Part shown: in pieces, positions 1 through 64,000 of the stretch
Position numbering within the stretch: position 1 is the stretch's first letter
Layout: every line of letters begins with the position of its first letter
Source of the DNA: Streptomyces sp. RPA4-2
GTDB taxonomy: Bacteria > Actinomycetota > Actinomycetes > Streptomycetales > Streptomycetaceae
NCBI RefSeq assembly: GCF_012273515.2
Contig: NZ_CP050975.2
Location: 2,294,001-2,358,000 of the forward strand
Direction of reading: 5' to 3'
Length of the DNA stretch: 64,000 nucleotides
The notes under the pieces: generated by a model
Told to the model about the DNA's origin: nothing
Databases searched by the model: none
The model's input: only the letters and a program-made list of their open reading frames with translations
Position numbers and translations under genes: made by a program

Positions 1-276
1 GTCACCGAGCTCACGACGGGAGCGGGCAGCGGCAAGTTCGAGGGCCTGCCGGAAGGTGCGGTCCAGGTGCGCAACGACTACGGGACCAAGGACTTCGGTG
101 GCGCCGCCCCGCCGGCCGGGGACCCCGCGCACCGCTACCTCTTCACGGTGTACGCCGTGGATCAGGAGAAGCTCGGCCCGGACGCGGACGCGTCGCCGGC
201 CTATGTCGGATTCAACCTGCGGTTCCACACGCTGGCCCGCGCCCATCTCATGGGCGAGTACGCGGCTCCCGCGTAA
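1..276 (+). CDS. YbhB/YbcL-type PEBP-family protein (3' end only)
   Basis: This is the C-terminal 91 residues of a phosphatidylethanolamine-binding-protein-like (Raf kinase inhibitor-like) protein; the start lies before the window. The frame is open from base 1 to a TAA at 274-276. The segment G-T-K-D-F-G-G, the proline run PPAGDPAHRY and the core strand YLFTVYAVD are typical of the C-terminal half of the bacterial YbhB/YbcL family, whose members bind small anionic ligands through a conserved pocket. The physiological ligand is not known for most bacterial members. A hairpin followed by a T-rich tail lies about 30 bp downstream and probably ends this transcript. Confidence 0.85.
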   Translation, partial: VTELTTGAGSGKFEGLPEGAVQVRNDYGTKDFGGAAPPAGDPAHRYLFTVYAVDQEKLGPDADASPAYVGFNLRFHTLARAHLMGEYAAPA

Positions 277-307
277 AGCGTCGCAGACGGACGTTCACCG
301 AACGTTT

Positions 308-351
308 GCCCGCCTCTGGTCTTGGAAGTGATCAGAGGCGGGCATTTTTAT
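308..351 (+). terminator. Rho-independent terminator after the PEBP-family gene
   Basis: An 11-bp perfect inverted repeat (GCCCGCCTCTG at 308-318 and CAGAGGCGGGC at 333-343) is followed by ATTTTTATT. This is one of the few terminators in the window with a real T tract. It separates the PEBP gene from the HNH gene. Confidence 0.85.
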
Positions 352-434
352 TGCGTTGTCCATCTCGGCGTGCCCGGCCAGAGTTGATCCAAGCCCGCCA
401 GGGGGTGGGCCGGTGCGTACGGGAGGTGGGCAGG

Positions 435-941
435 ATGCGGGACACGCTGGTTCTGAACGCGAGCTTTGAGCCGCTGTCGACGGTGACGTTGAACCGAGCC
501 GTCGTTCTGGTGCTCCAGGACAAGGCCGTCGTCGAGCAGGCCCACCCCGAACTGCGTATGCGTGGCGCCGCCCTCGACATACCCGTGCCGCGGGTGATCA
601 GGCTGTGCAGATACGTCAGGGTGCCTTTCCGAAGACAAGCCCCGTGGTCGAGGCGCGGAGTCCTCGTGCGCGACCGCCACCGCTGCGCGTACTGCGGCAG
701 GCGGGCCACGACGGTCGACCACGTGGTACCCCGCGCGCAGGGCGGCCAGGACTCCTGGCTGAACACGGTCGCGTCCTGCGCCGAGGACAACCACCGCAAG
801 GCGGCCCGTACGCCGGAGCAGGCGGGGATGCCGCTGCTCAGGCAGCCGTTCGAGCCGACGCCCGCCGACGCGATGCTACTCACGCTGGACCGCGACGACC
901 TCGACGCGCTGCCGCAATGGCTGGTGCAGCCCGCGGCCTAG
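435..941 (+). CDS. HNH endonuclease family protein
   Basis: A 168-residue protein of the small actinobacterial HNH family. ATG 435 was chosen because a purine-rich GGGAGGTGGG sits just upstream. The N-terminal part (MRDTLVLNASFEPLS) and the HNH core are recognisable: a C-A-Y-C zinc knuckle at about residues 84-87, then TTVDHVVPR with the catalytic histidine, then N-T-V and C-A-E-D-NHRKA. In typical HNH proteins the second metal pair is C-x2-C; here its second position is Asp. Whether the protein cuts DNA is not known, and orthologues in this genus are uncharacterised. It stands alone between two terminators. Confidence 0.85.
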   Translation: MRDTLVLNASFEPLSTVTLNRAVVLVLQDKAVVEQAHPELRMRGAALDIPVPRVIRLCRYVRVPFRRQAPWSRRGVLVRDRHRCAYCGRRATTVDHVVPRAQGGQDSWLNTVASCAEDNHRKAARTPEQAGMPLLRQPFEPTPADAMLLTLDRDDLDALPQWLVQPAA

Positions 942-973
942 GGAGGCCTAGGGGTCCTGTCGCGTGGCGGCAG

Positions 974-1029
974 GACGTACGGCGAGGGGGCCCGTCTCCG
1001 GTCGGAGACGGGCCCCCTCGCCGTACGTC
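974..1029. terminator. Bidirectional terminator hairpin between convergent genes
   Basis: A perfect 26-bp inverted repeat (974-999 against 1004-1029) with a 4-nt loop and no T tract lies between the convergent HNH and SPFH genes, ending 4 bp before the SPFH stop codon. Long perfect stems without U-tails are a common form of terminator in Streptomyces. Confidence 0.8.
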
Positions 1030-1033
1030 GTCA

Positions 1034-1969
1034 TCAGTCGGTGACGGACGGCTTCTCGCGGCGCTCAGAGCCGCCGCTGCCCGAACCACCGCCCATGGGG
1101 CCGAAGTTGCCCATGGCACCGCTCAGTCCCTTGAGGGCGTCGCCGATCTCGCTGGGCACGATCCAGAGCTTGTTGGCGTCGCCCTCGGCGATCTTGGGGA
1201 GCATCTGGAGGTACTGGTAGGCGAGGAGTTTCTGGTCCGCGTCGCCGGCGTGGATGGACTCGAAGACCGTGCGGATCGCCTGGGCCTCGCCCTCGGCGCG
1301 CAGCGCGGCGGCCTTGGCCTCACCTTCGGCGCGCAGGATCGCGGACTGCTTCTCACCCTCGGCGGTGAGGATCTGCGACTGGCGGATGCCCTCGGCGGTG
1401 AGGATCGCGGCGCGCTTGTCACGGTCGGCGCGCATCTGCTTCTCCATCGAGTCCTGGATGGAGGTGGGCGGCTCGATCGCCTTCAGTTCCACGCGGTTGA
1501 CGCGGATGCCCCACTTGCCGGTCGCCTCGTCGAGGACACCGCGCAGGGCCGCGTTGATCTCCTCGCGGGAGGTGAGGGTCCGCTCCAGGTCCATGCCGCC
1601 GATGATGTTGCGGAGCGTGGTGACGGTGAGCTGTTCGATCGCCTGGATGTAGCTGGCGACCTCGTAGGTCGCGGCGCGGGCGTCGGTGACCTGGTAATAG
1701 ATGACCGTGTCGATGTTGACGACCAGGTTGTCCTGGGTGATCACCGGCTGCGGCGGGAAGGGTACGACCTGTTCACGCAGGTCGATGCGGTTGCGGATCG
1801 AGTCGATGAACGGGACCACGATGTTCAGGCCGGCGTTGAGGGTCCGCGTGTACCGGCCGAAGCGTTCGACGATGGCGGCGCTGGCCTGTGGGATGACCTG
1901 GATGGTCTTGATCAGGGCGATGAAAACCAGCACCACCAGAATGATCAGGACGATGATGATGGGTGCCAT
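1034..1969 (-). CDS. SPFH/band 7 membrane protein (stomatin-like)
   Basis: A 311-residue stomatin/prohibitin-family protein. One N-terminal membrane helix (about residues 3-24) is followed by the band 7 domain (ERFGRYTRTLNAGLN, VPFIDSIRNRIDLRE, then TVIYYQVTD). A long alanine/glutamate-rich helix with repeated AEGE motifs (about 190-240) follows, and a glycine/serine-rich tail ends the protein. SPFH proteins form oligomers on membranes and organise microdomains or partner proteases. An NfeD-type gene lies 133 bp upstream on the same strand, the classic partner of bacterial stomatins, so the two probably act together. Confidence 0.92.
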   Translation of the reverse strand: MAPIIIVLIILVVLVFIALIKTIQVIPQASAAIVERFGRYTRTLNAGLNIVVPFIDSIRNRIDLREQVVPFPPQPVITQDNLVVNIDTVIYYQVTDARAATYEVASYIQAIEQLTVTTLRNIIGGMDLERTLTSREEINAALRGVLDEATGKWGIRVNRVELKAIEPPTSIQDSMEKQMRADRDKRAAILTAEGIRQSQILTAEGEKQSAILRAEGEAKAAALRAEGEAQAIRTVFESIHAGDADQKLLAYQYLQMLPKIAEGDANKLWIVPSEIGDALKGLSGAMGNFGPMGGGSGSGGSERREKPSVTD

Positions 1970-2102
1970 CGATTACTCCCCGTACCCTTCTCCGCCTCGG
2001 TGTTTCCGAAAGATCTTATGGTTGTTGAAGATCTTGCTGGACGAGTCTGACAGACCGTCGTCTGCCGCGTGGGGCGTTCGGTTCAGTTGGCGTCGCCCGA
2101 GG

Positions 2103-2537
2103 TCACATGACGATCGCCGTGGCTCCTTCGATGTCCACGACGTCCACCTCCTGGCCCACCTCGTAGGCCTGTCCGGTGTCCAGGGCGCGTGCCGACCAGA
2201 TCTCTCCGGCGAGCTTGATGCGGCCGTCGCCCGAACCGTCCACCCGCTCCAGGACGACGGCCTGTCTGCCCTTCAACGCCTCGACGCCCGAGACGAGTTG
2301 GGGCCGTTGGGAACGGTGCCGGGTCGCGATGGGGCGTACGACCGCGATGAGCGCGACGGAGACGGCGGAGAAGACGAGCACCTGGAGGACGACACCGCCG
2401 CCGAGGCCGGCCGTGACCGCGGCAGCCGCGGCGCCCGCGGCGAGCATGCCGAACTCCGGCATCGCGGTCACCACGAGCGGGATGCCCAGCGCGGCCGCGC
2501 CGACCAGCCACCACACCCATGCGTTGATGTCGTTCAC
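2103..2537 (-). CDS. NfeD family membrane protein
   Basis: A 144-residue protein with two or three N-terminal membrane segments (INAWVWWLVGAAALGIPLVV; then Ala/Gly-rich helices) and a C-terminal OB-fold-like NfeD domain (GRQAVVLERVDGSGDGRIKLAGEIWSA). GTG 2537 was chosen because it begins right before the first membrane helix; a longer reading up to 2633 adds residues that look like non-coding DNA. Short NfeD proteins of this kind lack the protease domain and pair with SPFH proteins, as seen here with the gene just downstream. The pair is thought to affect membrane organisation. Confidence 0.88.
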   Translation of the reverse strand: MNDINAWVWWLVGAAALGIPLVVTAMPEFGMLAAGAAAAAVTAGLGGGVVLQVLVFSAVSVALIAVVRPIATRHRSQRPQLVSGVEALKGRQAVVLERVDGSGDGRIKLAGEIWSARALDTGQAYEVGQEVDVVDIEGATAIVM

Positions 2538-2670
2538 GTGGTCATGGTAGGTCCGCGGGTCCGTTCGGCGACAGGGCGCGGATCGGGTGGAGAGGGGGCT
2601 CGTACCGGGTCCCGCGGTGCGGTTGTCCCCCACGGGGCGGTTCGTGACGGCTGGTTCGTGCTCGTACGGG

Positions 2671-3462
2671 TCAGGCCATCGGGAGTCCCTGCGCGGTCCA
2701 GCGCTCGCCGACCTGTTCGACGACGAGGGGGAGACCGAAGCAGCGGGAGAGGTTGCGGGAGGTGAGCTCGAGCTCCAGGGGGCCCGCGGCGAGCACCTTG
2801 CCCTGGCGGATCATCAGGACGTGGGTGAAGCCCGGGGCGATCTCCTCGACATGGTGCGTGACCATGATCATGGACGGGGCGATCGGGTCGCGGGCGAGGC
2901 GGCCGAGACGGCGTACGAGGTCCTCGCGGCCGCCGAGGTCGAGGCCGGCGGCGGGCTCGTCGAGCAGGAGCAGCTCGGGGTCGGTCATCAGGGCGCGGGC
3001 GATCAGGGTGCGCTTGCGCTCGCCCTCGGAGAGGGTGCCGAACCTGCGGTCGAGGTAGTCGCTCATGCCGAGGCGGTCGAGGAAGGCGCGGGCGCGCTGC
3101 TCGTCGATGTCCTCGTAGTCCTCGTGCCAGCCCGCGGTCATGCCGTAGGCGGCGGTGAGCACGGTCTGCAGGACGGTCTGGCGCTTGGGGAGCTTCTCGG
3201 CCATGGCGATGCCGGCCACGCCGATGCGCGGGCGCAGCTCGAAGACGTCGACCTTGCCGAGGGTCTCGCCGAGGATGGTGGCGGTGCCCTGGCTGGGGAA
3301 GAGGTAGCTGGAGGCGAGGTTCAGGAGGGTCGTCTTGCCGGCGCCGTTCGGGCCGAGGATGACCCAGCGCTCCCCCTCCTTGACCGACCAGGAGACCTGG
3401 TCCACCAGAGCCCGGCCCTCTCGGACCACGGACACGTCCTCCAGCTCCAGTACATCGCTCAT
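2671..3462 (-). CDS. ABC transporter ATP-binding protein (YlmA/ModF-like)
   Basis: A 263-residue single ABC ATPase domain: Walker A GPNGAGKTT at residues 37-45, signature LSEGERKR near 145, Walker B LLLLDEPAAG, and the switch histidine in MVTHH. ATG 3462 is preceded by GGGAG 11 bp away; an upstream ATG at 3480 has no Shine-Dalgarno-like sequence. No permease gene lies beside it, so the partner, if any, is encoded elsewhere. The family is annotated after YlmA of Bacillus; the substrate is unknown. Confidence 0.9.
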   Translation of the reverse strand: MSDVLELEDVSVVREGRALVDQVSWSVKEGERWVILGPNGAGKTTLLNLASSYLFPSQGTATILGETLGKVDVFELRPRIGVAGIAMAEKLPKRQTVLQTVLTAAYGMTAGWHEDYEDIDEQRARAFLDRLGMSDYLDRRFGTLSEGERKRTLIARALMTDPELLLLDEPAAGLDLGGREDLVRRLGRLARDPIAPSMIMVTHHVEEIAPGFTHVLMIRQGKVLAAGPLELELTSRNLSRCFGLPLVVEQVGERWTAQGLPMA

Positions 3463-3583
3463 GAGCGCGTTGTCTCCCATTGCAGTCTCGGCCGTCGCTT
3501 ACGTCTGTGGACGCAGCCCCCAGGGAAAACCTACGCCACCGGTCGGGCGCTCCTGTCCATCGGCCGGTCCTTAGGGTGGAGGC

Positions 3584-4894
3584 ATGCTCTCGGAACCACG
3601 CTCAGGACGCTTGGCCTCATGGGGAAATGCCCTTTTGGCCGGTTTTGTATCTCCGGATGACGCGGTACTCGCCATCGTCGGCGAGGACGCGGTGCACCGG
3701 GTCGAGGGGCTGCCGGGCGAGGCGGGGCCCGTCGGGCTCACGCTCGCCCTCGGCCGACTGCGGGCGCTCGGGGTCGCCGGGCTGCGGGTCGCGCTGCCCG
3801 CGCCGGGACACCCGCTCGGGCTGAGCGGGCCGCCGGACTTCAACGCGCGCGCCCTCGACGCCGAGGAGGCGGTCGTCTGCCACGGCGCCGCGCTGGGGCT
3901 CGTGCCGGAGGTGTACGAGGCCGGGCCTGCCGGTGACGTCCACGTCGAGGTCGTCTGGCACTGCCTCCCGGTGCGGGAGGCGCCGCCCGCCGACGTGCCG
4001 TCCCTCGGCGAGGCCGAGCGGGAGCTGGCGGAGGCGCTGCGCGAGGCGACGGAGGTGTTGTCGCGGCTGGACGTGGCCGGGTCGGGGCCGGTCGCGGAGG
4101 CGGCGGTGGACGCGTACCGGGCACGGGCCGAGCGGGGGCGCGAGGTGCTGGCGCCCGGGTATCCGCCGCGTGCGGTGCGGGTGTTGGAGCTCGCCCAGCG
4201 GGTGGGTCTGCTGGTCTCCGTCGCGTACGAGAACGGGCACGGCGGGGCGGTGAGCGCCTCGGAGATGGCGGCTCGGACCGAGGCGCTGCGGCCGGTGGAG
4301 CGGACGGCCCGGCGGGCGCAGGTGGCGGCGTACAACGCGTTCGTGGAGGAGCGCGAGCGGGGGTGCGCTGAGCGGGGCGCGTGCTCAGCGCGGGGAGCGG
4401 GCCCGTGCGGGGAGCGGGCGCGGGGAGTGGGCCCGTGCGGATTTGCTCGGCGCGGCACGGCTTCGCCTGATGGGCCCGTCCTCAAACGTCGGACGGGCTG
4501 GATAGGCGTGCCTGCGCTGGGAGCGGACTGTTCGGTGCGAACCGTCCGGACGGCACAGGGCCCCGCGGATGTCCGCGGGGCCCTGTGCGGCGGGGTGCGT
4601 CAGCCGTTCGCGCCCCTGTCGCCGAACGCCGGGTTCAGGAGGCCGACCACGTTCACGCTGTCGCCCACGACGTTGACGGGGATGTGGATCGGCGCCTGGA
4701 TGACGTTGCCCGAGACGACACCCGGCGACTGGGCGGCCCCGCCCTGGGCGCCCGCGTCGGCCACGGCCGCGCCGGCCGAGGCTCCCGCGGCGATACCGGC
4801 GACGGTGAGGGCCATGGCGGCCTTCTTGGCGATGTTCATCAGAAACGTTCCTCCTGCGATTGCGGTTCCGACCCGGCCGCGGGTCGTACGTTGA
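3584..4894 (+). CDS. Conserved Streptomyces protein of unknown function, apparently frameshifted near its 3' end
   Basis: The first ~260 residues read as a normal Streptomyces protein (alanine/leucine-rich, with WGNALLAG, a helical RELAEALREA segment and AAYNAFVEERER). I do not recognise a catalytic domain. Beyond about codon 260 the frame enters low-complexity Arg/Gly sequence, crosses a dispersed intergenic element (4484-4504) and then runs antisense through the complete chaplin gene at 4600-4839. A G5 run at 4359-4363 offers an explanation: one extra G would give ...R-G-V-R followed by TGA at 4369-4371, a protein of about 262 residues. I infer a one-base deletion or a sequencing error. The GGAGG before ATG 3584 is only 1 bp away, unusually close. 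Confidence 0.6.
   Translation: MLSEPRSGRLASWGNALLAGFVSPDDAVLAIVGEDAVHRVEGLPGEAGPVGLTLALGRLRALGVAGLRVALPAPGHPLGLSGPPDFNARALDAEEAVVCHGAALGLVPEVYEAGPAGDVHVEVVWHCLPVREAPPADVPSLGEAERELAEALREATEVLSRLDVAGSGPVAEAAVDAYRARAERGREVLAPGYPPRAVRVLELAQRVGLLVSVAYENGHGGAVSASEMAARTEALRPVERTARRAQVAAYNAFVEERERGCAERGACSARGAGPCGERARGVGPCGFARRGTASPDGPVLKRRTGWIGVPALGADCSVRTVRTAQGPADVRGALCGGVRQPFAPLSPNAGFRRPTTFTLSPTTLTGMWIGAWMTLPETTPGDWAAPPWAPASATAAPAEAPAAIPATVRAMAAFLAMFIRNVPPAIAVPTRPRVVR
4484..4504. repeat. Dispersed Streptomyces-type intergenic motif (CCTCAAACG...GGACGGGCTGG)
   Basis: The stretch CCTCAAACGTCGGACGGGCT resembles a short motif that recurs in intergenic DNA of many Streptomyces chromosomes (remembered, not searched). 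Its position inside the apparent 3' extension of the preceding frame supports the view that this DNA is really intergenic. Confidence 0.5.
4553..4588 (-). terminator. Terminator hairpin downstream of the first chaplin gene
   Basis: A perfect 17-bp inverted repeat (4553-4569 and 4572-4588) begins 11 bp after the chaplin stop codon. It is GC-rich and has no T tract. Confidence 0.75.
4600..4839 (-). CDS. Short chaplin without cysteines (ChpE-like, first copy)
   Basis: A 79-residue secreted short chaplin. A lysine-containing signal peptide (MNIAKKAAMALTVAGIAAG, cleavage near AVADA) precedes one chaplin domain (SPGVVSGNVIQAPIHIPVN, then VVGLLNPAFG). Chaplins are secreted, assemble into amyloid-like fibrils at the air-water interface and coat aerial hyphae. 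Most short chaplins have two domain cysteines; this one has none (V and D occupy those places), as in ChpE of S. coelicolor. A strong GGAGGAA lies 8 bp before ATG 4839. The next gene upstream encodes a second cysteine-free chaplin, so this is a tandem duplication. Confidence 0.93.
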   Translation of the reverse strand: MNIAKKAAMALTVAGIAAGASAGAAVADAGAQGGAAQSPGVVSGNVIQAPIHIPVNVVGDSVNVVGLLNPAFGDRGANG

Positions 4895-4987
4895 GCAACG
4901 CGGAAAGCCGCCTCACGGTACGGAAACACCGGCAGAAGTGACCATTCGGGCCATTCGAACGATGTACCGATGGGCCGACAACACCCG

Positions 4988-5019
4988 ACCGGCCCCTCAG
5001 AAGCGCCTGAGGGGCCGGT
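4988..5019 (-). terminator. Terminator hairpin between the two chaplin genes
   Basis: A 13-bp perfect inverted repeat (ACCGGCCCCTCAG at 4988-5000, CTGAGGGGCCGGT at 5007-5019) follows the stop of the upstream chaplin gene (chpE). Each chaplin therefore has its own terminator and is probably transcribed separately. Confidence 0.75.
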
Positions 5020-5044
5020 GGTCATGACGAGTGCGGCACGGACC

Positions 5045-5290
5045 TCAGTGGTTGAGGCCGAGGTTGCCGAAGGCCGGGTTCAGAACCCCGATCACGTTCA
5101 CGCTGTTGCCGACCGCGTTCACGGGGATGTGGATCGGCGCCTGGATGACATTGCCCGAGACGACACCCGGGGAGCCCGCGGCCTGGCCGCCCGCCCACGA
5201 GCCGTCCGTCGCGGAAGCCATACCGGCACCGGCGGCGACCAGGCCGCCCGCCACCATCGCGACAGCCGTGGCCTTCTTCAGGTTCTTCAC
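5045..5290 (-). CDS. chpE: Chaplin ChpE
   Basis: An 81-residue short chaplin. The signal peptide (VKNLKKATAVAMVAGGLVAAG) is followed by a single chaplin domain ending in NVIGVLNPAFGNLGLNH. That ending, the N-terminal KNLKKA and the lack of cysteines match ChpE of S. coelicolor as I remember it. GTG 5290 was chosen because GGGAGGG lies 7 bp upstream; a longer reading to 5314 adds a non-signal-like segment. ChpE is one of the chaplins needed for surface hydrophobicity and aerial growth. Neighbours are the second cysteine-free chaplin (downstream) and a two-component system (upstream), which may or may not control it. Confidence 0.93.
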   Translation of the reverse strand: MKNLKKATAVAMVAGGLVAAGAGMASATDGSWAGGQAAGSPGVVSGNVIQAPIHIPVNAVGNSVNVIGVLNPAFGNLGLNH

Positions 5291-5438
5291 TTCTGAGCCC
5301 TCCCTAGCGATCACCGCGGCAGATCACCGCGGCACGCACTGGAGAACGGCCCGGGTCCGCGGAGGATGCGCCATCCGGGTGACATACACCCGACGGTATG
5401 AATCTCAGCCCGGAGCGGAACCCTCCGCATTGCCGCGG

Positions 5439-6080
5439 TCAGCCCGCCGCTCCATGCCGTACGGCCCACAGCGCGGCCTGCGTCCGGTCGGCGAGGTCGA
5501 GCTTCATCAGGATGTTCGAGACATGCGTCTTGACGGTCTTCTCGGAGAGGACGAGCGCGCGTGCGATCTCCCGGTTGGACCGGCCGTCGGCGATCAGGCC
5601 GAGCACCTCGCGTTCCCGCTCGGTGAGCGAACCGCCCCTTCCCTGGCCCGAGTTGGCCTCCTCCTGGGACAGCAGAACGCCCGCCACCTCGGGTTGCAGC
5701 AGGATGTGCCCGGCGTGCACGGAGCGGATGGCCCCGGCGAGGGCGTCGGGATCCACGTCCTTGTAGACGTAGCCCGCCGCACCCGCGCGCAGGGCCGGGA
5801 TCACCGTGCGCTGCTCGGTGAAGCTGGTGACGATCAGCACACGCGCGGGGTTGGCGAGTTCACGGAGTCTGCGCAGCGCGTCGATGCCGTCCATGCCCGG
5901 CATCTTGACGTCCATGAGGACGACGTCGGGCTTCAACTCCTCGGCGCGGGCGACCCCTTCGGCGCCGTCGGACGCCTCTCCCACGACCTCGATGTCGTCC
6001 TGCACCTCGAGGAAGGTGCGCAGGCCCCGGCGGACCACCTGGTGGTCGTCGACGAGCAGCACCTTGATTGCTTCAGCCAC
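5439..6080 (-). CDS. NarL/LuxR-family response regulator
   Basis: A 213-residue DNA-binding response regulator. The receiver domain (residues 5-120) has the acidic pair D11/D12, the phospho-acceptor D57 in PDVVLMDVKMPG, T85 and K108. The C-terminal LuxR helix-turn-helix (about 148-205) contains LTEREREVLGLIADG and SNREIARALVLSEKTVKTHV. The start overlaps the end of the upstream kinase gene by 8 bp, so the two are translationally coupled and form one two-component system. The signal and target genes are unknown. The chpE-type chaplin genes just downstream are on the same strand but about 150 bp away. Confidence 0.95.
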   Translation of the reverse strand: MAEAIKVLLVDDHQVVRRGLRTFLEVQDDIEVVGEASDGAEGVARAEELKPDVVLMDVKMPGMDGIDALRRLRELANPARVLIVTSFTEQRTVIPALRAGAAGYVYKDVDPDALAGAIRSVHAGHILLQPEVAGVLLSQEEANSGQGRGGSLTEREREVLGLIADGRSNREIARALVLSEKTVKTHVSNILMKLDLADRTQAALWAVRHGAAG

Positions 6081-7218
6081 CAGGGACCTCCATCTCGATC
6101 GTGGTGCCCTTTCCGGGCGCCGATTCCACGGTCAGCGTGCCGCCGACCCCGCTCGACCGGTCGCGCATGGAGACCAGGCCGAGGTGGCGTCCCGCGGTGC
6201 GTATCGCCGTCGGGTCGAAGCCGTCGCCGTCGTCGGTGACGCGGAGCACGGCGCCCGGTCCGCGCTTCTCCAGGAGGACATCGACGCGGGCCGCCCCGGA
6301 GTGGCGCAGCGCGTTGTGGAGGGCCTCCTGGGCGACGCGCAGCATGGCCTCCTCCTGAGCGGCGGGCAGGGCGCGCACGCCCCGGCCGGTGAAGGTCACG
6401 TGTGCGGAGTGGGCGCGGTCGAGCACCTGGATCTGGGTGCGCAGTGTGGCCACGAGGCCGTCCTCGTCGAGGGCGGCGGGGCGCAACTCGATGACGGCGG
6501 CGCGCAGTTCCTCGGTGGCCTCGGCGGCGAGCGCGGCCACCTGGTGCAGTTCGCCCTTGGCGCGTGCGGGGTCGCGGTCGACGAGGGCGGCGGCGGCCTG
6601 CGCCGTCAGGCGCAGGGAGAACAGCTTCTGGCTGACGGCGTCGTGCAGTTCGTGTGCGAGACGGGAGCGCTCCTCGGCGATGGTGAGTTCGCGGCTGCGC
6701 TCGTACAGGCGGGCGTTGGTCAGGGCGATCGCCGCGTGCTGGGCGAGGATCGTGAGGAGTTCCTCGTCGTCCTCGGTGAAGCCGCAGCCGCCGTCGGGCC
6801 TGGTGCCGTTCTTGTTGGCGAGGAACAGGGCCGCGATGGTCTCGTCGCCGTCGCGGACGGGCAGGCCGAGGAAGTCGGACATGTCGGGGTGGGCGGCGGG
6901 CCAGCCCTCGAAGCGGGGGTCCCTGCGCACATCGGCGAGTCGCTCGGGGCGGGCCTCGTGCAGCATCGCGGCGAGGATGCCGTGCTGGCGCGGAAGCGGG
7001 CCGATGGCCTTCCATTGGGCGTCGCTGACGCCGTCGACCACGAACTGGGCGAAGCCGCCGTGGTCGTCGGGGACGCCGAGCGCCGCGTACTGGGCGTCGA
7101 GAAGCTCGCGGGCCGAGGCGACGATCGTCTTGAGGACGTCGCGCACCTCCAGGTGCCGGCTCATGGCCAGCAGCGCGGAGCTCACCGCGTACAGACCGGA
7201 CCGGGGACCTTGGCTCAT
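6073..7218 (-). CDS. GAF-domain sensor histidine kinase (NarL-system type)
   Basis: A 381-residue soluble kinase with no membrane helices. A GAF domain covers about residues 25-175 (AQYAALGVPDDHGG ... FLGLPVRDGDETIAALFLANK). A HisKA_3 dimerisation domain follows, with the phospho-acceptor His in RSRLAHELHDAVSQKL, then a HATPase domain (AQEALHNALRHSG, DDGDGFD, GLVSMRDR). The layout is like that of DevS/NreB-type cytosolic sensors, but residues for a heme or Fe-S cofactor were not recognised, so the ligand is unknown. It is transcribed with its response regulator (8-bp overlap) and diverges from the SDR gene at 7405. Confidence 0.94.
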   Translation of the reverse strand: MSQGPRSGLYAVSSALLAMSRHLEVRDVLKTIVASARELLDAQYAALGVPDDHGGFAQFVVDGVSDAQWKAIGPLPRQHGILAAMLHEARPERLADVRRDPRFEGWPAAHPDMSDFLGLPVRDGDETIAALFLANKNGTRPDGGCGFTEDDEELLTILAQHAAIALTNARLYERSRELTIAEERSRLAHELHDAVSQKLFSLRLTAQAAAALVDRDPARAKGELHQVAALAAEATEELRAAVIELRPAALDEDGLVATLRTQIQVLDRAHSAHVTFTGRGVRALPAAQEEAMLRVAQEALHNALRHSGAARVDVLLEKRGPGAVLRVTDDGDGFDPTAIRTAGRHLGLVSMRDRSSGVGGTLTVESAPGKGTTIEMEVPGG

Positions 7219-7404
7219 GACCCCAACGTACCCGTGGGGTGTGACCGTGCGTATCCGACCTGTGGTGGCCGCGTCTGGGCCGCTGGGCCTAGGACGAAGG
7301 GCCCCCGGTCGCCGGGACTCGCGTACGAGGCGGCGGGAGCGGTCCGGTTCCTACGTTGAGGACGCCCGCCGTCGGCGGCGGGCCGGGACGAGGGGACGGA
7401 CGTC

Positions 7405-8100
7405 ATGCCGGTAGCGGTCATCACGGGGGCTTCGAAGGGGCTGGGGCGGGCGCTCGGCGCGGCCCTGGCGCGGCGCGGCTGGGATCTGGTGCTCGATGCC
7501 AGGACCGCCGGGGTTCTGGAGGAGGCGGCGGAGGCGCTGTCCGGGTACGGGACCCGGGTGGCGGCGCTGCCCGGGGACGTCACGGACGCCGGGCACCGGG
7601 CGGCGCTGGTGGCGGCGGCCCGTGGGTTCGGGGGCGTCGATCTGCTGGTGAACAACGCGAGCGCGCTCGGCGCCGAGCCGCTGGTCCGGCTGGAGGATCT
7701 GACACCGGGCGGGCTGCGGCGGGCTCTGGAGGTCAATGTGGTCGCGGCGCTCGGCCTGGTCCAGGAGGCGCTGCCGCTGCTGCGGGCCGCGGGGGCGGGC
7801 GCGGTCGTCGCGGTCAGCTCGGACGCGGCGGCCGAGGCGTACCCGACGTGGGGCGGTTACGGGGCGTCGAAGGCCGCCCTCGACCACCTCTCGGCCGTGC
7901 TCGCCGAGGAGGAGCCCGGCCTGCGGGTCTGGTCCGTGGACCCCGGGGACATGGCCACGGACCTGTACGCGGCGGCCGTACCGGGCGACGGGGGGCCGCG
8001 GCCGGCGCCGGACAGCGTGGTGCCGGCCTTCCTGAGGCTGCTCGACGAGCGGCCGGCCAGTGGCCGCTACGCGGCGCCCGCACTCCTGGAGGAGCGGTGA
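7405..8100 (+). CDS. SDR family oxidoreductase
   Basis: A 231-residue classical short-chain dehydrogenase/reductase. The dinucleotide motif TGASKGLGRALG starts at residue 7, NNAS is the NNAG-type motif, and Y-G-A-S-K supplies the catalytic Tyr and Lys. The substrate cannot be read from the sequence. GAGGGGA lies 8 bp before ATG 7405. Its TGA overlaps the GTG start of the QueA-family gene (GTGA), so the two are co-translated. Confidence 0.92.
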   Translation: MPVAVITGASKGLGRALGAALARRGWDLVLDARTAGVLEEAAEALSGYGTRVAALPGDVTDAGHRAALVAAARGFGGVDLLVNNASALGAEPLVRLEDLTPGGLRRALEVNVVAALGLVQEALPLLRAAGAGAVVAVSSDAAAEAYPTWGGYGASKAALDHLSAVLAEEEPGLRVWSVDPGDMATDLYAAAVPGDGGPRPAPDSVVPAFLRLLDERPASGRYAAPALLEER

Positions 8101-9176
8101 CGACCGTGGTGCGGGTTCCGGAGGAGTTGTCGGCGCGGGTGCCGGCCGAGCAGCGCGGACCCGGGCGGGACCGGGATTCCGTGCGCCTGCTGGTCTCCCG
8201 GGGTGGGGAGGTGTCGCATCACACGTTCGCGGAGCTGCCGCGGCAGCTGCGGGCCGGGGACCTGCTCGTCGTGAACACCTCCCCCACGTTGGCCGCCGCC
8301 GTCGACGGACGGATCGGGCACGCGCGCGTGGTGGTCCATTTCTCCACCCGGGGCGATGACGGGCGGTGGGCCGTCGAGCTGCGGGATCCCGATGGGAGGG
8401 GCACCACGGGTCCGCGCCGGGGCGGGCCCGCGGGGACGGAGGTGTGCCTCGCGGGCGATGTGCGGCTCGTAATGGAGGAGCCGCTGACGGCGGGCGGCGC
8501 CCGGCTGTGGTGGGCGCGGGTGCCTGGTACGGACGTGCCCGGGCTGCTGCGGCGGCACGGGCGTGCCATTCGGTACTCCTATACGGAGCGGGACCAGCCG
8601 CTCTCCGTCTATCAGACGGTGTTCGCGCTGCCGTCCGCCGACGGCGCGGGCAGCGCGGAGATGCCGAGCGCGGCCCGGCCCTTCACCGCGCGTCTGGTGA
8701 CGGAGCTGGTGAGCCGGGGAACGCAGGTCGCTCCGATCAGGCTGCACACGGGCGTCTCCTCGGCCGAGGCCCATGAGCCGCCCTCCATGGAGTGGTACGA
8801 GGTGCCGGAGGCGTCGGCGCGGCTGATCAACGCGGCGAGGGCGGGAGACGGGCGGATCGTGGCGGTCGGTACGACGGCCGTGCGCGCGGTCGAGTCGGCG
8901 GCGGGCCCCGACGGGGTGGTCCGCGCCGGCCGGGGGTGGACGGATCTCGTGGTGACGCCGCGGCGGGGTGTGCGGGTGGTCGACGGGCTGCTGACCGGGC
9001 TGCACGAGCCGGAGGCCTCCCATCTGCTGATGCTGGAGGCCGTCGCGGGAAGGGCCGCGGTCGAGCGCGCCTACGCCGCGGCGGTGAGGGGGCTCTACCT
9101 GTGGCACGAGTTCGGGGATGCCCACCTCATCCTCCCGGCGGAGAACGCTCACCCTGGGCGTTGCTTCAGCAACTAG
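8097..9176 (+). CDS. S-adenosylmethionine:tRNA ribosyltransferase-isomerase family protein (QueA-like)
   Basis: A 359-residue protein with the two-part QueA fold. Motifs include FAELPRQLRAGDLLVVNTS near the N-terminus, then YQTVFA, RPFTARLVTELVSRGTQVAPIRLHTGVSS (read as separate family segments), VGTTAVRAVES and LTGLHEPEASHLLMLEAV. QueA transfers the ribosyl part of S-adenosylmethionine to the queuosine precursor on tRNA. No other queuosine gene is nearby, and I am not aware of a full queuosine pathway in this genus, so the substrate may differ; for this reason I give no symbol. GTG 8097 overlaps the SDR stop and has GGAGGAG just upstream. Confidence 0.85.
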   Translation: MTTVVRVPEELSARVPAEQRGPGRDRDSVRLLVSRGGEVSHHTFAELPRQLRAGDLLVVNTSPTLAAAVDGRIGHARVVVHFSTRGDDGRWAVELRDPDGRGTTGPRRGGPAGTEVCLAGDVRLVMEEPLTAGGARLWWARVPGTDVPGLLRRHGRAIRYSYTERDQPLSVYQTVFALPSADGAGSAEMPSAARPFTARLVTELVSRGTQVAPIRLHTGVSSAEAHEPPSMEWYEVPEASARLINAARAGDGRIVAVGTTAVRAVESAAGPDGVVRAGRGWTDLVVTPRRGVRVVDGLLTGLHEPEASHLLMLEAVAGRAAVERAYAAAVRGLYLWHEFGDAHLILPAENAHPGRCFSN

Positions 9177-9480
9177 CGGTGAGAACGATCTAAGCGCCGT
9201 GTGAGCCCGCACATAGGGCGCACATCACGTACGAACGGACATAGGAGATAAACGGGGCCTTGATGAGCGGGGCAGACGTGCCACTATGTCCCGTTTTGCC
9301 CCTCCTGGACCTACTACTCGGCGTCGTACGTCACACCTTTGCCACACGATTTTGCGGCCGCTAACAATGGCTCCAGTCGCTCAACGCCGCAGGTTCTTAC
9401 CCGCAGCGTTTGATCCGGAAACGAAGTGTCCCCACCGGACCGGGAGCGGCATCCGCGCTATTCGAAGAGGTCCATCAGTT
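9177..9480 (+). other. Long upstream region of the secreted transglycosylase gene
   Basis: This 304-bp non-coding stretch is less GC-rich than its surroundings (for example TAGGAGATAAACGG near 9241 and TTTTGCGGCC near 9350). It probably holds the promoter and a long 5' leader. Several Streptomyces cell-wall hydrolase genes carry a c-di-AMP (ydaO-type) riboswitch in such leaders. I could not match its consensus here, so no riboswitch is called. Confidence 0.4.
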
Positions 9481-10218
9481 ATGCCCAAGAACATCATCAC
9501 TCCTGGTCATAGTCCGAAGCTGACCAAGGTCCACAAGCTTTCGATCGCCGGTATCGCCACCCTCGGTGCAGCGGCCCTGGCGTTCACCGCGGCGCCCAGC
9601 GGCGCACAGACCAGCACCACGAACGACGCCGCCGTCTCGCAGGCTCCGGTCGCCTTCGGTCAGCAGCCCATCAAGGACGTCAAGGCCAGCATCACCGACC
9701 AGATGGCCGGCGCCAGCCTGAAGGCCCAGAGCATCGCGGCGAAGAAGGCGGCCGACGCGGCCGTCACCAAGAAGAACGCCGAGCTCGCCAAGAAGACCGC
9801 CGCCGCGAAGGCCGCCCAGGACGCGCGCACGAAGGAGCAGGCCGCGAGCCGCTCCGTGCAGCGCATCCACGTCGAGACCGTCGCAGCGAAGACGTACACG
9901 AACAACCTCGACGGCTGGATCCACCAGTCGCTCGACATCATGAAGAAGCACAAGATCCCCGGCTCGTACCACGGGCTGTACAAGAACATCATGCGGGAGT
10001 CGTCCGGCAACCCCCAGGCCATCAACGGCTGGGACATCAACGCCATCAACGGAATACCGTCGAAGGGCCTGCTCCAGGTCATCCCGCCGACCTTCAAGGC
10101 CTACCACGTGCCCGGTACCTCGTGGAACATCTACGACCCGGTCGCCAACATCACCGCCGCCTGCAACTACGCGGCCGACAAGTACGGCTCGATGGACAAC
10201 GTGAACAGCGCGTACTGA
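9481..10218 (+). CDS. Secreted lytic transglycosylase-like protein (SLT domain)
   Basis: A 245-residue secreted protein. A signal peptide (about residues 17-42, KLSIAGIATLGAAALAFTAAPSGA) is followed by a lysine/alanine-rich helical linker with repeated AAKKAADAA-type motifs (about 75-130). The C-terminal SLT domain carries the catalytic Glu in IMRESSGNPQAIN and the motif SKGLLQVIPPTF. It should cleave peptidoglycan glycan strands outside the membrane during growth or sporulation. ATG 9481 was chosen because the signal peptide starts there; GAAGAGG lies upstream. A strong hairpin terminator follows. Confidence 0.92.
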   Translation: MPKNIITPGHSPKLTKVHKLSIAGIATLGAAALAFTAAPSGAQTSTTNDAAVSQAPVAFGQQPIKDVKASITDQMAGASLKAQSIAAKKAADAAVTKKNAELAKKTAAAKAAQDARTKEQAASRSVQRIHVETVAAKTYTNNLDGWIHQSLDIMKKHKIPGSYHGLYKNIMRESSGNPQAINGWDINAINGIPSKGLLQVIPPTFKAYHVPGTSWNIYDPVANITAACNYAADKYGSMDNVNSAY

Positions 10219-10247
10219 GGCAGGGCGCGGACCTCTCCGCCGTACGC

Positions 10248-10283
10248 CGAAGGGCGGCACCCCGACCGGGGTGCCGCCCTTCG
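10248..10283. terminator. Bidirectional terminator hairpin
   Basis: A perfect 16-bp stem (10248-10263 and 10268-10283) with loop GACC lies between the convergent transglycosylase and FHA-ABC genes. There is no T tract. Confidence 0.8.
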
Positions 10284-10298
10284 CGCACATCCGCGCGA

Positions 10299-12809
10299 CT
10301 ACTTGCGCATGACCTCGGGCTCGTGGCGGCGCAGGAAGCGGGCCACGAAGAACCCGCAGAGCACACCGAGGACGATCAGGGCGACCATGTCCATGGCCCA
10401 GACGCCGGCCGTGTGGTTCCACAGCGGGTCCGTGCTCGTCGGATCGTCCTGGTTCGGGAAGATGTTGTTGAAGTCCAGCGTGGCACCGGACGCGGCGACG
10501 GCCCAGCGGGCCGGCATCAGGTACGAGAACTGGTTGACGCCGATCGTGCCGTTCAGGATGAAGAGGCACCCGGTGAACACGACCTGGACGATCGCGAACA
10601 TGACCAGCAGCGGCATCGTCTTCTCGGCGGTCTTCACCAGCGAGGAGATGACCAGCCCGAACATCATCGACGCGAAGCCCAGCGCCATGATCGGCAGGGT
10701 GAGCTCGACCTTGGGCAGGCTGGTGAGGATCAGACCCTTGTCCGGGACCGTGCGGCTGCCGAAGCCGATGGCACCGACCAGGGCACCCTGCAACAGCGTC
10801 ACCACGCCGAGGACGATCACCTTGGACATCAGGTACGCGGAACGCGACAGACCCGTCGCGCGCTCCCGCTCGTAGATCACCCGTTCCTTGATCAGCTCAC
10901 GGACGGAGTTGGCCGCGCCCGCGAAGCACGCGCCGACCGCGAGGATCAGGAGCACCGTCGTCGCCGTGCCGTTCGCGACGTGCACGCCGGACTTGGTGAC
11001 GATCGGGTTGACCAGCAGGGTCTTGTCCGAGTCGATGAGCAGGCTCACCGAGCCCAGCACCGCCGGCAGGATCACCGTCAGCGCCAGGAAGCCCTTGTCG
11101 GACGCGATCACCGAGACGTACCGGCGGACCAGGGTCGTCAGCTGGGAGCCCCAGCTCTGCGGCTTCGGCGGCTTCATCGCCTGCTGCGGCGACACGTTCA
11201 CCGACTGCGGGGCGACCGCGTCGATGTCCGCGGCGTACATCTGGTAGTGCTGCGAGCCCTTCCAGCGGCCCGCCCAGTCGTAGTCGCGGTAGTTCTCGAA
11301 GGCGGAGAAGACGTCGGCCCAGGTCTCGTAGCCGAAGAAGTTCAGCGCCTCCTCGGGCGGCCCGAAGTACGCCACCGAGCCGCCGGGGGCCATCACGAGC
11401 AGCTTGTCGCAGATGGCCAGTTCCGCCACGGAGTGCGTGACCACCAGGACCGTACGGCCGTCGTCGGCGAGGCCGCGCAGCAACTGCATGACGTCGCGGT
11501 CCATGCCCGGGTCGAGGCCGGAGGTCGGCTCGTCCAGGAAGATCAGCGACGGCTTGGTCAGCAGTTCCAGGGCCACGGAGACGCGCTTGCGCTGGCCACC
11601 GGAGAGGGAGGTGACCTTCTTCTCCTTGTGGATGTCCAGCTTCAGCTCGCGCAGCACCTCGTTTATCCGCGCCTCGCGCTCCTCGCCCGTGGTGTCGGCG
11701 GGGAAGCGCAGCTTGGCCGCGTACTTGAGGGCCTTCTTGACGGTCAGCTCCTTGTGCAGGATGTCGTCCTGCGGGACCAGACCGATGCGCTGGCGCAGCT
11801 CGGCGAACTGCTTGTACAGGTTGCGGTTGTCGTAGAGGACGTCACCCTGGTTGGCCGGGCGGTAGCCCGTGAGCGCCTTCAGGAGTGTCGACTTGCCGGA
11901 GCCGGACGGGCCGATGACCGCGATCAGCGACTTCTCGGGCACGCCGAAGGAGACGTCCTTGAGGATCTGCTTGCCGCCGTCGACCGTCACGGTCAGGTGA
12001 CGGGCGGAGAAGGACACCTCGCCGGTGTCGACGAACTCCTCGAGACGGTCGCCGACGAGACGGAACGTCGAGTGGCCGACGCCCACGATGTCGTTCGGGC
12101 CGAGCAGTGCCGAGCCGCCCTTGGCGATCGGCATGCCGTTGACATACGTGCCGTTGTGCGAGCCCAGGTCGCGGATCTCGAAGCGGCCGTCGGGCGTCGC
12201 GTGGAACTCGGCGTGGTGGCGCGAGACCTGGAGGTCGGAGACGACCAGTTCGTTCTCCAGCGCACGGCCGATGCGCATCACCCGGCCGAGGTCCAGCTGG
12301 TGGAAGGTGGTCGGGCTGCGGTCTCCGTAGACCGGTGGCGCCCCCGCGGCGCCACCGGGTCCCTGCTGCCTCGGCACCTGCCCCGCGGGCTGCGGCGGCT
12401 GGTGACCCTGCTCGGGCGCCTGCTGCTGCGGTGCCTGCTGGGCCCAGCCGGGGCCCGCGCCCTGCGCGGCGTACGGCTGTTGCTGGGGCTGTACGGCCGG
12501 GGCCGCGGCGCCCGACAGCTTCAGCCGCGGACCGTCGGTCGCGTTGCCGAGGTGCACGGCCGAACCGGGCCCGATCTCCAGCTGATGGATCCGCTGCCCC
12601 TGCACGAACGTGCCGTTGGTGCTGCCGTGATCCTCGATGACCCAACTGCGGCCGCTCCAGCTGATCGTGGCGTGACGCCAGGACACCCTGGCGTCGTCGA
12701 GCACGACGTCCCCCTGCGGATCACGTCCGAGGGTGTATGGCCTGGCCGCATCGAGCGTCCAGGTCCGTCCGTTCAATTCCAGTACGAGTTCTGGCACTCC
12801 ATGCCCCAC
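10299..12809 (-). CDS. FHA-FHA-ABC transporter fusion (ABCG-type half transporter)
   Basis: An 836-residue fusion. It has FHA domain 1 (about residues 20-95; TLGRDPQGDVVLDD, STNGTFV), a Gln/Pro/Ala-rich linker (100-165) and FHA domain 2 (180-260; IGRALENELVVSD, LGSHNGTYVNG). The ABC ATPase follows (275-500; GPSGSGKSTLLKAL, LSGGQRKRVSVALE, FLDEPTSGLDPG), then an ABC2-type membrane domain with about six helices. FHA domains bind phosphothreonine, so activity is probably linked to Ser/Thr protein kinases, as for Rv1747 of Mycobacterium tuberculosis, which has the same layout. The exported substrate is unknown. GTG 12809 has GGGGGA 8 bp upstream. The gene is divergent from the streptophobe gene. 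Confidence 0.93.
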   Translation of the reverse strand: MGHGVPELVLELNGRTWTLDAARPYTLGRDPQGDVVLDDARVSWRHATISWSGRSWVIEDHGSTNGTFVQGQRIHQLEIGPGSAVHLGNATDGPRLKLSGAAAPAVQPQQQPYAAQGAGPGWAQQAPQQQAPEQGHQPPQPAGQVPRQQGPGGAAGAPPVYGDRSPTTFHQLDLGRVMRIGRALENELVVSDLQVSRHHAEFHATPDGRFEIRDLGSHNGTYVNGMPIAKGGSALLGPNDIVGVGHSTFRLVGDRLEEFVDTGEVSFSARHLTVTVDGGKQILKDVSFGVPEKSLIAVIGPSGSGKSTLLKALTGYRPANQGDVLYDNRNLYKQFAELRQRIGLVPQDDILHKELTVKKALKYAAKLRFPADTTGEEREARINEVLRELKLDIHKEKKVTSLSGGQRKRVSVALELLTKPSLIFLDEPTSGLDPGMDRDVMQLLRGLADDGRTVLVVTHSVAELAICDKLLVMAPGGSVAYFGPPEEALNFFGYETWADVFSAFENYRDYDWAGRWKGSQHYQMYAADIDAVAPQSVNVSPQQAMKPPKPQSWGSQLTTLVRRYVSVIASDKGFLALTVILPAVLGSVSLLIDSDKTLLVNPIVTKSGVHVANGTATTVLLILAVGACFAGAANSVRELIKERVIYERERATGLSRSAYLMSKVIVLGVVTLLQGALVGAIGFGSRTVPDKGLILTSLPKVELTLPIMALGFASMMFGLVISSLVKTAEKTMPLLVMFAIVQVVFTGCLFILNGTIGVNQFSYLMPARWAVAASGATLDFNNIFPNQDDPTSTDPLWNHTAGVWAMDMVALIVLGVLCGFFVARFLRRHEPEVMRK

Positions 12810-13000
12810 TGAGTTGTCCCCCGAGTTACCCCCATCAAAGGGAGTCTAGGGATGTCGAACATCGGGGGGAACTATTTCAGGAGCAGGCCCCTGACCGAAA
12901 GCCGGGCCCCGCGAAGACCGGGTACGGGTGGGTTGCCCGTTTCCGTTGACGGGGTTGATACCGGACCGGAGAGTGGTAATCCCACGCGAGGGGGACATCC

Positions 13001-14794
13001 ATGGTGGTGGTACCGCGGCGTGGATCGGGGGGTCTGACGATGAGCATCGACACCGTGGGGCGCGGCAGGCGCGTGCCGTGGGGGGATGTGCTGCTGTCCG
13101 CGATCGCCTCGGTGAGCTGGGCGTTGATCGCGATGGCGGGCACGGCCGCGCTCGGCCTCCATCTGGTGGGCGCGGACGAGGCCGGCTCGCTCGGGCCGAT
13201 GACCGCGGCCGTGGTGGCACTGGGCGCGAACGGCGCGGTCGAACCGTCCGGCAACGTGTCGGCCTTCGGGCTGAAGGGCGCCGAGGCGCACACGGCCATC
13301 CAGATCACGCCACTGGGTGTGGGACTGGTCGGCGCGCTGCTGCTCTCCTACTTCTTCCTGCGCTCCTTGCGGGGAGCGGGAGTTGTGATCGCGCCGTCCG
13401 AACTCCTGGCGCGCGCGGGCGCGGTGGTCGTCCTGTTCGTGGCGACCCTGGGCGGACTCGCCTGGGCCGGTCACGACGTCATCACCATCGACGGGAACAA
13501 GCTCGGACTCGACAGGGTGACGGGCGGCGGGCTCGGGAAGATCACCGACAAGCTGCCGGGCGGGCTCGGCGACCTCGGTGGACTGCTGCCGGGCAGGATC
13601 GACGACCTCGTGGACGCGAAGGCGGCGGTGGGATTCACCGTGGACACGGTGCCCACACTGCTCGGCGGTGCCGCCTGGGCCGCCGGAGTCCTGGTGATCT
13701 CCCTGCTGGCCTCCCGGCGCACCCCCCTGCCGCGCGGCTGGGAGGGTGTGCACCGGATGGTGCGGCCGGCCGCGTCCGCGCTGGTCACGGTGGCACTGGT
13801 GGCGGTCGTCGCGGGGCTCGCGGCGGCGGCGTACGCGGCGATCGGCGACCCCCACCCCAAGCTGATCGCGGGCGCGGCGCTGCTCGGCGCGCCCAACGGG
13901 GTGTGGCTCGGTGTGCCGATCGGTCTCCTCGTCCCCTGGGACGGCAGGGCCACCGGCGAACTCGCCACACTGCTCCCCGACCCCCTGGACAGGCTGCTGA
14001 GTGCCGACTCCGGCCGGCCCGTGACCCTGGGCCGTCTCGCGGAACTCGACGGTCGTGTCTGGCTGTTGGGGGTCGCGGCAGCGCTCATGATGCTCTTCGC
14101 GGGCGTCCTCGCTGCCACGCGTACGCCTTTTGTACGGCGGCGGGCTGCCGCTTCCGGGGGGATCCCGGGTGCCCCCGATGTACGAGGCGTGGGCGCCCTC
14201 GGGTTCGCCGGTCGCTGCGCTCTTCGGCTGGGCATCGCGACGGCGCTGGCACTGCCGCTGCTGGCGTGGCTGACGGACGTGTCCGTGGACGCCTCGCTGT
14301 CGGTGTTCGGCATCGACGCGTTCGGCGCCGGGATCCGGCTGCACGGCCATCTGGGCATCGCACTGCTGTTCGGCGCCGTGTGGGGCGCGGGCGCGGGGGC
14401 GGCCGGCGCGCTGCTGGCGTACGCGGGCGGCGCCGCGGGACGGCGGGCGGCGCCCCTGGCACTGGGTGACGCCGACGCCCCCGGCCCGCCGCCCCACGCC
14501 GGTCCCCCGCCGCGGTCGGGGCCGTACGCGCCGAGCGCGCCGTACCGGCCCGCGAACCCCGACACCAATCCGTATCTGCGGCTGCCCGACGAGCTGCGGG
14601 AGCCGCGCGGCGGGCAGCCGCCCGAGCGGAAACGGGCGCCCGACGACGTGTACGGCGCGCCGACGGTCGTCCGGCCGCTGCCACAGCCGCCGGGACCGCG
14701 CAGGCGGCCACCCGGGCAGAGCGTGCCCCCTCCCCCGCAGCCCCCGCCCGACCAGGGCCAGCCTCCGCCGCCCGGCCCCCGGCGGCGTGACTGA
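13001..14794 (+). CDS. Streptophobe family membrane protein
   Basis: A 597-residue integral membrane protein of the Streptomyces-specific streptophobe family. About nine hydrophobic segments occupy residues 25-480, and the C-terminal ~110 residues are a proline-rich, probably cytoplasmic tail (GPPPHAGPPPRSGPY ... QPPPDQGQPPPPG). No catalytic motif is visible and the function is unknown. ATG 13001 has GAGGGGG 6 bp upstream; an internal ATG at 13040 (MSIDTVGRGR) also has a good GGGGGG and could be the true start. The gene diverges from the FHA-ABC gene, with 191 bp between them. Confidence 0.85.
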   Translation: MVVVPRRGSGGLTMSIDTVGRGRRVPWGDVLLSAIASVSWALIAMAGTAALGLHLVGADEAGSLGPMTAAVVALGANGAVEPSGNVSAFGLKGAEAHTAIQITPLGVGLVGALLLSYFFLRSLRGAGVVIAPSELLARAGAVVVLFVATLGGLAWAGHDVITIDGNKLGLDRVTGGGLGKITDKLPGGLGDLGGLLPGRIDDLVDAKAAVGFTVDTVPTLLGGAAWAAGVLVISLLASRRTPLPRGWEGVHRMVRPAASALVTVALVAVVAGLAAAAYAAIGDPHPKLIAGAALLGAPNGVWLGVPIGLLVPWDGRATGELATLLPDPLDRLLSADSGRPVTLGRLAELDGRVWLLGVAAALMMLFAGVLAATRTPFVRRRAAASGGIPGAPDVRGVGALGFAGRCALRLGIATALALPLLAWLTDVSVDASLSVFGIDAFGAGIRLHGHLGIALLFGAVWGAGAGAAGALLAYAGGAAGRRAAPLALGDADAPGPPPHAGPPPRSGPYAPSAPYRPANPDTNPYLRLPDELREPRGGQPPERKRAPDDVYGAPTVVRPLPQPPGPRRRPPGQSVPPPPQPPPDQGQPPPPGPRRRD

Positions 14795-14935
14795 GCCCCG
14801 CCGCCCACCGCGTGGCGGAGCTGGGCGTCGACTCGGGGAAACGCGCGCGACACTACTCCGACACCCAGAGTTCCCTGTCCGCTGGACGGACCGCGGGGGC
14901 GGAAGGCACTGGGTGCCGGATACGGTGGAAGCACC

Positions 14936-16147
14936 ATGAGCGCTACGCAGACCCCCGATACCCCCACCCTCCTTGTCAAGATCTTCGGCAAGGACCGGCC
15001 GGGCATCACGGCCGGACTCTTCGACACCCTCGCCGCCTTCTCCGTCGACGTGGTCGACATCGAGCAGGTCGTCACCCGTGGCCGGATCGTGCTGTGCGCG
15101 CTCGTGACCGAGCCGCCCTCCGGTCTGGAGGGCGATCTGCGGGCCACCGTGCACAGCTGGGCGGACTCGATGAAGATGCAGGCGGAGATCATCTCCGGCC
15201 TCGGCGACAACCGGCCGCGCGGCATGGGGCGTTCGCACGTCACCGTGCTCGGACATCCGCTCACCGCCGAGTCGACGGCCTCGATCGCCGCGCGGATCAC
15301 CAAGACCGGCGGGAACATCGACCGTATCTTCCGGCTCGCCAAGTACCCGGTGACGGCGGTGGAGTTCGCCGTGTCCGGTGCGGAGACCGAGGCGCTGCGC
15401 ACCGCGCTGGTGACGGAGGCCGCGGCGCTCGGGGTGGACATCGCCGTGGTCGCGTCGGGGCTGCACCGGCGGGCCCAGCGGCTGGTCGTCATGGACGTGG
15501 ACTCGACGCTGATCCAGGACGAGGTGATCGAGCTCTTCGCCGCGCACGCCGGGTGCGAGGCCGAGGTCGCCGAGGTGACGGCCGCCGCGATGCGCGGGGA
15601 AATGGACTTCGAGGAGTCGCTGCACGCGCGCGTGGCGCTGCTGAAGGGGCTGGACGCCTCGGTGGTGAACAAGGTGCGCGAGGAGGTACGGCTGACGCCC
15701 GGCGCGCGCACCCTGATCCGTACGCTGAAGCGCCTCGGCTTCCAAGTCGGTGTCGTGTCGGGCGGGTTCACCCAGATCACGGACGACCTGAAGGAGCGGC
15801 TCGGGCTCGACTTCGCGCAGGCCAACACGCTGGAGATCGCCGACGGGAAACTGACCGGCCGGGTCACCGGCGAGATCGTGGACCGGGCGGGCAAGGCACG
15901 GCTGCTGCGCCGGTTCGCGGCGGAGGCGGGGGTACCGCTCGTCCAGACCGTGGCGATCGGTGACGGCGCCAACGACCTCGACATGCTCAACGCGGCGGGT
16001 CTCGGTGTCGCGTTCAACGCCAAGCCCGTCGTACGGGAGGCCGCGCACACCGCGGTGAACTTCCCCTTCCTGGACACCGTGCTGTATCTGCTGGGGGTCA
16101 CCCGCGAAGAGGTCGAGGCGGCGGACATGCATCTGGACGACCACTGA
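14936..16147 (+). CDS. serB: Phosphoserine phosphatase SerB with tandem ACT domains
   Basis: A 403-residue enzyme catalysing the last step of serine biosynthesis, O-phosphoserine to serine. Two N-terminal ACT-like domains (about 10-85 and 98-170; KIFGKDRPGITAGLFDTL) suggest amino-acid feedback. The HAD phosphatase domain follows: motif I DVDSTLI with the nucleophilic Asp, motif II VVSGGF, and motif III GDGANDLDML. The double-ACT form is usual in actinobacteria. ATG 14936 begins directly after a short spacer. The gene is single, with a strong terminator downstream. Confidence 0.95.
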   Translation: MSATQTPDTPTLLVKIFGKDRPGITAGLFDTLAAFSVDVVDIEQVVTRGRIVLCALVTEPPSGLEGDLRATVHSWADSMKMQAEIISGLGDNRPRGMGRSHVTVLGHPLTAESTASIAARITKTGGNIDRIFRLAKYPVTAVEFAVSGAETEALRTALVTEAAALGVDIAVVASGLHRRAQRLVVMDVDSTLIQDEVIELFAAHAGCEAEVAEVTAAAMRGEMDFEESLHARVALLKGLDASVVNKVREEVRLTPGARTLIRTLKRLGFQVGVVSGGFTQITDDLKERLGLDFAQANTLEIADGKLTGRVTGEIVDRAGKARLLRRFAAEAGVPLVQTVAIGDGANDLDMLNAAGLGVAFNAKPVVREAAHTAVNFPFLDTVLYLLGVTREEVEAADMHLDDH

Positions 16148-16199
16148 CCGCGCGTTCCTGACGCCCGCCCGGCGCACGCCGGGGTCCTGGCCGGTACGA

Positions 16200-16237
16200 C
16201 GGGGGCCCGGCACCGTCGAGACGGTGCCGGGCCCCCG
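16200..16237. terminator. Bidirectional terminator hairpin after serB
   Basis: A perfect 18-bp stem (16200-16217 and 16220-16237) with only two unpaired bases between the arms lies between convergent serB and the SixA-like gene. There is no T tract. Confidence 0.8.
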
Positions 16238-16256
16238 TGCCGTCCGCACGGGTGGG

Positions 16257-16775
16257 TTACTCGGTGGGTGCCCAGTAGTCGATCAGCGTGGTCACGCCCG
16301 GCTCCAGTGATTTCCAGGAACCGTCGAAGGACAGCACGGCGAAGGCCGCGGTGGGGAAGCCGCGCTCGGTCATCCGGGCGCGGGCCTCGCCCTCGGCCTG
16401 GCCGGCCAGTACCTCGGCGAGGCCCTGGATGCCGGGATTGTGCCCGATCAGGAGCACGTCCTGGGCATCGTCCGGGGTTTCGTTGAGTACGGCGATCAGC
16501 TCGCCCGGCGAGGCCTCGTAGAGCCGCTCCTCATAGACCGTTTTCGGCCGGTGCGGGAACTCATGGACGGCGAGCTTCCAGGTCTCACGGGTCCGGGCCG
16601 CGGTGGAGCAGAGGGCCAGATCGAAGGGGATGCCGGTGTCGGCCAGCCTGCGTCCGGCGATAGCGGCGTCCGTACGGCCCCGGTCAGCGAGCGGCCGCTC
16701 ATGGTCGGACACCTGTGGCCAGTCGGCTTTCGCATGCCGGAAGAGGACAATCCTGCGGGGTTCTGCGACGCTCAT
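16257..16775 (-). CDS. SixA-like histidine phosphatase family protein
   Basis: A 172-residue member of the histidine phosphatase superfamily. The RHG-type motif is LFRHAKADWP near the N-terminus, with the phospho-acceptor His. CSTAARTRETW and the second catalytic His in LLIGHNPGIQGL follow. SixA removes phosphate from phosphohistidine; actinobacterial relatives are annotated as phosphohistidine phosphatases, but the substrate is not proven. ATG 16775 was chosen; an upstream GTG at 16799 lacks support. The gene is convergent with serB. Confidence 0.9.
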   Translation of the reverse strand: MSVAEPRRIVLFRHAKADWPQVSDHERPLADRGRTDAAIAGRRLADTGIPFDLALCSTAARTRETWKLAVHEFPHRPKTVYEERLYEASPGELIAVLNETPDDAQDVLLIGHNPGIQGLAEVLAGQAEGEARARMTERGFPTAAFAVLSFDGSWKSLEPGVTTLIDYWAPTE

Positions 16776-16895
16776 GAGTCCCAGCTTCGCACGAAACACG
16801 CCATGTGGCTCAAGGAGTTGACGGGCTCCTTCACCACGGGACAGCTGCCGTTCGGCACGGTGCGCGAGGGGTGCGGCACCCTGCGTGAAGGCGGC

Positions 16896-17111
16896 TCAGG
16901 AGGCCTGGTGCTGCACGGTCTGCTGGAGGCGCTCGAAGAGGTGGGTGAGCGCGGGGTCGCCGGCCGCGGCATGCGCGTCCGCCGGGTTCAGCAGCAGGAG
17001 CAGCAGGGTGGCGAAGGCGAGGGCCGGCAGGGCGACGGCCCACCAGGGCAGACGGATCTCGACGCGGCCCGGGGTCACCGGGTGGGGCCGGGGGTGCGTA
17101 CGGGCCGACAT
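16896..17111 (-). CDS. Small single-pass membrane protein, function unknown
   Basis: A 71-residue protein with a basic, proline-rich N-terminus (MSARTHPRPHPV), one membrane helix (WWAVALPALAFATLLLLLL) and a short C-terminal segment (DPALTHLFERLQQTVQ) that could form an amphipathic helix. ATG 17111 has GGAGG 5 bp upstream; a longer reading to 17162 is possible but less supported. I recognise it only as a conserved Streptomyces hypothetical. Confidence 0.7.
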   Translation of the reverse strand: MSARTHPRPHPVTPGRVEIRLPWWAVALPALAFATLLLLLLNPADAHAAAGDPALTHLFERLQQTVQHQAS

Positions 17112-17290
17112 GCCGCCTCCGTGGGTCTTCGCGTGGTCCGTGTTCCGCGTCCTCGCGGCCACATCTCGAAGTTACGGAATCCGGGTACGTCAACCCATCC
17201 GGTGATCCACCCACTTGACCCTGACACTCACCCCCTAGGGGACACGGGGGCTAGCCCCACCATCGCCGTCCCCGGGGGGCGCGGGCGAGG

Positions 17291-17407
17291 TCACGGAGAG
17301 GCGATGGTCGCGATGACGGCGATGATCACGGTGATGGCGAGGAACGTGCCGAAGACGAGCAGCATCTTCTTCTGGCCGTTCTGGGGGTTCGGATCGAGCA
17401 CTGGCAT
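17291..17407 (-). CDS. SGM_5486 family transporter-associated peptide
   Basis: A 38-residue membrane peptide. It begins MPVLDPNPQNGQKK and continues as one hydrophobic helix (MLLVFGTFLAITVIIAVIA) ending in IASP. This matches the small SGM_5486 family, named for being encoded next to an MFS-type transporter in Streptomyces, and a CynX/NimT transporter is indeed the next gene upstream on the same strand (188 bp gap). A role as a small transporter subunit is inferred from that context only. Confidence 0.8.
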   Translation of the reverse strand: MPVLDPNPQNGQKKMLLVFGTFLAITVIIAVIATIASP

Positions 17408-17595
17408 ACGCCCAGTCTCGCACCCTTCGCCCGGTCTCCGGTGGGTGGGGTCGGCCGTCCCGCCGCGTGTCGCCCGGCTGCCACGCCCCGTCCCGCCCGG
17501 TCGCCCGGGGTCCGGTCGGCCGCGCTCGCGGGCGGGTCGGGGGCGGCTCGCGGTCCGGCCGGGTCCCTGTCCGCCTGCACCCCGGGCCCGCGTCC

Positions 17596-18915
17596 TCAGG
17601 GGCGGGGTACGGGGGTGGCCTCGTCCTCGACCGTGCGGTCGCGGCCCGCCAGGACGCCCACCGCGATCTGCGGGACCATCAGCGCGGCCATGAGCGCGAT
17701 CGGCAGGCCCCAGCCGCCGCTGTGCTGGTAGAGCACGCCGACGAGCAGGGGTCCCGGGATCGAGAGCAGATAGCCGGTGCTCTGCGCGAAGGCCGAGAGC
17801 TGGGCGACACCCACCCCGGTCCGGGCGCGCATGCCGACCATGGTGAGGGCGAGCGGGAAGGCGCAGTTGGAGACGCCGAGCAGCAGGGCCCAGGCCCAGG
17901 CGCCGCCGGCCGGGGCGGCGTAGAGACCCGCGTACCCGGCGAGTCCGCAGGCGCCGAGCGCGACCACGATGGGCCCCTGGTGGGGCAGCCGGGTGGCCAG
18001 GCGCGGGATGACGAAGGCCAGCGGCACGCCCATCACCATCGTGACGGCGAGAAGCAGTCCCGCGGTGCCCGCGGAGACGCCCGCGTCGCGGAAGATCTGC
18101 GGCATCCAGCCCATCGTGATGTAGGCGGCGGTGGCCTGGAGTCCGAAGAAGACGGCGAGGGCCCAGGCGGTCCGGCTGCGGGTGATGCGCAGCCCGTCGG
18201 GCTCGGGCGGGGCGGAGGCCGCGGCGGGCGGGCGCTCACCGCCCGGGGAAGCGGCGCCCCGGGTGCGGACGAGCGCGATCCACGGCAGTACGGCGACCCC
18301 GGCGAGCCCCGCCCACACAGCCAGCCCCGAGCGCCAACTGCCGCCCAGGGCGTCGGTCATGGGCACGGTCAGGGCTGCCGCGGCCGAGGTGCCCAGGGCG
18401 AGCGCCATCGAGTAGAGGCCGGTCATGGAGCCGACCCGGTCCGGGAACCAGCGCTTGACGATCACCGGCATGAGCACGTTGCTGACGGCGATGCCCATGA
18501 GCGCGAGGGCACTGGCGGCCAGGAAGCCGGCCGCGCTCCCGGTGTACGGGCGGATCGCGAGCCCCGCCGTGATGGCGACCATCCCGGCGCAGACGACCAC
18601 GCCGGGCCCGAAGCGGCGGGCGAGCCGTGGCGCCATGACGCCGAAGACGGCGAAGCAGAACGGTGGCACGGAGGTGAGCAGTCCGGCGACGCTGCCGCTC
18701 ATGCCGAGTCCGTCGCGCACCTCTTCGAGGAGGGCGCCGAAGCTGGTGATGGCGGGACGCAGGTTGAGGGCCGCGAGGACGATGCCCACGATCACCAGCC
18801 GCGTCGCCCACGCGCGCGGGGGAGCTTGCAGGGACGCCGTCTCGCTCCTGGGCTCCTGATCCGCGCAGCCGCGTATCGGTGGGGACGTGGTGGTCCGGGT
18901 TTCCTCGATGGCCAT
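17596..18915 (-). CDS. CynX/NimT family MFS transporter
   Basis: A 439-residue major facilitator with about 12 membrane helices. The motif NLRPAITSFGALLEEVRDGLG (given here as the family's helix-1 region, residues ~50-70) and the helix-2 segment SGSVAGLLTSVPP are typical of the CynX/NimT (cyanate / 2-nitroimidazole) group. The central loop (residues ~205-235) is Pro/Ala-rich. The substrate is unknown. The gene diverges from a GntR regulator; a 15-bp palindrome 14 bp upstream of its ATG (18929-18943) is the likely operator. A 38-residue companion peptide is encoded downstream. Confidence 0.9.
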   Translation of the reverse strand: MAIEETRTTTSPPIRGCADQEPRSETASLQAPPRAWATRLVIVGIVLAALNLRPAITSFGALLEEVRDGLGMSGSVAGLLTSVPPFCFAVFGVMAPRLARRFGPGVVVCAGMVAITAGLAIRPYTGSAAGFLAASALALMGIAVSNVLMPVIVKRWFPDRVGSMTGLYSMALALGTSAAAALTVPMTDALGGSWRSGLAVWAGLAGVAVLPWIALVRTRGAASPGGERPPAAASAPPEPDGLRITRSRTAWALAVFFGLQATAAYITMGWMPQIFRDAGVSAGTAGLLLAVTMVMGVPLAFVIPRLATRLPHQGPIVVALGACGLAGYAGLYAAPAGGAWAWALLLGVSNCAFPLALTMVGMRARTGVGVAQLSAFAQSTGYLLSIPGPLLVGVLYQHSGGWGLPIALMAALMVPQIAVGVLAGRDRTVEDEATPVPRP

Positions 18916-18928
18916 GGCGTCATCATAG

Positions 18929-18943
18929 AATCATGGGATGATT
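18929..18943. promoter_or_regulatory. Palindromic operator candidate between the MFS and GntR genes
   Basis: AATCAT-GGG-ATGATT is a perfect 6+6 palindrome with a 3-nt centre, placed 14 bp before the transporter start codon and 73 bp before the GntR start. The location in a short divergent spacer fits binding by the adjacent GntR regulator. Confidence 0.6.
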
Positions 18944-19016
18944 GGCTGTCCACTCTCGCTGCGTTAACCTCCGGCCCCGCGCGAACGACCGCACCGGGCC
19001 CGTACGAAGGACCGCC

Positions 19017-19709
19017 ATGCCGCTGAGCCACCCCCGCCGTTCGGCGCTGTCCGAGCAGGTCATCGCCGAGCTGCGGAACCAGATCACCTCCGGCGAGTGG
19101 CCGGTCGGCTCCCGCATCCCGACCGAACCGGAGCTCGTCGAACAACTGGGCGTCGCCCGCAACACGGTCCGGGAGGCCGTCCGGGCGCTCGCCCACAACG
19201 GCCTGCTCGACATCCGCCAGGGTTCGGGCACCTACGTCGTCGCGACCAGCGAACTCGCGGGCGTGATGCACCGCCGCTTCGCCGACGCCGAACCCCGGCA
19301 CATCGCCGAGCTGCGTTCCACCCTGGAGTCGAGCGCCGCGAAGCTGGCCGCCGAACGGCGCACCGACCGCGATCTCAAGCAGCTCGACGCGCTGCTGCTC
19401 CGGCGCGAGGACGCCTGGGAGTCTGGCGACACGGAGGCCTTCGTGACCGCCGACGCGACCTTCCATCTGGCGGTGGTGGCCGCGTCCCACAACGACGTCA
19501 TGACGGCGATGTACGCGGACCTGGGCGAGGTGCTGCGCGACTGGCTGCGCGACGACGTCGGCGAGGGGCTGACGCCGGAGACGTACATGGACCACGCGCG
19601 GCTCGTCGACGCGATCCGCGGGGGTGACACGGAGGCGGCGGCCGCGGAGGCCGCGGGCTACCCGTTCCAGTGCCGCCCGTGGCTCAGGCGTCCCGCTTCC
19701 GGTGACTGA
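19017..19709 (+). CDS. FadR-subfamily GntR transcriptional regulator
   Basis: A 230-residue regulator. The N-terminal winged helix-turn-helix (residues 6-75) contains SALSEQVIAELRNQI, RIPTEPELVEQLGVARNTVREAVRALAH and IRQGSGTYV (separate motifs). The C-terminal FCD-type helical ligand domain is at about 90-215, with metal-ligand-type residues in FHLAVVAASHND and the late His in MDHARLVDAI. It probably controls the divergent CynX/NimT transporter through the palindrome at 18929-18943. The 3' end overlaps the convergent secreted-protein gene by 26 bp. Confidence 0.9.
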   Translation: MPLSHPRRSALSEQVIAELRNQITSGEWPVGSRIPTEPELVEQLGVARNTVREAVRALAHNGLLDIRQGSGTYVVATSELAGVMHRRFADAEPRHIAELRSTLESSAAKLAAERRTDRDLKQLDALLLRREDAWESGDTEAFVTADATFHLAVVAASHNDVMTAMYADLGEVLRDWLRDDVGEGLTPETYMDHARLVDAIRGGDTEAAAAEAAGYPFQCRPWLRRPASGD

Positions 19710-20037
19710 CCCACACCGAGCGGATCTCCTTCCAGCACCGGCCCTCCATCCGCACCGTCATCGCGGGTCCCGCCTCGACAGCGGTGGCGTCGGTGTCGAT
19801 GTCCCACCAGCGGTCGCACTCGATGTGCAGACTGACCAGGTCCGTCCCCGGATAGGGGTTGTGGCAGTACGCGACCGCGTGGGAGCCGGTGACCGTGGTG
19901 CGGCACGCCGCGCCGAACGGCTGGGGCACGGCGGTGCTCTCGTGGCGTCCACGCGCGTTGGGCATCGCGTCGTACGGCAGCGCGACCATCAGCGTGACGG
20001 CGGCGAACACCGGGGCAAAACGGCGGGACAGGCGCAC
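19684..20037 (-). CDS. Secreted protein of unknown function
   Basis: A 117-residue protein with a likely signal peptide (VRLSRRFAPVFAAVTLMVALP) and four cysteines in the mature part (CRTTVTG, AYCHNPYPG, ECDRWWD, GRCWKEIRS), consistent with two disulfides. GTG 20037 was chosen because GAGGAGG lies 8 bp upstream. It is a conserved Streptomyces hypothetical with no recognised domain. It is convergent with and overlaps the end of the GntR gene by 26 bp. Confidence 0.75.
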   Translation of the reverse strand: MRLSRRFAPVFAAVTLMVALPYDAMPNARGRHESTAVPQPFGAACRTTVTGSHAVAYCHNPYPGTDLVSLHIECDRWWDIDTDATAVEAGPAMTVRMEGRCWKEIRSVWVSHRKRDA

Positions 20038-20205
20038 AAGGGGGACCTCCTCGGCCGTACGGCTGCGGGGCGGTGCGTACTCCAATCGTGCGTGGTGGGG
20101 TGCCCCTGCCGCCCGGCCGACTGGGCCGAACGGGCGACGCCCCGCTCCCCGCGCGAGGCGGGAAACGGGGCGTCACGGCCGTACGGGACGGTGCTCTTCG
20201 CACGA

Positions 20206-20262
20206 GGTACGGGAGGGTCGCCTCCGTACGGGACGGTCGCCTCGGTACGGGAGGGTCGCCTC
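20206..20262. repeat. Three 19-bp tandem repeats in the fabI 3' flank
   Basis: Units GGTACGGGAGGGTCGCCTC / CGTACGGGACGGTCGCCTC / GGTACGGGAGGGTCGCCTC follow one another exactly, with partial copies at about 20180 and 20290. The surrounding 230 bp between the secreted-protein gene and fabI holds nothing else I can identify. Confidence 0.75.
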
Positions 20263-20314
20263 CGTTCGAGGCTACGCGGCGGTCCGCTCCGTACGGGAAC
20301 GCCTGTGCGAGCGC

Positions 20315-21082
20315 CTACGCGCCGATCGCGTGCAGACCGCCGTCGACGTGGATGATCTCACCGGTGGTCTTCGGGAACCAGTCGCTCAGCAGGGCGACGA
20401 CGCCCTTGCCGGCCGGCTCCGGGTCCTTCAGGTCCCACTCCAGCGGGGAGCGGGTGTCCCACACGGCGGCCAGGTCGCTGAAGCCCGGGATGGACTTGGC
20501 GGCCATGGAACCGATGGGGCCCGCCGAGATGAGGTTGCAGCGGATGTTCTGCTTGCCCAGGTCGCGCGCCATGTAGCGGCTGGTGGCCTCCAGGGCGGCC
20601 TTGGCCGGGCCCATCCAGTCGTACTGCGGCCAGGCGTACTGCGCGTCGAAGGTGAGGCCGACGACCGAGCCGCCGTTCTGCATCAGCGGAAGGCAGGCCA
20701 TGGTCAGCGACTTCAGGGAGAACGCCGAGACGTGCATGGCGGTGGCCACCGACTCGAACGGCGTGTTGAGGAAGTTGCCGCCGAGTGCGTCCTGCGGCGC
20801 GAAGCCGATGGAGTGCACGACGCCGTCGAGGCTGCCCAGCTCCTCGCCGACGATGTCGGCCAGCCGCCCGAGGTGCTCGTCGTTGGTGACGTCGAGCTCG
20901 ATGACCTTGGTCGGCTTGGGGAGCTTCTTGGCGATGCGCTCGGTCAGCGTGGGCCGCGGGAACGCGGTCAGGATGATCTCGGCGCCCTGCTCCTGGGCCA
21001 GCTTGGCGGTGTGGAACGCGATGGAGGACTCCATCAGCACACCGGTGATCAGGACGCGCTTGCCCTCGAGGATTCCACTCAT
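20315..21082 (-). CDS. fabI: Enoyl-ACP reductase FabI/InhA type
   Basis: A 255-residue NADH-dependent enoyl-ACP reductase, the last step of each fatty-acid elongation cycle. The N-terminal GKRVLITGVLMESSIAFHTA has the InhA/FabI-type gapped glycine motif. The catalytic Tyr/Lys set is in AQYAWPQYDWMGPAKAALE (Y-x6-K spacing), and the C-terminus has GEIIHVDGGLHAIG. It is encoded 5 bp after fabG on the same strand, forming the two-gene fabG-fabI operon usual in actinobacteria (as mabA-inhA in mycobacteria). Confidence 0.95.
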   Translation of the reverse strand: MSGILEGKRVLITGVLMESSIAFHTAKLAQEQGAEIILTAFPRPTLTERIAKKLPKPTKVIELDVTNDEHLGRLADIVGEELGSLDGVVHSIGFAPQDALGGNFLNTPFESVATAMHVSAFSLKSLTMACLPLMQNGGSVVGLTFDAQYAWPQYDWMGPAKAALEATSRYMARDLGKQNIRCNLISAGPIGSMAAKSIPGFSDLAAVWDTRSPLEWDLKDPEPAGKGVVALLSDWFPKTTGEIIHVDGGLHAIGA

Positions 21083-21087
21083 GGTGA

Positions 21088-21807
21088 TCAGTGACCCATT
21101 CCCAGTCCGCCGTCAACCGGAATGACGGCTCCAGTGATGTACGAGGCGTCGTCCGAGGCGAGGAACCGCACCGCGGCGGCGATCTCCTCGGGCTGCGCGT
21201 ACCGGCCGAGCGGCACCTGGGCGACGATGCCCGCACGCTGCTCGTCGGTGAGCACCTTGGTCATGTCGGTGTCGACGAAACCGGGCGCGACGACGTTGAA
21301 GGTGATGTTCCGCGAGCCGAGCTCCCGCGCGAGCGACCGCGCGAAGCCGACCAGAGCGGCCTTGGAGGCGGCGTAGTTCGACTGTCCCGCGGAGCCCAGC
21401 AGCCCCACGACCGAGGAGATGAGGACGACGCGCCCCTTCTTGGCGCGGAGCATGCCGCGGTTGGCGCGCTTGACGACCCGGAAGGTGCCGGTGAGGTTCG
21501 TGTCGAGGACGGAGGTGAAGTCCTCCTCGGACATGCGCATCAGGAGCTGGTCCTTGGTGACACCGGCGTTGGCGACCAGGATCTCGACGGGACCGTGCTC
21601 GGCCTCGATCTCCTTGTAGGCCTGCTCCACCTGCTCGGTGTCGGTGATGTCGCACTTGACGGCGAGGCAGCCCAGGGCGGTGAGGGCGGCCGGCGGCTCA
21701 CCCGAGCGGTATGTGATCGCGACTTTGTCGCCGGCATCGGCGAACGCGCGGGCGATGGCGAGGCCGATGCCCCGGTTGCCTCCGGTGACGAGAACCGAGC
21801 GGCTCAA
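21088..21807 (-). CDS. fabG: 3-oxoacyl-ACP reductase FabG
   Basis: A 239-residue SDR reducing 3-oxoacyl-ACP with NADPH. Motifs are VTGGNRGIGLAIA, NAGVTKDQLLMRM (typical FabG), the catalytic SSVVGLLGSAGQSNYAASKA, and the C-terminal ITGAVIPVDGGLGMGH. It is the first gene of a fabG-fabI operon. Upstream, 21808-22058 is a 251-bp spacer shared with the divergent tldD gene; it contains a small hairpin (CCGACAG at 21903 with CTGTCGG) but no clear operator. Confidence 0.95.
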   Translation of the reverse strand: MSRSVLVTGGNRGIGLAIARAFADAGDKVAITYRSGEPPAALTALGCLAVKCDITDTEQVEQAYKEIEAEHGPVEILVANAGVTKDQLLMRMSEEDFTSVLDTNLTGTFRVVKRANRGMLRAKKGRVVLISSVVGLLGSAGQSNYAASKAALVGFARSLARELGSRNITFNVVAPGFVDTDMTKVLTDEQRAGIVAQVPLGRYAQPEEIAAAVRFLASDDASYITGAVIPVDGGLGMGH

Positions 21808-22058
21808 CGGATCACCCTTTCGATAGCAGTCTGAAACCCCTGCAGGACAGGCGCCTTCCCCGAAAACCTATCGGTCCGGTCCGTCTCCCGGAGAATCGGT
21901 CCCCGACAGTGGCGCGGGGGGCTCGCTGTCGGATCCCTACAGAAAGCCGGCTTCCGCCGACGGAAAGATCCGGCCTCGGCCGAGGCAAAGCCGTGGCCGC
22001 CGGACCCGCCCGCGCGACATGATCGGACCCGACAGGCCACGACAGCAGGGAGACCTCC

Positions 22059-23582
22059 GTGCCTCATTCCATCGACGAAGCCTTCACGGCACTGCCGCTG
22101 CGCGCCCTCGCCGACGCCGCGCTGGCGCGCGCCCGTGCCCTGGGCGCCGAGCACGCGGACTTCCGGTGCGAACGGGTGCGCAGCGCGTCCTGGCGGCTGC
22201 GCGACGCCAAACCCGCCGGATCGTCGGACACCACCGACCTGGGGTACGCGGTGCGGGTGGTGCACGGCGGGACCTGGGGGTTCGCGTCGGGCGTGGATCT
22301 GACGATGGACGCGGCCGCGAAGGTCGCCTCGCAGGCCGTCGCGATGGCGAAGCTCTCGGCCCAGGTGATCAAGGCGGCGGGTTCCGACGAGCGGGTGGAG
22401 CTGGCCGGCGAACCGGTGCACGCCGAGAAGACCTGGGTCTCGTCGTACGACATCGACCCCTTCTCCGTGCCGGCCGAGGAGAAGGCCGGGCTGCTCTCGG
22501 ACTGGAGTGCCCGGCTGCTGGCGGCCGATGGCGTCAACCACGTCGACGCCTCGCTGCTGACCGTGCACGAGAACAAGTTCTACGCCGACACCGCGGGGAC
22601 CGTCACCACGCAGCAGCGCGTCCGGCTGCACCCGCAGCTGACCGCCGTCGCCGTCGACGAGTCGAGCGGCGAGTTCGACTCGATGCGCACCATCGCGCCC
22701 CCGGCCGGGCGCGGCTGGGAGTACCTGACGGGCACCGGCTGGGACTGGGACTCCGAGCTGGAGCGGATCCCCGAGCTGCTCGCCGAGAAGATGCGGGCAC
22801 CGAGCGTCCAGTCGGGGCTGTACGACCTCGTGGTCGACCCCTCCAACCTGTGGCTGACCATCCACGAGTCCATCGGCCACGCCACCGAGCTGGACCGCGC
22901 GCTGGGCTACGAGGCGGCGTACGCGGGCACCTCCTTCGCCACCTTCGACCAGCTCGGCAAGTTGAGGTACGGCTCCGAGCGGATGAACGTCACCGGTGAC
23001 CGCACCGCCGAGCACGGCCTCGCGACCATCGGGTACGACGACGAGGGCGTCGAGGGCCAGTCCTGGGACCTGGTGAAGGACGGCACGCTCGTCGGGTACC
23101 AGCTCGACCGCCGTATCGCCCGGCTGACCGGCTTCGAGCGTTCGAACGGATGCGCCTACGCCGACTCCCCCGGGCACGTGCCCGTGCAGCGGATGGCCAA
23201 CGTGTCCCTGCAACCGGACCCCGCGGGGCTCTCCACCGAGGACCTGATCGGGGGTGTGGACCGCGGCATCTACGTCGTCGGCGACCGGTCCTGGTCGATC
23301 GACATGCAGCGCTACAACTTCCAGTTCACCGGGCAGCGGTTCTTCAGGATCGAGAACGGCCGGATCACCGGTCAGCTGCGCGATGTCGCGTACCAGGCGA
23401 CGACGACGGACTTCTGGGGGTCCATGGCCGCGGTGGGCGGTCCGCAGACGTACGTCCTGGGCGGTGCCTTCAACTGCGGCAAGGCCCAGCCGGGCCAGGT
23501 CGCGGCGGTCTCGCACGGCTGCCCGTCCGCCCTCTTCAAGGGCGTCAACATTCTGAACACGACGCAGGAGGCCGGTCGATGA
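22059..23582 (+). CDS. tldD: TldD family metalloprotease subunit
   Basis: A 507-residue TldD-type protein. The metal site is intact: HESIGHATELD begins at H269 (HExxxH), with family motifs SGEFDSMRT, GYDDEGVEGQ and the C-terminal SHGCPSALFKG. TldD pairs with TldE to make a protease that degrades unfolded peptides and, in some bacteria, trims RiPP precursors such as microcin B17. GTG 22059 has GGGAG upstream. The stop overlaps the tldE start (ATGA), so both are made together. No RiPP precursor was seen nearby, so a housekeeping role is more likely. Confidence 0.94.
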   Translation: MPHSIDEAFTALPLRALADAALARARALGAEHADFRCERVRSASWRLRDAKPAGSSDTTDLGYAVRVVHGGTWGFASGVDLTMDAAAKVASQAVAMAKLSAQVIKAAGSDERVELAGEPVHAEKTWVSSYDIDPFSVPAEEKAGLLSDWSARLLAADGVNHVDASLLTVHENKFYADTAGTVTTQQRVRLHPQLTAVAVDESSGEFDSMRTIAPPAGRGWEYLTGTGWDWDSELERIPELLAEKMRAPSVQSGLYDLVVDPSNLWLTIHESIGHATELDRALGYEAAYAGTSFATFDQLGKLRYGSERMNVTGDRTAEHGLATIGYDDEGVEGQSWDLVKDGTLVGYQLDRRIARLTGFERSNGCAYADSPGHVPVQRMANVSLQPDPAGLSTEDLIGGVDRGIYVVGDRSWSIDMQRYNFQFTGQRFFRIENGRITGQLRDVAYQATTTDFWGSMAAVGGPQTYVLGGAFNCGKAQPGQVAAVSHGCPSALFKGVNILNTTQEAGR

Positions 23583-24982
23583 GCGAGCGCACCAACAAGC
23601 CGAACAAGCCGCACGAGGTCGTCGAGCGCGCCCTCGAACTCTCCCGCGCCGACGGCTGTGTGGTGATCGCCGACGAGCACTCGACCGCGAACCTGCGCTG
23701 GGCGGGCAACGCGCTGACCACGAACGGGGTGACGCGGGGGCGCACGCTCACCGTCGTCGCGACCGTCGACGGCCGTGAGGGCACGGCGTCCGGGGTCGTC
23801 TCGCGCGCGGCGGTGACCTCGGACGAGCTGGAGCCGCTGGTGCGGGCCGCGGAGGCGGCGGCACGCGGCGCGGGCCCCGCCGAGGACGCCCAGCCGCTGG
23901 TCACGGGGGTACCGGAGTCCCCGGACTTCACGGACGCGCCCGCCGAGACCTCCTCCACCGTCTTCGCGGACTTCGCCCCCGCGCTCGGCGAGTCGTTCGC
24001 CCGCGCGCGGGCGGGCGGCCGTGAGCTGTACGGCTTCGCCAACCACGAGCTGGTCTCCAGCTATCTCGGTACGTCGACGGGGCTGCGTCTGCGGCACGAC
24101 CAGCCCAACGGGACACTGGAGCTCAACGCCAAGTCGCCGGACCGTACGCGCTCGGCGTGGGCGGGGCGCTCCACCCGTGACTTCAAGGACGTCGATCCGG
24201 CGGCGCTCGACGCCGAGCTGGCCGTCCGGCTGGGCTGGGCCGAGCGGCGCGTCGACCTGCCGGCGGGGCGCTACGAGACGCTGCTGCCGCCGACCGCCGT
24301 CGCGGACCTGCTGATCTACCAGATGTGGTCGGCGGCGGCCCGGGACGCGGCCGAGGGCAGGACAGTCTTCAGCAAGCCCGGCGGCGGCACCCGCGTCGGC
24401 GAGAGGCTCACCGAGCTGCCGCTGACGCTGCGCAGCGACCCGAACGAGCCGGGGCTGGAGTCCGCGCCCTTCGTGCTCACGCACTCCTCCGGCGACGACG
24501 CGTCCGTGTTCGACAACGGGCTCCCGTTGTCCGCGACGGACTGGGTGAGCCAGGGCACGCTGGCCCGTCTCTCCACCACCCGGCACAGCGCCGGCCTGAC
24601 CGGGCTGCCCGTCGCGCCGACGATCGGGAACCTGATCCTGGACGGCGGCGAGGACCGCTCCCTGGAGGAGATGGTCGCCGCCACCGAGCGCGGGCTGCTG
24701 CTGACCTGCCTCTGGTACATCCGCGAGGTCGACCCGGCGACGCTGCTGCTCACGGGACTGACCCGGGACGGCGTCTACCTCGTCGAGAACGGGCAGGTCG
24801 TCGGCGAGGTGAACAACTTCCGGTTCAACGAGTCGCCGGTGGACCTGCTGTCGCGGGCGACGGAGGCGGGGCGCACGGAAAAGACATTGCCGCGCGAATG
24901 GAGCGATTGGTTCACTCGTGCTGCGATGCCCGCGCTGAGGGTGCCCGACTTCAACATGAGCTCTGTCAGCCAGGGCGTATAA
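23579..24982 (+). CDS. tldE: TldE/PmbA family protein (metallopeptidase partner)
   Basis: A 467-residue TldE/PmbA-like protein, translationally coupled to tldD by an ATGA overlap. It lacks the HExxxH metal motif, as expected for the non-catalytic partner that forms the heterodimer groove. Recognisable segments are [45 protein letters not shown] and the C-terminal [17 protein letters not shown]. Its stop is 44 bp before tyrS, so read-through transcription into tyrS is possible. Confidence 0.92.
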
Positions 24983-25026
24983 CCTCGTACCTGATTCACG
25001 AGACCACTCAAGGAGATACGAGAACC

Positions 25027-26295
25027 GTGACGGACATCGTCGACGAACTGAAGTGGCGGGGGCTGATCGCCCTCTCCACTGACGAGGACGCATTGCGCAA
25101 GGCGTTCGCGGACGGTCCCGTCACGTTCTATTGCGGCTTCGACCCGACCGCGCCCAGTCTGCATCTCGGCAACCTCGTGCAGATCCTCACGATGCGCCGG
25201 ATCCAGCGGGCGGGCCACCGCCCGCTGGGCCTGGTGGGCGGTGCCACGGGTCTGATCGGTGACCCGAAGCCGAACTCCGAGCGCACGCTGAACTCGCCCG
25301 AGGTCGTCGCCGAGTGGGTGGAGCGGCTGCGCGCGCAGATCGCCCCGCTGCTGGACTTCGAGGGCCCGAACGCCGCGGTGATGGTCAACAACCTGGACTG
25401 GACCCAGGGCATGTCGGCCATCGAGTTCCTGCGCGACATGGGCAAGCACTTCCGGGTCAACAAGATGATCGCCAAGGAGGCCGTCTCGCGGCGGCTCAAC
25501 TCCGACGCGGGCATCAGCTACACGGAGTTCAGCTACCAGATCCTGCAGGGCATGGACTTCCTGGAGCTGTACCGGAGGTTCGGCTGCACGCTGCAGACCG
25601 GCGGCAGCGACCAGTGGGGCAACCTCACCTCGGGCACGGACCTGATCCACCGGGTCGAGCCGGAGGCCGTGGTGCACGCGCTCGGCACTCCGCTGATCAC
25701 CAAGGCGGACGGCACCAAGTTCGGCAAGACGGAGTCCGGCACGGTCTGGCTGGATCCCGAGATGACCACGCCGTACGCGTTCTACCAGTTCTGGCTGAAC
25801 GCGGACGACCGGGACGTCTCCAAGTTCCTGCGCATCTTCAGCTTCCGGTCCCACGAGGAGATCGAGGACCTGGAGCGGCAGACCGAGGAGCGTCCGCAGG
25901 CCCGCGCGGCACAGCGCGCGCTCGCCGAGGAGCTGACCACGCTGGTGCACGGCGCCGGCCAGACGGCCGCCGTGATCGCCGCGTCCAGGGCCCTGTTCGG
26001 CCAGGGCGAGCTGGCGGAGCTCGACGCGAAGACGCTGGCCGCGGCCCTCTCCGAGGTGCCGCACATCCAGGTCGCCGAGCTCGGCCCCGCGGTGGACCTC
26101 TTCGCGGAGGTCGGCCTGGTCGCCAGCAAGTCCGCGGCGCGCCGCACGGTCAAGGAGGGCGGTGCCTACGTGAACAACACGAAGGTCACCGCCGAGGACG
26201 CGGTCCCCGCCCAGGAGGACCTGCTGCACGGGCGCTGGCTGGTACTGCGCCGCGGCAAGAAGAACCTGGCCGCGGTGGAGGTCACGGGCGCCTGA
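25027..26295 (+). CDS. tyrS: Tyrosyl-tRNA synthetase
   Basis: A 422-residue class I aminoacyl-tRNA synthetase charging tRNA-Tyr. The HIGH-type motif is HLGN near residue 46 ([10 protein letters not shown]), the KMSKS-type motif is KFGKT near 232, and a C-terminal S4 RNA-binding domain (about 355-418) has [19 protein letters not shown] 25027 was chosen because AAGGAG lies 11 bp upstream. No T-box leader is present: the spacer after tldE is only 44 bp. A terminator hairpin follows. Confidence 0.96.
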
Positions 26296-26320
26296 GCGCG
26301 CGCGTGCGTACGCACGGCTG

Positions 26321-26349
26321 AGGGGGCGGCCCCGTCATGGGCCGCCCCC
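26321..26349. terminator. Terminator hairpin between tyrS and the GlsB-like gene
   Basis: An 11-bp stem AGGGGGCGGCC (26321-26331) pairs with GGCCGCCCCCT (26339-26349). It lies between convergent genes and probably works for both. Confidence 0.75.
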
Positions 26350-26389
26350 TCCTTCGTACCGTCAGGCGCACCGTCAGGCCGCCGTACCC

Positions 26390-26665
26390 TCAGGCCCGCT
26401 GCCTGTTGCCGCGCAGCGACATGTAGACCATGTCGCCCAGGAAGACGATGACGATGGCGGCCACCAGTTGCAGCGCGTGCCGGCCCCAGTCGATGCCCCT
26501 GGTCTCGGCGATGCCGAGCCAGCCCGCGATGGCGTTGCCGACGATCGCGCCGATGATGCCGAAGATGGTGGTCAGCCAGAGCGGGCTGTGCTGTTTGCCC
26601 GGCAGGATCGCCTTGGCCAGCAGGCCGAGCACGAAGCCCACGATGATCGCCCACAACCAGCCCAT
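26390..26665 (-). CDS. GlsB/YeaQ/YmgE family stress-response membrane protein
   Basis: A 91-residue membrane protein with three hydrophobic helices and the family motifs FVLGLLAKAILPG, TIFGIIGAIVGNAIAGWLG and DWGRHALQLVAAIVIV. Family members are induced by general or envelope stress; their biochemical role is unknown. An Asp23/AmaP locus, another Gls24-related stress module, lies elsewhere in the window (49.7-52.1 kb). Confidence 0.92.
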   Translation of the reverse strand: MGWLWAIIVGFVLGLLAKAILPGKQHSPLWLTTIFGIIGAIVGNAIAGWLGIAETRGIDWGRHALQLVAAIVIVFLGDMVYMSLRGNRQRA

Positions 26666-26906
26666 GTATGCCTCCTAGTACGGCTCCGCGTGAGCAGTAC
26701 GCCCAGTCTCGGTCCGGCCGTCGTACGGCGCATGTCGGGCTCGGCCATACGCGGGACGGCGCATCAGGTCCCCTCGGACCGGACCCGCCCCGGTCTCGAA
26801 GGCGACGCAGGCGCGGCGTAACGTGGAACCTGTTCGGGCCCGCGTCCCTGACCGGGTCCGTGCGGGTACGGGCCGGGGAGAGTCCGACACAGGCAGGTGG
26901 TGGCAC

Positions 26907-27317
26907 ATGCTGCGGAAGCAGAGCGGCGGTCAGGTCTTCCGGATCACCGGGGCCAGGCAGGGACTCGACGAGGACGTCCGTGGCAGACAGCGCCGTTACA
27001 TCATCTCGATGTCCGTCCGCACGCTCTCCGTGATCCTCGCCGCCACCCTCTGGAACGTCGAGCGGCACGTCGCGCTCGTGGCGCTGGTGCTCGGGATCCT
27101 GCTCCCCTATGTCGCGGTGGTGATCGCCAACGCCGGCCGCGAGAACGCGCCGTCGCTGCCCTCCACCTTCGTCACCCTTCCCGGCCCCGCGATGATCTCC
27201 CCGCCCCGGCCGGACGCCTTCGCGAAGCCGGTCCCGGAGGATGTGGCCGCCGACGCCGGGACGGGACCGGGGGCCGCCCGCGCGAGCGCGCAGGACTCCG
27301 AATCGCCACTCGCCTGA
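26907..27317 (+). CDS. DUF3099 family membrane protein
   Basis: A 136-residue protein. An N-terminal conserved region (VFRITGARQGLDEDVRGRQRRYI) is followed by two membrane helices (residues ~30-75, RTLSVILAATLW and ALVALVLGILLPYVAVVIANA). The tail is disordered and Pro/Ala-rich. This matches the actinobacterial DUF3099 family, of unknown function. ATG 26907 follows a CAGGTGG; a longer reading to 26823 is less likely. The 241-bp spacer from the GlsB-like gene holds a shared divergent promoter region and nothing else I recognise. Confidence 0.85.
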   Translation: MLRKQSGGQVFRITGARQGLDEDVRGRQRRYIISMSVRTLSVILAATLWNVERHVALVALVLGILLPYVAVVIANAGRENAPSLPSTFVTLPGPAMISPPRPDAFAKPVPEDVAADAGTGPGAARASAQDSESPLA

Positions 27318-27429
27318 CCACGGACGATCCGCAGAAAACGGAATCCGGCCGCGCGCCAAGCTCAAGAAAAGCTCAGATCAATCATGTTGTTCCGGTGCCG
27401 GGCAGCGGGTTACCCGTGACATACTTCGT

Positions 27430-27510
27430 ACGCGCTCCGCATCCCCCGTCGGAGCGACAGACCGACGCCGGGCAGCTCCCCCCGTGGCTGCTCGGCGTCG
27501 CCTTTTGGGA
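27430..27510 (+). ncRNA. 6C small RNA
   Basis: Two consecutive hairpins expose C-runs in their loops, the defining feature of the actinobacterial 6C RNA. Hairpin 1: CGCTCCG (27433-27439) pairs with CGGAGCG (27450-27456), loop CATCCCCCGT. Hairpin 2: GACGCCGGGCAGC (27464-27476) pairs with GCTGCTCGGCGTC (27487-27499, one G-U pair), loop TCCCCCCGTG. GCCTTTT follows and makes hairpin 2 a terminator. Known homologues (B11/6C in mycobacteria, 6C in Streptomyces) act through the C-rich loops on G-rich ribosome binding sites. The rest of the 392-bp gap 27318-27709 contains no gene I can support; a promoter should lie near 27400-27425. Confidence 0.85.
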
Positions 27511-27709
27511 GCCGTTTCCGGGACCGGATCAGGGTCGGTTCGACGAACGGGAAGAGCGGTTCGGGGCCCGTTCGAACACCGCGCGAGAGCCTGCGCGGGA
27601 GTCCCCGTCGAAGATCGACCGGAAACCGGTCCACGGCCGTCCACGGGGTCGTACGAGGTTCGTTCGGGGTGCGTTCGGAGCGGGTCCCGCAGCCGCCTAG
27701 GGTTGAGTC

Positions 27710-27952
27710 GTGAACCTCCCGCTCTTCGACCCGTCGCCCGCTCCCGCCACTCCGCAGTGCTCCGCCAAGGCCTGCCGCGCCGACGCGGTGTGGGTGCTCG
27801 CCTGGAACAACCCGAAGCTGCACACACCGGAGCGCCGCAAGACATGGCTCGCGTGCGACGAGCACCGCGAGCACCTGTCCCAGTTCCTCGGCGTGCGCGG
27901 GTTCCTGAAGGACGTGGTCCCGCTGGCGGACTGGGTGGCCCCCGGCGCCTGA
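27710..27952 (+). CDS. Small conserved actinobacterial protein with Cys/His residues
   Basis: An 80-residue protein starting at GTG 27710. It has CSAKACRADAVWVLAWNNP near residue 17 and LACDEHREHLSQFL near 47. The C-x4-C and C-x2-H spacing suggests a small metal-binding fold. Homologues are often labelled 'acetone carboxylase' in databases, which is almost certainly a transferred error, since no carboxylase domain is present. It is convergent with moaA. Confidence 0.8.
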   Translation: MNLPLFDPSPAPATPQCSAKACRADAVWVLAWNNPKLHTPERRKTWLACDEHREHLSQFLGVRGFLKDVVPLADWVAPGA

Positions 27953-27983
27953 GCGCGCGCCGCGGGCCCTCGGCGGGGCCGCC

Positions 27984-28973
27984 TCAGCCGCCGATCGCCG
28001 ACATCGGACGCTCCGGCTGAAGGAATGACGGATCGTCCAGCCCCGAGCCCGCCTTCTTGCCCCACATCGCCAGGCGCCAGATGCGGGCGATCTCCTCGTC
28101 GGGAGCCTCCGAGCGCAGCGCGGCGCGCAGGTCGGTCTCCTCGGTGGCGAACAGACACGTGCGTATCTGGCCGTCGGCCGTGAGACGCGTACGGTCGCAG
28201 GCCGCGCAGAACGGGCGGGTGACGGAGGCGATCACACCCACACGGTGCGGGCCGCCGTCGACGAGCCAGCGCTCGGCCGGGGCCGAACCGCGCTCGCCGG
28301 CGCCCTCCTCGGTGAGCGTGAAGCGCGTACGCAGCGAGTCGAGGATGTCGCCGGCGGTGACCATGCCCTCGCGCTTCCAGCCGTGCTGGGCGTCGAGGGG
28401 CATCTGCTCGATGAAACGCAGTTCGTAGTCGTGCGCGACGGCCCAGGCGAGCAGGTCCGGGGCCTCGTCCTCGTTCAGGCCCGGCATCAGGACCGTGTTG
28501 ACCTTGACCGGGGTCAGGCCCGCGTCGTGGGCGGCTTCGAGGCCCGCGACGACGTCGTGGTGACGGTCCCGGCGGGTGAGGGTCTTGAAGACCTCCGGGC
28601 GCAGCGTGTCCAGTGACACGTTCACCCGGTCCAGTCCCGCCGCCTTCAGGGCGGCGGCGGTGCGCCGGAGGCCGATGCCGTTGGTGGTCAGGGACATCCG
28701 CGGGCGGGGTGCGAGGGCGGCGGCCCGCTCCACTATGCCCACCAGACCGGGGCGCAGCAGGGGCTCACCGCCGGTGAAGCGGACCTCGGTGATACCGAGA
28801 CGGGTGACGGCGATCCCGATGAGGCGGACGATCTCGTCGTCCGTCAGCAGATCGGGCTTGGACAGCCACTGCAGTCCCTCTTCGGGCATGCAGTACGTGC
28901 ACCTCAGATTGCACTTGTCCGTCAGGGAGACGCGCAGGTCGGTGGCTACTCGGCCGTAGGTGTCGATGAGCAT
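27984..28973 (-). CDS. moaA: GTP 3',8-cyclase MoaA (molybdenum cofactor biosynthesis)
   Basis: A 329-residue radical SAM enzyme that converts GTP to 3',8-cyclo-7,8-dihydro-GTP, the first step of molybdopterin synthesis. The N-terminal radical SAM cluster is C21-x3-C25-x2-C28 in DKCNLRCTYC. The second [4Fe-4S] cluster that binds GTP is FCAACDRTRLTADGQIRTC (C-x2-C-x13-C). The C-terminal Gly-Gly needed for activity is present (SAIGG). ATG 28973 gives the usual start MLIDTYGRVATDLRVS. No other moa genes are nearby. Confidence 0.96.
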   Translation of the reverse strand: MLIDTYGRVATDLRVSLTDKCNLRCTYCMPEEGLQWLSKPDLLTDDEIVRLIGIAVTRLGITEVRFTGGEPLLRPGLVGIVERAAALAPRPRMSLTTNGIGLRRTAAALKAAGLDRVNVSLDTLRPEVFKTLTRRDRHHDVVAGLEAAHDAGLTPVKVNTVLMPGLNEDEAPDLLAWAVAHDYELRFIEQMPLDAQHGWKREGMVTAGDILDSLRTRFTLTEEGAGERGSAPAERWLVDGGPHRVGVIASVTRPFCAACDRTRLTADGQIRTCLFATEETDLRAALRSEAPDEEIARIWRLAMWGKKAGSGLDDPSFLQPERPMSAIGG

Positions 28974-29073
28974 GTGGGCCCCCTCCCTCGATGCGGATCA
29001 TCCTTACCAGGCACGATCGAGCCTACGTGACAGGACGGACATCCAGCGTGGCCGGATCCCACGAGGTACGGCG

Positions 29074-29105
29074 CGGCCGCGTCGTAGGGATCTACGACGC
29101 GGCCG
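29074..29105 (-). terminator. Terminator hairpin after the symporter operon
   Basis: A perfect 14-bp stem (CGGCCGCGTCGTAG at 29074-29087, CTACGACGCGGCCG at 29092-29105) begins 14 bp after the symporter stop codon and separates it from moaA. Confidence 0.8.
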
Positions 29106-29118
29106 TCGGCGAGGGGCG

Positions 29119-30741
29119 TCAGTGCGCTCCGGTGCCCGTCAGGGAGCGGACCTCCAGCTCGGCGTACTTGCCGGCGTCGGGCTCCTCCTTGGACAGCAGG
29201 GTGCCCAGCCAGCCCAGCAGGAAGCCGACCGGGATCGAGATGATGCCGGGGTTCTCCAGCGGGAACCAGTGGAAGTCGACGTCCGGGAACATCGAGGTGG
29301 GTTTGCCGGAGACGACGGGCGAGAACAGCACCAGGCCGACCGCGGTGACCAGACCGCCGTAGATCGACCAGAGGGCGCCCGGGGTGGTGAACCGCTTCCA
29401 GAAGAGGCTGAAGAGGATCGTCGGCAGGTTGGCGGACGCGGCGACCGCGAAGGCGAGGGCGACCAGGCCGGCGACGTTGAGGTCACGGGCGAGGGCGCCC
29501 AGGAGGATGGACACGGCGCCGATGCCGACCGTCGCGTACCGGGCCGCCCTGATCTCGTCCTTCTCGTCGGCCTTCCCCTTCTTGATGACGTTCGCGTAGA
29601 TGTCGTGCGCGAACGACGAGGAGGAGGCCAGCGTCAGGCCCGCGACGACCGCGAGGATCGTTGCGAAGGCGACGGCGGAGATGGAGGCGAGCAGGATGGC
29701 GCCCCAGTCGGAGTCGACGCCTCCCAGGTGCAGAGCCAGCAGGGGCGCGGCCGTGTTGCCCGCCTTGTTGGAGGCGATGATCTCGTCGGGTTTGATCAGC
29801 GCGGCGGCGCCGAAGCCGAGGGCGAGGGTCATCAGGTAGAAGGCACCGATGAGGCCGATCGCCCAGTTCACGGACTTCCGCGCGGTCTTCGCCGTGGGCA
29901 CGGTGTAGAAGCGGATCAGGATGTGCGGAAGTCCGGCGGTGCCCAGGACCAGGGCCATGCCGAGGGAGAGGAAGTCCAGCTTGGTCGTGGAGGTGGCCCC
30001 GTACTTCAGGCCGGGCTCCAGGAAGGGCGCGCCCTTGCCGCTGTTGTCCGCCGCCTTGCCGAGCAGGTCGGAGATGTTGAAGTTGAACTTCAGCAGGACC
30101 AGGAAGGTGAGCAGCAGCGCGCCGATGATCAGCAGGACGGCCTTGATCATCTGCACCCAGGTGGTGCCCTTCATGCCGCCGATGGTCACGTACACGATCA
30201 TCAGGACGCCGACGAGGGCGACGATGGCGACCTTGCCGCCGTCGCTGGTGATGCCGAGGAGCAGCGAGACCAGGACGCCCGCGCCGGCCATCTGGGCCAG
30301 CAGGTAGAAGATCGACACGACGATCGTGGAGGTGCCGGCGGCGGTGCGTACCGGGCGCTGGCGCATGCGGTACGCCAGGACGTCGCCCATGGTGTAGCGG
30401 CCGGAGTTGCGCAGCGGTTCGGCGACCAGGAGCAGGGCCACCAGCCAGGCGACGAGGAAGCCGATGGAGTACAGGAAGCCGTCGTAGCCGAAGAGGGCGA
30501 TGGCGCCGGCGATGCCGAGGAACGAGGCCGCGGACATGTAGTCGCCGGAGACGGCCAGTCCGTTCTGGAATCCGGTGAACTGGCGGCCGCCCGCGTAGAA
30601 GTCGGCGGCGTCCTTGGTCTGGCGGCCCGCCCAGACGGTGATGACGAGGGTCGCGGCGACGAACACCGAGAACAGGGTGATGATCAGCGGCCGGTGCTGA
30701 CTTGCTTCACCGGCTGCGATCAGGGTCGGTACGGAGCTCAT
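29119..30741 (-). CDS. Sodium:solute symporter, acetate/monocarboxylate (ActP/MctP) type
   Basis: A 540-residue SSS-family permease with about 13 membrane helices. Motifs are DFYAGGRQFTGFQNGLAVSGDYMSAASFLG (residues ~46-75) and LPHILIRFYTVPTAKTARKS (residues ~275-295), which are typical of ActP-like acetate permeases. It should import short-chain carboxylates with sodium. The ATG at 30741 overlaps the DUF485 stop (ATGA), giving the standard DUF485-symporter operon. The open frame continues upstream to 31209, but that part is the shadow of the DUF485 gene. Confidence 0.93.
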   Translation of the reverse strand: MSSVPTLIAAGEASQHRPLIITLFSVFVAATLVITVWAGRQTKDAADFYAGGRQFTGFQNGLAVSGDYMSAASFLGIAGAIALFGYDGFLYSIGFLVAWLVALLLVAEPLRNSGRYTMGDVLAYRMRQRPVRTAAGTSTIVVSIFYLLAQMAGAGVLVSLLLGITSDGGKVAIVALVGVLMIVYVTIGGMKGTTWVQMIKAVLLIIGALLLTFLVLLKFNFNISDLLGKAADNSGKGAPFLEPGLKYGATSTTKLDFLSLGMALVLGTAGLPHILIRFYTVPTAKTARKSVNWAIGLIGAFYLMTLALGFGAAALIKPDEIIASNKAGNTAAPLLALHLGGVDSDWGAILLASISAVAFATILAVVAGLTLASSSSFAHDIYANVIKKGKADEKDEIRAARYATVGIGAVSILLGALARDLNVAGLVALAFAVAASANLPTILFSLFWKRFTTPGALWSIYGGLVTAVGLVLFSPVVSGKPTSMFPDVDFHWFPLENPGIISIPVGFLLGWLGTLLSKEEPDAGKYAELEVRSLTGTGAH

Positions 30742-31094
30742 GCGCCGCCCTCCATCCGGGACTTGATCGCCTCGGCCTTGGGGTCGAGCTGCGCGGCGGC
30801 GTGCCGCGAGTACCACCAGGCGATGAGGAACGTGGTGAGGAACTGGGCGAGCCCGAGGACCAGGGCGACGTTGACGTTGCCGGCCACCTTGGTGCCCATG
30901 AAGTCGCCCGCGTAGTTCGAGAGCAGGACGTACAGCAGGTACCAGGCGATGAAGCCGACGGTCACGGGGAAGGCGAAGGAGCGGTGCGAGCGGCGCAGTT
31001 CGGCGAACTCGGCGCTCTGCTGCACCTCCGTGAACTCCTCGGTCGAGGGCAGTCCTGGATCGGCCTTCGAGGGGGGCGGTGCGTCGGTAGCCAC
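30738..31094 (-). CDS. DUF485 membrane protein (symporter accessory)
   Basis: A 118-residue protein with two membrane helices (FPVTVGFIAWYLLYVLLS and VALVLGLAQFLTTFLIAWW) and the DUF485 pattern (FAELRRSHRSFAFP). In many bacteria this family (YjcH-like) is encoded immediately before acetate permeases and is thought to help the symporter; here the coupling is by ATGA overlap. GTG 31094 has GAGGAGA upstream. Confidence 0.92.
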   Translation of the reverse strand: MATDAPPPSKADPGLPSTEEFTEVQQSAEFAELRRSHRSFAFPVTVGFIAWYLLYVLLSNYAGDFMGTKVAGNVNVALVLGLAQFLTTFLIAWWYSRHAAAQLDPKAEAIKSRMEGGA

Positions 31095-31325
31095 GGAGTC
31101 TCCTCGCGTTGCGGGTGCGGATATGGCGGTGGGCGGGGCGAGTTGGGGCTCGCGGACCGGGACGGGTCGGGCACGGACGTTGTGCGAACCTCACAGTGGC
31201 ACGGATCACGTTGACCGGGTGGTGACGGTGTGCAGGGGGTGTGATCCGCCGGGGGCCCGAGCGGGCTCGCGCTCCCGTTCAAGGTCACGGCGCCGCGCGT
31301 GGACCGGTTCAACTCCCCCGGGTTC

Positions 31326-31359
31326 TTTCGGAAGTCGGCTCCCGCTCGTTTCGGAAGTC
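31326..31359. promoter_or_regulatory. Direct-repeat element in the divergent spacer upstream of the subtilisin gene
   Basis: TTTCGGAAGTC occurs exactly twice (31326-31336 and 31349-31359, 23 bp apart), and a weaker TCTCCGGAAATC follows. The 391-bp spacer (31095-31485) between the DUF485 operon and the subtilisin gene otherwise shows no gene or hairpin I can identify. The repeats may be binding sites for an unknown regulator. Confidence 0.4.
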
Positions 31360-31485
31360 ATCTCCGGAAATCGTTGCTGGCCAGCTCGGACGAGGGATAG
31401 CTTCGGCCTGCACCACTCGTCATGTACCTGCCCGAGCGCCCCTGGGTGTTCGGGCGGCTTTCGTTCCGGATGATGTGGAGATCCC

Positions 31486-33012
31486 ATGGCTCATCTGCGA
31501 TCCAGACGCCGGCTCGCCCTCGCGGTCCCGGTCGTCCTGTCGCTCACCGCCTCGCTCGGCTTCCTGCCGGGCGCCGCGTCGGCCGCACCACTCACCGCGT
31601 CCACCGCCACCCGCGCGGACGGCCCCGCTCTGGCGTACGTGGTCAACACCAGGACGGACCACCACACGATCGCGTCGGTGAAGAGGGCGATCGCCGCGGC
31701 CGGCGGCAGTGTCGTCATCGCCTACGAGCAGATCGGCGTGATCGTCGTCCACTCCGCCGACCCCGACTTCGGCAGCCGGATCCGCGCCGTGCGCGGGGTG
31801 CAGTCGGCCGGTGCGACACGGACGGCGCCGCTGGCGGCCGCGGGGACCACGGACGAGGGCGCGGCGAAGGTGCTGTCGGCCGCGGAGGCGGCCAAGGTCT
31901 CCCGGAGCGCCGCGGCGGGCCAGGAGCCCCTGGAGGCCGACCAGTGGGACCTGCGCGCGATAGGCGCCGACAGGGCGGCGAAGAAGGACCCGGGCAGCAA
32001 GAAGGTGACGGTGGCCGTGATCGACGTGGGTGTCGACGACACCCACCCGGACATCGCCCCGAACTTCTCCGCCTCTCAGTCCGCGAACTGTGTGGGCGGC
32101 AAGCCGGACACCACGTACGGCGCCTGGCGCCCGGTGGACGCCGACCACTACCACGGCACGCATGTCGCGGGTGAGATCGCCGCCGCCCGCAACGGCGTCG
32201 GTGTCGCGGGCGTGGCGCCGGGTGTGAAGGTCTCGGGCATCACGGTGGCCGAGCCGGACTCCACCCAGCTGTTCTACCCGGAGAGCGTCGTCTGCGCCTT
32301 CGTGTTCGCCGCCGACCACGGCGTGGAGATCACCAACAACAGCTACTACGTGGACCCGTGGCTCTACAACTGCATGGACGACCCCGACCAGCGGGCGATC
32401 GTCGACGCGGTCGACCGGGCCCAGCTGTACGCCCAGCGGAAGGGCACGCTCAACGTCGCCGCGGCGGGCAACTCCAACGACGACCTCGACGCGGACGCGC
32501 TCTCGGACGCGTCCAGCCCCGACGACTCGACGCCCGTCCCCCGCACCGTCGACCCCCACAAGTGCTTCGACGTGCCGACCCAGTTGCCGGGCGTCGTCAC
32601 GGTGAGTTCGACCGGTGTCACCGGAGCCAAGTCGTACTTCTCCAGCTACGGCAAGGGTGTCATCGACGTCGCGGCGCCCGGCGGTGACCGGTTCCAGATC
32701 CCGGACACACCGTCGAAGGACGGCCGCATCCTGTCCACGCTGCCGAACAACCAGTACGGCTGGCTGCAGGGCACCTCGATGGCGACACCGCACGTCGCGG
32801 GCGTGGCGGCGCTGCTGAAGTCCAAGTACCCCTGGGCCGGACCGGCCACGCTCCAGAGGCTCCTGAAGGCCGAGGCGGACAACCCCGGTTGCCCGGCCGG
32901 CCCGTACGACGGGAACGGCGACGGCGTCGTCGACGCCACCTGCGTCGGCAACAAGCACCTGAACGGGTTCTACGGAGCCGGGATCGTCAACGCGCTGCGA
33001 GCGGTCAGGTAA
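31486..33012 (+). CDS. Secreted S8 family serine peptidase (subtilisin-like)
   Basis: A 508-residue secreted protease. A signal peptide (residues 1-33, RRLALAVPVVLSLTASLGF) is followed by a pro-region (about 45-150) and the S8 domain. The catalytic triad is intact: D180 in VAVIDVGVDDTHPDI, H223 in HGTHVAGE and S431 in GTSMATPHVAG, with the oxyanion Asn in AAGNSNDDLD. Five cysteines lie in the mature part. It acts outside the cell. Streptomyces subtilisins process or degrade extracellular proteins, sometimes during aerial growth, but the substrate here is unknown. A terminator follows at 33104. Confidence 0.94.
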   Translation: MAHLRSRRRLALAVPVVLSLTASLGFLPGAASAAPLTASTATRADGPALAYVVNTRTDHHTIASVKRAIAAAGGSVVIAYEQIGVIVVHSADPDFGSRIRAVRGVQSAGATRTAPLAAAGTTDEGAAKVLSAAEAAKVSRSAAAGQEPLEADQWDLRAIGADRAAKKDPGSKKVTVAVIDVGVDDTHPDIAPNFSASQSANCVGGKPDTTYGAWRPVDADHYHGTHVAGEIAAARNGVGVAGVAPGVKVSGITVAEPDSTQLFYPESVVCAFVFAADHGVEITNNSYYVDPWLYNCMDDPDQRAIVDAVDRAQLYAQRKGTLNVAAAGNSNDDLDADALSDASSPDDSTPVPRTVDPHKCFDVPTQLPGVVTVSSTGVTGAKSYFSSYGKGVIDVAAPGGDRFQIPDTPSKDGRILSTLPNNQYGWLQGTSMATPHVAGVAALLKSKYPWAGPATLQRLLKAEADNPGCPAGPYDGNGDGVVDATCVGNKHLNGFYGAGIVNALRAVR

Positions 33013-33103
33013 CCCGGGACCCGAGGTCTCCGGCGCGCCTGCCGACGCGGCCGACGCAGCGGTGACACCGGTGTGGTGACGGTGCCTCACCCGCGCCGCC
33101 GGT

Positions 33104-33134
33104 GCCATGGCCGTCCGCCGAGGACGGCCATGGC
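33104..33134 (+). terminator. Terminator hairpin after the subtilisin gene
   Basis: A perfect 13-bp stem GCCATGGCCGTCC (33104-33116) pairs with 33122-33134 around a 5-nt loop, about 90 bp after the stop codon. Confidence 0.7.
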
Positions 33135-33186
33135 GCCGGAGCGGAGGCGGCCGGCGAAAAGGTCCGCTCCGGAGTCTGTCCGCGGC

Positions 33187-33222
33187 GGTGGGTTCCGCGC
33201 CCCCGGGCGCGCGGAACCCACC
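33187..33222. repeat. Inverted repeat just upstream of the CoA-transferase gene
   Basis: A perfect 14-bp inverted repeat (33187-33200 and 33209-33222) with an 8-nt loop ends 15 bp before the ATG of the CoA-transferase. It may be a second terminator for the upstream gene or part of a leader that hides the ribosome binding site. Confidence 0.5.
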
Positions 33223-33237
33223 TGGCATAGTGCCCGT

Positions 33238-34635
33238 ATGACGCGATCGGCTGCTGGTACGGAGTTCGTGTGGGCGGCGCTGGGCGGAGACCCGGCGCTG
33301 CTGTCCCGGCTGTCGACGGTCGTCCGGCCGGGAGCCCTCGACGCCCGCCTGCCCGTACGGGAGTTGGCGCGGGCGTGCGTGGGGGCGTGCGCGCTCGCGG
33401 GCGCCGAGCTGACCGCCGTCCGCACCGGAGGGAACGTTCCCGGGGTGCTGGTCGACGACGGGGCCGTCGCCACCGCGTTCGTCAGCGAACGGCATCTGCT
33501 CGTCGACGGACGGGCTCCCGTGAACTTCGCGCCGCTGTCCCGGTTCTGGCGGACCGCCGACGGCTGGGTGCGCACGCACGCCAACTATCCCCACCACCGG
33601 ACGCGGCTGCTGGAGTCGCTGAGGCTGGACGCGGACGCGTCCGTGGAGACGGTCGCCGCCTGCCTCGGCGAGCGATCCGCCGCGGAGGTGGAGGACACCG
33701 TGTACGCGGCCGGGGGCCTGGCCGTCGCCCTGCGTACGCCCGCGGAGTGGGCGGCGCACGAACAGGGGGCGGCCGTCGCGCGCCACCCCCTGCTGAGCCG
33801 GGAGTCCGTCGCCGAGACGGACCGGTCGGCGCCGAGCGCACCGGCGCGGCTCTCCGGTGATCCGCTGCGGCCCGCGGCCGGCGTGCGGGTGCTGGACCTC
33901 ACCCGGGTCATCGCCGGCCCGGTCGCCACCCGCACCCTCGCCCTGCTGGGCGCCGACGTCCTGCGCGTGGACACGCCATGGCTGCCCGAGGACCCCGACG
34001 CGCACGCCGACACCGGCTTCGGGAAACGTTCCACCAAGCTCGACCTGGGCGGGCGCGCGGACCGCCGTACCTTCGAGGACCTGCTCGCCGGGGCCGACGT
34101 CGTGGTCACCGGGTACCGGCCCGGCGCCCTCGACCGCTTCGCGCTCACACCGGAGGCACTGGCCGCGCGGCGGCCCGGCCTGGTGGTCGCGCAGTTGTCG
34201 GCGTGGGGCCGGTACGGGCCGTGGTCCGGGCGGCGGGGCTTCGACAGTCTGGTGCAGGTCGCCACCGGGATCGCGGCGATCGAGGGGTCCGCCGAGCGGC
34301 CGGGTGCGCTGCCCGCGCAGGCCCTCGACCACGGCACGGGGTATCTGCTGGCCGCCGCGGTGCTCCGGTCGCTCACCGAACGGTCCCGGGAGGGCGGGAC
34401 ACGGCTCGTCCGGCTGGCGCTCGCCCGGACGGCCGGGTGGCTGGTCGACGGGCTCGGGCGCCCGGACGAGGAGCGCTCGGAGGCCTCGTACGACCCGGAA
34501 CCCTGGCTCGCCGAGACCGACAGTGACCTGGGCCGGCTCAAGTACGCCAGGACACCCGTCTCCTTCACCGGCGGGCCGGCCGACTGGGCGCGCCCACCCG
34601 GGCGCTGGGGGACGGACGCGGCCCGGTGGGCCTGA
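33238..34635 (+). CDS. Family III CoA-transferase-like protein (CaiB/BaiF) with unusual N-terminal half
   Basis: A 465-residue protein. The recognisable CaiB/BaiF core begins only at about residue 215 (GVRVLDLTRVIAGPVATRTLALLGADVLRVD) and includes FGKRSTKLDLGG, ADVVVTGYRPGALDRF, LVVAQLSAWG and SLVQVATGIAAIEG. The first ~200 residues (WAALGGDPALLSRL ... HHRTRLLESL, AHEQGAAVARHPL) resemble C-terminal parts of the same family, so the order of the two parts looks swapped relative to formyl-CoA transferase. Such enzymes exchange CoA between carboxylic acids; the substrate is unknown. No partner genes are next to it. Confidence 0.8.
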   Translation: MTRSAAGTEFVWAALGGDPALLSRLSTVVRPGALDARLPVRELARACVGACALAGAELTAVRTGGNVPGVLVDDGAVATAFVSERHLLVDGRAPVNFAPLSRFWRTADGWVRTHANYPHHRTRLLESLRLDADASVETVAACLGERSAAEVEDTVYAAGGLAVALRTPAEWAAHEQGAAVARHPLLSRESVAETDRSAPSAPARLSGDPLRPAAGVRVLDLTRVIAGPVATRTLALLGADVLRVDTPWLPEDPDAHADTGFGKRSTKLDLGGRADRRTFEDLLAGADVVVTGYRPGALDRFALTPEALAARRPGLVVAQLSAWGRYGPWSGRRGFDSLVQVATGIAAIEGSAERPGALPAQALDHGTGYLLAAAVLRSLTERSREGGTRLVRLALARTAGWLVDGLGRPDEERSEASYDPEPWLAETDSDLGRLKYARTPVSFTGGPADWARPPGRWGTDAARWA

Positions 34636-34779
34636 GCCCCCGGGCAGCGCCGAGCACCCGGTGCGCCCGGCGGGCGTGAGCGATGCCCCGGCCGGACACG
34701 TACCTGCGGGCGGAATGCACAACCACCGCTTCTTTCCCCGCACTTGCCCGGGTCTGTGCCGACTGGCGAAGATCTCGGG

Positions 34780-35745
34780 GTGACCTCGCCACGACCGACG
34801 GCCGAGGCGGCGGGCACGAGTGGTCCCGCGCGGCGCCCCGCGGCCGGACCGGCCGTCGCCCTGCTCGTCCTGGTGGCCCTGGCCGCCCTGATCCCGCTGC
34901 TCGGCCCGCGCCCCGCGCTGGACGGCACCGGCGAGGCCGCCGCCCCCGGAGTCGGCGGCATCGCCCTGCTGCGTACGGTCCTGTTCGCGGCACTGTGCGT
35001 CCCCGCGGGCGAGTTGTTCGCGGCCCGGCCGGCCCGCCGGGTGCCGGGCGCGCCTTCGCGGGTGACGCCGCGCAGTTGGGCACCGTACGCCGCCGCCGCG
35101 GGCTTCGTCGCCGCGCCGGGGCTCGCCTCGGTGGTGGCCACCGGCAATCTGCTGCCGCACCACCTCTCCGACATGGACGTCGGCGGCCTCTACCGGACCC
35201 GGGACGGCAAGCTCGCGCTCCTGGCGGTCAACGCGTTCGCCGTGGCGGGGCTGTGCGCCCTCTCGCGACGGCCGGCCGCCCAGGTCCGGCCGCTGGCAAC
35301 GGTCGCGGAGGCGCTGCGCTCCCACCCGCCGGCCGAGCAGCACCCACTGATCGGATCCGGTCCGACCCTCGTGCACGTGACCTGCGCGGCCCTGTGGGCG
35401 GGCGGCCTGCCGCACGTCCTGCGGATGCTGCGCGCGTGGGGCGCCGCCGAGGCCGGTGCGGCACTGCTCGGCCGCTACGCGCGCGTGGCCGCCGTCCTGT
35501 TCGCGGTGATCACCGCGACGGCCGCGGGGAGCACGCTGCGCCGGATGCCGTCCGGCACGGTCCTGGACCAGCTGACGTCGACGTCGTACGGGCGCGCCCT
35601 GCCGGCCAAGCTGCTCCTGGTGGCCGCCGTCGCCGTCCTGGCCCTGCTCGCGCGGCTGCGGCTGCGCCGGCCCGCGGACCGGCTCGGCGCCGGTGTCCCC
35701 ACGCAGGTCGCCGGCAGTCTTCGGACCGTCAGCAGCCGTTGGTGA
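34780..35745 (+). CDS. CopD family copper-resistance membrane protein
   Basis: A 321-residue membrane protein with about eight helices. The CopD-type motif HVTCAALWAGGLPHVLRML appears near residue 205 and the later TATAAGSTLRRM segment matches the family. CopD proteins are inner-membrane components of copper uptake or resistance, usually with the periplasmic protein CopC; no CopC is encoded here. The start is uncertain: GTG 34780 was chosen, but upstream GTG 34756 or TTG 34744 are in frame. The 3' end overlaps the convergent dehydrogenase gene by 17 bp. Confidence 0.75.
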   Translation: MTSPRPTAEAAGTSGPARRPAAGPAVALLVLVALAALIPLLGPRPALDGTGEAAAPGVGGIALLRTVLFAALCVPAGELFAARPARRVPGAPSRVTPRSWAPYAAAAGFVAAPGLASVVATGNLLPHHLSDMDVGGLYRTRDGKLALLAVNAFAVAGLCALSRRPAAQVRPLATVAEALRSHPPAEQHPLIGSGPTLVHVTCAALWAGGLPHVLRMLRAWGAAEAGAALLGRYARVAAVLFAVITATAAGSTLRRMPSGTVLDQLTSTSYGRALPAKLLLVAAVAVLALLARLRLRRPADRLGAGVPTQVAGSLRTVSSRW

Positions 35746-36778
35746 CGAGCACCTTGAGGGCGGTGCGCTCGTCCATCGCCTTGTAGCCCTCGGGCACGCC
35801 CTCCAGGTCGACGGTCCGGTCGAAGACGGGCGACGGGTCGATGGTGCCGTCGAGGACGTCGGGCAGCAGCTCCGGGATGTACGCGCGCACCGGTGCGACC
35901 CCGCCGCGCAGCGCGATGTTCCGGTCGAACATGACGCCCAGGTCCAGGCCCGTGCCACTGCCGTGCGGCACCCCGACGAAGCCGATGGCGCCGCCGTCGC
36001 GGGTGATGTTCACGGCCGTCCGCATGGACTGCTCGGTGCCGACCGCCTCCACGACGGCGTGCGCGCCCTGTCCCCGGGTCAGCTCGCGCACGGCCTCGAC
36101 GGCCGCCTCGCCGCGCTCGGCGACGACGTCCGTGGCGCCGAAACGGCGCGCGATGTCCGTACGCACCTCATGGCGTCCGAGTGCGATGATCCGCTCGGCG
36201 CCGAGCCGCTTGGCGGCCAGGACGGCGCACAGGCCCACGGCGCCGTCCCCGACGACCGCGACGGTGGCGCCCTTGCGGGCCCCCGCGCCGAGGGCCGCGT
36301 GGTGGCCGGTGCCCATGACGTCGGACAGCGTCAGGAGGGCCGACAGCAGACGGTCGTCCGAGGCCGCCTCCTTGGGCAGTTGGACGAGGGTGCCGTCGGC
36401 GAAGGGGACCCGCACGGCCTCGCCCTGCCCGCCGTCGTAGCCCACGGCGCCCCAGAAGCCGCCGTGCTCGCACGAGGTGGTGAGCCCCTCGCGGCAGTAG
36501 TCGCAGACGCCGTCGGACCACATGAACGGCGCGACGACGAGGTCCCCGCGCCGCACCCCGGTCACGTCGGAGCCGGCCTCCTCGACGATGCCGAGGAACT
36601 CGTGCCCGATCCGCTGCCCCGCCTTGCGCGCCGCCTCACCCCGGTAGGCCCACAGGTCGCTCCCGCAGATGCAGGACCGCAGCACCCGGACGACCGCGTC
36701 GGTCGGCAACTGCACCACGGGCTCGGGCACGTCCTCCACGCGCATGTCGTAAGGGGCGTGGATGGTGGTGGCGCGCAT
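35729..36778 (-). CDS. Zinc-dependent alcohol dehydrogenase family protein
   Basis: A 349-residue medium-chain dehydrogenase. Catalytic zinc ligands are in SCICGSDLW (Cys) and GHEFLGIVEE (His-Glu). The structural zinc loop reads SDGVCDYCREGLTTSC, so the usual first Cys is Asp. The nucleotide fold has VVGDGAVGLCAVLAAK, with R in ALGRHEVR suggesting NADP(H) preference (inference). The substrate is unknown. A 15-bp inverted repeat lies 31-69 bp upstream of the ATG and overlaps the end of the upstream lysoplasmalogenase gene. Confidence 0.92.
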   Translation of the reverse strand: MRATTIHAPYDMRVEDVPEPVVQLPTDAVVRVLRSCICGSDLWAYRGEAARKAGQRIGHEFLGIVEEAGSDVTGVRRGDLVVAPFMWSDGVCDYCREGLTTSCEHGGFWGAVGYDGGQGEAVRVPFADGTLVQLPKEAASDDRLLSALLTLSDVMGTGHHAALGAGARKGATVAVVGDGAVGLCAVLAAKRLGAERIIALGRHEVRTDIARRFGATDVVAERGEAAVEAVRELTRGQGAHAVVEAVGTEQSMRTAVNITRDGGAIGFVGVPHGSGTGLDLGVMFDRNIALRGGVAPVRAYIPELLPDVLDGTIDPSPVFDRTVDLEGVPEGYKAMDERTALKVLVTNGC

Positions 36779-36808
36779 GACGAGGATCCTTCTCGGCTGA
36801 TCGGCTGG

Positions 36809-36847
36809 GGTGAGATGCGCTCAGGGGGTGGTTGAGCGCATCTCACC
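36809..36847 (-). terminator. Hairpin spanning the lysoplasmalogenase stop codon
   Basis: A perfect 15-bp inverted repeat, GGTGAGATGCGCTCA (36809-36823) with its complement at 36833-36847, includes the TGA stop of the lysoplasmalogenase gene (36821-36823) in its stem. It probably ends the sterol-desaturase/lysoplasmalogenase transcript before the dehydrogenase gene. Confidence 0.65.
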
Positions 36848-37503
36848 GTACGCCGCCCGCGGCGCGGGCCGCGCGCCGAGGGTGCTCAGTACTCCGCTGA
36901 CCAGCAAGAACTGGGCGGCGGCATAGGTCGACATGATCCAGAAGTCCGGTCTCGGGAGCTGCGGCCAGTCGGCGACCCCGGTGGCGATGAGCGTGTCCGA
37001 GAGCATGAACAGCGCCCCGCCGGCGGCCGCGAGGCGTCCGAGTCCGGTGGCGCCGTACGCCATCGCGGTCAGCAGCAGGCTGTAGCCCGCCACGGGGATC
37101 CGCAGACCCGCGGGCAGGCCGGGCCAGAGCAGGATGACCGTGGCGGTCACGGCGAGGGCGTAGCCGGTGAGCAGTGCTCCCCGCGCGCGGGTGGCCGGCC
37201 GGAGCGCGGCGGCTCTCCGGAAAAGGACGAGATAGCAGACGTGTCCGGCCGCGAAGGAGGCCATCCCCACCAGGAAGGCCGGGTCGGCGTCGGACAGCAG
37301 CAGGAGGTCGCCGCCCCAGCCGCAGAGCAGCGCGGCGACCAGGAGGCGCGGTCCGCCGCGGGTGACCGTGTGGGCGGCGAGCAGCGGCATCAGGAGGGGC
37401 TTGGCGACGAGGTGCCCCGGTGTGAACCCGGCGGCCAGCGAGACGAGGTCCACGAGGGCCGCCGCGCCGAAGGAGACGAGCAGCACGCGCGCGTGCCGTG
37501 TGC

Positions 37504-37507
<4 letters not shown>
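36821..37507 (-). CDS. Lysoplasmalogenase (YhhN/TMEM86 family)
   Basis: A 228-residue membrane protein with about eight helices. Family motifs are present: KPLLMPLLA, GWGGDLLLLSD, ASFAAGHVCYLVLF and LFMLSDTLIA. YhhN/TMEM86 enzymes hydrolyse the vinyl-ether bond of lysoplasmalogens. GTG 37507 overlaps the TGA of the upstream sterol-desaturase-like gene (GTGA), so the two are co-translated. Together they could act on ether lipids. Whether this organism makes plasmalogens is not visible here. Confidence 0.88.
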
Positions 37508-38376
<869 letters not shown>

Positions 38377-38418
38377 GGATGCACCGTAGGACGGCGGACC
38401 GGCCGCGGCTAGACGTTG

Positions 38419-38443
38419 TTACCGACAAGTATTACCGGCGGTA
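38419..38443. promoter_or_regulatory. Repeat/palindrome upstream of the sterol-desaturase-like gene
   Basis: TTACCGAC (38419-38426) and TTACCGGC (38432-38439) form near-direct repeats, and TACCG-G-CGGTA (38433-38443) is an 11-bp palindrome. The element lies about 45-65 bp upstream of the start codon, where a promoter or operator would be expected. Confidence 0.4.
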
Positions 38444-38545
38444 CGCGCTTGCTTCTTGGTGATCTCCGCCAATGGGCGGCCGGCGCCCGCGGATGTGGGC
38501 GGGACACGCAGGGCACCTTCACCGGTCGTCCACCGCCGCGGCCCC

Positions 38546-39256
38546 TCATGTCCCGGCCGCTCCCAGCAGCACCCCCGCCAGGTACGTCACCCCCATCGCC
38601 AGCGCCCCGCCCGCCACGTTCCGCAGGACCGCGTGGCGCGGGTCCGCCGCGCCCAGGCGGGCGCTCACCCAGCCGGTGACGAGCAGGGAGGCGAGGACGG
38701 AGACCACGGTGACGGGCAGGCGCCAGCCGCCCGGCGGGAGGACGATCGCCAGCAACGGCAGCAGGGCGCCCACCGTGAAGGACACGAAACTCGCCCCGGC
38801 CGCGTGCCACGGGTTGGTGAGATCGTCGGGGTCGATACCGAGCTCCACGCGCGCGTGGGCCCTGAGCGCGTCCCGTTCGGTGAGCTGCTGTGCCGCCTCC
38901 CGGGCCACCTCACGCGACAGGCCGCGCTGCTCCAGGAGTTCGGTCAGCTCCTCGAGTTCGGCCTCGGGCTGCTCACTGAGTTCGCGTCGTTCCGTCGCCA
39001 GCGCGGCCTTCTCGGAGTCCAGTTGGGTGGAGACCGAGACGTACTCCCCCGCCGCCATGGACATCGAGCCGGCCAGCAGGCCCGCGAGGCCCGCCGTCAG
39101 CAGTGCGCCGCGGTCGTCCGTGGCCCCCGCGACCCCGACGACGAGACCCGCGGTGGAGACGATCCCGTCGTTGGCGCCCAGGACCCCGGCCCGCAGCCAG
39201 TTCAGCCGCGATCCGAGGGTTCCTTCGTGGGCCTCGTCGTGCGTCGCTTCGGTCAC
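38546..39256 (-). CDS. VIT1/CCC1-family transporter
   Basis: A 236-residue protein with N- and C-terminal helix pairs. The family motif LRAGVLGANDGIVSTAGLVVGVA (residues ~21-43, shown as the region only) and the second-helix segment LAGSMSMAAGEYVSVSTQLD are clear. An acidic, Glu-rich cytoplasmic region at about 85-145, with many metal-ligand-type residues, matches the metal-binding domain of VIT1. Such proteins move Fe(II) or Mn(II). The start is GTG 39256. No partner genes are visible. Confidence 0.92.
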   Translation of the reverse strand: MTEATHDEAHEGTLGSRLNWLRAGVLGANDGIVSTAGLVVGVAGATDDRGALLTAGLAGLLAGSMSMAAGEYVSVSTQLDSEKAALATERRELSEQPEAELEELTELLEQRGLSREVAREAAQQLTERDALRAHARVELGIDPDDLTNPWHAAGASFVSFTVGALLPLLAIVLPPGGWRLPVTVVSVLASLLVTGWVSARLGAADPRHAVLRNVAGGALAMGVTYLAGVLLGAAGT

Positions 39257-39280
39257 ACGGCGAGGATCGCACCCGGTGCG

Positions 39281-40543
39281 TCACCACACGCGCACCGACC
39301 CTCCCTTCGCGAACGCCGGGCTCGTCGCGTCGGCGGGCGGTTCGCCGAGCGGTTCGGCGAGTTCCGCCACCGTCGGTCCCACCTTGGCCGCGAGCGGGGC
39401 GAGACGCTCCAGGTCGAAGCCGTACACCCGGGCCGCGTTGCCGCCGACCATGGCCGCGACCTCCTCCCGCGGCAGACCCGCGTAGGCGATCCGCAGCCCC
39501 TCGCGCGAGTAGGGGTGGGTGCCCTCGTCGTGCGGGTAGTCGCTGCCCCACATGATCTTGTCGAGGCCGATGCGGTCGCGCAGTGGCACCTCGTGCGGGC
39601 GCATGAAGCTCGCGCCGACCCAGCAGTTCTCGTGCCAGACCTGGGAGGGCCGCTTGCCCATCGAGGCCCCGAGCCCCGCGCCGAACTTGGCTTCGGCGGT
39701 GGACGCCTTCGTCCCGGCGGCGACCAGTCGTCCGTGGTAGTAGTCCAGCATGTCGAGCACCCCGGGGATCCAGCCCGAACCCTGCTCGGTCAGCACCAGT
39801 CTCAGTCCGGGATGCCTGCGGAACGCGCCGCCGAACACCAGGTGCCACAGCGCCCGGTGCGAGAACCATGTCGTCTCCACCATGAAGACCGCCCGTGCGG
39901 CCGGCTCGTCGCCCAGCGGTGGGGACGCGGAACCCGCGTGGTGGTTCACGGGCACGCCCAGTTCGGCGCAGGCCGCCCAGATCGGGTCGTACGCCGTCGA
40001 GTACAGCTCGGGCAGGCCCGACCCCGGGGGCGTGCCGGGCAGCAGGAGACCGCCTCCGAGCCCCGCGCCGACCGCCCGGTGGATCTCCCGCACCGCTTCG
40101 TCGACGTCGTTCAGGAGGATCTGGAACACGCCCGCCCGGCGGCCCGGCGCGGCCGCGCAGAAGTCCGCCAGCCAGCGGTTGTGGGCGCGCAGCCCGGCCC
40201 ACCGCCGGGCGAACTCCCGTGCCGTCGGCGCCGGTGCCGTCAGGGACGCCGACGGGAAGAAGGGCGGGATGGTGTTCGGGAAGACGACCTCGGCGACGAT
40301 CCCGTCCCGCTCCAGTTCCGCGAGGCGCCGCTCGGAGTTCCAGTTCCTGTCCGCCGTGTCGGCGAGCAGGTCCTGGTACGGGTTGACGTACGTGGCCGCC
40401 CACGCGTCGAACTCGTCGTGGTGCTCCTTCGCCAAGTAGGGCCTGTAGTCGAGGAGATCGGCGCCCGCGTGGCAGTCGGCCGAGATCACCGTGTACCGGT
40501 CGTCGTCCGGGGTCGACGGGGGCGACGGGGGCGACGGAGTCAT
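39281..40543 (-). CDS. ACMSD-like amidohydrolase/decarboxylase, last gene of the TetR-flanked operon
   Basis: A 420-residue member of the amidohydrolase_2 (ACMSD-like) family. The N-terminal metal motif is SADCHAG (replacing the usual D/H-x-H). Other motifs are VVFPNTIPPFFP, the metal His pair in PVNHHAG, RALWHLVFGGAFRRHPGLRL and the metal Asp in IMWGSDYPHDEG. Known relatives decarboxylate or hydrolyse aromatic or unsaturated acids. ATG 40543 overlaps the stop of the upstream paralogue (ATGA). The open frame runs further upstream, but that is the shadow of the paralogue. Confidence 0.88.
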   Translation of the reverse strand: MTPSPPSPPSTPDDDRYTVISADCHAGADLLDYRPYLAKEHHDEFDAWAATYVNPYQDLLADTADRNWNSERRLAELERDGIVAEVVFPNTIPPFFPSASLTAPAPTAREFARRWAGLRAHNRWLADFCAAAPGRRAGVFQILLNDVDEAVREIHRAVGAGLGGGLLLPGTPPGSGLPELYSTAYDPIWAACAELGVPVNHHAGSASPPLGDEPAARAVFMVETTWFSHRALWHLVFGGAFRRHPGLRLVLTEQGSGWIPGVLDMLDYYHGRLVAAGTKASTAEAKFGAGLGASMGKRPSQVWHENCWVGASFMRPHEVPLRDRIGLDKIMWGSDYPHDEGTHPYSREGLRIAYAGLPREEVAAMVGGNAARVYGFDLERLAPLAAKVGPTVAELAEPLGEPPADATSPAFAKGGSVRVW

Positions 40544-41823
40544 GGTGTGGCCCCCAGTACCGGGAAGTCGTGGTCCGTGAGCCAGTGGCGGCCCACCTCG
40601 CGCGAGCGTGCCCAGGACGCTGTCACGGCCGCCTGGTCCTCGGACTGGCCGAGGTCGGCCGGGGTCGGGCCGATGCGCCGGGCGAGCGGGGCCAGTTTCC
40701 CGGTGTCGAAGCCGAAGACCTCGGCGGCCGCCAGACCGAGCATGCGGCGGGTCTCCGCCACCGGGATGTCGTGGAACGTCCTCGACAGCCACGCGCGCGT
40801 GTCGGGCCAGGTGCCCTCGGGATGCGGGAAGTCGCTGCCCCACAGGATGTTGTCGACGCCGATCTCGTAGCGCTGGGCGAGTTCGCGCCGCTTGGTGTTG
40901 GTGGCGCAGACGAACACCTGGCGGTCCAGGTACTCGTGCGGGGGCCGCTTCAGCTCCGCGAAGGGCGACAGCTTCTTGCCGCCGTGCGCGCCGAGGTAGA
41001 GGCGGTCCATGAACCAGAGGAGGTTCGGCAGCCACCAGCAGCCCGACTCCGCGACGCCGAACCTGAGGCCCGGGTGGCGCTCGAAGACTCCCGACCAGAG
41101 CAGGAACCACAGCGGACGCGCCGGCCACCACGTCACCTCGCTCACGTAGATGCCGAGGTGGTCGCCGTACTCGTGGCGCGGCGCCGCCCCGGAATGGGTG
41201 ACCACCGGGAGCCCGCACTCGGCGGCCGCCGCCCACACGGGGTCGTAACGGCGGTCGTGGTAGGGCTCCTTGTCCACCCACATGGCGGGGATCATCAGGG
41301 CGCCGAGCCCCGACTCCTTGGCGCGGTACACCTCCGCGACGACCAGGTCGCTCTCCGCCGTGACGGGCAGCAGCGCGACCCCGCGGTGCCGTTCGGGGTT
41401 CTCGCCCACGAATTCCGCGAGCCAGCGGTTGTGCGCCCGCGCGCCCGCCATGCCGAGCGCCGGGTCCTGGTCGCCGGAGAGGCCCAGGCCCACACCGAAG
41501 GGGGCGGCCGTCCGGCTGTCCACGGCGTCGGCGTCCGGGAAGACCACCTCCCCGGCCACTCCGTCGCCGTCCAGCTCCTTCAGGCGCTGCCCGGTGTCCC
41601 AACCGCCGCGCAGACCCTCCTCGTTGTCCCGGAACCACTGGTCCGCGAACGCCTCGTTGCGGACGCCGAGCCGTGTCATCTCCTCACGGCGCCGGTCCCG
41701 CCCTGCAAGGAACTCGTCGAAGTCCCGGTGGAAACGGGAGTCGAGGTAGGGCCGGTACTCCTCGGTGGGGAGCCCGGCATGGCAGTCGGAGGAGATGATC
41801 AGGTAGGGATCCAGGTCGGTCAT
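40540..41823 (-). CDS. ACMSD-like amidohydrolase/decarboxylase, third gene of the operon
   Basis: A 427-residue paralogue of the preceding protein. It has SSDCHAG at the N-terminus, EVVFPDADAV, PVVTHSGAAP, LWSGVFERHPGLRFG and ILWGSDFPHPEGTWPD. The two share fold and length but differ in the active-site surroundings (His-Ser against His-His at the second metal position), so they probably act on different intermediates. It is coupled downstream by ATGA and separated from the upstream SDR gene by 11 bp. Confidence 0.88.
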   Translation of the reverse strand: MTDLDPYLIISSDCHAGLPTEEYRPYLDSRFHRDFDEFLAGRDRRREEMTRLGVRNEAFADQWFRDNEEGLRGGWDTGQRLKELDGDGVAGEVVFPDADAVDSRTAAPFGVGLGLSGDQDPALGMAGARAHNRWLAEFVGENPERHRGVALLPVTAESDLVVAEVYRAKESGLGALMIPAMWVDKEPYHDRRYDPVWAAAAECGLPVVTHSGAAPRHEYGDHLGIYVSEVTWWPARPLWFLLWSGVFERHPGLRFGVAESGCWWLPNLLWFMDRLYLGAHGGKKLSPFAELKRPPHEYLDRQVFVCATNTKRRELAQRYEIGVDNILWGSDFPHPEGTWPDTRAWLSRTFHDIPVAETRRMLGLAAAEVFGFDTGKLAPLARRIGPTPADLGQSEDQAAVTASWARSREVGRHWLTDHDFPVLGATP

Positions 41824-41834
41824 CGGCCGCCTCC

Positions 41835-42719
41835 TCAGTCCAGGATGAAGTGTTCGAGGTACGAGGGGTCCGCGCGGTCGAGCATCGACCGCGCGCGTGC
41901 TCGGATCTGGCGGTCGCTGTGCTCGCTCTCCGGAAGCAGCCAGAATCGGTCCGCGCCGATGCCTTCCGCCACCAGGTCGGCGACCTCCTCGACCGGCGTG
42001 AACCGCACCTCCCGCCCCGCCTCCCGCATCGCGGCCTCCCACTGGTCGAGCCCGCGGTACGGGGTCCTGCGCGGCCGCTGCTTCGCGTATCGCGACGGCC
42101 GGTTGCGGTGCGACTCCCACAGCCCGGTGCGGAGCATGTGCGGCCCGGGGAAGAGCACGGACGCCCCCACCCGCGCGTGCTCCGCCTTCAGGTGCGCGTA
42201 GAGGGACTCGGTCATCGTCACGACGGCGGCCTTGGTGACGGCGTAGACGGAGGCCGTGGGCAGCGGGGCGATCCCGCCGTCGCCGGACGAGGTGTTGACG
42301 ACGTGACCCGGCTCTCCGCCGGCGATCATCCTCGGCACGAACGCCTGGATGCCGTGGAAGACACCCCAGACGTTGACGGCGAAGGCCCACTTCCAGTCGT
42401 TCGGGTCGTGCTCCCACATACGGCCCTCGGCGCCGGAGCCGACCCCGGCGTTGTTGCACAGGACGTGTACGGCGCCGTACCTCCCGTAGACGTCCTCGGC
42501 GAGTGCGACGACGTCCGCGCGCTCCCCGACGTCGACCACGCGCGCGTGCACGTCGGCCCCGTCCTGGCGCAGCCCGCTCGCCGCCTTCCCCAGGGCACCC
42601 TCCTCGACGTCCGCGAGGACCACCTTCAGACCGTCGGCCGCGAACCGCCGCGCCATGGCCAGTCCGATGCCGCTCGCGGCGCCGGTGACGACGGCGACCT
42701 GTCCCGCCCGCAGGCGCAT
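41835..42719 (-). CDS. SDR family oxidoreductase, second gene of the operon
   Basis: A 294-residue classical SDR: VTGAASGIGLAMARRF, DVEEGAL (acidic residue favouring NAD), NNAGVGSGAEG, catalytic Ser in NTSSGDGG, and S-V-Y-A-V-T-K. The C-terminal ~60 residues are an extension beyond the usual fold. The ATG shares one base with the stop of the decarboxylase-like gene (TGATG), so translation is coupled. It probably oxidises a hydroxyl group on the pathway intermediate (inference). Confidence 0.9.
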   Translation of the reverse strand: MRLRAGQVAVVTGAASGIGLAMARRFAADGLKVVLADVEEGALGKAASGLRQDGADVHARVVDVGERADVVALAEDVYGRYGAVHVLCNNAGVGSGAEGRMWEHDPNDWKWAFAVNVWGVFHGIQAFVPRMIAGGEPGHVVNTSSGDGGIAPLPTASVYAVTKAAVVTMTESLYAHLKAEHARVGASVLFPGPHMLRTGLWESHRNRPSRYAKQRPRRTPYRGLDQWEAAMREAGREVRFTPVEEVADLVAEGIGADRFWLLPESEHSDRQIRARARSMLDRADPSYLEHFILD

Positions 42720-43516
42720 CAGACGCTCCCCTCGGGCGGACCGTCGAGGAGCTGCCGCGGATCGTCGTAGCGTTGGTGGACGTAGGGAAGCAGGGCCCGC
42801 GCGTCGACGCGCTCGACGACCCTGCCCCGCTGGTCGGTGGTCTTCTCGGCGAGGGTGATCCCGACGAGCTCACGGACGGGGAGGTCGGCCACCGGGTCGT
42901 ACATCGACTCGCGCAGGACGACGTCCCCGGTGACGCGCTCCAGCCGGCGCACCCTCTCCTCGCGCACGCAGTGCACCAGGACGGGGTCGGCGTCGAAGCC
43001 CGAACCGTCCACCGCGGGAAGGAACTTGAAGTAGAAGTCGGTCTTCCGGGCGGGCTCGGGCAGCGGCAGGTCCCCGCTGACCGCGCCGCGCACCTCGACG
43101 AACGCGATGCCGTGCCGGGCGAGCGCGGCCCGCACCACGAGACCGTCCCGCTCGACGGTCACCTCGCCGAGCTTCTTGGGCTCACCGAAGACCTCCCGGC
43201 CGCCGGTCAGGGCGCGTTCGTGGGTCATGGGCATCACGAGCGGATACCAGCCCTCGACCCCGTCGTGCGCCGCGGCGACGGCGAACGAGCCGGCACCCAG
43301 CGGGTATCCGGGCAGGTCGACCTTGCTGATGTTCACCCGTACCAAGGGCCGCGCGGTGGGTTTGAGCGGGGGTGGCAGGACCGCCGCGACCGCGTCCGGA
43401 TCGCTCTCCCAGACGGCCACCACACCGGTGGACCAGATGTCGGGGAGCCTGGCGCTCGCGGTACGCGCGGCGGCGATCTCCGCCTCGCTGCGCGCGCCGT
43501 ACCTCACTCGTGCCAT
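42719..43516 (-). CDS. Acetoacetate decarboxylase family protein, first gene of the operon
   Basis: A 265-residue protein of the acetoacetate-decarboxylase (ADC) fold. The lysine pair of the family is kept: REVFGEPKKLGEV places K114/K115 where clostridial ADC has K115/K116, the Schiff-base site. PLVMPMTHERALTGG precedes it and KTDFYFKFLP follows. Many actinobacterial members are not true acetoacetate decarboxylases, so the substrate is open. It is the promoter-proximal gene of a four-gene operon, 31 bp from a perfect palindrome and divergent from a TetR regulator. Confidence 0.88.
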   Translation of the reverse strand: MARVRYGARSEAEIAAARTASARLPDIWSTGVVAVWESDPDAVAAVLPPPLKPTARPLVRVNISKVDLPGYPLGAGSFAVAAAHDGVEGWYPLVMPMTHERALTGGREVFGEPKKLGEVTVERDGLVVRAALARHGIAFVEVRGAVSGDLPLPEPARKTDFYFKFLPAVDGSGFDADPVLVHCVREERVRRLERVTGDVVLRESMYDPVADLPVRELVGITLAEKTTDQRGRVVERVDARALLPYVHQRYDDPRQLLDGPPEGSV

Positions 43517-43546
43517 GTCGTACCGCCCTTCTCTGATGGGCCGTCA

Positions 43547-43565
43547 GCTGTAACACAGTTACAGC
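43547..43565. promoter_or_regulatory. Perfect 19-bp palindrome, likely TetR operator
   Basis: GCTGTAAC-ACA-GTTACAGC lies midway in the 99-bp divergent spacer between the ADC-like gene (start 43516) and the TetR gene (start 43616). Size, symmetry and position fit a TetR-family operator controlling both promoters. Confidence 0.75.
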
Positions 43566-43615
43566 AGACCTCGCGAAGGGTAAATACACGTGCACGCAAC
43601 GGACTTGGGGGCGTC

Positions 43616-44230
43616 ATGACGAGACCGGTCAGCCGCGAGACGGTCCTCGACGCCGCCGGGGCCCTGGTGAGGCAGCACGGCCCGGACGCGCTGACGATGC
43701 GCAGGCTCGCCGCCGAGCTGGGCACGGCGGTCACCTCGATCTACTGGCACGTCGGCAACCGCGAGTCCCTGCTCGACGCGCTGGTCGAGCGGACCGTCGC
43801 CGACCTCGGCGAGATCCGGCCCACCGGGCGCACCCCGGCGGCGCGTGTCGTGTCGGTGGCCCGCGTCCTGCGCCGGCAGCTGCGTGAGCATCCGCACCTC
43901 ATCGCGATGGTGCACGAACGCGGGCTGACGGAACGGATGTTCATGCCCGCGCAGCGGGCGCTGGTGCGCGAGGTGCACGCGGCGGGGCTGCGGGGCGCGC
44001 GCGCCGCCCGGGTCGTCCGGGCCGTGCAGTTCCAGGTCGTCGGGCACGTCCTGGTCGAGCGCAACCGCGAGCGCGCTCCGGCGCAGCGTCCCGGCGAGGA
44101 GGAGCTGTGGGGGGCGCGCACCGCCGAGCGCGACCCGGCGCTCGCGCGGGCGCTGGCGGGACCGGTCGACACCGAGCGGCTGTTCACGGCGTCCGTCAAG
44201 GCGCTGGTGGCCGGGTTGTTGACGCCGTAG
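43616..44230 (+). CDS. TetR/AcrR family transcriptional regulator
   Basis: A 204-residue regulator. The N-terminal HTH (residues 8-55) reads TVLDAAGALVRQHGPDALTMRRLAAELG-TAVTSIYWHVGNRESLLDAL in family pattern (two adjoining motifs). The C-terminal helical domain (60-200) holds the ligand pocket and dimer surface. ATG 43616 has GGGGGC upstream. It diverges from the ADC-SDR-amidohydrolase operon and probably represses it through the palindrome at 43547-43565 until a pathway compound binds. Confidence 0.92.
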   Translation: MTRPVSRETVLDAAGALVRQHGPDALTMRRLAAELGTAVTSIYWHVGNRESLLDALVERTVADLGEIRPTGRTPAARVVSVARVLRRQLREHPHLIAMVHERGLTERMFMPAQRALVREVHAAGLRGARAARVVRAVQFQVVGHVLVERNRERAPAQRPGEEELWGARTAERDPALARALAGPVDTERLFTASVKALVAGLLTP

Positions 44231-44305
44231 GGGGCGGCCCGGCCCCGGCGGGCGCGCGGAGTCCGGGGACAGGGCTGTCGGTCGTGGCCCGTATCCTCAT
44301 TGACC

Positions 44306-45334
44306 ATGCTCGAAGACCTGACGACCGCAGCGTCCCCAGCCCCCTGGCCGGCCGCGTATCCGCAGGGGTACGCGGTCGTCGACGTGGAGACCACCGGCCT
44401 GGCCCGGGACGACCGGATCATCTCGGCCGCCGTCTACCGGCTGGACGCGCGCGGCGAGGTCGAGGACCACTGGTACACGACGGTGAACCCGGAGCGGGAC
44501 CCGGGCCCGGTGTGGATCCACGGTCTGACGAGCGACGTGCTCGAAGGCGCCCCGCTCTTCCAGGACGTCGCCGAGGAGTTCGCCGCCCGGCTCGACGGCC
44601 GCGTCCTCGTCGCGCACAACGCCGTCTTCGACTGGTCGATGATCGCGCGGGAGTACGCGCGCGCCGAGCGCGAGGCGCCGGTGCGTCAGCGGCTGTGCAC
44701 CATCGCGCTCTCCAAGGAGCTGGGCCTTCCGCTGCCCAACCACAAGCTGGAGTCGCTGGCCGCGCACTTCGGCGTCGTGCAGCAGCGCGCGCACCACGCG
44801 CTGGACGACGCGCGGGTGCTGGCGGAGGCGTTCCGGCCGAGCCTGCGGGCGGCCGCGCGCGAGGGGATCCGGCTGCCGTTGCTGGAGTGCCGGCCGCTCA
44901 AGGAGTGGTCGGAGAGCCCGGCGGCGCCGCGCATCGGGCGGCAGTCCGGCGGGCCTTCCGGAGGCGGTTACGGGGGCGGGTACGGGTCCGGGGGCGGCTA
45001 TCCGTCGGGGAGTTGGCGCCCCTCGCGCAAACGCCCCGCATGCCCCTATCCCAACCCAGGACGTTACGAACCGGGTGAACCACTCAAGCAGGGCATGCGG
45101 GTGGCGTTCTCCGGGGACACGTCCGTCGACCGCGAGCTGTTGGAGGACCGTGCCGTCGAGGCCGGCCTGCATGTCGCGACGAGCCTGTCCCGGCTGACCA
45201 GTCTGCTCGTCACGAACGATCCGGACTCCAGCACGTCCAAGGTGGTCAAGGCCCGACAGTTCGGCACGCCGGTGATCGACGAGGCGGCGTTCGGCCAGTT
45301 GCTGCGGGACGTGGAACCGGCGCCGGGGAAGTGA
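44306..45334 (+). CDS. DEDDh 3'-5' exonuclease with C-terminal BRCT domain
   Basis: A 342-residue protein. The exonuclease domain (about residues 20-185) has all DEDDh residues: VVDVETTG, the Asp in HNAVFDWSM, and HHALDDARV. It is followed by an Arg/Pro-containing tail, a Gly/Tyr/Ser-rich linker (GGGYGGGYGSGGGYPSG, ~212-232) and a BRCT domain (about 262-335; QGMRVAFSGDTSVDREL, SLLVTNDPDSSTSK). The layout resembles DNA polymerase III epsilon-like proteins used in repair. The BRCT part should bind DNA ends or partners. ATG 44306 was chosen over the in-frame TTG at 44300. Confidence 0.9.
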   Translation: MLEDLTTAASPAPWPAAYPQGYAVVDVETTGLARDDRIISAAVYRLDARGEVEDHWYTTVNPERDPGPVWIHGLTSDVLEGAPLFQDVAEEFAARLDGRVLVAHNAVFDWSMIAREYARAEREAPVRQRLCTIALSKELGLPLPNHKLESLAAHFGVVQQRAHHALDDARVLAEAFRPSLRAAAREGIRLPLLECRPLKEWSESPAAPRIGRQSGGPSGGGYGGGYGSGGGYPSGSWRPSRKRPACPYPNPGRYEPGEPLKQGMRVAFSGDTSVDRELLEDRAVEAGLHVATSLSRLTSLLVTNDPDSSTSKVVKARQFGTPVIDEAAFGQLLRDVEPAPGK

Positions 45335-45376
45335 GCGGGCACGGCCGGCGCGCCCTCGGGTGCCCGGTGCGCCGGT

Positions 45377-45456
45377 GACCGACCGGCGTACGGGTGACTG
45401 ACGGACACACGGCCGACCGACCGGCGTACGGGTGATTGACCGACGTACGGGTGATT
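45377..45456. repeat. Degenerate tandem repeats (GACCGACCGGCGTACGGGTG units)
   Basis: Three copies of a ~20-23-bp unit based on GACCG(ACCG)GCGTACGGGTGA(C/T)T start at about 45377, 45415 and 45438. They fill most of the 183-bp space between the exonuclease gene and the small zinc-protein gene. Confidence 0.6.
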
Positions 45457-45517
45457 GGCGCGCGACTCGCCCGGCGCCCGCTCGCCGGTGCCGCGTCGGC
45501 CCCGCACCCTGTGGCGC

Positions 45518-45751
45518 ATGGCGAATTGCGAAGTATGCGGCAATGACTACGGCATGACGTTCGAGGTGCACGCGCAGGGCGCGGTGCACGTCTTCGACTG
45601 CTTCTCCTGCGCGATCCACCGGATGGCCCCGATCTGCGAGCACTGCCGTGTCCAGATCATCGGCCAGGGGGTCGAGGTCGAGGGCCACTGGTTCTGCGGA
45701 GCCCACTGCGCCCGCGCCGAGGGGAGGGTGGGGATCGTCGACAAGGTGTGA
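45518..45751 (+). CDS. Small cysteine-rich zinc-binding protein
   Basis: A 77-residue protein with repeated metal-ligand pairs: CEVCGND, CFSCAIH, CEHCRVQ and FCGAHC. These would make two zinc-ribbon-like knuckles. Similar small proteins are common in Streptomyces and are sometimes labelled metallothionein-like; no function is established. ATG 45518 begins MANCEVCGND; there is no strong ribosome binding site. It precedes the SURF1 gene by 46 bp. Confidence 0.82.
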   Translation: MANCEVCGNDYGMTFEVHAQGAVHVFDCFSCAIHRMAPICEHCRVQIIGQGVEVEGHWFCGAHCARAEGRVGIVDKV

Positions 45752-45797
45752 GCCGGGGCGCGGCCCTCGGCGGGACCCTCCCGTCGAGGGCCGAATC

Positions 45798-46610
45798 GTG
45801 CCGAGTACCGTCAATGGGGTGTACCGCTTCCTGTTGTCCCGGCAGTGGGTGATTCTCACCCTCGTGGCCCTCGCCCTCATCCCGACGATGATCAAGCTGG
45901 GCTTCTGGCAGCTGCACCGGCATGAGCACAAGGTCGCGCTGAACGCGGTGATCTCCGCCTCGCTGTCGGCGAAGCCGGTGCCCGCCGAGTCGCTCACCGC
46001 GCCGGGGCAGCGCGTCCCGCACGACGACCTGTACCGCCGGGTGACCGCCAAGGGGACCTACGACACCGCGCACGAGGTCGTCGTACGGCGCCGCACCAAC
46101 GCGGACGGCGAGGTCGGCTTCCACGTCCTGACCCCCTTCGACCTGGACGACGGCCGGGTGCTGATGGTCAACCGGGGCTGGATCCCGGCGAACGGCGTGC
46201 AGACCGCGTTCCCGAGGATCCCGGCGCCCGCGAAGGGCGAGGTCACCGTCACCGGGCGGCTGATGCCGGACGAGACGACCGGCGCCAGCGGTATCAAGAA
46301 CGTCGCGGGGCTGCCCGACCGCCAGGTCATGCTGATCAGCAGCGGGCAGCAGGCGAAGAGTCTCGGCAAGCAGGTCCTGGGCGGCTACATCGAGCAGACC
46401 GCGCCCGCTCCCAGGGGCGACTCGCCCGAGCTGCTCCCCGACCCCGAGCACAACGACATCGGCCCGCACATGGCGTACGCGATCCAGTGGTGGCTCTTCT
46501 CGGCGGGCGTTCCCGTGGGCTGGGTGGTCCTGGTCCGCCGCGAGCGTCGGGACCGCGCGACGGCCGCCACCGCCGAGACGGCCCCGGAACCGGCCCCGGC
46601 CGCCGTGTAG
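45798..46610 (+). CDS. SURF1 family cytochrome oxidase biogenesis protein
   Basis: A 270-residue membrane protein with the SURF1 layout. An N-terminal helix (WVILTLVALALIPTMIKLGFWQLHR) carries the GFWQL-R signature, then a ~190-residue extracytoplasmic domain (VLMVNRGWIPANG) follows, then a second helix with HMAYAIQWWLFSAGVPVGW. SURF1 helps insert heme a into cytochrome c oxidase. The start is uncertain: GTG 45798 has GAGGG upstream; GTG 45819 (VYRFLLSRQW) is the other choice. The C-terminal tail is Ala/Pro-rich. Confidence 0.9.
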   Translation: MPSTVNGVYRFLLSRQWVILTLVALALIPTMIKLGFWQLHRHEHKVALNAVISASLSAKPVPAESLTAPGQRVPHDDLYRRVTAKGTYDTAHEVVVRRRTNADGEVGFHVLTPFDLDDGRVLMVNRGWIPANGVQTAFPRIPAPAKGEVTVTGRLMPDETTGASGIKNVAGLPDRQVMLISSGQQAKSLGKQVLGGYIEQTAPAPRGDSPELLPDPEHNDIGPHMAYAIQWWLFSAGVPVGWVVLVRRERRDRATAATAETAPEPAPAAV

Positions 46611-46801
46611 ACCACCCGGGACCTGTCCCGGCCGTCACCCACGCGGACCACGCGGGAACCGCCCCGGTCCGTGCGCCACCGCCCGCGGAAGCGATTCTCC
46701 CCGACCGGCGCCGTGCGCGGTCCACGCTCGAACGTACCCTCGCGTCACCCGGTCGGCCCCCGACCCGATTGGCCCCGGCCCCCGCCGGGAACCCGCCCCA
46801 C

Positions 46802-48616
46802 GTGCACCCACGTATCGAGGACTACGCGCTCATCGGGGACGAACAGACGGCCGCACTGGTGGGCCGGGACGGGTCGATCGACTGGCTATGCGTGCCACGG
46901 TTCGACTCGGCCGCCTGTTTCGCCGCGATGCTCGGCGACGAGAACAACGGCCACTGGCGGATCGCGCCCAAGGGAGCGGGCCCCTGCACCCGGCGCGCGT
47001 ACCGGCCGGACACCCTGGTGCTCGACTCGGAATGGGAGACGGACGACGGCGCGGTCCGGGTGACCGACTTCATGCCACAGCGCGACAAGGCGCCCGATCT
47101 CATCCGCATCGTGGAAGGCCTCAGCGGCCGCGTCACGGTGCAGAGCACCCTGCGGCTGCGCTTCGACTACGGCTCGGTCGTGCCGTGGATGCGCAAGTCG
47201 GACGGTCACCGGGTGGCGGTCGCGGGCCCGGACTCGGTGTGGCTGCGCAGCGAGCCCGAGGTACGGACCTGGGGCAAGGACTTCCGTACGCTCTCGGAGT
47301 TCACCGTGGAGGCGGGCGAGAAGGTCGCCTTCGTACTGACCTGGCATCCCTCCCACTGGTCGCGCCCACCGCTGATCGACCCGTTCGAGGCGCTGCGGTG
47401 CAGCGTCGCCGACTGGCAGGCGTGGGCGGCGCGCTGCCGCTACCAGGGCCCCTACCGGGACATCGTGGTCCGCTCCCTGATCACCCTCAAGGCCCTCACC
47501 TACGCGCCGACGGGCGGCATCGTGGCGGCCCCCACCACCTCGCTCCCGGAGGAGCTGGGCGGCGTCCGCAACTGGGACTACCGCTACTGCTGGCTGCGCG
47601 ACTCCACGCTCACCCTCGGCGCGCTCCTCGCGGCCGGGTACCACGAGGAGGCCGAGGCCTGGCGCGACTGGCTGCTGCGCGCGGTCGCGGGCGACCCGGC
47701 CGACCTGCAGATCATGTACGGGCTCTCCGGTGAGCGCCGGCTGCCCGAGTTCGAGCTGCCGTGGCTGCGCGGCTTCGCCGGTTCGTACCCGGTCCGGATC
47801 GGCAACGAGGCGGTGAAGCAGCTGCAGCTGGACGTGTACGGCGAGGTCATCGACTCGCTCGAACTGGCCCGGCGTTCCGGCCTGCCGTCCGAGCCGCACA
47901 TGTGGCGGCTGCAGTGCTCGCTGATGGACTTCCTGCGGACCGCCTGGCGGCAGCCCGACGAGGGGATCTGGGAAGTGCGCGGTCCCCGTCGGCACTTCGT
48001 GTACTCGAAGGTGATGGCGTGGGTGGCCGCCGACCGCGCCGTGCGCACCCTGGAGGCGGAACCGGGGCTCACCGGCGACCTGGAAGGCTGGCGCGAGATG
48101 CGCGACGAGGTGCACAAGGAGGTGTGCGAGCGCGGGTTCGACGCCGAGCGGAACACCTTCACGCAGTCCTACGGTTCACGTGAGCTGGACGCGTCGTTGC
48201 TGCTCATCCCGCGCGCCGGTTTCCTGCCGCCGGACGATCCGAGGGTCGTCGGCACCATCGACGCGGTCCGCGCGGAACTCGAACGCGACAACTTCCTGCT
48301 GCGCCGCTACAGCGAGGAGGGCACGGACGTCGACGGCCTGCCGGGCGGCGAGGGCGCCTTCCTCGTCTGTTCGTTCTGGCTCGCCGACGCGCTGCAGATG
48401 ACGGGCCGTACGCAGGAGGCCCGCGACCTGTTCGAGCGGCTGATCGGGCTCGCCAACGACGTGGGGCTGCTCGCCGAGGAGTACGACCCCGTGGGGCGCC
48501 GTCAGCTCGGCAACTTCCCGCAGGCCTTCAGCCATCTCGGCCTGGTGGGCACCGCGTTCAACCTGTTCGGGGACGAGAGCCCGAAGACGATGGGAGGGGC
48601 CGAACAGTCGGAATGA
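46802..48616 (+). CDS. Glycoside hydrolase family 15 protein (trehalase/glucoamylase-like)
   Basis: A 604-residue cytoplasmic protein with no signal peptide. The N-terminal beta-sandwich starts RIEDYALIGDEQTAALVGRDGSIDWLC, and the (alpha/alpha)6 catalytic domain has SLPEELGGVRNWDYRYCWLRD and LQLDVYGEVIDSL (segments of conserved family blocks). GTEEGTDVD-type acidic residues near 560 are replaced here by YSEEGTDVDGLPGGEG. GH15 proteins hydrolyse alpha-glucosidic bonds; mycobacterial relatives are trehalases, so trehalose is a plausible substrate. GTG 46802 was chosen since homologues begin with HPRIEDYALIG. Confidence 0.9.
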   Translation: MHPRIEDYALIGDEQTAALVGRDGSIDWLCVPRFDSAACFAAMLGDENNGHWRIAPKGAGPCTRRAYRPDTLVLDSEWETDDGAVRVTDFMPQRDKAPDLIRIVEGLSGRVTVQSTLRLRFDYGSVVPWMRKSDGHRVAVAGPDSVWLRSEPEVRTWGKDFRTLSEFTVEAGEKVAFVLTWHPSHWSRPPLIDPFEALRCSVADWQAWAARCRYQGPYRDIVVRSLITLKALTYAPTGGIVAAPTTSLPEELGGVRNWDYRYCWLRDSTLTLGALLAAGYHEEAEAWRDWLLRAVAGDPADLQIMYGLSGERRLPEFELPWLRGFAGSYPVRIGNEAVKQLQLDVYGEVIDSLELARRSGLPSEPHMWRLQCSLMDFLRTAWRQPDEGIWEVRGPRRHFVYSKVMAWVAADRAVRTLEAEPGLTGDLEGWREMRDEVHKEVCERGFDAERNTFTQSYGSRELDASLLLIPRAGFLPPDDPRVVGTIDAVRAELERDNFLLRRYSEEGTDVDGLPGGEGAFLVCSFWLADALQMTGRTQEARDLFERLIGLANDVGLLAEEYDPVGRRQLGNFPQAFSHLGLVGTAFNLFGDESPKTMGGAEQSE

Positions 48617-48639
48617 CGGGGTGAGGGAGGATGGGTGCC

Positions 48640-49395
48640 ATGGATCTTGGACTGAAGGACCGTGTGTACGTCGTCACGGGAGCCACCCGTGGTCTGGGCA
48701 ACGCCGCCGCGCGCGAGCTCACCGCCGACGGCGCGAAGGTGATCGTCTCGGGACGCGACGAGAAGAGCGCCGCCGACGCCGCGTCCGCGCTCGGCCCGAA
48801 CGCGGTCGGGGTGGCCGCCGACAACGCCGACCCGCGGACCCCGGCCCGGCTGATCGCGGCGGCGCGCGAGCACTTCGGCGGGTTCGACGGCATCCTCATC
48901 AGCGTCGGCGGGCCGCCGCCCGGGTTCGTCGCGGACACCACGGACGAGCAGTGGACGGCCGCGTACGAGTCCGTCTTCCTGGGCGCGGTCCGGCTGGCCC
49001 GCGCGGCCGTCGCCGAGCTGGGCGACGGCGGTGTCGTCGGCTTCGTCCTGTCGGGTTCGGTGCACGAGCCGATCCCGGGCCTGACCATCTCCAACGGTCT
49101 GCGCCCGGGGCTCGCCGGCTTCGCCAAGTCCCTCGCCGACGAGCTGGGCCCGCGGGGCATCCGCGTGGTCGGTCTGCTCCCGGCCCGCATCGACACGGAC
49201 CGCGTCCGCGAGCTCGACGGTCTCTCCGCCGACCCGGAGGCCACCCGGGCGGCCAACGAGTCCCGCATCCCGCTGCGCCGGTACGGCGCCCCGGAGGAGT
49301 TCGGCCGCACCGCGGCCTTCCTGCTCTCCCCCGCGGCGTCCTATCTGACCGGCATCATGCTGCCGGTGGACGGCGGTATGCGACACGGGTTCTAG
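48640..49395 (+). CDS. SDR family oxidoreductase
   Basis: A 251-residue SDR: YVVTGATRGLGNAAAREL, an acidic/basic switch VSGRDEKS suggesting NADP, and VGGPPPGF in place of NNAG. The active-site region reads SGSVHEPIPGLTISNGLR, where the usual Y-x3-K pair is not obvious: the Tyr position is I or N and no Lys follows. Catalytic ability is therefore doubtful. ATG 48640 has GGAGG 9 bp upstream, better spaced than ATG 48631. Its stop is followed by a repeat-rich 340-bp region. Confidence 0.85.
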   Translation: MDLGLKDRVYVVTGATRGLGNAAARELTADGAKVIVSGRDEKSAADAASALGPNAVGVAADNADPRTPARLIAAAREHFGGFDGILISVGGPPPGFVADTTDEQWTAAYESVFLGAVRLARAAVAELGDGGVVGFVLSGSVHEPIPGLTISNGLRPGLAGFAKSLADELGPRGIRVVGLLPARIDTDRVRELDGLSADPEATRAANESRIPLRRYGAPEEFGRTAAFLLSPAASYLTGIMLPVDGGMRHGF

Positions 49396-49414
49396 CGGCA
49401 GCGGTCGCCGGTAC

Positions 49415-49585
49415 CGCGGGCACGGGGGTGCCGGCGGTACCGGTTCCGGCCGGCGGCACGGGCGCCGGCGACACCGGGGTTCCGGCGGCACAGGTTCCGG
49501 CCGCACGGGTTCCGGCGGTACGGGCGTCGGCGGTACGGGCGTCGGCGGTACGGGCGTCGGCCGGTCCGGTTCTGGCGGTGGCGCG
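49415..49585. repeat. Minisatellite-like tandem repeats in a 340-bp intergenic region
   Basis: Three exact copies of GGCGGTACGGGCGTC stand at 49514-49528, 49529-49543 and 49544-49558, with decayed versions (GGTTCCGGCGGCAC-like) on both sides. Read on the minus strand, the repeats encode P-T-P-V-P units after a possible MDKPSPAD start at 49683, but that frame then runs antisense through the SDR gene. The rest of 49396-49734 holds no gene I can support. Confidence 0.7.
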
Positions 49586-49734
49586 GCCCGGGTTTCTGGC
49601 TGTACGCGTGCCGGTGACTTCCGCCGCACCCAGCGACTCCCGTCGGCTCCCGCGGCCGGGTCTGCCGGCGAGGGCTTGTCCATCCCCTCCGGCGGCAGGC
49701 GGGCCGGGGGAGCCCCGGTCCGCCGCCGTGCGGC

Positions 49735-50322
49735 TCAGCTCACGCGTTCCGCACGGTGCTTGACCGCGCGGAGGCGCACCTCCGCGGGGAGCGCGGCGAG
49801 GCCCGCCGAGTCACGCGCGTGCGCGAGCGCCTCCGTCGTGAGCAGATGCAGCGTGTGTCCGGGGTCCACATGCGGTTCCAGCAGGAGCTGCACCCGTGCG
49901 CCCGGAGCGCCCCGCCTCCCGGTCAACTGCGCCTGGGCGTGCGTGACACCGTCCAGACGCCCGGCGTCCTCGGCGAGTACGCCCTCCAGGGCCCGGCCGC
50001 GCAGCAGCGCGCCCTCGCCGTCACCGACGTCGACCAGCACCTCGGCGAGCCGGCGCCGGCGCAGCACGGCCGCCAGCCACCACAGGGCGAGCAGGACGAG
50101 CACCGCGAGCCCGGCGATGACGGCCGGCCACCACCAGCCCTGGTCCCGCCAGCGGGTCCGTTCGGCGTCGCTCAGCAGCACGTCGTGCGGCCCGTCGTGG
50201 ATCCACCACGAGGGCGGCCGCACACCCAGTCCGATGGCGAGCACGGAGCCGCCGAGGACGACCAGGGCGAGCCCGACGACTCCCAGCAGCACCCGGTTGA
50301 CGATCCTGAGCACCGTACTCAC
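49735..50322 (-). CDS. amaP: AmaP-like alkaline shock response membrane anchor protein
   Basis: A 195-residue protein with two N-terminal membrane helices (VLRIVNRVLLGVVGLALVVLGG; PAVIAGLAVLVLLALWWLAAVL) and a cytoplasmic alpha/beta domain (about 105-190; LEPHVDPGHTLHLLTTEALAHA). In staphylococci AmaP anchors the Asp23 protein to the membrane. Here it ends a five-gene stress locus. GTG 50322 overlaps the stop of the DUF6286 gene (GTGA). Confidence 0.87.
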   Translation of the reverse strand: MSTVLRIVNRVLLGVVGLALVVLGGSVLAIGLGVRPPSWWIHDGPHDVLLSDAERTRWRDQGWWWPAVIAGLAVLVLLALWWLAAVLRRRRLAEVLVDVGDGEGALLRGRALEGVLAEDAGRLDGVTHAQAQLTGRRGAPGARVQLLLEPHVDPGHTLHLLTTEALAHARDSAGLAALPAEVRLRAVKHRAERVS

Positions 50323-50996
50323 CCCTTCCGTCCGGGACGCCTCACGTGCACCGAGAGCGCGGGGGGCCGGGAGAGCCCCAGCCCCCTGATGCCGTCGGCG
50401 AGTGTGGCGTCCAGGTCGGCACGTACGTCGTCGAGTTCACGGAAGTGCGAGACCGCGTGGACGTCCACGGTGCGCCGCCCCGTACGGACCCTGGCCGACT
50501 GCACCCCGGAGACCTCCATGGCCCGGTCACGCAGGGCCATGGCGGCGGCGTCCCGGTGCAGCCCGGCCCGTACGTCGTGGTGGGTGCGCCGCATCGGCAG
50601 GACGTCGCGCAGTCCGGGGGTCACCGCGAGGACGATCAGCCAGAGCCCGAGGGCCGCGGCGATCCCGGCGCCGACGAGCACCCAGGTGTCGTCGAGGGGG
50701 CGTTCGGCCAGTTGCCGGGCGAGAGACCTGCGCCAGTGCAACGCGGGCCGGTGCGCGCGGACCGCCGTGACGTCGTACAGGAAGACGCCCGCGCCGAGCA
50801 GGAGGAGCAGTGCGACGATCCCCGCGGGGACGCGGCGCATCGACCAGAACCGTCCCTGGGCACCGTCCTGCTCGCCGGCGGTGCGCGCGGGGTCGTGGGC
50901 GTCCGCCGACGCGGACCGGTCGAACTCGTCCTCGGGCGGCTTCTCCATCACGGGCAAGCGTCGGGTCGTGCTGTCGGAGCCCTGGGGCTCGCTCAT
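50319..50996 (-). CDS. DUF6286 membrane protein of the Asp23 locus
   Basis: A 225-residue protein. A disordered acidic N-terminus (about 1-48) is followed by two membrane helices (VPAGIVALLLLLGAGVFLY and TWVLVGAGIAAALGLWLIVLAV) and a C-terminal domain (about 140-220; RDRAMEVSGVQSARVRTGRRTVDVHA). The pattern of that domain (a helix, then three strands around V-x-V-x-A, then a helix) resembles Asp23. It is coupled at both ends, by ATGA and GTGA overlaps. Confidence 0.82.
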   Translation of the reverse strand: MSEPQGSDSTTRRLPVMEKPPEDEFDRSASADAHDPARTAGEQDGAQGRFWSMRRVPAGIVALLLLLGAGVFLYDVTAVRAHRPALHWRRSLARQLAERPLDDTWVLVGAGIAAALGLWLIVLAVTPGLRDVLPMRRTHHDVRAGLHRDAAAMALRDRAMEVSGVQSARVRTGRRTVDVHAVSHFRELDDVRADLDATLADGIRGLGLSRPPALSVHVRRPGRKG

Positions 50997-51376
50997 TGCG
51001 TCCTCCCCTGTGCCACGCCGGGTACCGGTACCAGGTGCAGCCGTTCCACCTGGACGGTCACCTCCGGCACTTCCATCCCCGTCAACGCGCTTACCCGCTC
51101 TACGACATGACAACGCACCGCTTTGCAACGGGCGCCGATGTCGGTGGGGTAGGCGAGTTCGAGGTGGACGTGGACGCGGGCGGTGTCGTGGCGCACGAGG
51201 ACCGTCGCGTGCGGCGGCGCGGCGTCCGGGGGCAGCGGCCCGAGGACCTCGCGGGCCGCCTGTGCGGCGGTCTTGGCCACGACGCGGTCGGCGATCCGGG
51301 TCGCGCCGCGCTCGGCGGCCACGACGACCGCCGACGGCCGCCGGGTGTCACCGGGCGCGCCGGTCACGGGTGTCAC
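50993..51376 (-). CDS. Asp23/Gls24-like protein, second copy in the locus
   Basis: A 127-residue soluble Asp23-family protein: GATRIADRVVAKTAAQAAREVLG, a run of strands (ATVLVRHDTARVHVHLELAYPTDI) and the end VSALTGMEVPEVTVQVERLHLV, given as family blocks. Asp23 proteins coat the inner membrane and are linked to envelope stress. GTG 51376 overlaps the upstream stop (GTGA), and its stop overlaps the DUF6286 start (ATGA). Confidence 0.87.
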   Translation of the reverse strand: MTPVTGAPGDTRRPSAVVVAAERGATRIADRVVAKTAAQAAREVLGPLPPDAAPPHATVLVRHDTARVHVHLELAYPTDIGARCKAVRCHVVERVSALTGMEVPEVTVQVERLHLVPVPGVAQGRTQ

Positions 51377-51558
51377 CGCCGCCGGTCGTCACGCGGGCGG
51401 AAGAGGGCACCGAGGTCCAGGTCCCCCTCGAGGAACCGTCCGACGACGAAGCCGACGGCTCCCAGGGCGGCCACGAGCAGGAAGGCCCCGAATCCCCCGA
51501 AGTATCCGGCGAAGCCCAGCGCCATTCCGGCGATCATGCCGATCACGGCCAAGCTCAT
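51373..51558 (-). CDS. Small DUF2273-like membrane protein of the Asp23 locus
   Basis: A 61-residue membrane protein: two glycine-rich helices (IGMIAGMALGFAGYFGGF and AFLLVAALGAVGFVVGRFLEG) and a basic tail ending RPRDDRRR. Size, glycine content and position match the DUF2273 small proteins that accompany Asp23 genes. It could tether Asp23 to the membrane along with AmaP. It is coupled downstream by a GTGA overlap. Confidence 0.82.
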   Translation of the reverse strand: MSLAVIGMIAGMALGFAGYFGGFGAFLLVAALGAVGFVVGRFLEGDLDLGALFRPRDDRRR

Positions 51559-51591
51559 GTGCGCTCCTCAGCAGTTCGGTGGCCGGTCCGG

Positions 51592-52068
51592 TCACTGGAG
51601 CCGCGACTCCGGCTCCTCGTCCTCTTCATCGGGAAGCTTCACGTCACTCACGGCGATGTTGACCTCGACGACCTCGAGACCCGTCATGCGCTCCACGGCC
51701 GTGATCACGTTCTCCCGGACCGCGCGGGCCACGTCCGCGATCGACACCCCGTACTCGACGACGATCTCCAGGTCGAGCGCGGTCTGCACCTCGCCGACCT
51801 CGGCCTTGACGCCCCTGGCGACGGACTTCGAGCCGCCCGGCACCCGGTCGCGCACCGCACCGAAGGTACGGCTCAGCCCACTGCCCATCGCGTGCACGCC
51901 GAGCACGTCCCTGGCCGCGAGTCCGGCGATCTTCTCCACGACGCCGTCGGCGATCGTGGTCCGGCCCCGGGTGGCGGGATCACCGCCTCCGCGCCGGGTG
52001 GGCTTACGGGTCTGGGGCGTCTCGCCCTCGGGGTTCTCCGTCCGGTTCCGCTCCGTCATGTCGGTCAT
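51592..52068 (-). CDS. Asp23/Gls24 family envelope stress protein, first copy
   Basis: A 158-residue soluble protein with the full Asp23 pattern: TTIADGVVEKIAGLAARDVLGVHAM, DLEIVVEYGVSIADVARAVRENV and MTGLEVVEVNIAVSDVKLPDE (family blocks). A disordered N-terminus and acidic C-terminus flank it. ATG 52068 was chosen; a longer reading to 52227 crosses the divergent promoter. It is the promoter-proximal gene of the five-gene locus and divergent from the P10-annotated gene. Confidence 0.9.
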   Translation of the reverse strand: MTDMTERNRTENPEGETPQTRKPTRRGGGDPATRGRTTIADGVVEKIAGLAARDVLGVHAMGSGLSRTFGAVRDRVPGGSKSVARGVKAEVGEVQTALDLEIVVEYGVSIADVARAVRENVITAVERMTGLEVVEVNIAVSDVKLPDEEDEEPESRLQ

Positions 52069-52155
52069 CGCCGCACGTCCCTTTCGGTCGTCCTCCTCCG
52101 CCCACACTAAGTGCGCCCCCGCGATTGCGCGCCAGGGATACGGCAGGCTGGAGGA

Positions 52156-52977
52156 ATGACGTCGGACCGATGGACGCGGGCGGTAAGACAGCGGCTCGGG
52201 CTGGGGCGGCTCCTCCCTCTCGGCCACTCCCGCGACGGCGCGTGGATCACCGAGGAGGCGGCCGGCACGGTCCTGCGGCGCGCGGCGGCCGCCGTCCCCG
52301 GTGTGCGCCTCGGCGCGCTGCGGGTCTCCCTCACGGACCCGGAGCGGACGTACGAGCCCGCCGTGCCGCCGCCGCCCGGCGCGCTGCCGCCCGGTCCGCT
52401 CCGCGTCACCGGGGAGTTCGCCGCCTCGGCGGACCCTTCGGCGCCGGGCGGCGAACCGCTCCCCACGGCGGCGGCCCGGTTGCGCTCGGCCCTGGCCACG
52501 GCGGCGACGGAACGTCTGGGGCTCATGGTGACGGAGGTGGACCTGCGGGTGACGGGACTACTGGACACGGACACGCCGCCCACCCCCGTGAACCGGGACA
52601 CCCCAGCCCCGGCCACTGGACCGACTCCGCTCGACGGGCCGGGCCCGGTTGACGAGACGGCTCGGGTCCACGGATCACGTCCAGTCGTCGGGCCCGGTCC
52701 GGTCGGCGAGTCGGCTGCGGCCGAGGAGGCGCGCGTGGTGGCTGCCGTTCTGTCCGTCCCGGGGGTGGACCGTCTGACCGGCGCGCTGGGCCGTCCGGTC
52801 CACTTCACCGAGGTCCGCGGTACGGACCCGGCCCTGCCGCGCCGCCATGTGCGGGTCGAACTGGCGGTCTCGGCCGCCGAACGGACGGCCGACGTGGCTC
52901 GGGCGGTCAGGGCCCGCGTCGCCGAGGTCCTGCCGGACCTGCCGTCGGTGGCCGTACTGGTGACCGCCGTGCGTTAG
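52156..52977 (+). CDS. 'Nucleopolyhedrovirus P10 family'-annotated protein, Asp23-like halves
   Basis: A 273-residue soluble protein always seen, as far as I recall, next to Asp23 genes in Streptomyces; the P10 name is a database label without functional meaning. Both halves show an Asp23-like pattern. The N-terminal half has VLRRAAAAVPGVRLGALRVSL; the C-terminal half has VLSVPGVDRLTG, then RRHVRVELAVSAAERTADVARAVRARV and LPSVAVLVTAV. They are joined by a Pro/Gly-rich linker (~145-190). It is divergent from the Asp23 operon with an 87-bp shared spacer and probably belongs to the same module (inference). Confidence 0.78.
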   Translation: MTSDRWTRAVRQRLGLGRLLPLGHSRDGAWITEEAAGTVLRRAAAAVPGVRLGALRVSLTDPERTYEPAVPPPPGALPPGPLRVTGEFAASADPSAPGGEPLPTAAARLRSALATAATERLGLMVTEVDLRVTGLLDTDTPPTPVNRDTPAPATGPTPLDGPGPVDETARVHGSRPVVGPGPVGESAAAEEARVVAAVLSVPGVDRLTGALGRPVHFTEVRGTDPALPRRHVRVELAVSAAERTADVARAVRARVAEVLPDLPSVAVLVTAVR

Positions 52978-52992
52978 CGGCGCGTGGTGGGC

Positions 52993-53021
52993 GGGGACGC
53001 GAGGACCGCGCGGGCGTCCCC
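52993..53021. terminator. Weak hairpin between convergent genes
   Basis: GGGGACGC (52993-53000) pairs with GCGTCCCC (53014-53021) around a 13-nt loop, between the P10-annotated gene and the enoyl-CoA hydratase gene. Confidence 0.4.
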
Positions 53022-53046
53022 CATACCCCGCCGCCGGAGGACGGTC

Positions 53047-53850
53047 TCAGTCCCCCACGCCGGCGAGGTCCCGCAGTCGCCGGGCCTGGGCCGCACGCTC
53101 GGCGCGGCGCTGCTCCTCGTACGTGCGCTCCCGCGCCCCCCGCAGCAGCGCCTTGGTCTCGATGACGGCGTCGCGCGGCGCAGCGAGCAGGGCCGCGGCG
53201 AGGTCGCGTACCGCGTCGTCGAGCTCTCCGGCCGCGACCGCGAGGTTGGCGAGACCGGTGCGCTCGGCCTCCTCGGCCGCCACGAAGCGACCCGTCGCGC
53301 AGATCTCGAGCGCGCGGGCGTAACCCACCAGACCGACCAGCGGGTGCGTCCCCGTGAGGTCGGGCACGAGCCCGAGGCTGGTCTCGCGCATGGCGAACTG
53401 CACGTCGTCGGCGACGACGCGCAGGTCACAGGCGAGGGCGAGCTGGAACCCGGCTCCGATGGCGTGCCCCTGCACGGCGGCGATGGACACGACGTCGCTG
53501 CGCCGCCACCAGGTGAACGCCTCCTGGTACTCGGCGATGGTCGCGTCGAGGTCGGCATCCGTGCCGCGCGCGAGGTCGATGAACGACGGTTCGCCGTCGA
53601 AGCCCTCGGGCGTGAACGCCTGCCGGTCGAGCCCGGCCGAGAACGACTTGCCCTCGGCGCGCAGGACGACCACCCGGACGGTGCCCGGCAGTGACCGTCC
53701 GGCCTCCGTCAACGCCCGCCACAGAGCGGGACTCTGGGCGTTGCGCTTGGCCGCGTTGGTCAGCGTCACCGTGGCGATCGCGTCGTCGACGGTGAGCCGT
53801 ACGCCGTCCTTGTCGAGTACGGGGTCGAGATCCTTGTCGAGCGAAGCCAT
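53047..53850 (-). CDS. Enoyl-CoA hydratase/isomerase family protein
   Basis: A 267-residue crotonase-fold protein: TLTNAAKRNAQSPALW, the oxyanion segment KSFSAGLDRQAF, VQGHAIGAGFQLALACDLRV with the second oxyanion Gly, and MRETSLGLVPDLTGTHPL. The position of the catalytic Glu in GLVPD is taken by Asp at the second-acid site, as in several isomerase-type members, so the exact reaction (hydration, isomerisation) is open. It probably acts in fatty or aromatic acid degradation. The gene is single. Confidence 0.92.
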   Translation of the reverse strand: MASLDKDLDPVLDKDGVRLTVDDAIATVTLTNAAKRNAQSPALWRALTEAGRSLPGTVRVVVLRAEGKSFSAGLDRQAFTPEGFDGEPSFIDLARGTDADLDATIAEYQEAFTWWRRSDVVSIAAVQGHAIGAGFQLALACDLRVVADDVQFAMRETSLGLVPDLTGTHPLVGLVGYARALEICATGRFVAAEEAERTGLANLAVAAGELDDAVRDLAAALLAAPRDAVIETKALLRGARERTYEEQRRAERAAQARRLRDLAGVGD

Positions 53851-53927
53851 GGGCTGCCTCCGATGGGTGCGGTCGGATCAGGCGCGCACCCGTACAGGGG
53901 GGACACACCTAAGTGACTGCACAGTAA

Positions 53928-53959
53928 CCACCCGGTCGATCACCCGACCGACCGGGTGG
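53928..53959 (-). terminator. Terminator hairpin after gbn
   Basis: CCACCCGGTC (53928-53937) pairs with GACCGGGTGG (53950-53959), beginning about 30 bp beyond the gbn stop codon. There is no T tract. Confidence 0.65.
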
Positions 53960-53990
53960 CCACCACCGAAGCCGATGGGGACGCCCGGCC

Positions 53991-54212
53991 TCAGGCCGAG
54001 GCGGCCTTCTTGCCCCTCGTCGCTCCGCCACGCCCACGAAGCGTGACGCCCGACTCGCTGAGCATCCGGTGCACGAAGCCATACGAACGGCCGGTCTCTT
54101 CGGCCAGCGCTCGAATGCTCGCACCGGAGTCGTACTTCTTCTTCAGGTCTGCCGCGAGCTTGTCGCGCGCGGCGCCGGTCACCCGGCTGCCCTTCTTCAG
54201 AGTCTCGGCCAC
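53991..54212 (-). CDS. gbn: GATC-binding nucleoid-associated protein Gbn
   Basis: A 73-residue basic protein with one helix-turn-helix: DKLAADLKKKYDSGASIRALAEETGRSYGFVHRML is its core (residues ~17-51, described as region). The Gly/Arg/Lys-rich tail is RGRGGATRGKKAASA. Length and sequence match SCO1839 of S. coelicolor, reported as the nucleoid-associated protein Gbn that binds GATC sites and affects development and antibiotic production. GTG 54212 has GAGGAGG 6 bp upstream. The 397-bp upstream region holds a hairpin (54415-54447) and six clustered GATC sites (54482-54549), so self-regulation is likely (inference). Confidence 0.9.
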   Translation of the reverse strand: MAETLKKGSRVTGAARDKLAADLKKKYDSGASIRALAEETGRSYGFVHRMLSESGVTLRGRGGATRGKKAASA

Positions 54213-54414
54213 CCGTGCCTCCTCATGGGAAGTGCGCTCTGGACTTCTCATGATCACCCCTCAAGGGCTTCATGGCCAGCCATTCGGCAAGGTCCGTGAG
54301 ACAAGGTTTTGACGACAGGAGCCCGTCCCCACGAGTGGAATCACAGGTTCCGCCCCTGGCCCTTCGTGCGGCCGAACGGGTTCTTCGGCAAAGTGCCAGG
54401 TCAGCGACGCACAA

Positions 54415-54447
54415 CGGCCGAGCCCTTGAGAACAAGGGACTCGGCCG
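54415..54447. other. Strong hairpin in the spacer upstream of gbn
   Basis: CGGCCGAGCCCTTG (54415-54428) pairs with 54433-54447 (one bulged A at 54439) around the tetraloop AGAA: a 14-bp stem. It lies about 200 bp upstream of gbn and 160 bp downstream of the ABC-F stop. It could terminate the ABC-F transcript, sit in the gbn leader, or belong to a small RNA. The spacer 54213-54609 holds no protein gene I can support. Confidence 0.55.
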
Positions 54448-54481
54448 AGAAATCGATGTACGACACACCTCGGTACGAGGA

Positions 54482-54549
54482 GATCTCACACAGATGATGG
54501 ATCACGGATCGGCCGAATGATCCATACGCAGTGGATCAGGCATTCGATC
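54482..54549. promoter_or_regulatory. Cluster of six GATC sites upstream of gbn
   Basis: GATC occurs at 54482, 54500, 54507, 54519, 54534 and 54546. At about 72% GC one GATC is expected per roughly 400 bp, so this density is far above chance. ATGGATCA (54497-54504) and TGATCCAT (54518-54525) also form a perfect 8-bp inverted repeat. One more GATC lies at 54252, nearer the gbn start. Since Gbn binds GATC, this looks like an autoregulatory or nucleation region. Confidence 0.7.
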
Positions 54550-54609
54550 ACGTCGTGCTGACGGCCGTCCCGGGGCTGCCCATCAGGTCCCCGGGGGCTG
54601 TACGAGGGC

Positions 54610-56208
<1,599 letters not shown>

Positions 56209-56299
56209 GGACAGACTCCTGGGCAGGGTCGTTGGCGGGGTGGGCGGCTGAGGACGTTCCCGCCGTCTAATGCGCGAGGAGAATGGCCATGGGCCAAGT

Positions 56300-57211
56300 C
56301 TAACGGGGCGGTGCAACCACTTTTCCTGGGCGCGGGTGTCCGGCACTGTGACGCTCGCCCCGCTGTCCGTTGCCCAGCGGGGCGCGGTGCGGGGCGACGA
56401 CGCCCAGGTCGTCCACCGCGACGAGCCCGGCCGTCCAGCGGTCCTCGGCGGGGCAGGGACGGGCGATCAGGAGCACCGCGCCGTGACGAAGGGCACGTGC
56501 GGGCGCGAAGCGGCAGCCGGGCCGGGCGGGCAGGATCCAGCGCAGGTCGCCGTCGGCGACGCGGTAAGCGGCGACACGTTCGGGGGTGATCACGGCGAGC
56601 ATGCCGCCGCCCAGGAGCCGCAGCACGCCGGTCGCCTCGTGGTCCGCGAGCCATCGGGCGGCCTGGGGCAGCGCCCGGTGCCAGCGGACGGCGCTCCCGT
56701 CGCGACGCGTCGTGTCGGTGACCAGACCGTCGTCCCAGAGCGCGATCGCGTGCCCGCGCGCGGGCAGCACGGCCAGCGGGCGGCGGCCCTCGCGCCCGTA
56801 CGTCCAGCGGGCGCGGCCGGTCGTCGCGTCGTAGGCCTCGACGGCGGCGGCGGTCGTCCGCAGCGGGGGCCTCGACGGCGGCGGCGTGCCCTGTGCGTGC
56901 TCCACGCGCGCGTGGAGCACGAGCCGGTCTCCGTAGGGCGCGGGACGTGCCTGGTGGGCGACGGCGAGCAGCAGCGCGACGGCGACCGCGACGACGACGA
57001 GGAGCAGGGCGCGAGCCGTACGGCGGCGGACCGCGGGGGGAGGCGGCCCGGGGACCGTTCGGCCGTCGCCGGCCTGGACGGTCCGAACGGACCCGTCGGG
57101 CCGAGCGGACCCGTCGGCGTGTGCAGACTCCATGGTCCGTACAGACTCCATGGTCCGTACAGGCCCAGCCGTCCGCGCGGACCGCGTCGCCCCGACCGGC
57201 ACAGTGACCAC
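56300..57211 (-). CDS. Membrane-anchored PQQ-binding-like beta-propeller protein
   Basis: A 303-residue protein. A disordered Pro/Ser/Arg-rich N-terminus (~1-75) precedes one membrane helix ([19 protein letters not shown]) and an extracytoplasmic domain with PQQ-like blade motifs ([39 protein letters not shown]). Two cysteines (GCRF, RPCP) could form a disulfide. It is too short for a complete propeller. GTG 57211 was chosen because AAGGAGG lies 8 bp upstream; function unknown. The 5' part contains the near-repeat [12 protein letters not shown]. Confidence 0.75.
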
Positions 57212-57407
57212 CCCTGCCCCCTCCTTCGCCCCTGCCCGGGCTCCGGCGCAGAGCGTAGGTGTGTCCCGGCGGGGCTTCGCGGGGACACGGCGAACGGCCG
57301 GCGGAGGTCCCCCGTTCGGCCCTCCGCCCGGAGCCGGGGAGCCGGGGCCGTACGAGGATGGCGGCACGGAGCGACGTACACGGCCGTACGCGGAGGATGG
57401 TGCGCCC

Positions 57408-58298
57408 ATGCAGTTCGACGACGACGCCGACCTGGACACCTCCGAGGTGCAGGATGCGCGCGGCAGCCGGATCCCCGGTGGCCGGGCGACCGTCGGCGGC
57501 GGTATCGCCGGTCTGGTCGCGCTGCTGCTCGGGCTGTTCTTCGGAGTGGGACCCGACCAGCTCGGGCTCTCCTCCGGCAACGACCAGCCCGCGGCGACCT
57601 CCTCCTCGCTCGACCAGATCAAGGAGACGTGCCGGACGGGGCGGGACGCGAACGCCAAGGAGGACTGCCGCGTCGTGGCGGTGGTCAACAGCGTGCAGGA
57701 CTTCTGGGCGCAGGAGTTCGCGCGGCGCGACGGTGTGTACACACGCTCGCCGACCGTCTTCTTCAGCAACCGGGTGGCCACCGCCTGCGGCACCGCGACC
57801 TCGGCCGTCGGGCCCTTCTACTGCCCCGCCGACCGCAAGGTCTACGTGGACCTGGGCTTCTTCGACGACCTGCGGACCAAGTTCGGCTCCAGCGGCGGTC
57901 CGTTCGCACAGGCCTACGTGGTGGCGCACGAGTACGGGCACCATGTGCAGGACCTGATGGGGACGCTGGGCCGGGCCCAGGACGGTGTCTCGGGCGCGAC
58001 CAGCAACTCGGTGAAGGTGGAACTGCAGGCCGACTGTTACGCCGGGGTGTGGGCGCACCACGCGACGACGACGAAGGACCCGTCGACGGGCAGGCCGCTG
58101 CTCAGCAGTCTCACCGCGGCCGACATCCGCGACGGGCTGGACGCGGCGGCGGCCGTCGGCGACGACCGGATCCAGCAGAGGTTCCAGGGGCGGGTGACGC
58201 CGGAGACCTGGACGCACGGCTCGGCCGCGCAGCGGCAGCAGTGGTTCTACCAGGGCTACCGCACCGGCGACATGGCGCAGTGCAACACCTTCCGCTGA
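57408..58298 (+). CDS. Neutral zinc metallopeptidase (KPN_02809/YpfJ family)
   Basis: A 296-residue protein with an N-terminal membrane helix ([20 protein letters not shown], ~28-50) and a C-terminal metallopeptidase-like domain outside the membrane. HEYGHH begins at H174 (HExxH zinc motif), with the third-ligand region [15 protein letters not shown]. Cysteines in ETCRTG, EDCRVV, TACGTA and FYCPAD are typical of the family. Substrates are unknown. ATG 57408 has GGAGG 11 bp upstream. Confidence 0.92.
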
Positions 58299-58393
58299 CG
58301 GCCCGGTCCCGCCCGTGGGGGCGTTGTCAGTGGCCGGTGCGAGACTGTGGGGCAGGTCACATTCCGGCGGCGGAACGAGAAGGAGTGGTCGGT

Positions 58394-58807
58394 ATGGCGG
58401 GCATGGACGGCGGACGTCCGAGCATCTACCCGACACTGCTGTACGCGGACGCGAAGGCGGCGATCAGGCAGCTCACGGAGGCCTTCGGCTTCACCGAGCT
58501 GTCGGTGTACGAGAGCGAGGACGGCACGGTGATGCACGCCGAGCTGGTCCAGGGCACCGGAGCGGTGATGCTCGGTTCCAAGGGCCGCGGCGGCGTCTTC
58601 GACACCGCGATGAAGGACGCCGGCCCCACCGGTGTGTACGTGGTCGTGGACGACGTCGACGCACACCACCGGCGCGCCGTGGACCACGGCGCCGAGATCC
58701 TGATGCCCCCGACCGACCAGGACTACGGCTCGCGGGACTATCTGGCCCGCGACGCCGAGGGCAACATCTGGAGCTTCGGCACCTACGCGCCGGAGACGGG
58801 CGCCTAG
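58394..58807 (+). CDS. VOC family (glyoxalase-like) protein
   Basis: A 137-residue vicinal-oxygen-chelate protein of the PhnB/glyoxalase-like group. It contains PTLLYADAKAAIRQLTEAFGF, HAELVQGTGAVMLGS and DQDYGSRDYLARDAEGNIWSFG (family segments). Such proteins bind metals or small molecules; many are self-resistance proteins, but nothing here points to an antibiotic. AAGGAG lies 8 bp before ATG 58394. The TAG stop is part of the left CTAG end of a 181-bp hairpin element, so the element's insertion may have supplied the stop. Confidence 0.9.
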   Translation: MAGMDGGRPSIYPTLLYADAKAAIRQLTEAFGFTELSVYESEDGTVMHAELVQGTGAVMLGSKGRGGVFDTAMKDAGPTGVYVVVDDVDAHHRRAVDHGAEILMPPTDQDYGSRDYLARDAEGNIWSFGTYAPETGA

Positions 58808-58984
58808 GGCGTGTTGCGAAAGTCCCGCCTGCCTCGCGACGCCGGGCACGCACTCTCGCCGCACCGGGCGAAAACCCGAGTACGTCCAGTACGCGGGCTT
58901 CCGCCCGGCCCACCGAGAGCACGCACCAGACGCCGCGAGGCCCGCCCTCCGGGCGGACGACGGGACTTTCGCAACACGCCCTAG
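58804..58984. mobile_element. 181-bp long-hairpin element with 24-bp terminal inverted repeats (MITE-like)
   Basis: The ends are perfect 24-bp inverted repeats (58804-58827 and 58961-58984) starting CTAGGGCGTGTTGCGAAAGT. The interior is also imperfectly self-complementary (58828-58873 against ~58890-58960), with a small palindromic tip (CCCGAGTAC ... GTACGCGGG). The whole element could fold into one long stem. CTAG at both ends may be a duplicated target. It encodes nothing. I remember similar GGGCGTGTTGCGAAAG ends as multicopy in Streptomyces, not searched. It sits between convergent genes and may act as a terminator. Confidence 0.75.
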
Positions 58985-58992
58985 GAGACCGC

Positions 58993-60264
58993 TCAGCTCC
59001 CTCCGGTGTGCACCTGGAAGGCGGCCCGGCGGACGGCCTTCGCGAGCGCCGGGTCGGGGTGCGCGGCGGCGAGCGCGACCAGGACCTGGACGGTGCGGGG
59101 GTGCCCGACGGCGCGCACCTCGTCGAGCAGCGCGGGCACGGTCGGCTGCACGGCGGACTCCAGGTGGCGCACGAGGAGCGGCGCCTCGCCGTGGTCGGCG
59201 ACCGCCGCCGCGGTGTCGACCCACAGCCAGGTGGACTCCTCGCGGGTGAGCACCTCGTGGGCGTCCTCCGGGTCGTGGCCGTCGTGCTCGGCGAGCCACA
59301 GCAGGGCGTAGGGGCGCAGCCAGCTCTCCTCGGCCACGGAGCGCACATCGGGCTCGGCCGGGGCGCCGACCACCCGCAGCGCCTCGAAGGCGAGACCGCG
59401 GGTGAGGGCGTCCTCGCCGCGGGCGGCCGCCAGGAGTTCGGTGACGGCGCTGCCGACGGGGCGGGCGGCGAGCCACGCGCGGTACTCGGCGCGGGCCGCG
59501 TTCGGGCGCAGTTGGGCACAGCCGCGGAGCATGTCCGCGGCGGGCTGCTCGATGTTCCCTGCGGGGCTCTGCGCCGCGACGCAGATCTGCTCCAGCTTGA
59601 CCCAGACCGCCCAGCTGCCGAGCGGGGTGAGGGTGGCCTGTCCGTCGGCGCAGGTGAGCGCTCCCACGGCGGCGAGGGCGTGCAGGGCCCAGTCGAGGAG
59701 AGGGGCGAGCGGGGCGTCCATGTCCGGGGGCGCGGCGGTCTCCGGGGCGGGCTCCGGGGCGGGCTCCGGCTGGGGGCCGTAGGGGATCTCGCAGCGCTCG
59801 GTGCGCAGCTCCGTGACCCGCTGTTCGAGGAGGTCGAGGAGCTGCTCCACGGGGACGGGCCCGGCGGAGAGCTGAAGGAAGGAGAGCACCTGGGGCATCG
59901 CGGAGACGACCTCGGCGACGGCGGACGCCTCACGGTCCGCGGGCTCCGGATGGGCGAGCGACCAGGCGTCGAAGAGGGCGACCCAGCCGCGCAGGACGGC
60001 GCTGTCGTCGCGGTTCCAGGCGCGTAGCCGCCAGCCGGGGCGGGCGATGTCGCCGTGCACCTCGACAAGGCCCGCGAGGCGTGCGGTGTCCCAGTCCGCG
60101 CGGACCTGAACCGGGGTCAGGCCCAATTCCCCGGCGGCCCGTTCGGCGGTCGCTTCGGAGAGGGTGCCCTTGCCGTCGGGGGTCGCGCCGTCGCGCCCCG
60201 GGCCGAGCATGGAGTCGGCCCAGCGGGCGACGCGGGCCGCGTCGGCGAGTAAGCCGCGCGCCAT
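58993..60264 (-). CDS. Conserved Streptomyces protein with winged-helix-like N-terminus; contains a TTA codon
   Basis: A 423-residue soluble protein of unknown function. The N-terminal ~100 residues (TLSEATAERAAGELGLTPVQVRADWDTARLAGLVEV, region ~34-70) look like one or two winged-helix motifs. A Pro/Glu-rich spacer (QPEPAPEPAPETAAPP) is in the middle. The C-terminal half (~260-420) has repeated helical units (LTRGLAFEALRVVG, ESWLRPYALLWLAEH, PLLVRHLESAV), like HEAT repeats. Codon 5 is TTA (60250-60252), the only one I noticed in the window, so translation should depend on the bldA tRNA. An in-frame TAA at about 60400 with no start between limits the start to ATG 60264. Confidence 0.82.
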   Translation of the reverse strand: MARGLLADAARVARWADSMLGPGRDGATPDGKGTLSEATAERAAGELGLTPVQVRADWDTARLAGLVEVHGDIARPGWRLRAWNRDDSAVLRGWVALFDAWSLAHPEPADREASAVAEVVSAMPQVLSFLQLSAGPVPVEQLLDLLEQRVTELRTERCEIPYGPQPEPAPEPAPETAAPPDMDAPLAPLLDWALHALAAVGALTCADGQATLTPLGSWAVWVKLEQICVAAQSPAGNIEQPAADMLRGCAQLRPNAARAEYRAWLAARPVGSAVTELLAAARGEDALTRGLAFEALRVVGAPAEPDVRSVAEESWLRPYALLWLAEHDGHDPEDAHEVLTREESTWLWVDTAAAVADHGEAPLLVRHLESAVQPTVPALLDEVRAVGHPRTVQVLVALAAAHPDPALAKAVRRAAFQVHTGGS

Positions 60265-60682
60265 GCGGGCGAGTTCCGCCGGCGGCGGGGTGCCCTCGGG
60301 GGCCGGGGTGCGGGTCGGCGCGAGCTGCGCTGGGTCACCGCTCGGGGGGCGGCAGCCAGGGGCCGCGGGCGGACGAGTCGGAGCCTGGAGTCGCGCGGGT
60401 TACGGGACGTCACAGGTGCAGTCTTCCGGTTGGCGGTCCGAAAACCCAAACGGAATGTCACAGCAGGCGACAGGGGTGGCCAATGCACGGGGTTTTGCGG
60501 GGGCTCGCCACGTGTGCGGGCGGCGCCGTGCGAGTTGGTCCGATCCGATCCGGAAGCCTGCTGGTGCCTTCGCCGGGGCGCCGTGCGGGAGGGTCGGCAC
60601 GGCGCTCCCGGACGCCGTGCGGAAGAAGTGGCGCCGTGTGCCGGGGATGCGGTCGCCGGTTCCCGTGCGGCAGGCGGGTCCC
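60265..60682. other. 418-bp spacer with repeated CGCCGTGYG motifs
   Basis: The spacer separates the TTA-codon gene (start 60264) from the stop of the alpha/beta hydrolase gene. Motifs of the form CGCCGTG(C/T)G occur near 60524, 60579, 60613 and 60632. A promoter for the TTA-codon gene should lie near 60400-60480, where GC content drops. I see no gene or clear hairpin. Confidence 0.4.
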
Positions 60683-61810
60683 CTACATCAGCGGGGTCAG
60701 GAAGCGGCGCAGGACCTCTTCGTACTCCGTCGGGTCGGCGTTCCACAGGGCGCCGTGCGGGGCCCGCGCGACCGTGTGCAGGGTCACCAGGTCCGGGCGC
60801 CTGCGGGCGAGACGGCGCGAGGGTCCCCAGGGGGCGAGGACGTCGTCCGGGCCGTGCACCACCAGCGTCGGCACCGTGAGCCGGTCGGGATCGGCGGCCT
60901 GCCAGGTGCGGTCGCCGTGCAGTCCGGTGCGGCCCTGGGCGGCCCGGACCGCGAGCGGCAGCAGGGCCCTCGGGGTGTGCCGGGCGGTGGCGAGGGCGCG
61001 CAGCGTGGCTTCCCAGTCGAGGACGGGGGAGTCCAGGACCAGCCCGGCGATCCGGTCCCGCAGGGCGGAGTGGGCGGCGGTGCGCAGGGCCATGGTGGCG
61101 CCGGTGGACCAGCCGTACAGGACGACCTGCGCGGCGCCGTAGCGGACCGCGTAGCGCAGCGCGGCGTCCAGGTCGCGCCACTCGGTCTCGCCGAGGTGAC
61201 CGAGGCCGTCCGGGGGACGGGGCGCGCCGACGTCTCCCCGGTAGGCGAGGTCGAGGACGGGGAGCCGGCTGCGGTGCAGGAACTGCATCACATTCATCGG
61301 GAGTTCCCGGGTGGCGCCCAGGCCGTGGACGGTGATCACCCAGGTGTCGCGGACACCGGGCACGAACCAGGCGGGCAGCGGGCCCAGCTCGCCGGGCACG
61401 TCCACGTCGGCGTGGTCGAGGCCGAGCGCGGTGCTCGGGTTGCCGACGTACAGGTTCGGGGTGAGCCAGACCCGGTCGCCGGGCCGCAGGGTGCCGTGGG
61501 TGACGTGTTCGAGGCGGCGTACGACCGTGTCGGCGGTGTGGGGCGCGTTCTCCAGGACCGGGCCGACGACCGCGTGCGAGCCGTCGCCGGCCAGTCCGTA
61601 CGTTCCCGGTCGCCGGGAGGCCAGGGCACGGGTGAGCGTGATCCGGCCCGGGGCCGTGGCGTGCACGGTGAGCCGCGGCTCGGTGGGCAGGGGCCGGCCG
61701 GGCGACGCCTTGAGCGCGGCGTCGCTGGCGAACCGTCCCACCGCCACGGAGGCCGCGCTCGCGGCCAGGGCTACGGTGACGGCCGCGGCCGTCGCTTTGG
61801 CAGTACGCAC
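60683..61810 (-). CDS. Alpha/beta hydrolase with N-terminal membrane anchor
   Basis: A 375-residue protein. The N-terminal helix (VRTAKATAAAVTVALAASAASVAVG) is a signal anchor or signal peptide. A beta-rich region (~40-150) with TPNLYVGNPSTALG precedes the hydrolase fold. The nucleophile elbow is GWSTGAT (Ser), the acid Asp is in VVHGPDDVLAPWG, and the catalytic His is in APHGAL. The oxyanion region reads VHGLGATREL. The substrate is unknown. GTG 61810 was chosen because the hydrophobic helix begins there; upstream in-frame sequence (to 61987) is low-complexity. Confidence 0.85.
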   Translation of the reverse strand: MRTAKATAAAVTVALAASAASVAVGRFASDAALKASPGRPLPTEPRLTVHATAPGRITLTRALASRRPGTYGLAGDGSHAVVGPVLENAPHTADTVVRRLEHVTHGTLRPGDRVWLTPNLYVGNPSTALGLDHADVDVPGELGPLPAWFVPGVRDTWVITVHGLGATRELPMNVMQFLHRSRLPVLDLAYRGDVGAPRPPDGLGHLGETEWRDLDAALRYAVRYGAAQVVLYGWSTGATMALRTAAHSALRDRIAGLVLDSPVLDWEATLRALATARHTPRALLPLAVRAAQGRTGLHGDRTWQAADPDRLTVPTLVVHGPDDVLAPWGPSRRLARRRPDLVTLHTVARAPHGALWNADPTEYEEVLRRFLTPLM

Positions 61811-62003
61811 GGATTCAGTCTCACGGCGTATCCCGTTGTCGGCCAGTGGGAGCGCGGACCGACGGCTCCCTCGTCCGGGAACGGCGACGGGGGTCCCGGG
61901 GCGGCGGCGAAGCGGCACAACCCCGCGACGAAGAGGGCGCGTGGTCCCGCGGTGAAGCGGGCGCGCGGTCCCGCGGTGGAGCGACACGACCCCGTGGCGC
62001 CCG

Positions 62004-62741
62004 TTACGCGACTGGCACGCCGTCCGCGTCCGGGCCGGGCCGGCCGTACCCCCGCAGCCGCTCCCCCGCCTCCCCCAGCTGTTCCCGGGACAGCAGCGCG
62101 GGCGACAGTCCCGGTACGGACGATGCCAGGAGCCACACGCGGGACATCCACTCCAGCTGGGCGGTGCGGTCGTACGCCTGGTCCAGGGAGTCTCCGTACG
62201 CGACGGTGCCGTGGTTCTGGAGGAGGCAGGCCGTGCGCCGGGTCAGCGCCTGAAGCATGTTCTCGGCCAACTCGGGGGTTCCATACGTCGCATAAGGGGC
62301 AACCCGGACGGGTCCGCCGAGGGCGCCCGCCATGTAGTGGATCAGCGGAAGCTCGGTCACGAGCGTGGACACCGCCGTCGCGTGCGCGGCGTGGGTGTGG
62401 ACGACGGCGCGCGCGTCGGTGGCGCGGTAGACCGCCAGATGCATCGGCAGTTCGCTGGTGGGACGGAGGGCGCCGAGGGTCTGCCGGCCGTCGAGGCCGA
62501 CCCCGACGGCGTCGCCGGGCGTGAGCCGGTCGTAGGGCACTCCGGTCGGCGTGACCAGGACCGTGTCGCCGACCCGTACGGAGACGTTGCCCGAGGTTCC
62601 GACGACCAGCCCGTCGGCCACCGTCCGGCGGGCCGTCGCGACGAGTTCGCCCCACGCGTCCGCCACCTTCCGCGCATGCGCACCGCCTGCGCCGCCCCCC
62701 ACGTCCCGCCCGACCCGCGCGTCCCGCCGCTGCTCCGCCAT
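62004..62741 (-). CDS. Class II aldolase/adducin family protein
   Basis: A 245-residue protein of the L-fuculose-phosphate aldolase family. SGNVSVR near residue 50 is the phosphate-binding motif. Zinc ligands are in VVHTHAAHATAVS (H-x-H) and LLQNHGTVAYGDSLDQAYDR (His). The catalytic Glu is in PTSELPMHLAVY. It should cleave or form a sugar phosphate or a related hydroxy acid. ATG 62741 has AGGA 8 bp upstream. No sugar-pathway genes are next to it. Confidence 0.9.
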   Translation of the reverse strand: MAEQRRDARVGRDVGGGAGGAHARKVADAWGELVATARRTVADGLVVGTSGNVSVRVGDTVLVTPTGVPYDRLTPGDAVGVGLDGRQTLGALRPTSELPMHLAVYRATDARAVVHTHAAHATAVSTLVTELPLIHYMAGALGGPVRVAPYATYGTPELAENMLQALTRRTACLLQNHGTVAYGDSLDQAYDRTAQLEWMSRVWLLASSVPGLSPALLSREQLGEAGERLRGYGRPGPDADGVPVA

Positions 62742-62937
62742 GCCCGCGATCCTGTCAGGACGGACGTCAACCGGGTGGCCGCGAGGGCACTTTAGGGCGG
62801 AAGGCGTACGTCCGTAAGGGTGCATATGTGGACACATCACCTCTTCAAGGCTATTGGCCGGTGATCGACGTGTATTGAATGATCTTCCACTAACCTCTGG
62901 GGGATTTGCCGTGCACGACGCCATTCCGGGGGGAAAC

Positions 62938-63699
62938 ATGGCCCGTGGTCACCAGCCGTTCCGTCGCCACGCCCGCCCCCTCGCCCGCGCCCTCGCGGCG
63001 AGCGCCGCCATGGCAGCGCTCGCCGTCACCGGAACCGCGCTCACCGGCGGGCCGGCCGCCGCGGCCGGTGCGCCCAGGGGCCATGACGTCTCCTCGCACC
63101 AGAAGTACGTCGACTGGCAGCGGGCGAGGGCGAAGGGCGCCCGGTTCGTCTATGTGAAGGCCACCGAGTCCCACACCTACCGCAACCCCTATTTCGACCA
63201 GCAGTACAACGGGGCGTACGACGCGGGAATCCTCCGCGGCGCCTACCACTTCGCGGTGCCGGACAAGTCGTCCGGTGCCACCCAGGCCGAGTACTTCGTG
63301 CGCAACGGGGGCGCCTGGCAGGCCGACGGACGGACGCTGCCGCCCGCGCTCGACATCGAGTACAACCCGTACAGCAAGCACAAGTGTTACGGCATGACCA
63401 AGGCCGGGCTCGTGAGCTGGATCCAGGACTTCAGCGACGAGCTCGAACGGGAGACGGGCCGCCGCCCGGTGATCTACACGACCGCCCACTGGTGGAACAC
63501 CTGCACCGGGGACAGCCACGCCTTCGCCGCGGACCACCCCCTCTGGCTGGCCCGCTACGACAGCGCGGACATCGGCGCACTGCCGGGCGGCTGGTCGGCC
63601 TGGACGTTCTGGCAGTACGACAACAAGGGGACCCTGCCGGGTGACCAGAATCTCTTCAACGGATCCACGGCACGGCTGAAGAGGCTCGCGAAGGGCTAG
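62938..63699 (+). CDS. Secreted GH25 lysozyme
   Basis: A 253-residue secreted muramidase. The signal peptide is at residues 1-42 (RRHARPLARALAASAAMAAL ... PAAAA). The GH25 domain begins GHDVSSHQKYVDWQRA, has KATESHTYRNPYF, and carries the catalytic pair D139/E141 in LDIEYNPYS. WTFWQYDNKGTLPG follows near the end. It should cut peptidoglycan between MurNAc and GlcNAc. ATG 62938 has GGGGGG 4-6 bp upstream; GTG 62911 is a weaker alternative. A strong hairpin follows. Confidence 0.94.
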   Translation: MARGHQPFRRHARPLARALAASAAMAALAVTGTALTGGPAAAAGAPRGHDVSSHQKYVDWQRARAKGARFVYVKATESHTYRNPYFDQQYNGAYDAGILRGAYHFAVPDKSSGATQAEYFVRNGGAWQADGRTLPPALDIEYNPYSKHKCYGMTKAGLVSWIQDFSDELERETGRRPVIYTTAHWWNTCTGDSHAFAADHPLWLARYDSADIGALPGGWSAWTFWQYDNKGTLPGDQNLFNGSTARLKRLAKG

Positions 63700-63723
63700 C
63701 GGAGCCCGATATTCCGCCTTCGT

Positions 63724-63788
63724 TCGAACCACGGGTCATCCCTCCGGCATCCACACCGGTGCAAGCGGAGGGGTGATCCGTGGTTCGA
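63724..63788 (+). terminator. Terminator hairpin between the lysozyme and phosphate transporter genes
   Basis: A 23-bp stem (63724-63746 with 63766-63788) contains two G-U pairs and otherwise pairs fully, with a 19-nt loop. It starts 25 bp after the lysozyme stop codon. Confidence 0.8.
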
Positions 63789-63809
63789 TACACCCCTAAG
63801 CCTGCCTCA

Positions 63810-63831
63810 GTTCATCTTCCGTTCACTCAGG
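63810..63831 (+). promoter_or_regulatory. PHO box (PhoP binding site) upstream of the phosphate transporter gene
   Basis: Two 11-bp direct repeat units, GTTCATCTTCC (63810-63820) and GTTCACTCAGG (63821-63831), match the Streptomyces PHO-box pattern (GTTCACCC-type units of 11 bp). A third, weak unit may follow. The site ends 47 bp before the ATG of a phosphate transporter, where activation by the phosphate-starvation regulator PhoP would be expected. Confidence 0.8.
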
Positions 63832-63878
63832 TTGCCTACGGTCCACGTGCCACTGACGTCAAACAGAAGCCTGGGTAA

Positions 63879-64000
63879 ATGGAACACATCACGCTCCTCC
63901 TCGGAATCGTGATCGTCACCGCTCTCGTGTTCGATTTCACGAACGGTTTCCACGACACTGCCAACGCGATGGCGACGACCATCTCGACCGGCGCTCTGAA
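63879..64000 (+). CDS. pitH2: Inorganic phosphate transporter, PiT family (5' end only)
   Basis: The first 40 residues, cut off by the window end. A first membrane helix (LLLGIVIVTALVFDF) leads into the PiT signature GFHDTANAMATTISTGAL, which in this family forms the phosphate/sodium or proton path. The symbol pitH2 is given from remembered synteny with gbn and from the PHO box; pitH1 of S. coelicolor is elsewhere. The box at 63810-63831 suggests induction by phosphate limitation through PhoP. Confidence 0.85.
   Translation, partial: MEHITLLLGIVIVTALVFDFTNGFHDTANAMATTISTGAL

Follow-up and report, generated by a model that had tools for sequence, protein, structure and literature searches.

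Upstream region of the Streptomyces gene gbn: a conserved GATC array and a GATCAT site on the likely -10 box are consistent with negative autoregulation

Autoregulatory operators that overlap the -10 box are a known general kind at the genes of repressors and nucleoid proteins, and H-NS/Lsr2-type proteins are known for nucleation-and-spreading sites. Gbn (SCO1839) binds GATC, and the best site is GATCWT, according to Du et al. (2022; PMC9239103). In the ChIP-seq data of that study the S. coelicolor summit at the gbn gene itself was located at -326 at 25 h, with an enrichment of 67.75-fold, and at -324 at 48 h, with 58.18-fold, which was the highest enrichment among the genes shown in its Table 1. 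The peak was 547 bp wide at 25 h and had its summit at the position of the array described below, not at -43. Gel shifts (EMSA) showed binding of Gbn to the S. coelicolor fragment from -561 to -239, which contains eight GATC. In the same species the deletion of gbn advanced sporulation by 2-5 h, while a constitutive promoter delayed it by about 17 h (PMC9239103). Since over- and under-expression of gbn shift the timing of sporulation in S. coelicolor, the way in which Gbn sets its own level is of importance.

In the window (the whole 64-kb stretch of DNA that was analysed), gbn lies at 53991-54212 on the minus strand and encodes 73 amino acids from a GTG start, with the ribosome-binding site GAGGAGG just upstream. 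The first-pass annotation had taken the gene downstream of a GATC cluster for gbn, and this identification holds: the product is a single-HTH protein that matches Pfam PF19575 HTH_58 with E 3.8e-33 and 113.6 bits against a cut-off of 23.8, as scored on the 88-aa open reading frame containing gbn. An in-frame search gave one match for gbn in this genome, and the protein is 88-99% identical in 40 genomes of the same genus. A sequence search against solved structures gave no match for Gbn at E <= 0.01. With 34.7 bits (E 1.5e-8), far short of the cut-off of 140, the HTH showed a weak similarity to the NCBIfam model for the CRISPR DNA repeat-binding protein Cbp1. The upstream gene on the same strand encodes an ABC-F ATPase (54610-56346) and ends 60 bp before the array, and the order on the minus strand is ABC-F ATPase, array, hairpin, gbn, and then an enoyl-CoA hydratase-like gene. 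The 29 bases before the gbn start (54213-54241) were near-invariant in 108 Streptomyces loci (mean identity 0.990), a conservation which exceeds what a ribosome-binding site seems to require.

For the comparison, 260 loci were examined, and gbn was placed in every one of them by the in-frame search. After 13 loci with an identical 350-bp upstream region were dropped, 247 were kept, comprising 108 from Streptomyces, 45 from other genera of the family and 94 from other families. Eighty of the 260 loci, all titled Streptomyces, were best-scoring matches and therefore lean to close relatives, and S. coelicolor itself is absent from the compared sequences. Outside the family, 94 of 119 hit genomes were used (14 loci and 80 fetched regions); not used were the eight hit genomes of genus g20, which scored low, a single one at the edge of a contig, and a further 16, for the most part from genera already represented. 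Another gbn search gave loci or fetched regions from 70 of 149 hit genomes. A later search supplied a set of fresh loci, which outside the family were the best-scoring 38 of 83 new hit genomes, 36 of the 38 being from families seen before (f17, f18, f19, and f32).

A perfect Gbn consensus, GATCAT, is present at 54250-54255 on the minus strand, from -43 to -38, and forms a putative -10 hexamer. The putative -35 hexamer CTGGCC, of the class xTRGCx, lies at 54274-54279 on the same strand, so that a TRGC box stands 18 bp upstream of GATCWT. The GATC of this site is intact in all 108 Streptomyces loci, and each of them has GATCATG at the position aligned with -43, TRGC before it, and 19 bases between. 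Beyond Streptomyces the surrounding sequence diverges; a forward GATCWT within 110 bp of the start (-110 to -12) is found in 45/45 loci of other family genera and in 63/94 loci of other families. The TRGC box is placed at the same distance from GATCWT in 44/45 of the former and in 35 of the latter 63, as in 108/108 Streptomyces. This distance is common to 14 of the 19 families concerned, while any other distance is found in at most three. By chance, a 47-bp stretch of this genome would be expected to contain 0.012 copies of GATCAT on one strand. A scan of 53990-54700 for sigma-70 consensus promoters found none. A coding explanation of GATCATG was rejected: the ATG within it shares the gbn frame in 97/108 Streptomyces, but not in 33/45 loci of other family genera or in 21/38 other-family loci with the heptamer. 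Position, spacing and conservation indicate that the proximal GATCAT is likely the -10 box of the gbn promoter. This conserved site at -43 on a likely -10 box is new here; it was not mentioned in the first-pass annotation and is probably more telling than the array.

The combination was described as a composite, xTRGCx-N18-NANNNT with GATC overlapping the -10. It was first spotted by eye and then counted on the same data, and only the fresh loci are out of sample. The composite occurred in 108/108 Streptomyces, 44/45 loci of other family genera and 50/94 loci of other families (17/30 families). The controls in the 94 other-family loci gave 0/94 for each of three bands upstream and no more than 11/94 for any other spacer from 10 to 26. 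It was missing in 44/94, and in 13/30 families no member has it; 42 of these 44 loci had no promoter-like match and two had a match without GATC in the -10. Outside the family, 36 of the 38 fresh loci had the composite, among them both loci of a new family, and so had 2/2 fresh Streptomyces loci; the controls outside the family gave 0/38 for each of three bands and no more than 6/38 for any other spacer between 12 and 24. The two fresh loci without it were L295 and L297. Because 36 of these 38 loci come from known families and all are best-scoring matches, the result is chiefly evidence that the pattern persists within families. TRGC-N19-GATCAT occurs at 29 places in this genome and hence is not specific to gbn by itself; the composite has its weight because its place upstream of gbn is fixed. 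Counting GATC close to the start carries less weight than the composite, since other tetranucleotides were also frequent: between -60 and -14, the majority of members had GATC in 20/30 other families, CATG in 15/30 and TCGA in 11/30, the frequency of CATG being in part due to its presence in GATCATG.

The proximal GATCAT could have been kept purely as a -10 box, its agreement with the Gbn consensus being a coincidence and gbn not being regulated through it. Such a reading is helped by the fit of GATCAT to NANNNT and by the fixed spacing to the -35-like box. A G or C as the first base of a -10 box is unusual, yet this base recurs here. Moreover, the 50 other-family loci with the composite fall into two registers: 35 have GATCAT, and in 15 the -10 reads GAAGAT or CATGAT and is followed by C, which forms GATC in the other register. 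The second register was also found in 17/36 fresh loci, all of one family. Given the two registers, it is GATC itself that seems to be kept on the -10. In the expression data, just 9.5% of the strongly bound promoters were significantly changed in the gbn mutant, compared with 6.9% overall (PMC9239103), which again suits a site that serves as a -10 box alone. On balance we regard the coincidental match as unlikely.

The distal array consists of six GATC at 54482, 54500, 54507, 54519, 54534, and 54546 (array 54482-54549, no strand assigned), from -337 to -270 relative to the gbn start. All six were found where the first-pass annotation had placed them, and so was its perfect 8-bp inverted repeat, ATGGATCA at 54497-54504 and TGATCCAT at 54518-54525 (54497-54525 in total, no strand assigned), in which four of the eight pairs are automatic from the GATC palindrome. 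The array is upstream of gbn as had been claimed, but not immediately, as 269 bp, including a strong hairpin, separate it from the start codon. The full consensus GATCWT is present at one of the six sites, 54519, which reads GATCAT on the minus strand (-310); the other five lack it on either strand. The interval from -561 to -239 in this genome likewise contains eight GATC, and the array brackets the published summit. The sequence thus holds what Du et al. (2022) found in Gbn-bound regions, a GATC core and at least one full GATCWT (54519, plus the proximal 54252). According to the same authors, GATC without the WT extension showed no raised coverage in vivo (PMC9239103). Since one of six array sites has this extension, the strong peak may rest on -310, helped by its neighbours. 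Binding of Gbn to the array is already in print for the orthologous S. coelicolor locus, in another strain than this, and the ChIP-seq signal which had been proposed as a check on the cluster is the one given above.

The cluster was kept when the upstream regions of other Streptomyces were aligned. In the 500 bp upstream of gbn, a 68-bp stretch with three or more GATC was present in 101 of the 108 Streptomyces loci; four or more were reached in 95, five or more in 67 and six in 19. Of the seven other palindromes that use each base once, none had four or more in 68 bp in more than 1/108. The single sites were intact in 70 (-337), 93 (-325), 107 (-310), 25 (-298), 103 (-291), and 94 (-273) of the 108 loci. 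Two of them, -310 (the perfect GATCAT) and -291, form a core pair 19 bp apart (54500-54522, minus strand), which was found within -420 to -230 in 103/108 Streptomyces and in 17/45 loci of other family genera (six genera). In these other genera the pair sits in a recognisable core, GGATCATTCGGCCGA...GTGATCC. At least four GATC in 68 bp were present in 7/45 loci of other family genera and in 4/94 of other families. Because the array is rare outside the genus while the 19-bp pair persists, the array looks like a Streptomyces feature which may have grown from an older core pair.

The array is part of a conserved block at 54455-54549 (minus strand, -337 to about -243), upstream of which the loci do not align. 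Measured against this genome, the mean identity of the 108 Streptomyces loci was 0.856 for -337 to -270 and 0.860 for -269 to -240, compared with 0.128 for -398 to -346, just before the array, and 0.884 for the 3' end of the ABC-F gene. The GATC columns of the block reached 0.883 (0.920 for the five common sites), against 0.842 for the other columns. Since the lead of the GATC columns is so small, the block also carries information of another kind, and other factors may bind there. It might therefore be a composite element whose main readers are other developmental regulators and of which GATC is one component. The conservation of -337 to -243 at non-GATC positions, e.g., CATCTGTGTGAG, and the AtrA site predicted by Du et al. 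in the gbn promoter region (PMC9239103) are in line with this. Nevertheless, the strongest Gbn enrichment in the published table has the array at its centre, and some other genera vary the flanks yet keep the 19-bp GATC pair (the same 17/45 loci). A main role for other regulators is therefore, in our judgement, quite unlikely.

Between the array and the gbn promoter there is a strong hairpin without a T run (54415-54447, minus strand). The minimum free energy of 54405-54455 was -29.0 kcal/mol (z -6.25), and the hairpin was kept, with a value of -15 or lower for -248 to -195 in 104/108 Streptomyces. It probably terminates transcription of the ABC-F gene upstream; a terminator search found none with a T run at the locus. 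If the array were transcribed, it could act as an RNA element, for instance as a leader or small RNA or within the ABC-F terminator, and the strong, conserved hairpin after it would fit. The fold of the array RNA itself, however, hardly stands out from those of shuffled sequences, 14 out of 200 being as good (z -1.65). An Rfam family at the locus was rejected, as the sole match in 53900-54720, to a miRNA family, was far below the gathering score and outside the array. An RNA role is thus very unlikely. The inverted repeat GGAATCACAGGTTCC at 54337-54351 has arms better conserved than its middle in Streptomyces. Going by the AtrA motif, this repeat could be the AtrA site predicted by Du et al.

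The first-pass annotation had also suggested a nucleation site for spreading Gbn filaments at the protein's own gene. The array is the densest GATC group of the window, and its orthologue has the strongest published peak among the genes shown, both of which could be expected of such a site. The proposal finds no support in the published tethered particle motion, where S. coelicolor gbn promoter DNA of 685 bp with 10 sites gave a very small RMS increase and no compaction (PMC9239103). In addition, the EMSA complexes were discrete, three being formed on a 50-bp DNA with four motifs (PMC9239103). Filament nucleation is accordingly a highly improbable explanation of the array.

To what extent the density of the array is unusual depends on the background. 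The 64-kb window contains 370 GATC, compared with a shuffle mean of 274, and 464 kb of the same genome (the window plus 20 sampled stretches, 400 kb of them outside it) contain 2675, or 5.8 per kb. This is one per 173 bp rather than the one per 400 bp that had been assumed. In the window the array is the only 68-bp stretch with six GATC, and nowhere else are there four or more; in the 400 kb sampled outside, no stretch had six and two had five (L280:5872 and L280:17493). A genome-wide pattern search (9.86 Mb) for three GATC with gaps of at most 14 bp gave 592 tight triples, and among the first 100 of them, which reach 2.00 Mb (the first fifth of the genome), there was at least one other run of six GATC, 65 bp long, at 1403961-1404025. 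Uniqueness of the cluster in the genome is ruled out by this run; counting GATC bore out that so dense a cluster is rare. The DNA of the second run appears coding, as judged by eye. Because GATC is denser than assumed and another six-site run exists, density by itself is not decisive, and it is location and conservation that make the array notable. That it is a chance cluster of a common tetranucleotide, for which the higher background and the second run might be cited, has hardly any probability, since each of four of its six sites, which lie in non-coding DNA, is preserved in 93 to 107 of the 108 Streptomyces loci, and Gbn occupies the orthologous region in vivo (PMC9239103).

With a probability of about 0.6, we favour a two-part Gbn control region upstream of gbn, with negative autoregulation at the putative promoter and the distal array as an auxiliary element. 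In sequence terms, a site of the protein's own consensus lies on the putative promoter and is conserved in orthologues. The distal array, with up to six GATC and one perfect GATCAT, would be heavily occupied by Gbn, as it is in S. coelicolor and as conservation suggests here. Accumulating Gbn would then compete with RNA polymerase for the GATCAT -10 box and lower its own synthesis. From beyond the terminator-like hairpin, the array would most likely hold several Gbn molecules next to the promoter, which is the weakest step, and might raise local occupancy or tune the threshold of the feedback; neither a filament nor a loop would be needed.

Any repression of gbn by Gbn may be weak, since gbn transcription is strongly up at 45 h compared with 24 h and bound promoters change little in the mutant (PMC9239103). 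Du et al. took their expression data to mean that Gbn acts at promoters in a subtly suppressive way; no expression change is entered in the gbn row of their Table 1, presumably since the gene is absent from the mutant (PMC9239103). Of the autoregulatory array first proposed, conservation is confirmed and binding in vivo and in vitro holds for the S. coelicolor orthologue, while autoregulation itself is plausible. In the ermE-promoter strain of that study, -157 to +4 were replaced (PMC9239103). On the layout of this genome such a replacement removes the -43 site and keeps the array, and the phenotype therefore cannot separate a loss of feedback from a stronger promoter. In the available text of Du et al. 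(2022; PMC9239103) the word stem autoregulat is absent, and no description of the conservation or spacing of the array or of the -43 site on the -10 box was found. A literature search, mostly outside subscription journals and including the Gbn passages of PMC11942623 and PMC11272600, found no study of gbn autoregulation.

A wider reading, to which we give slightly less than an even chance, is that the -10 box doubles as a Gbn operator, in two registers, in over half of the families that carry gbn and were sampled from the class that includes Streptomyces, and forms a self-limiting switch. Streptomyces would then have expanded an older GATC pair into an array of five to six sites that sets the level of the feedback and thus the timing of sporulation. 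The -43 site turns autoregulation into a specific, testable claim about one site, which would apply to many actinobacterial families.

The locus can be compared with three known systems. With the gbn region of S. coelicolor it shares orthology, the distance from the start codon and the eight GATC in -561 to -239; binding in vivo and in vitro was found there, and this genome is that of another strain (PMC9239103). Like the operators that overlap the -10 box of repressor or nucleoid-protein genes, it has a binding site for its own product on a likely promoter element; it differs from them in an extra multi-site array about 230 bp further upstream, behind a hairpin, and repression by Gbn is putative. 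It resembles the nucleation sites of H-NS/Lsr2-type proteins as a cluster of sites for a nucleoid-associated protein, whereas Gbn, small and with a single HTH, recognises GATC sequence-specifically and, in the published assays, has little effect on DNA conformation in vitro.
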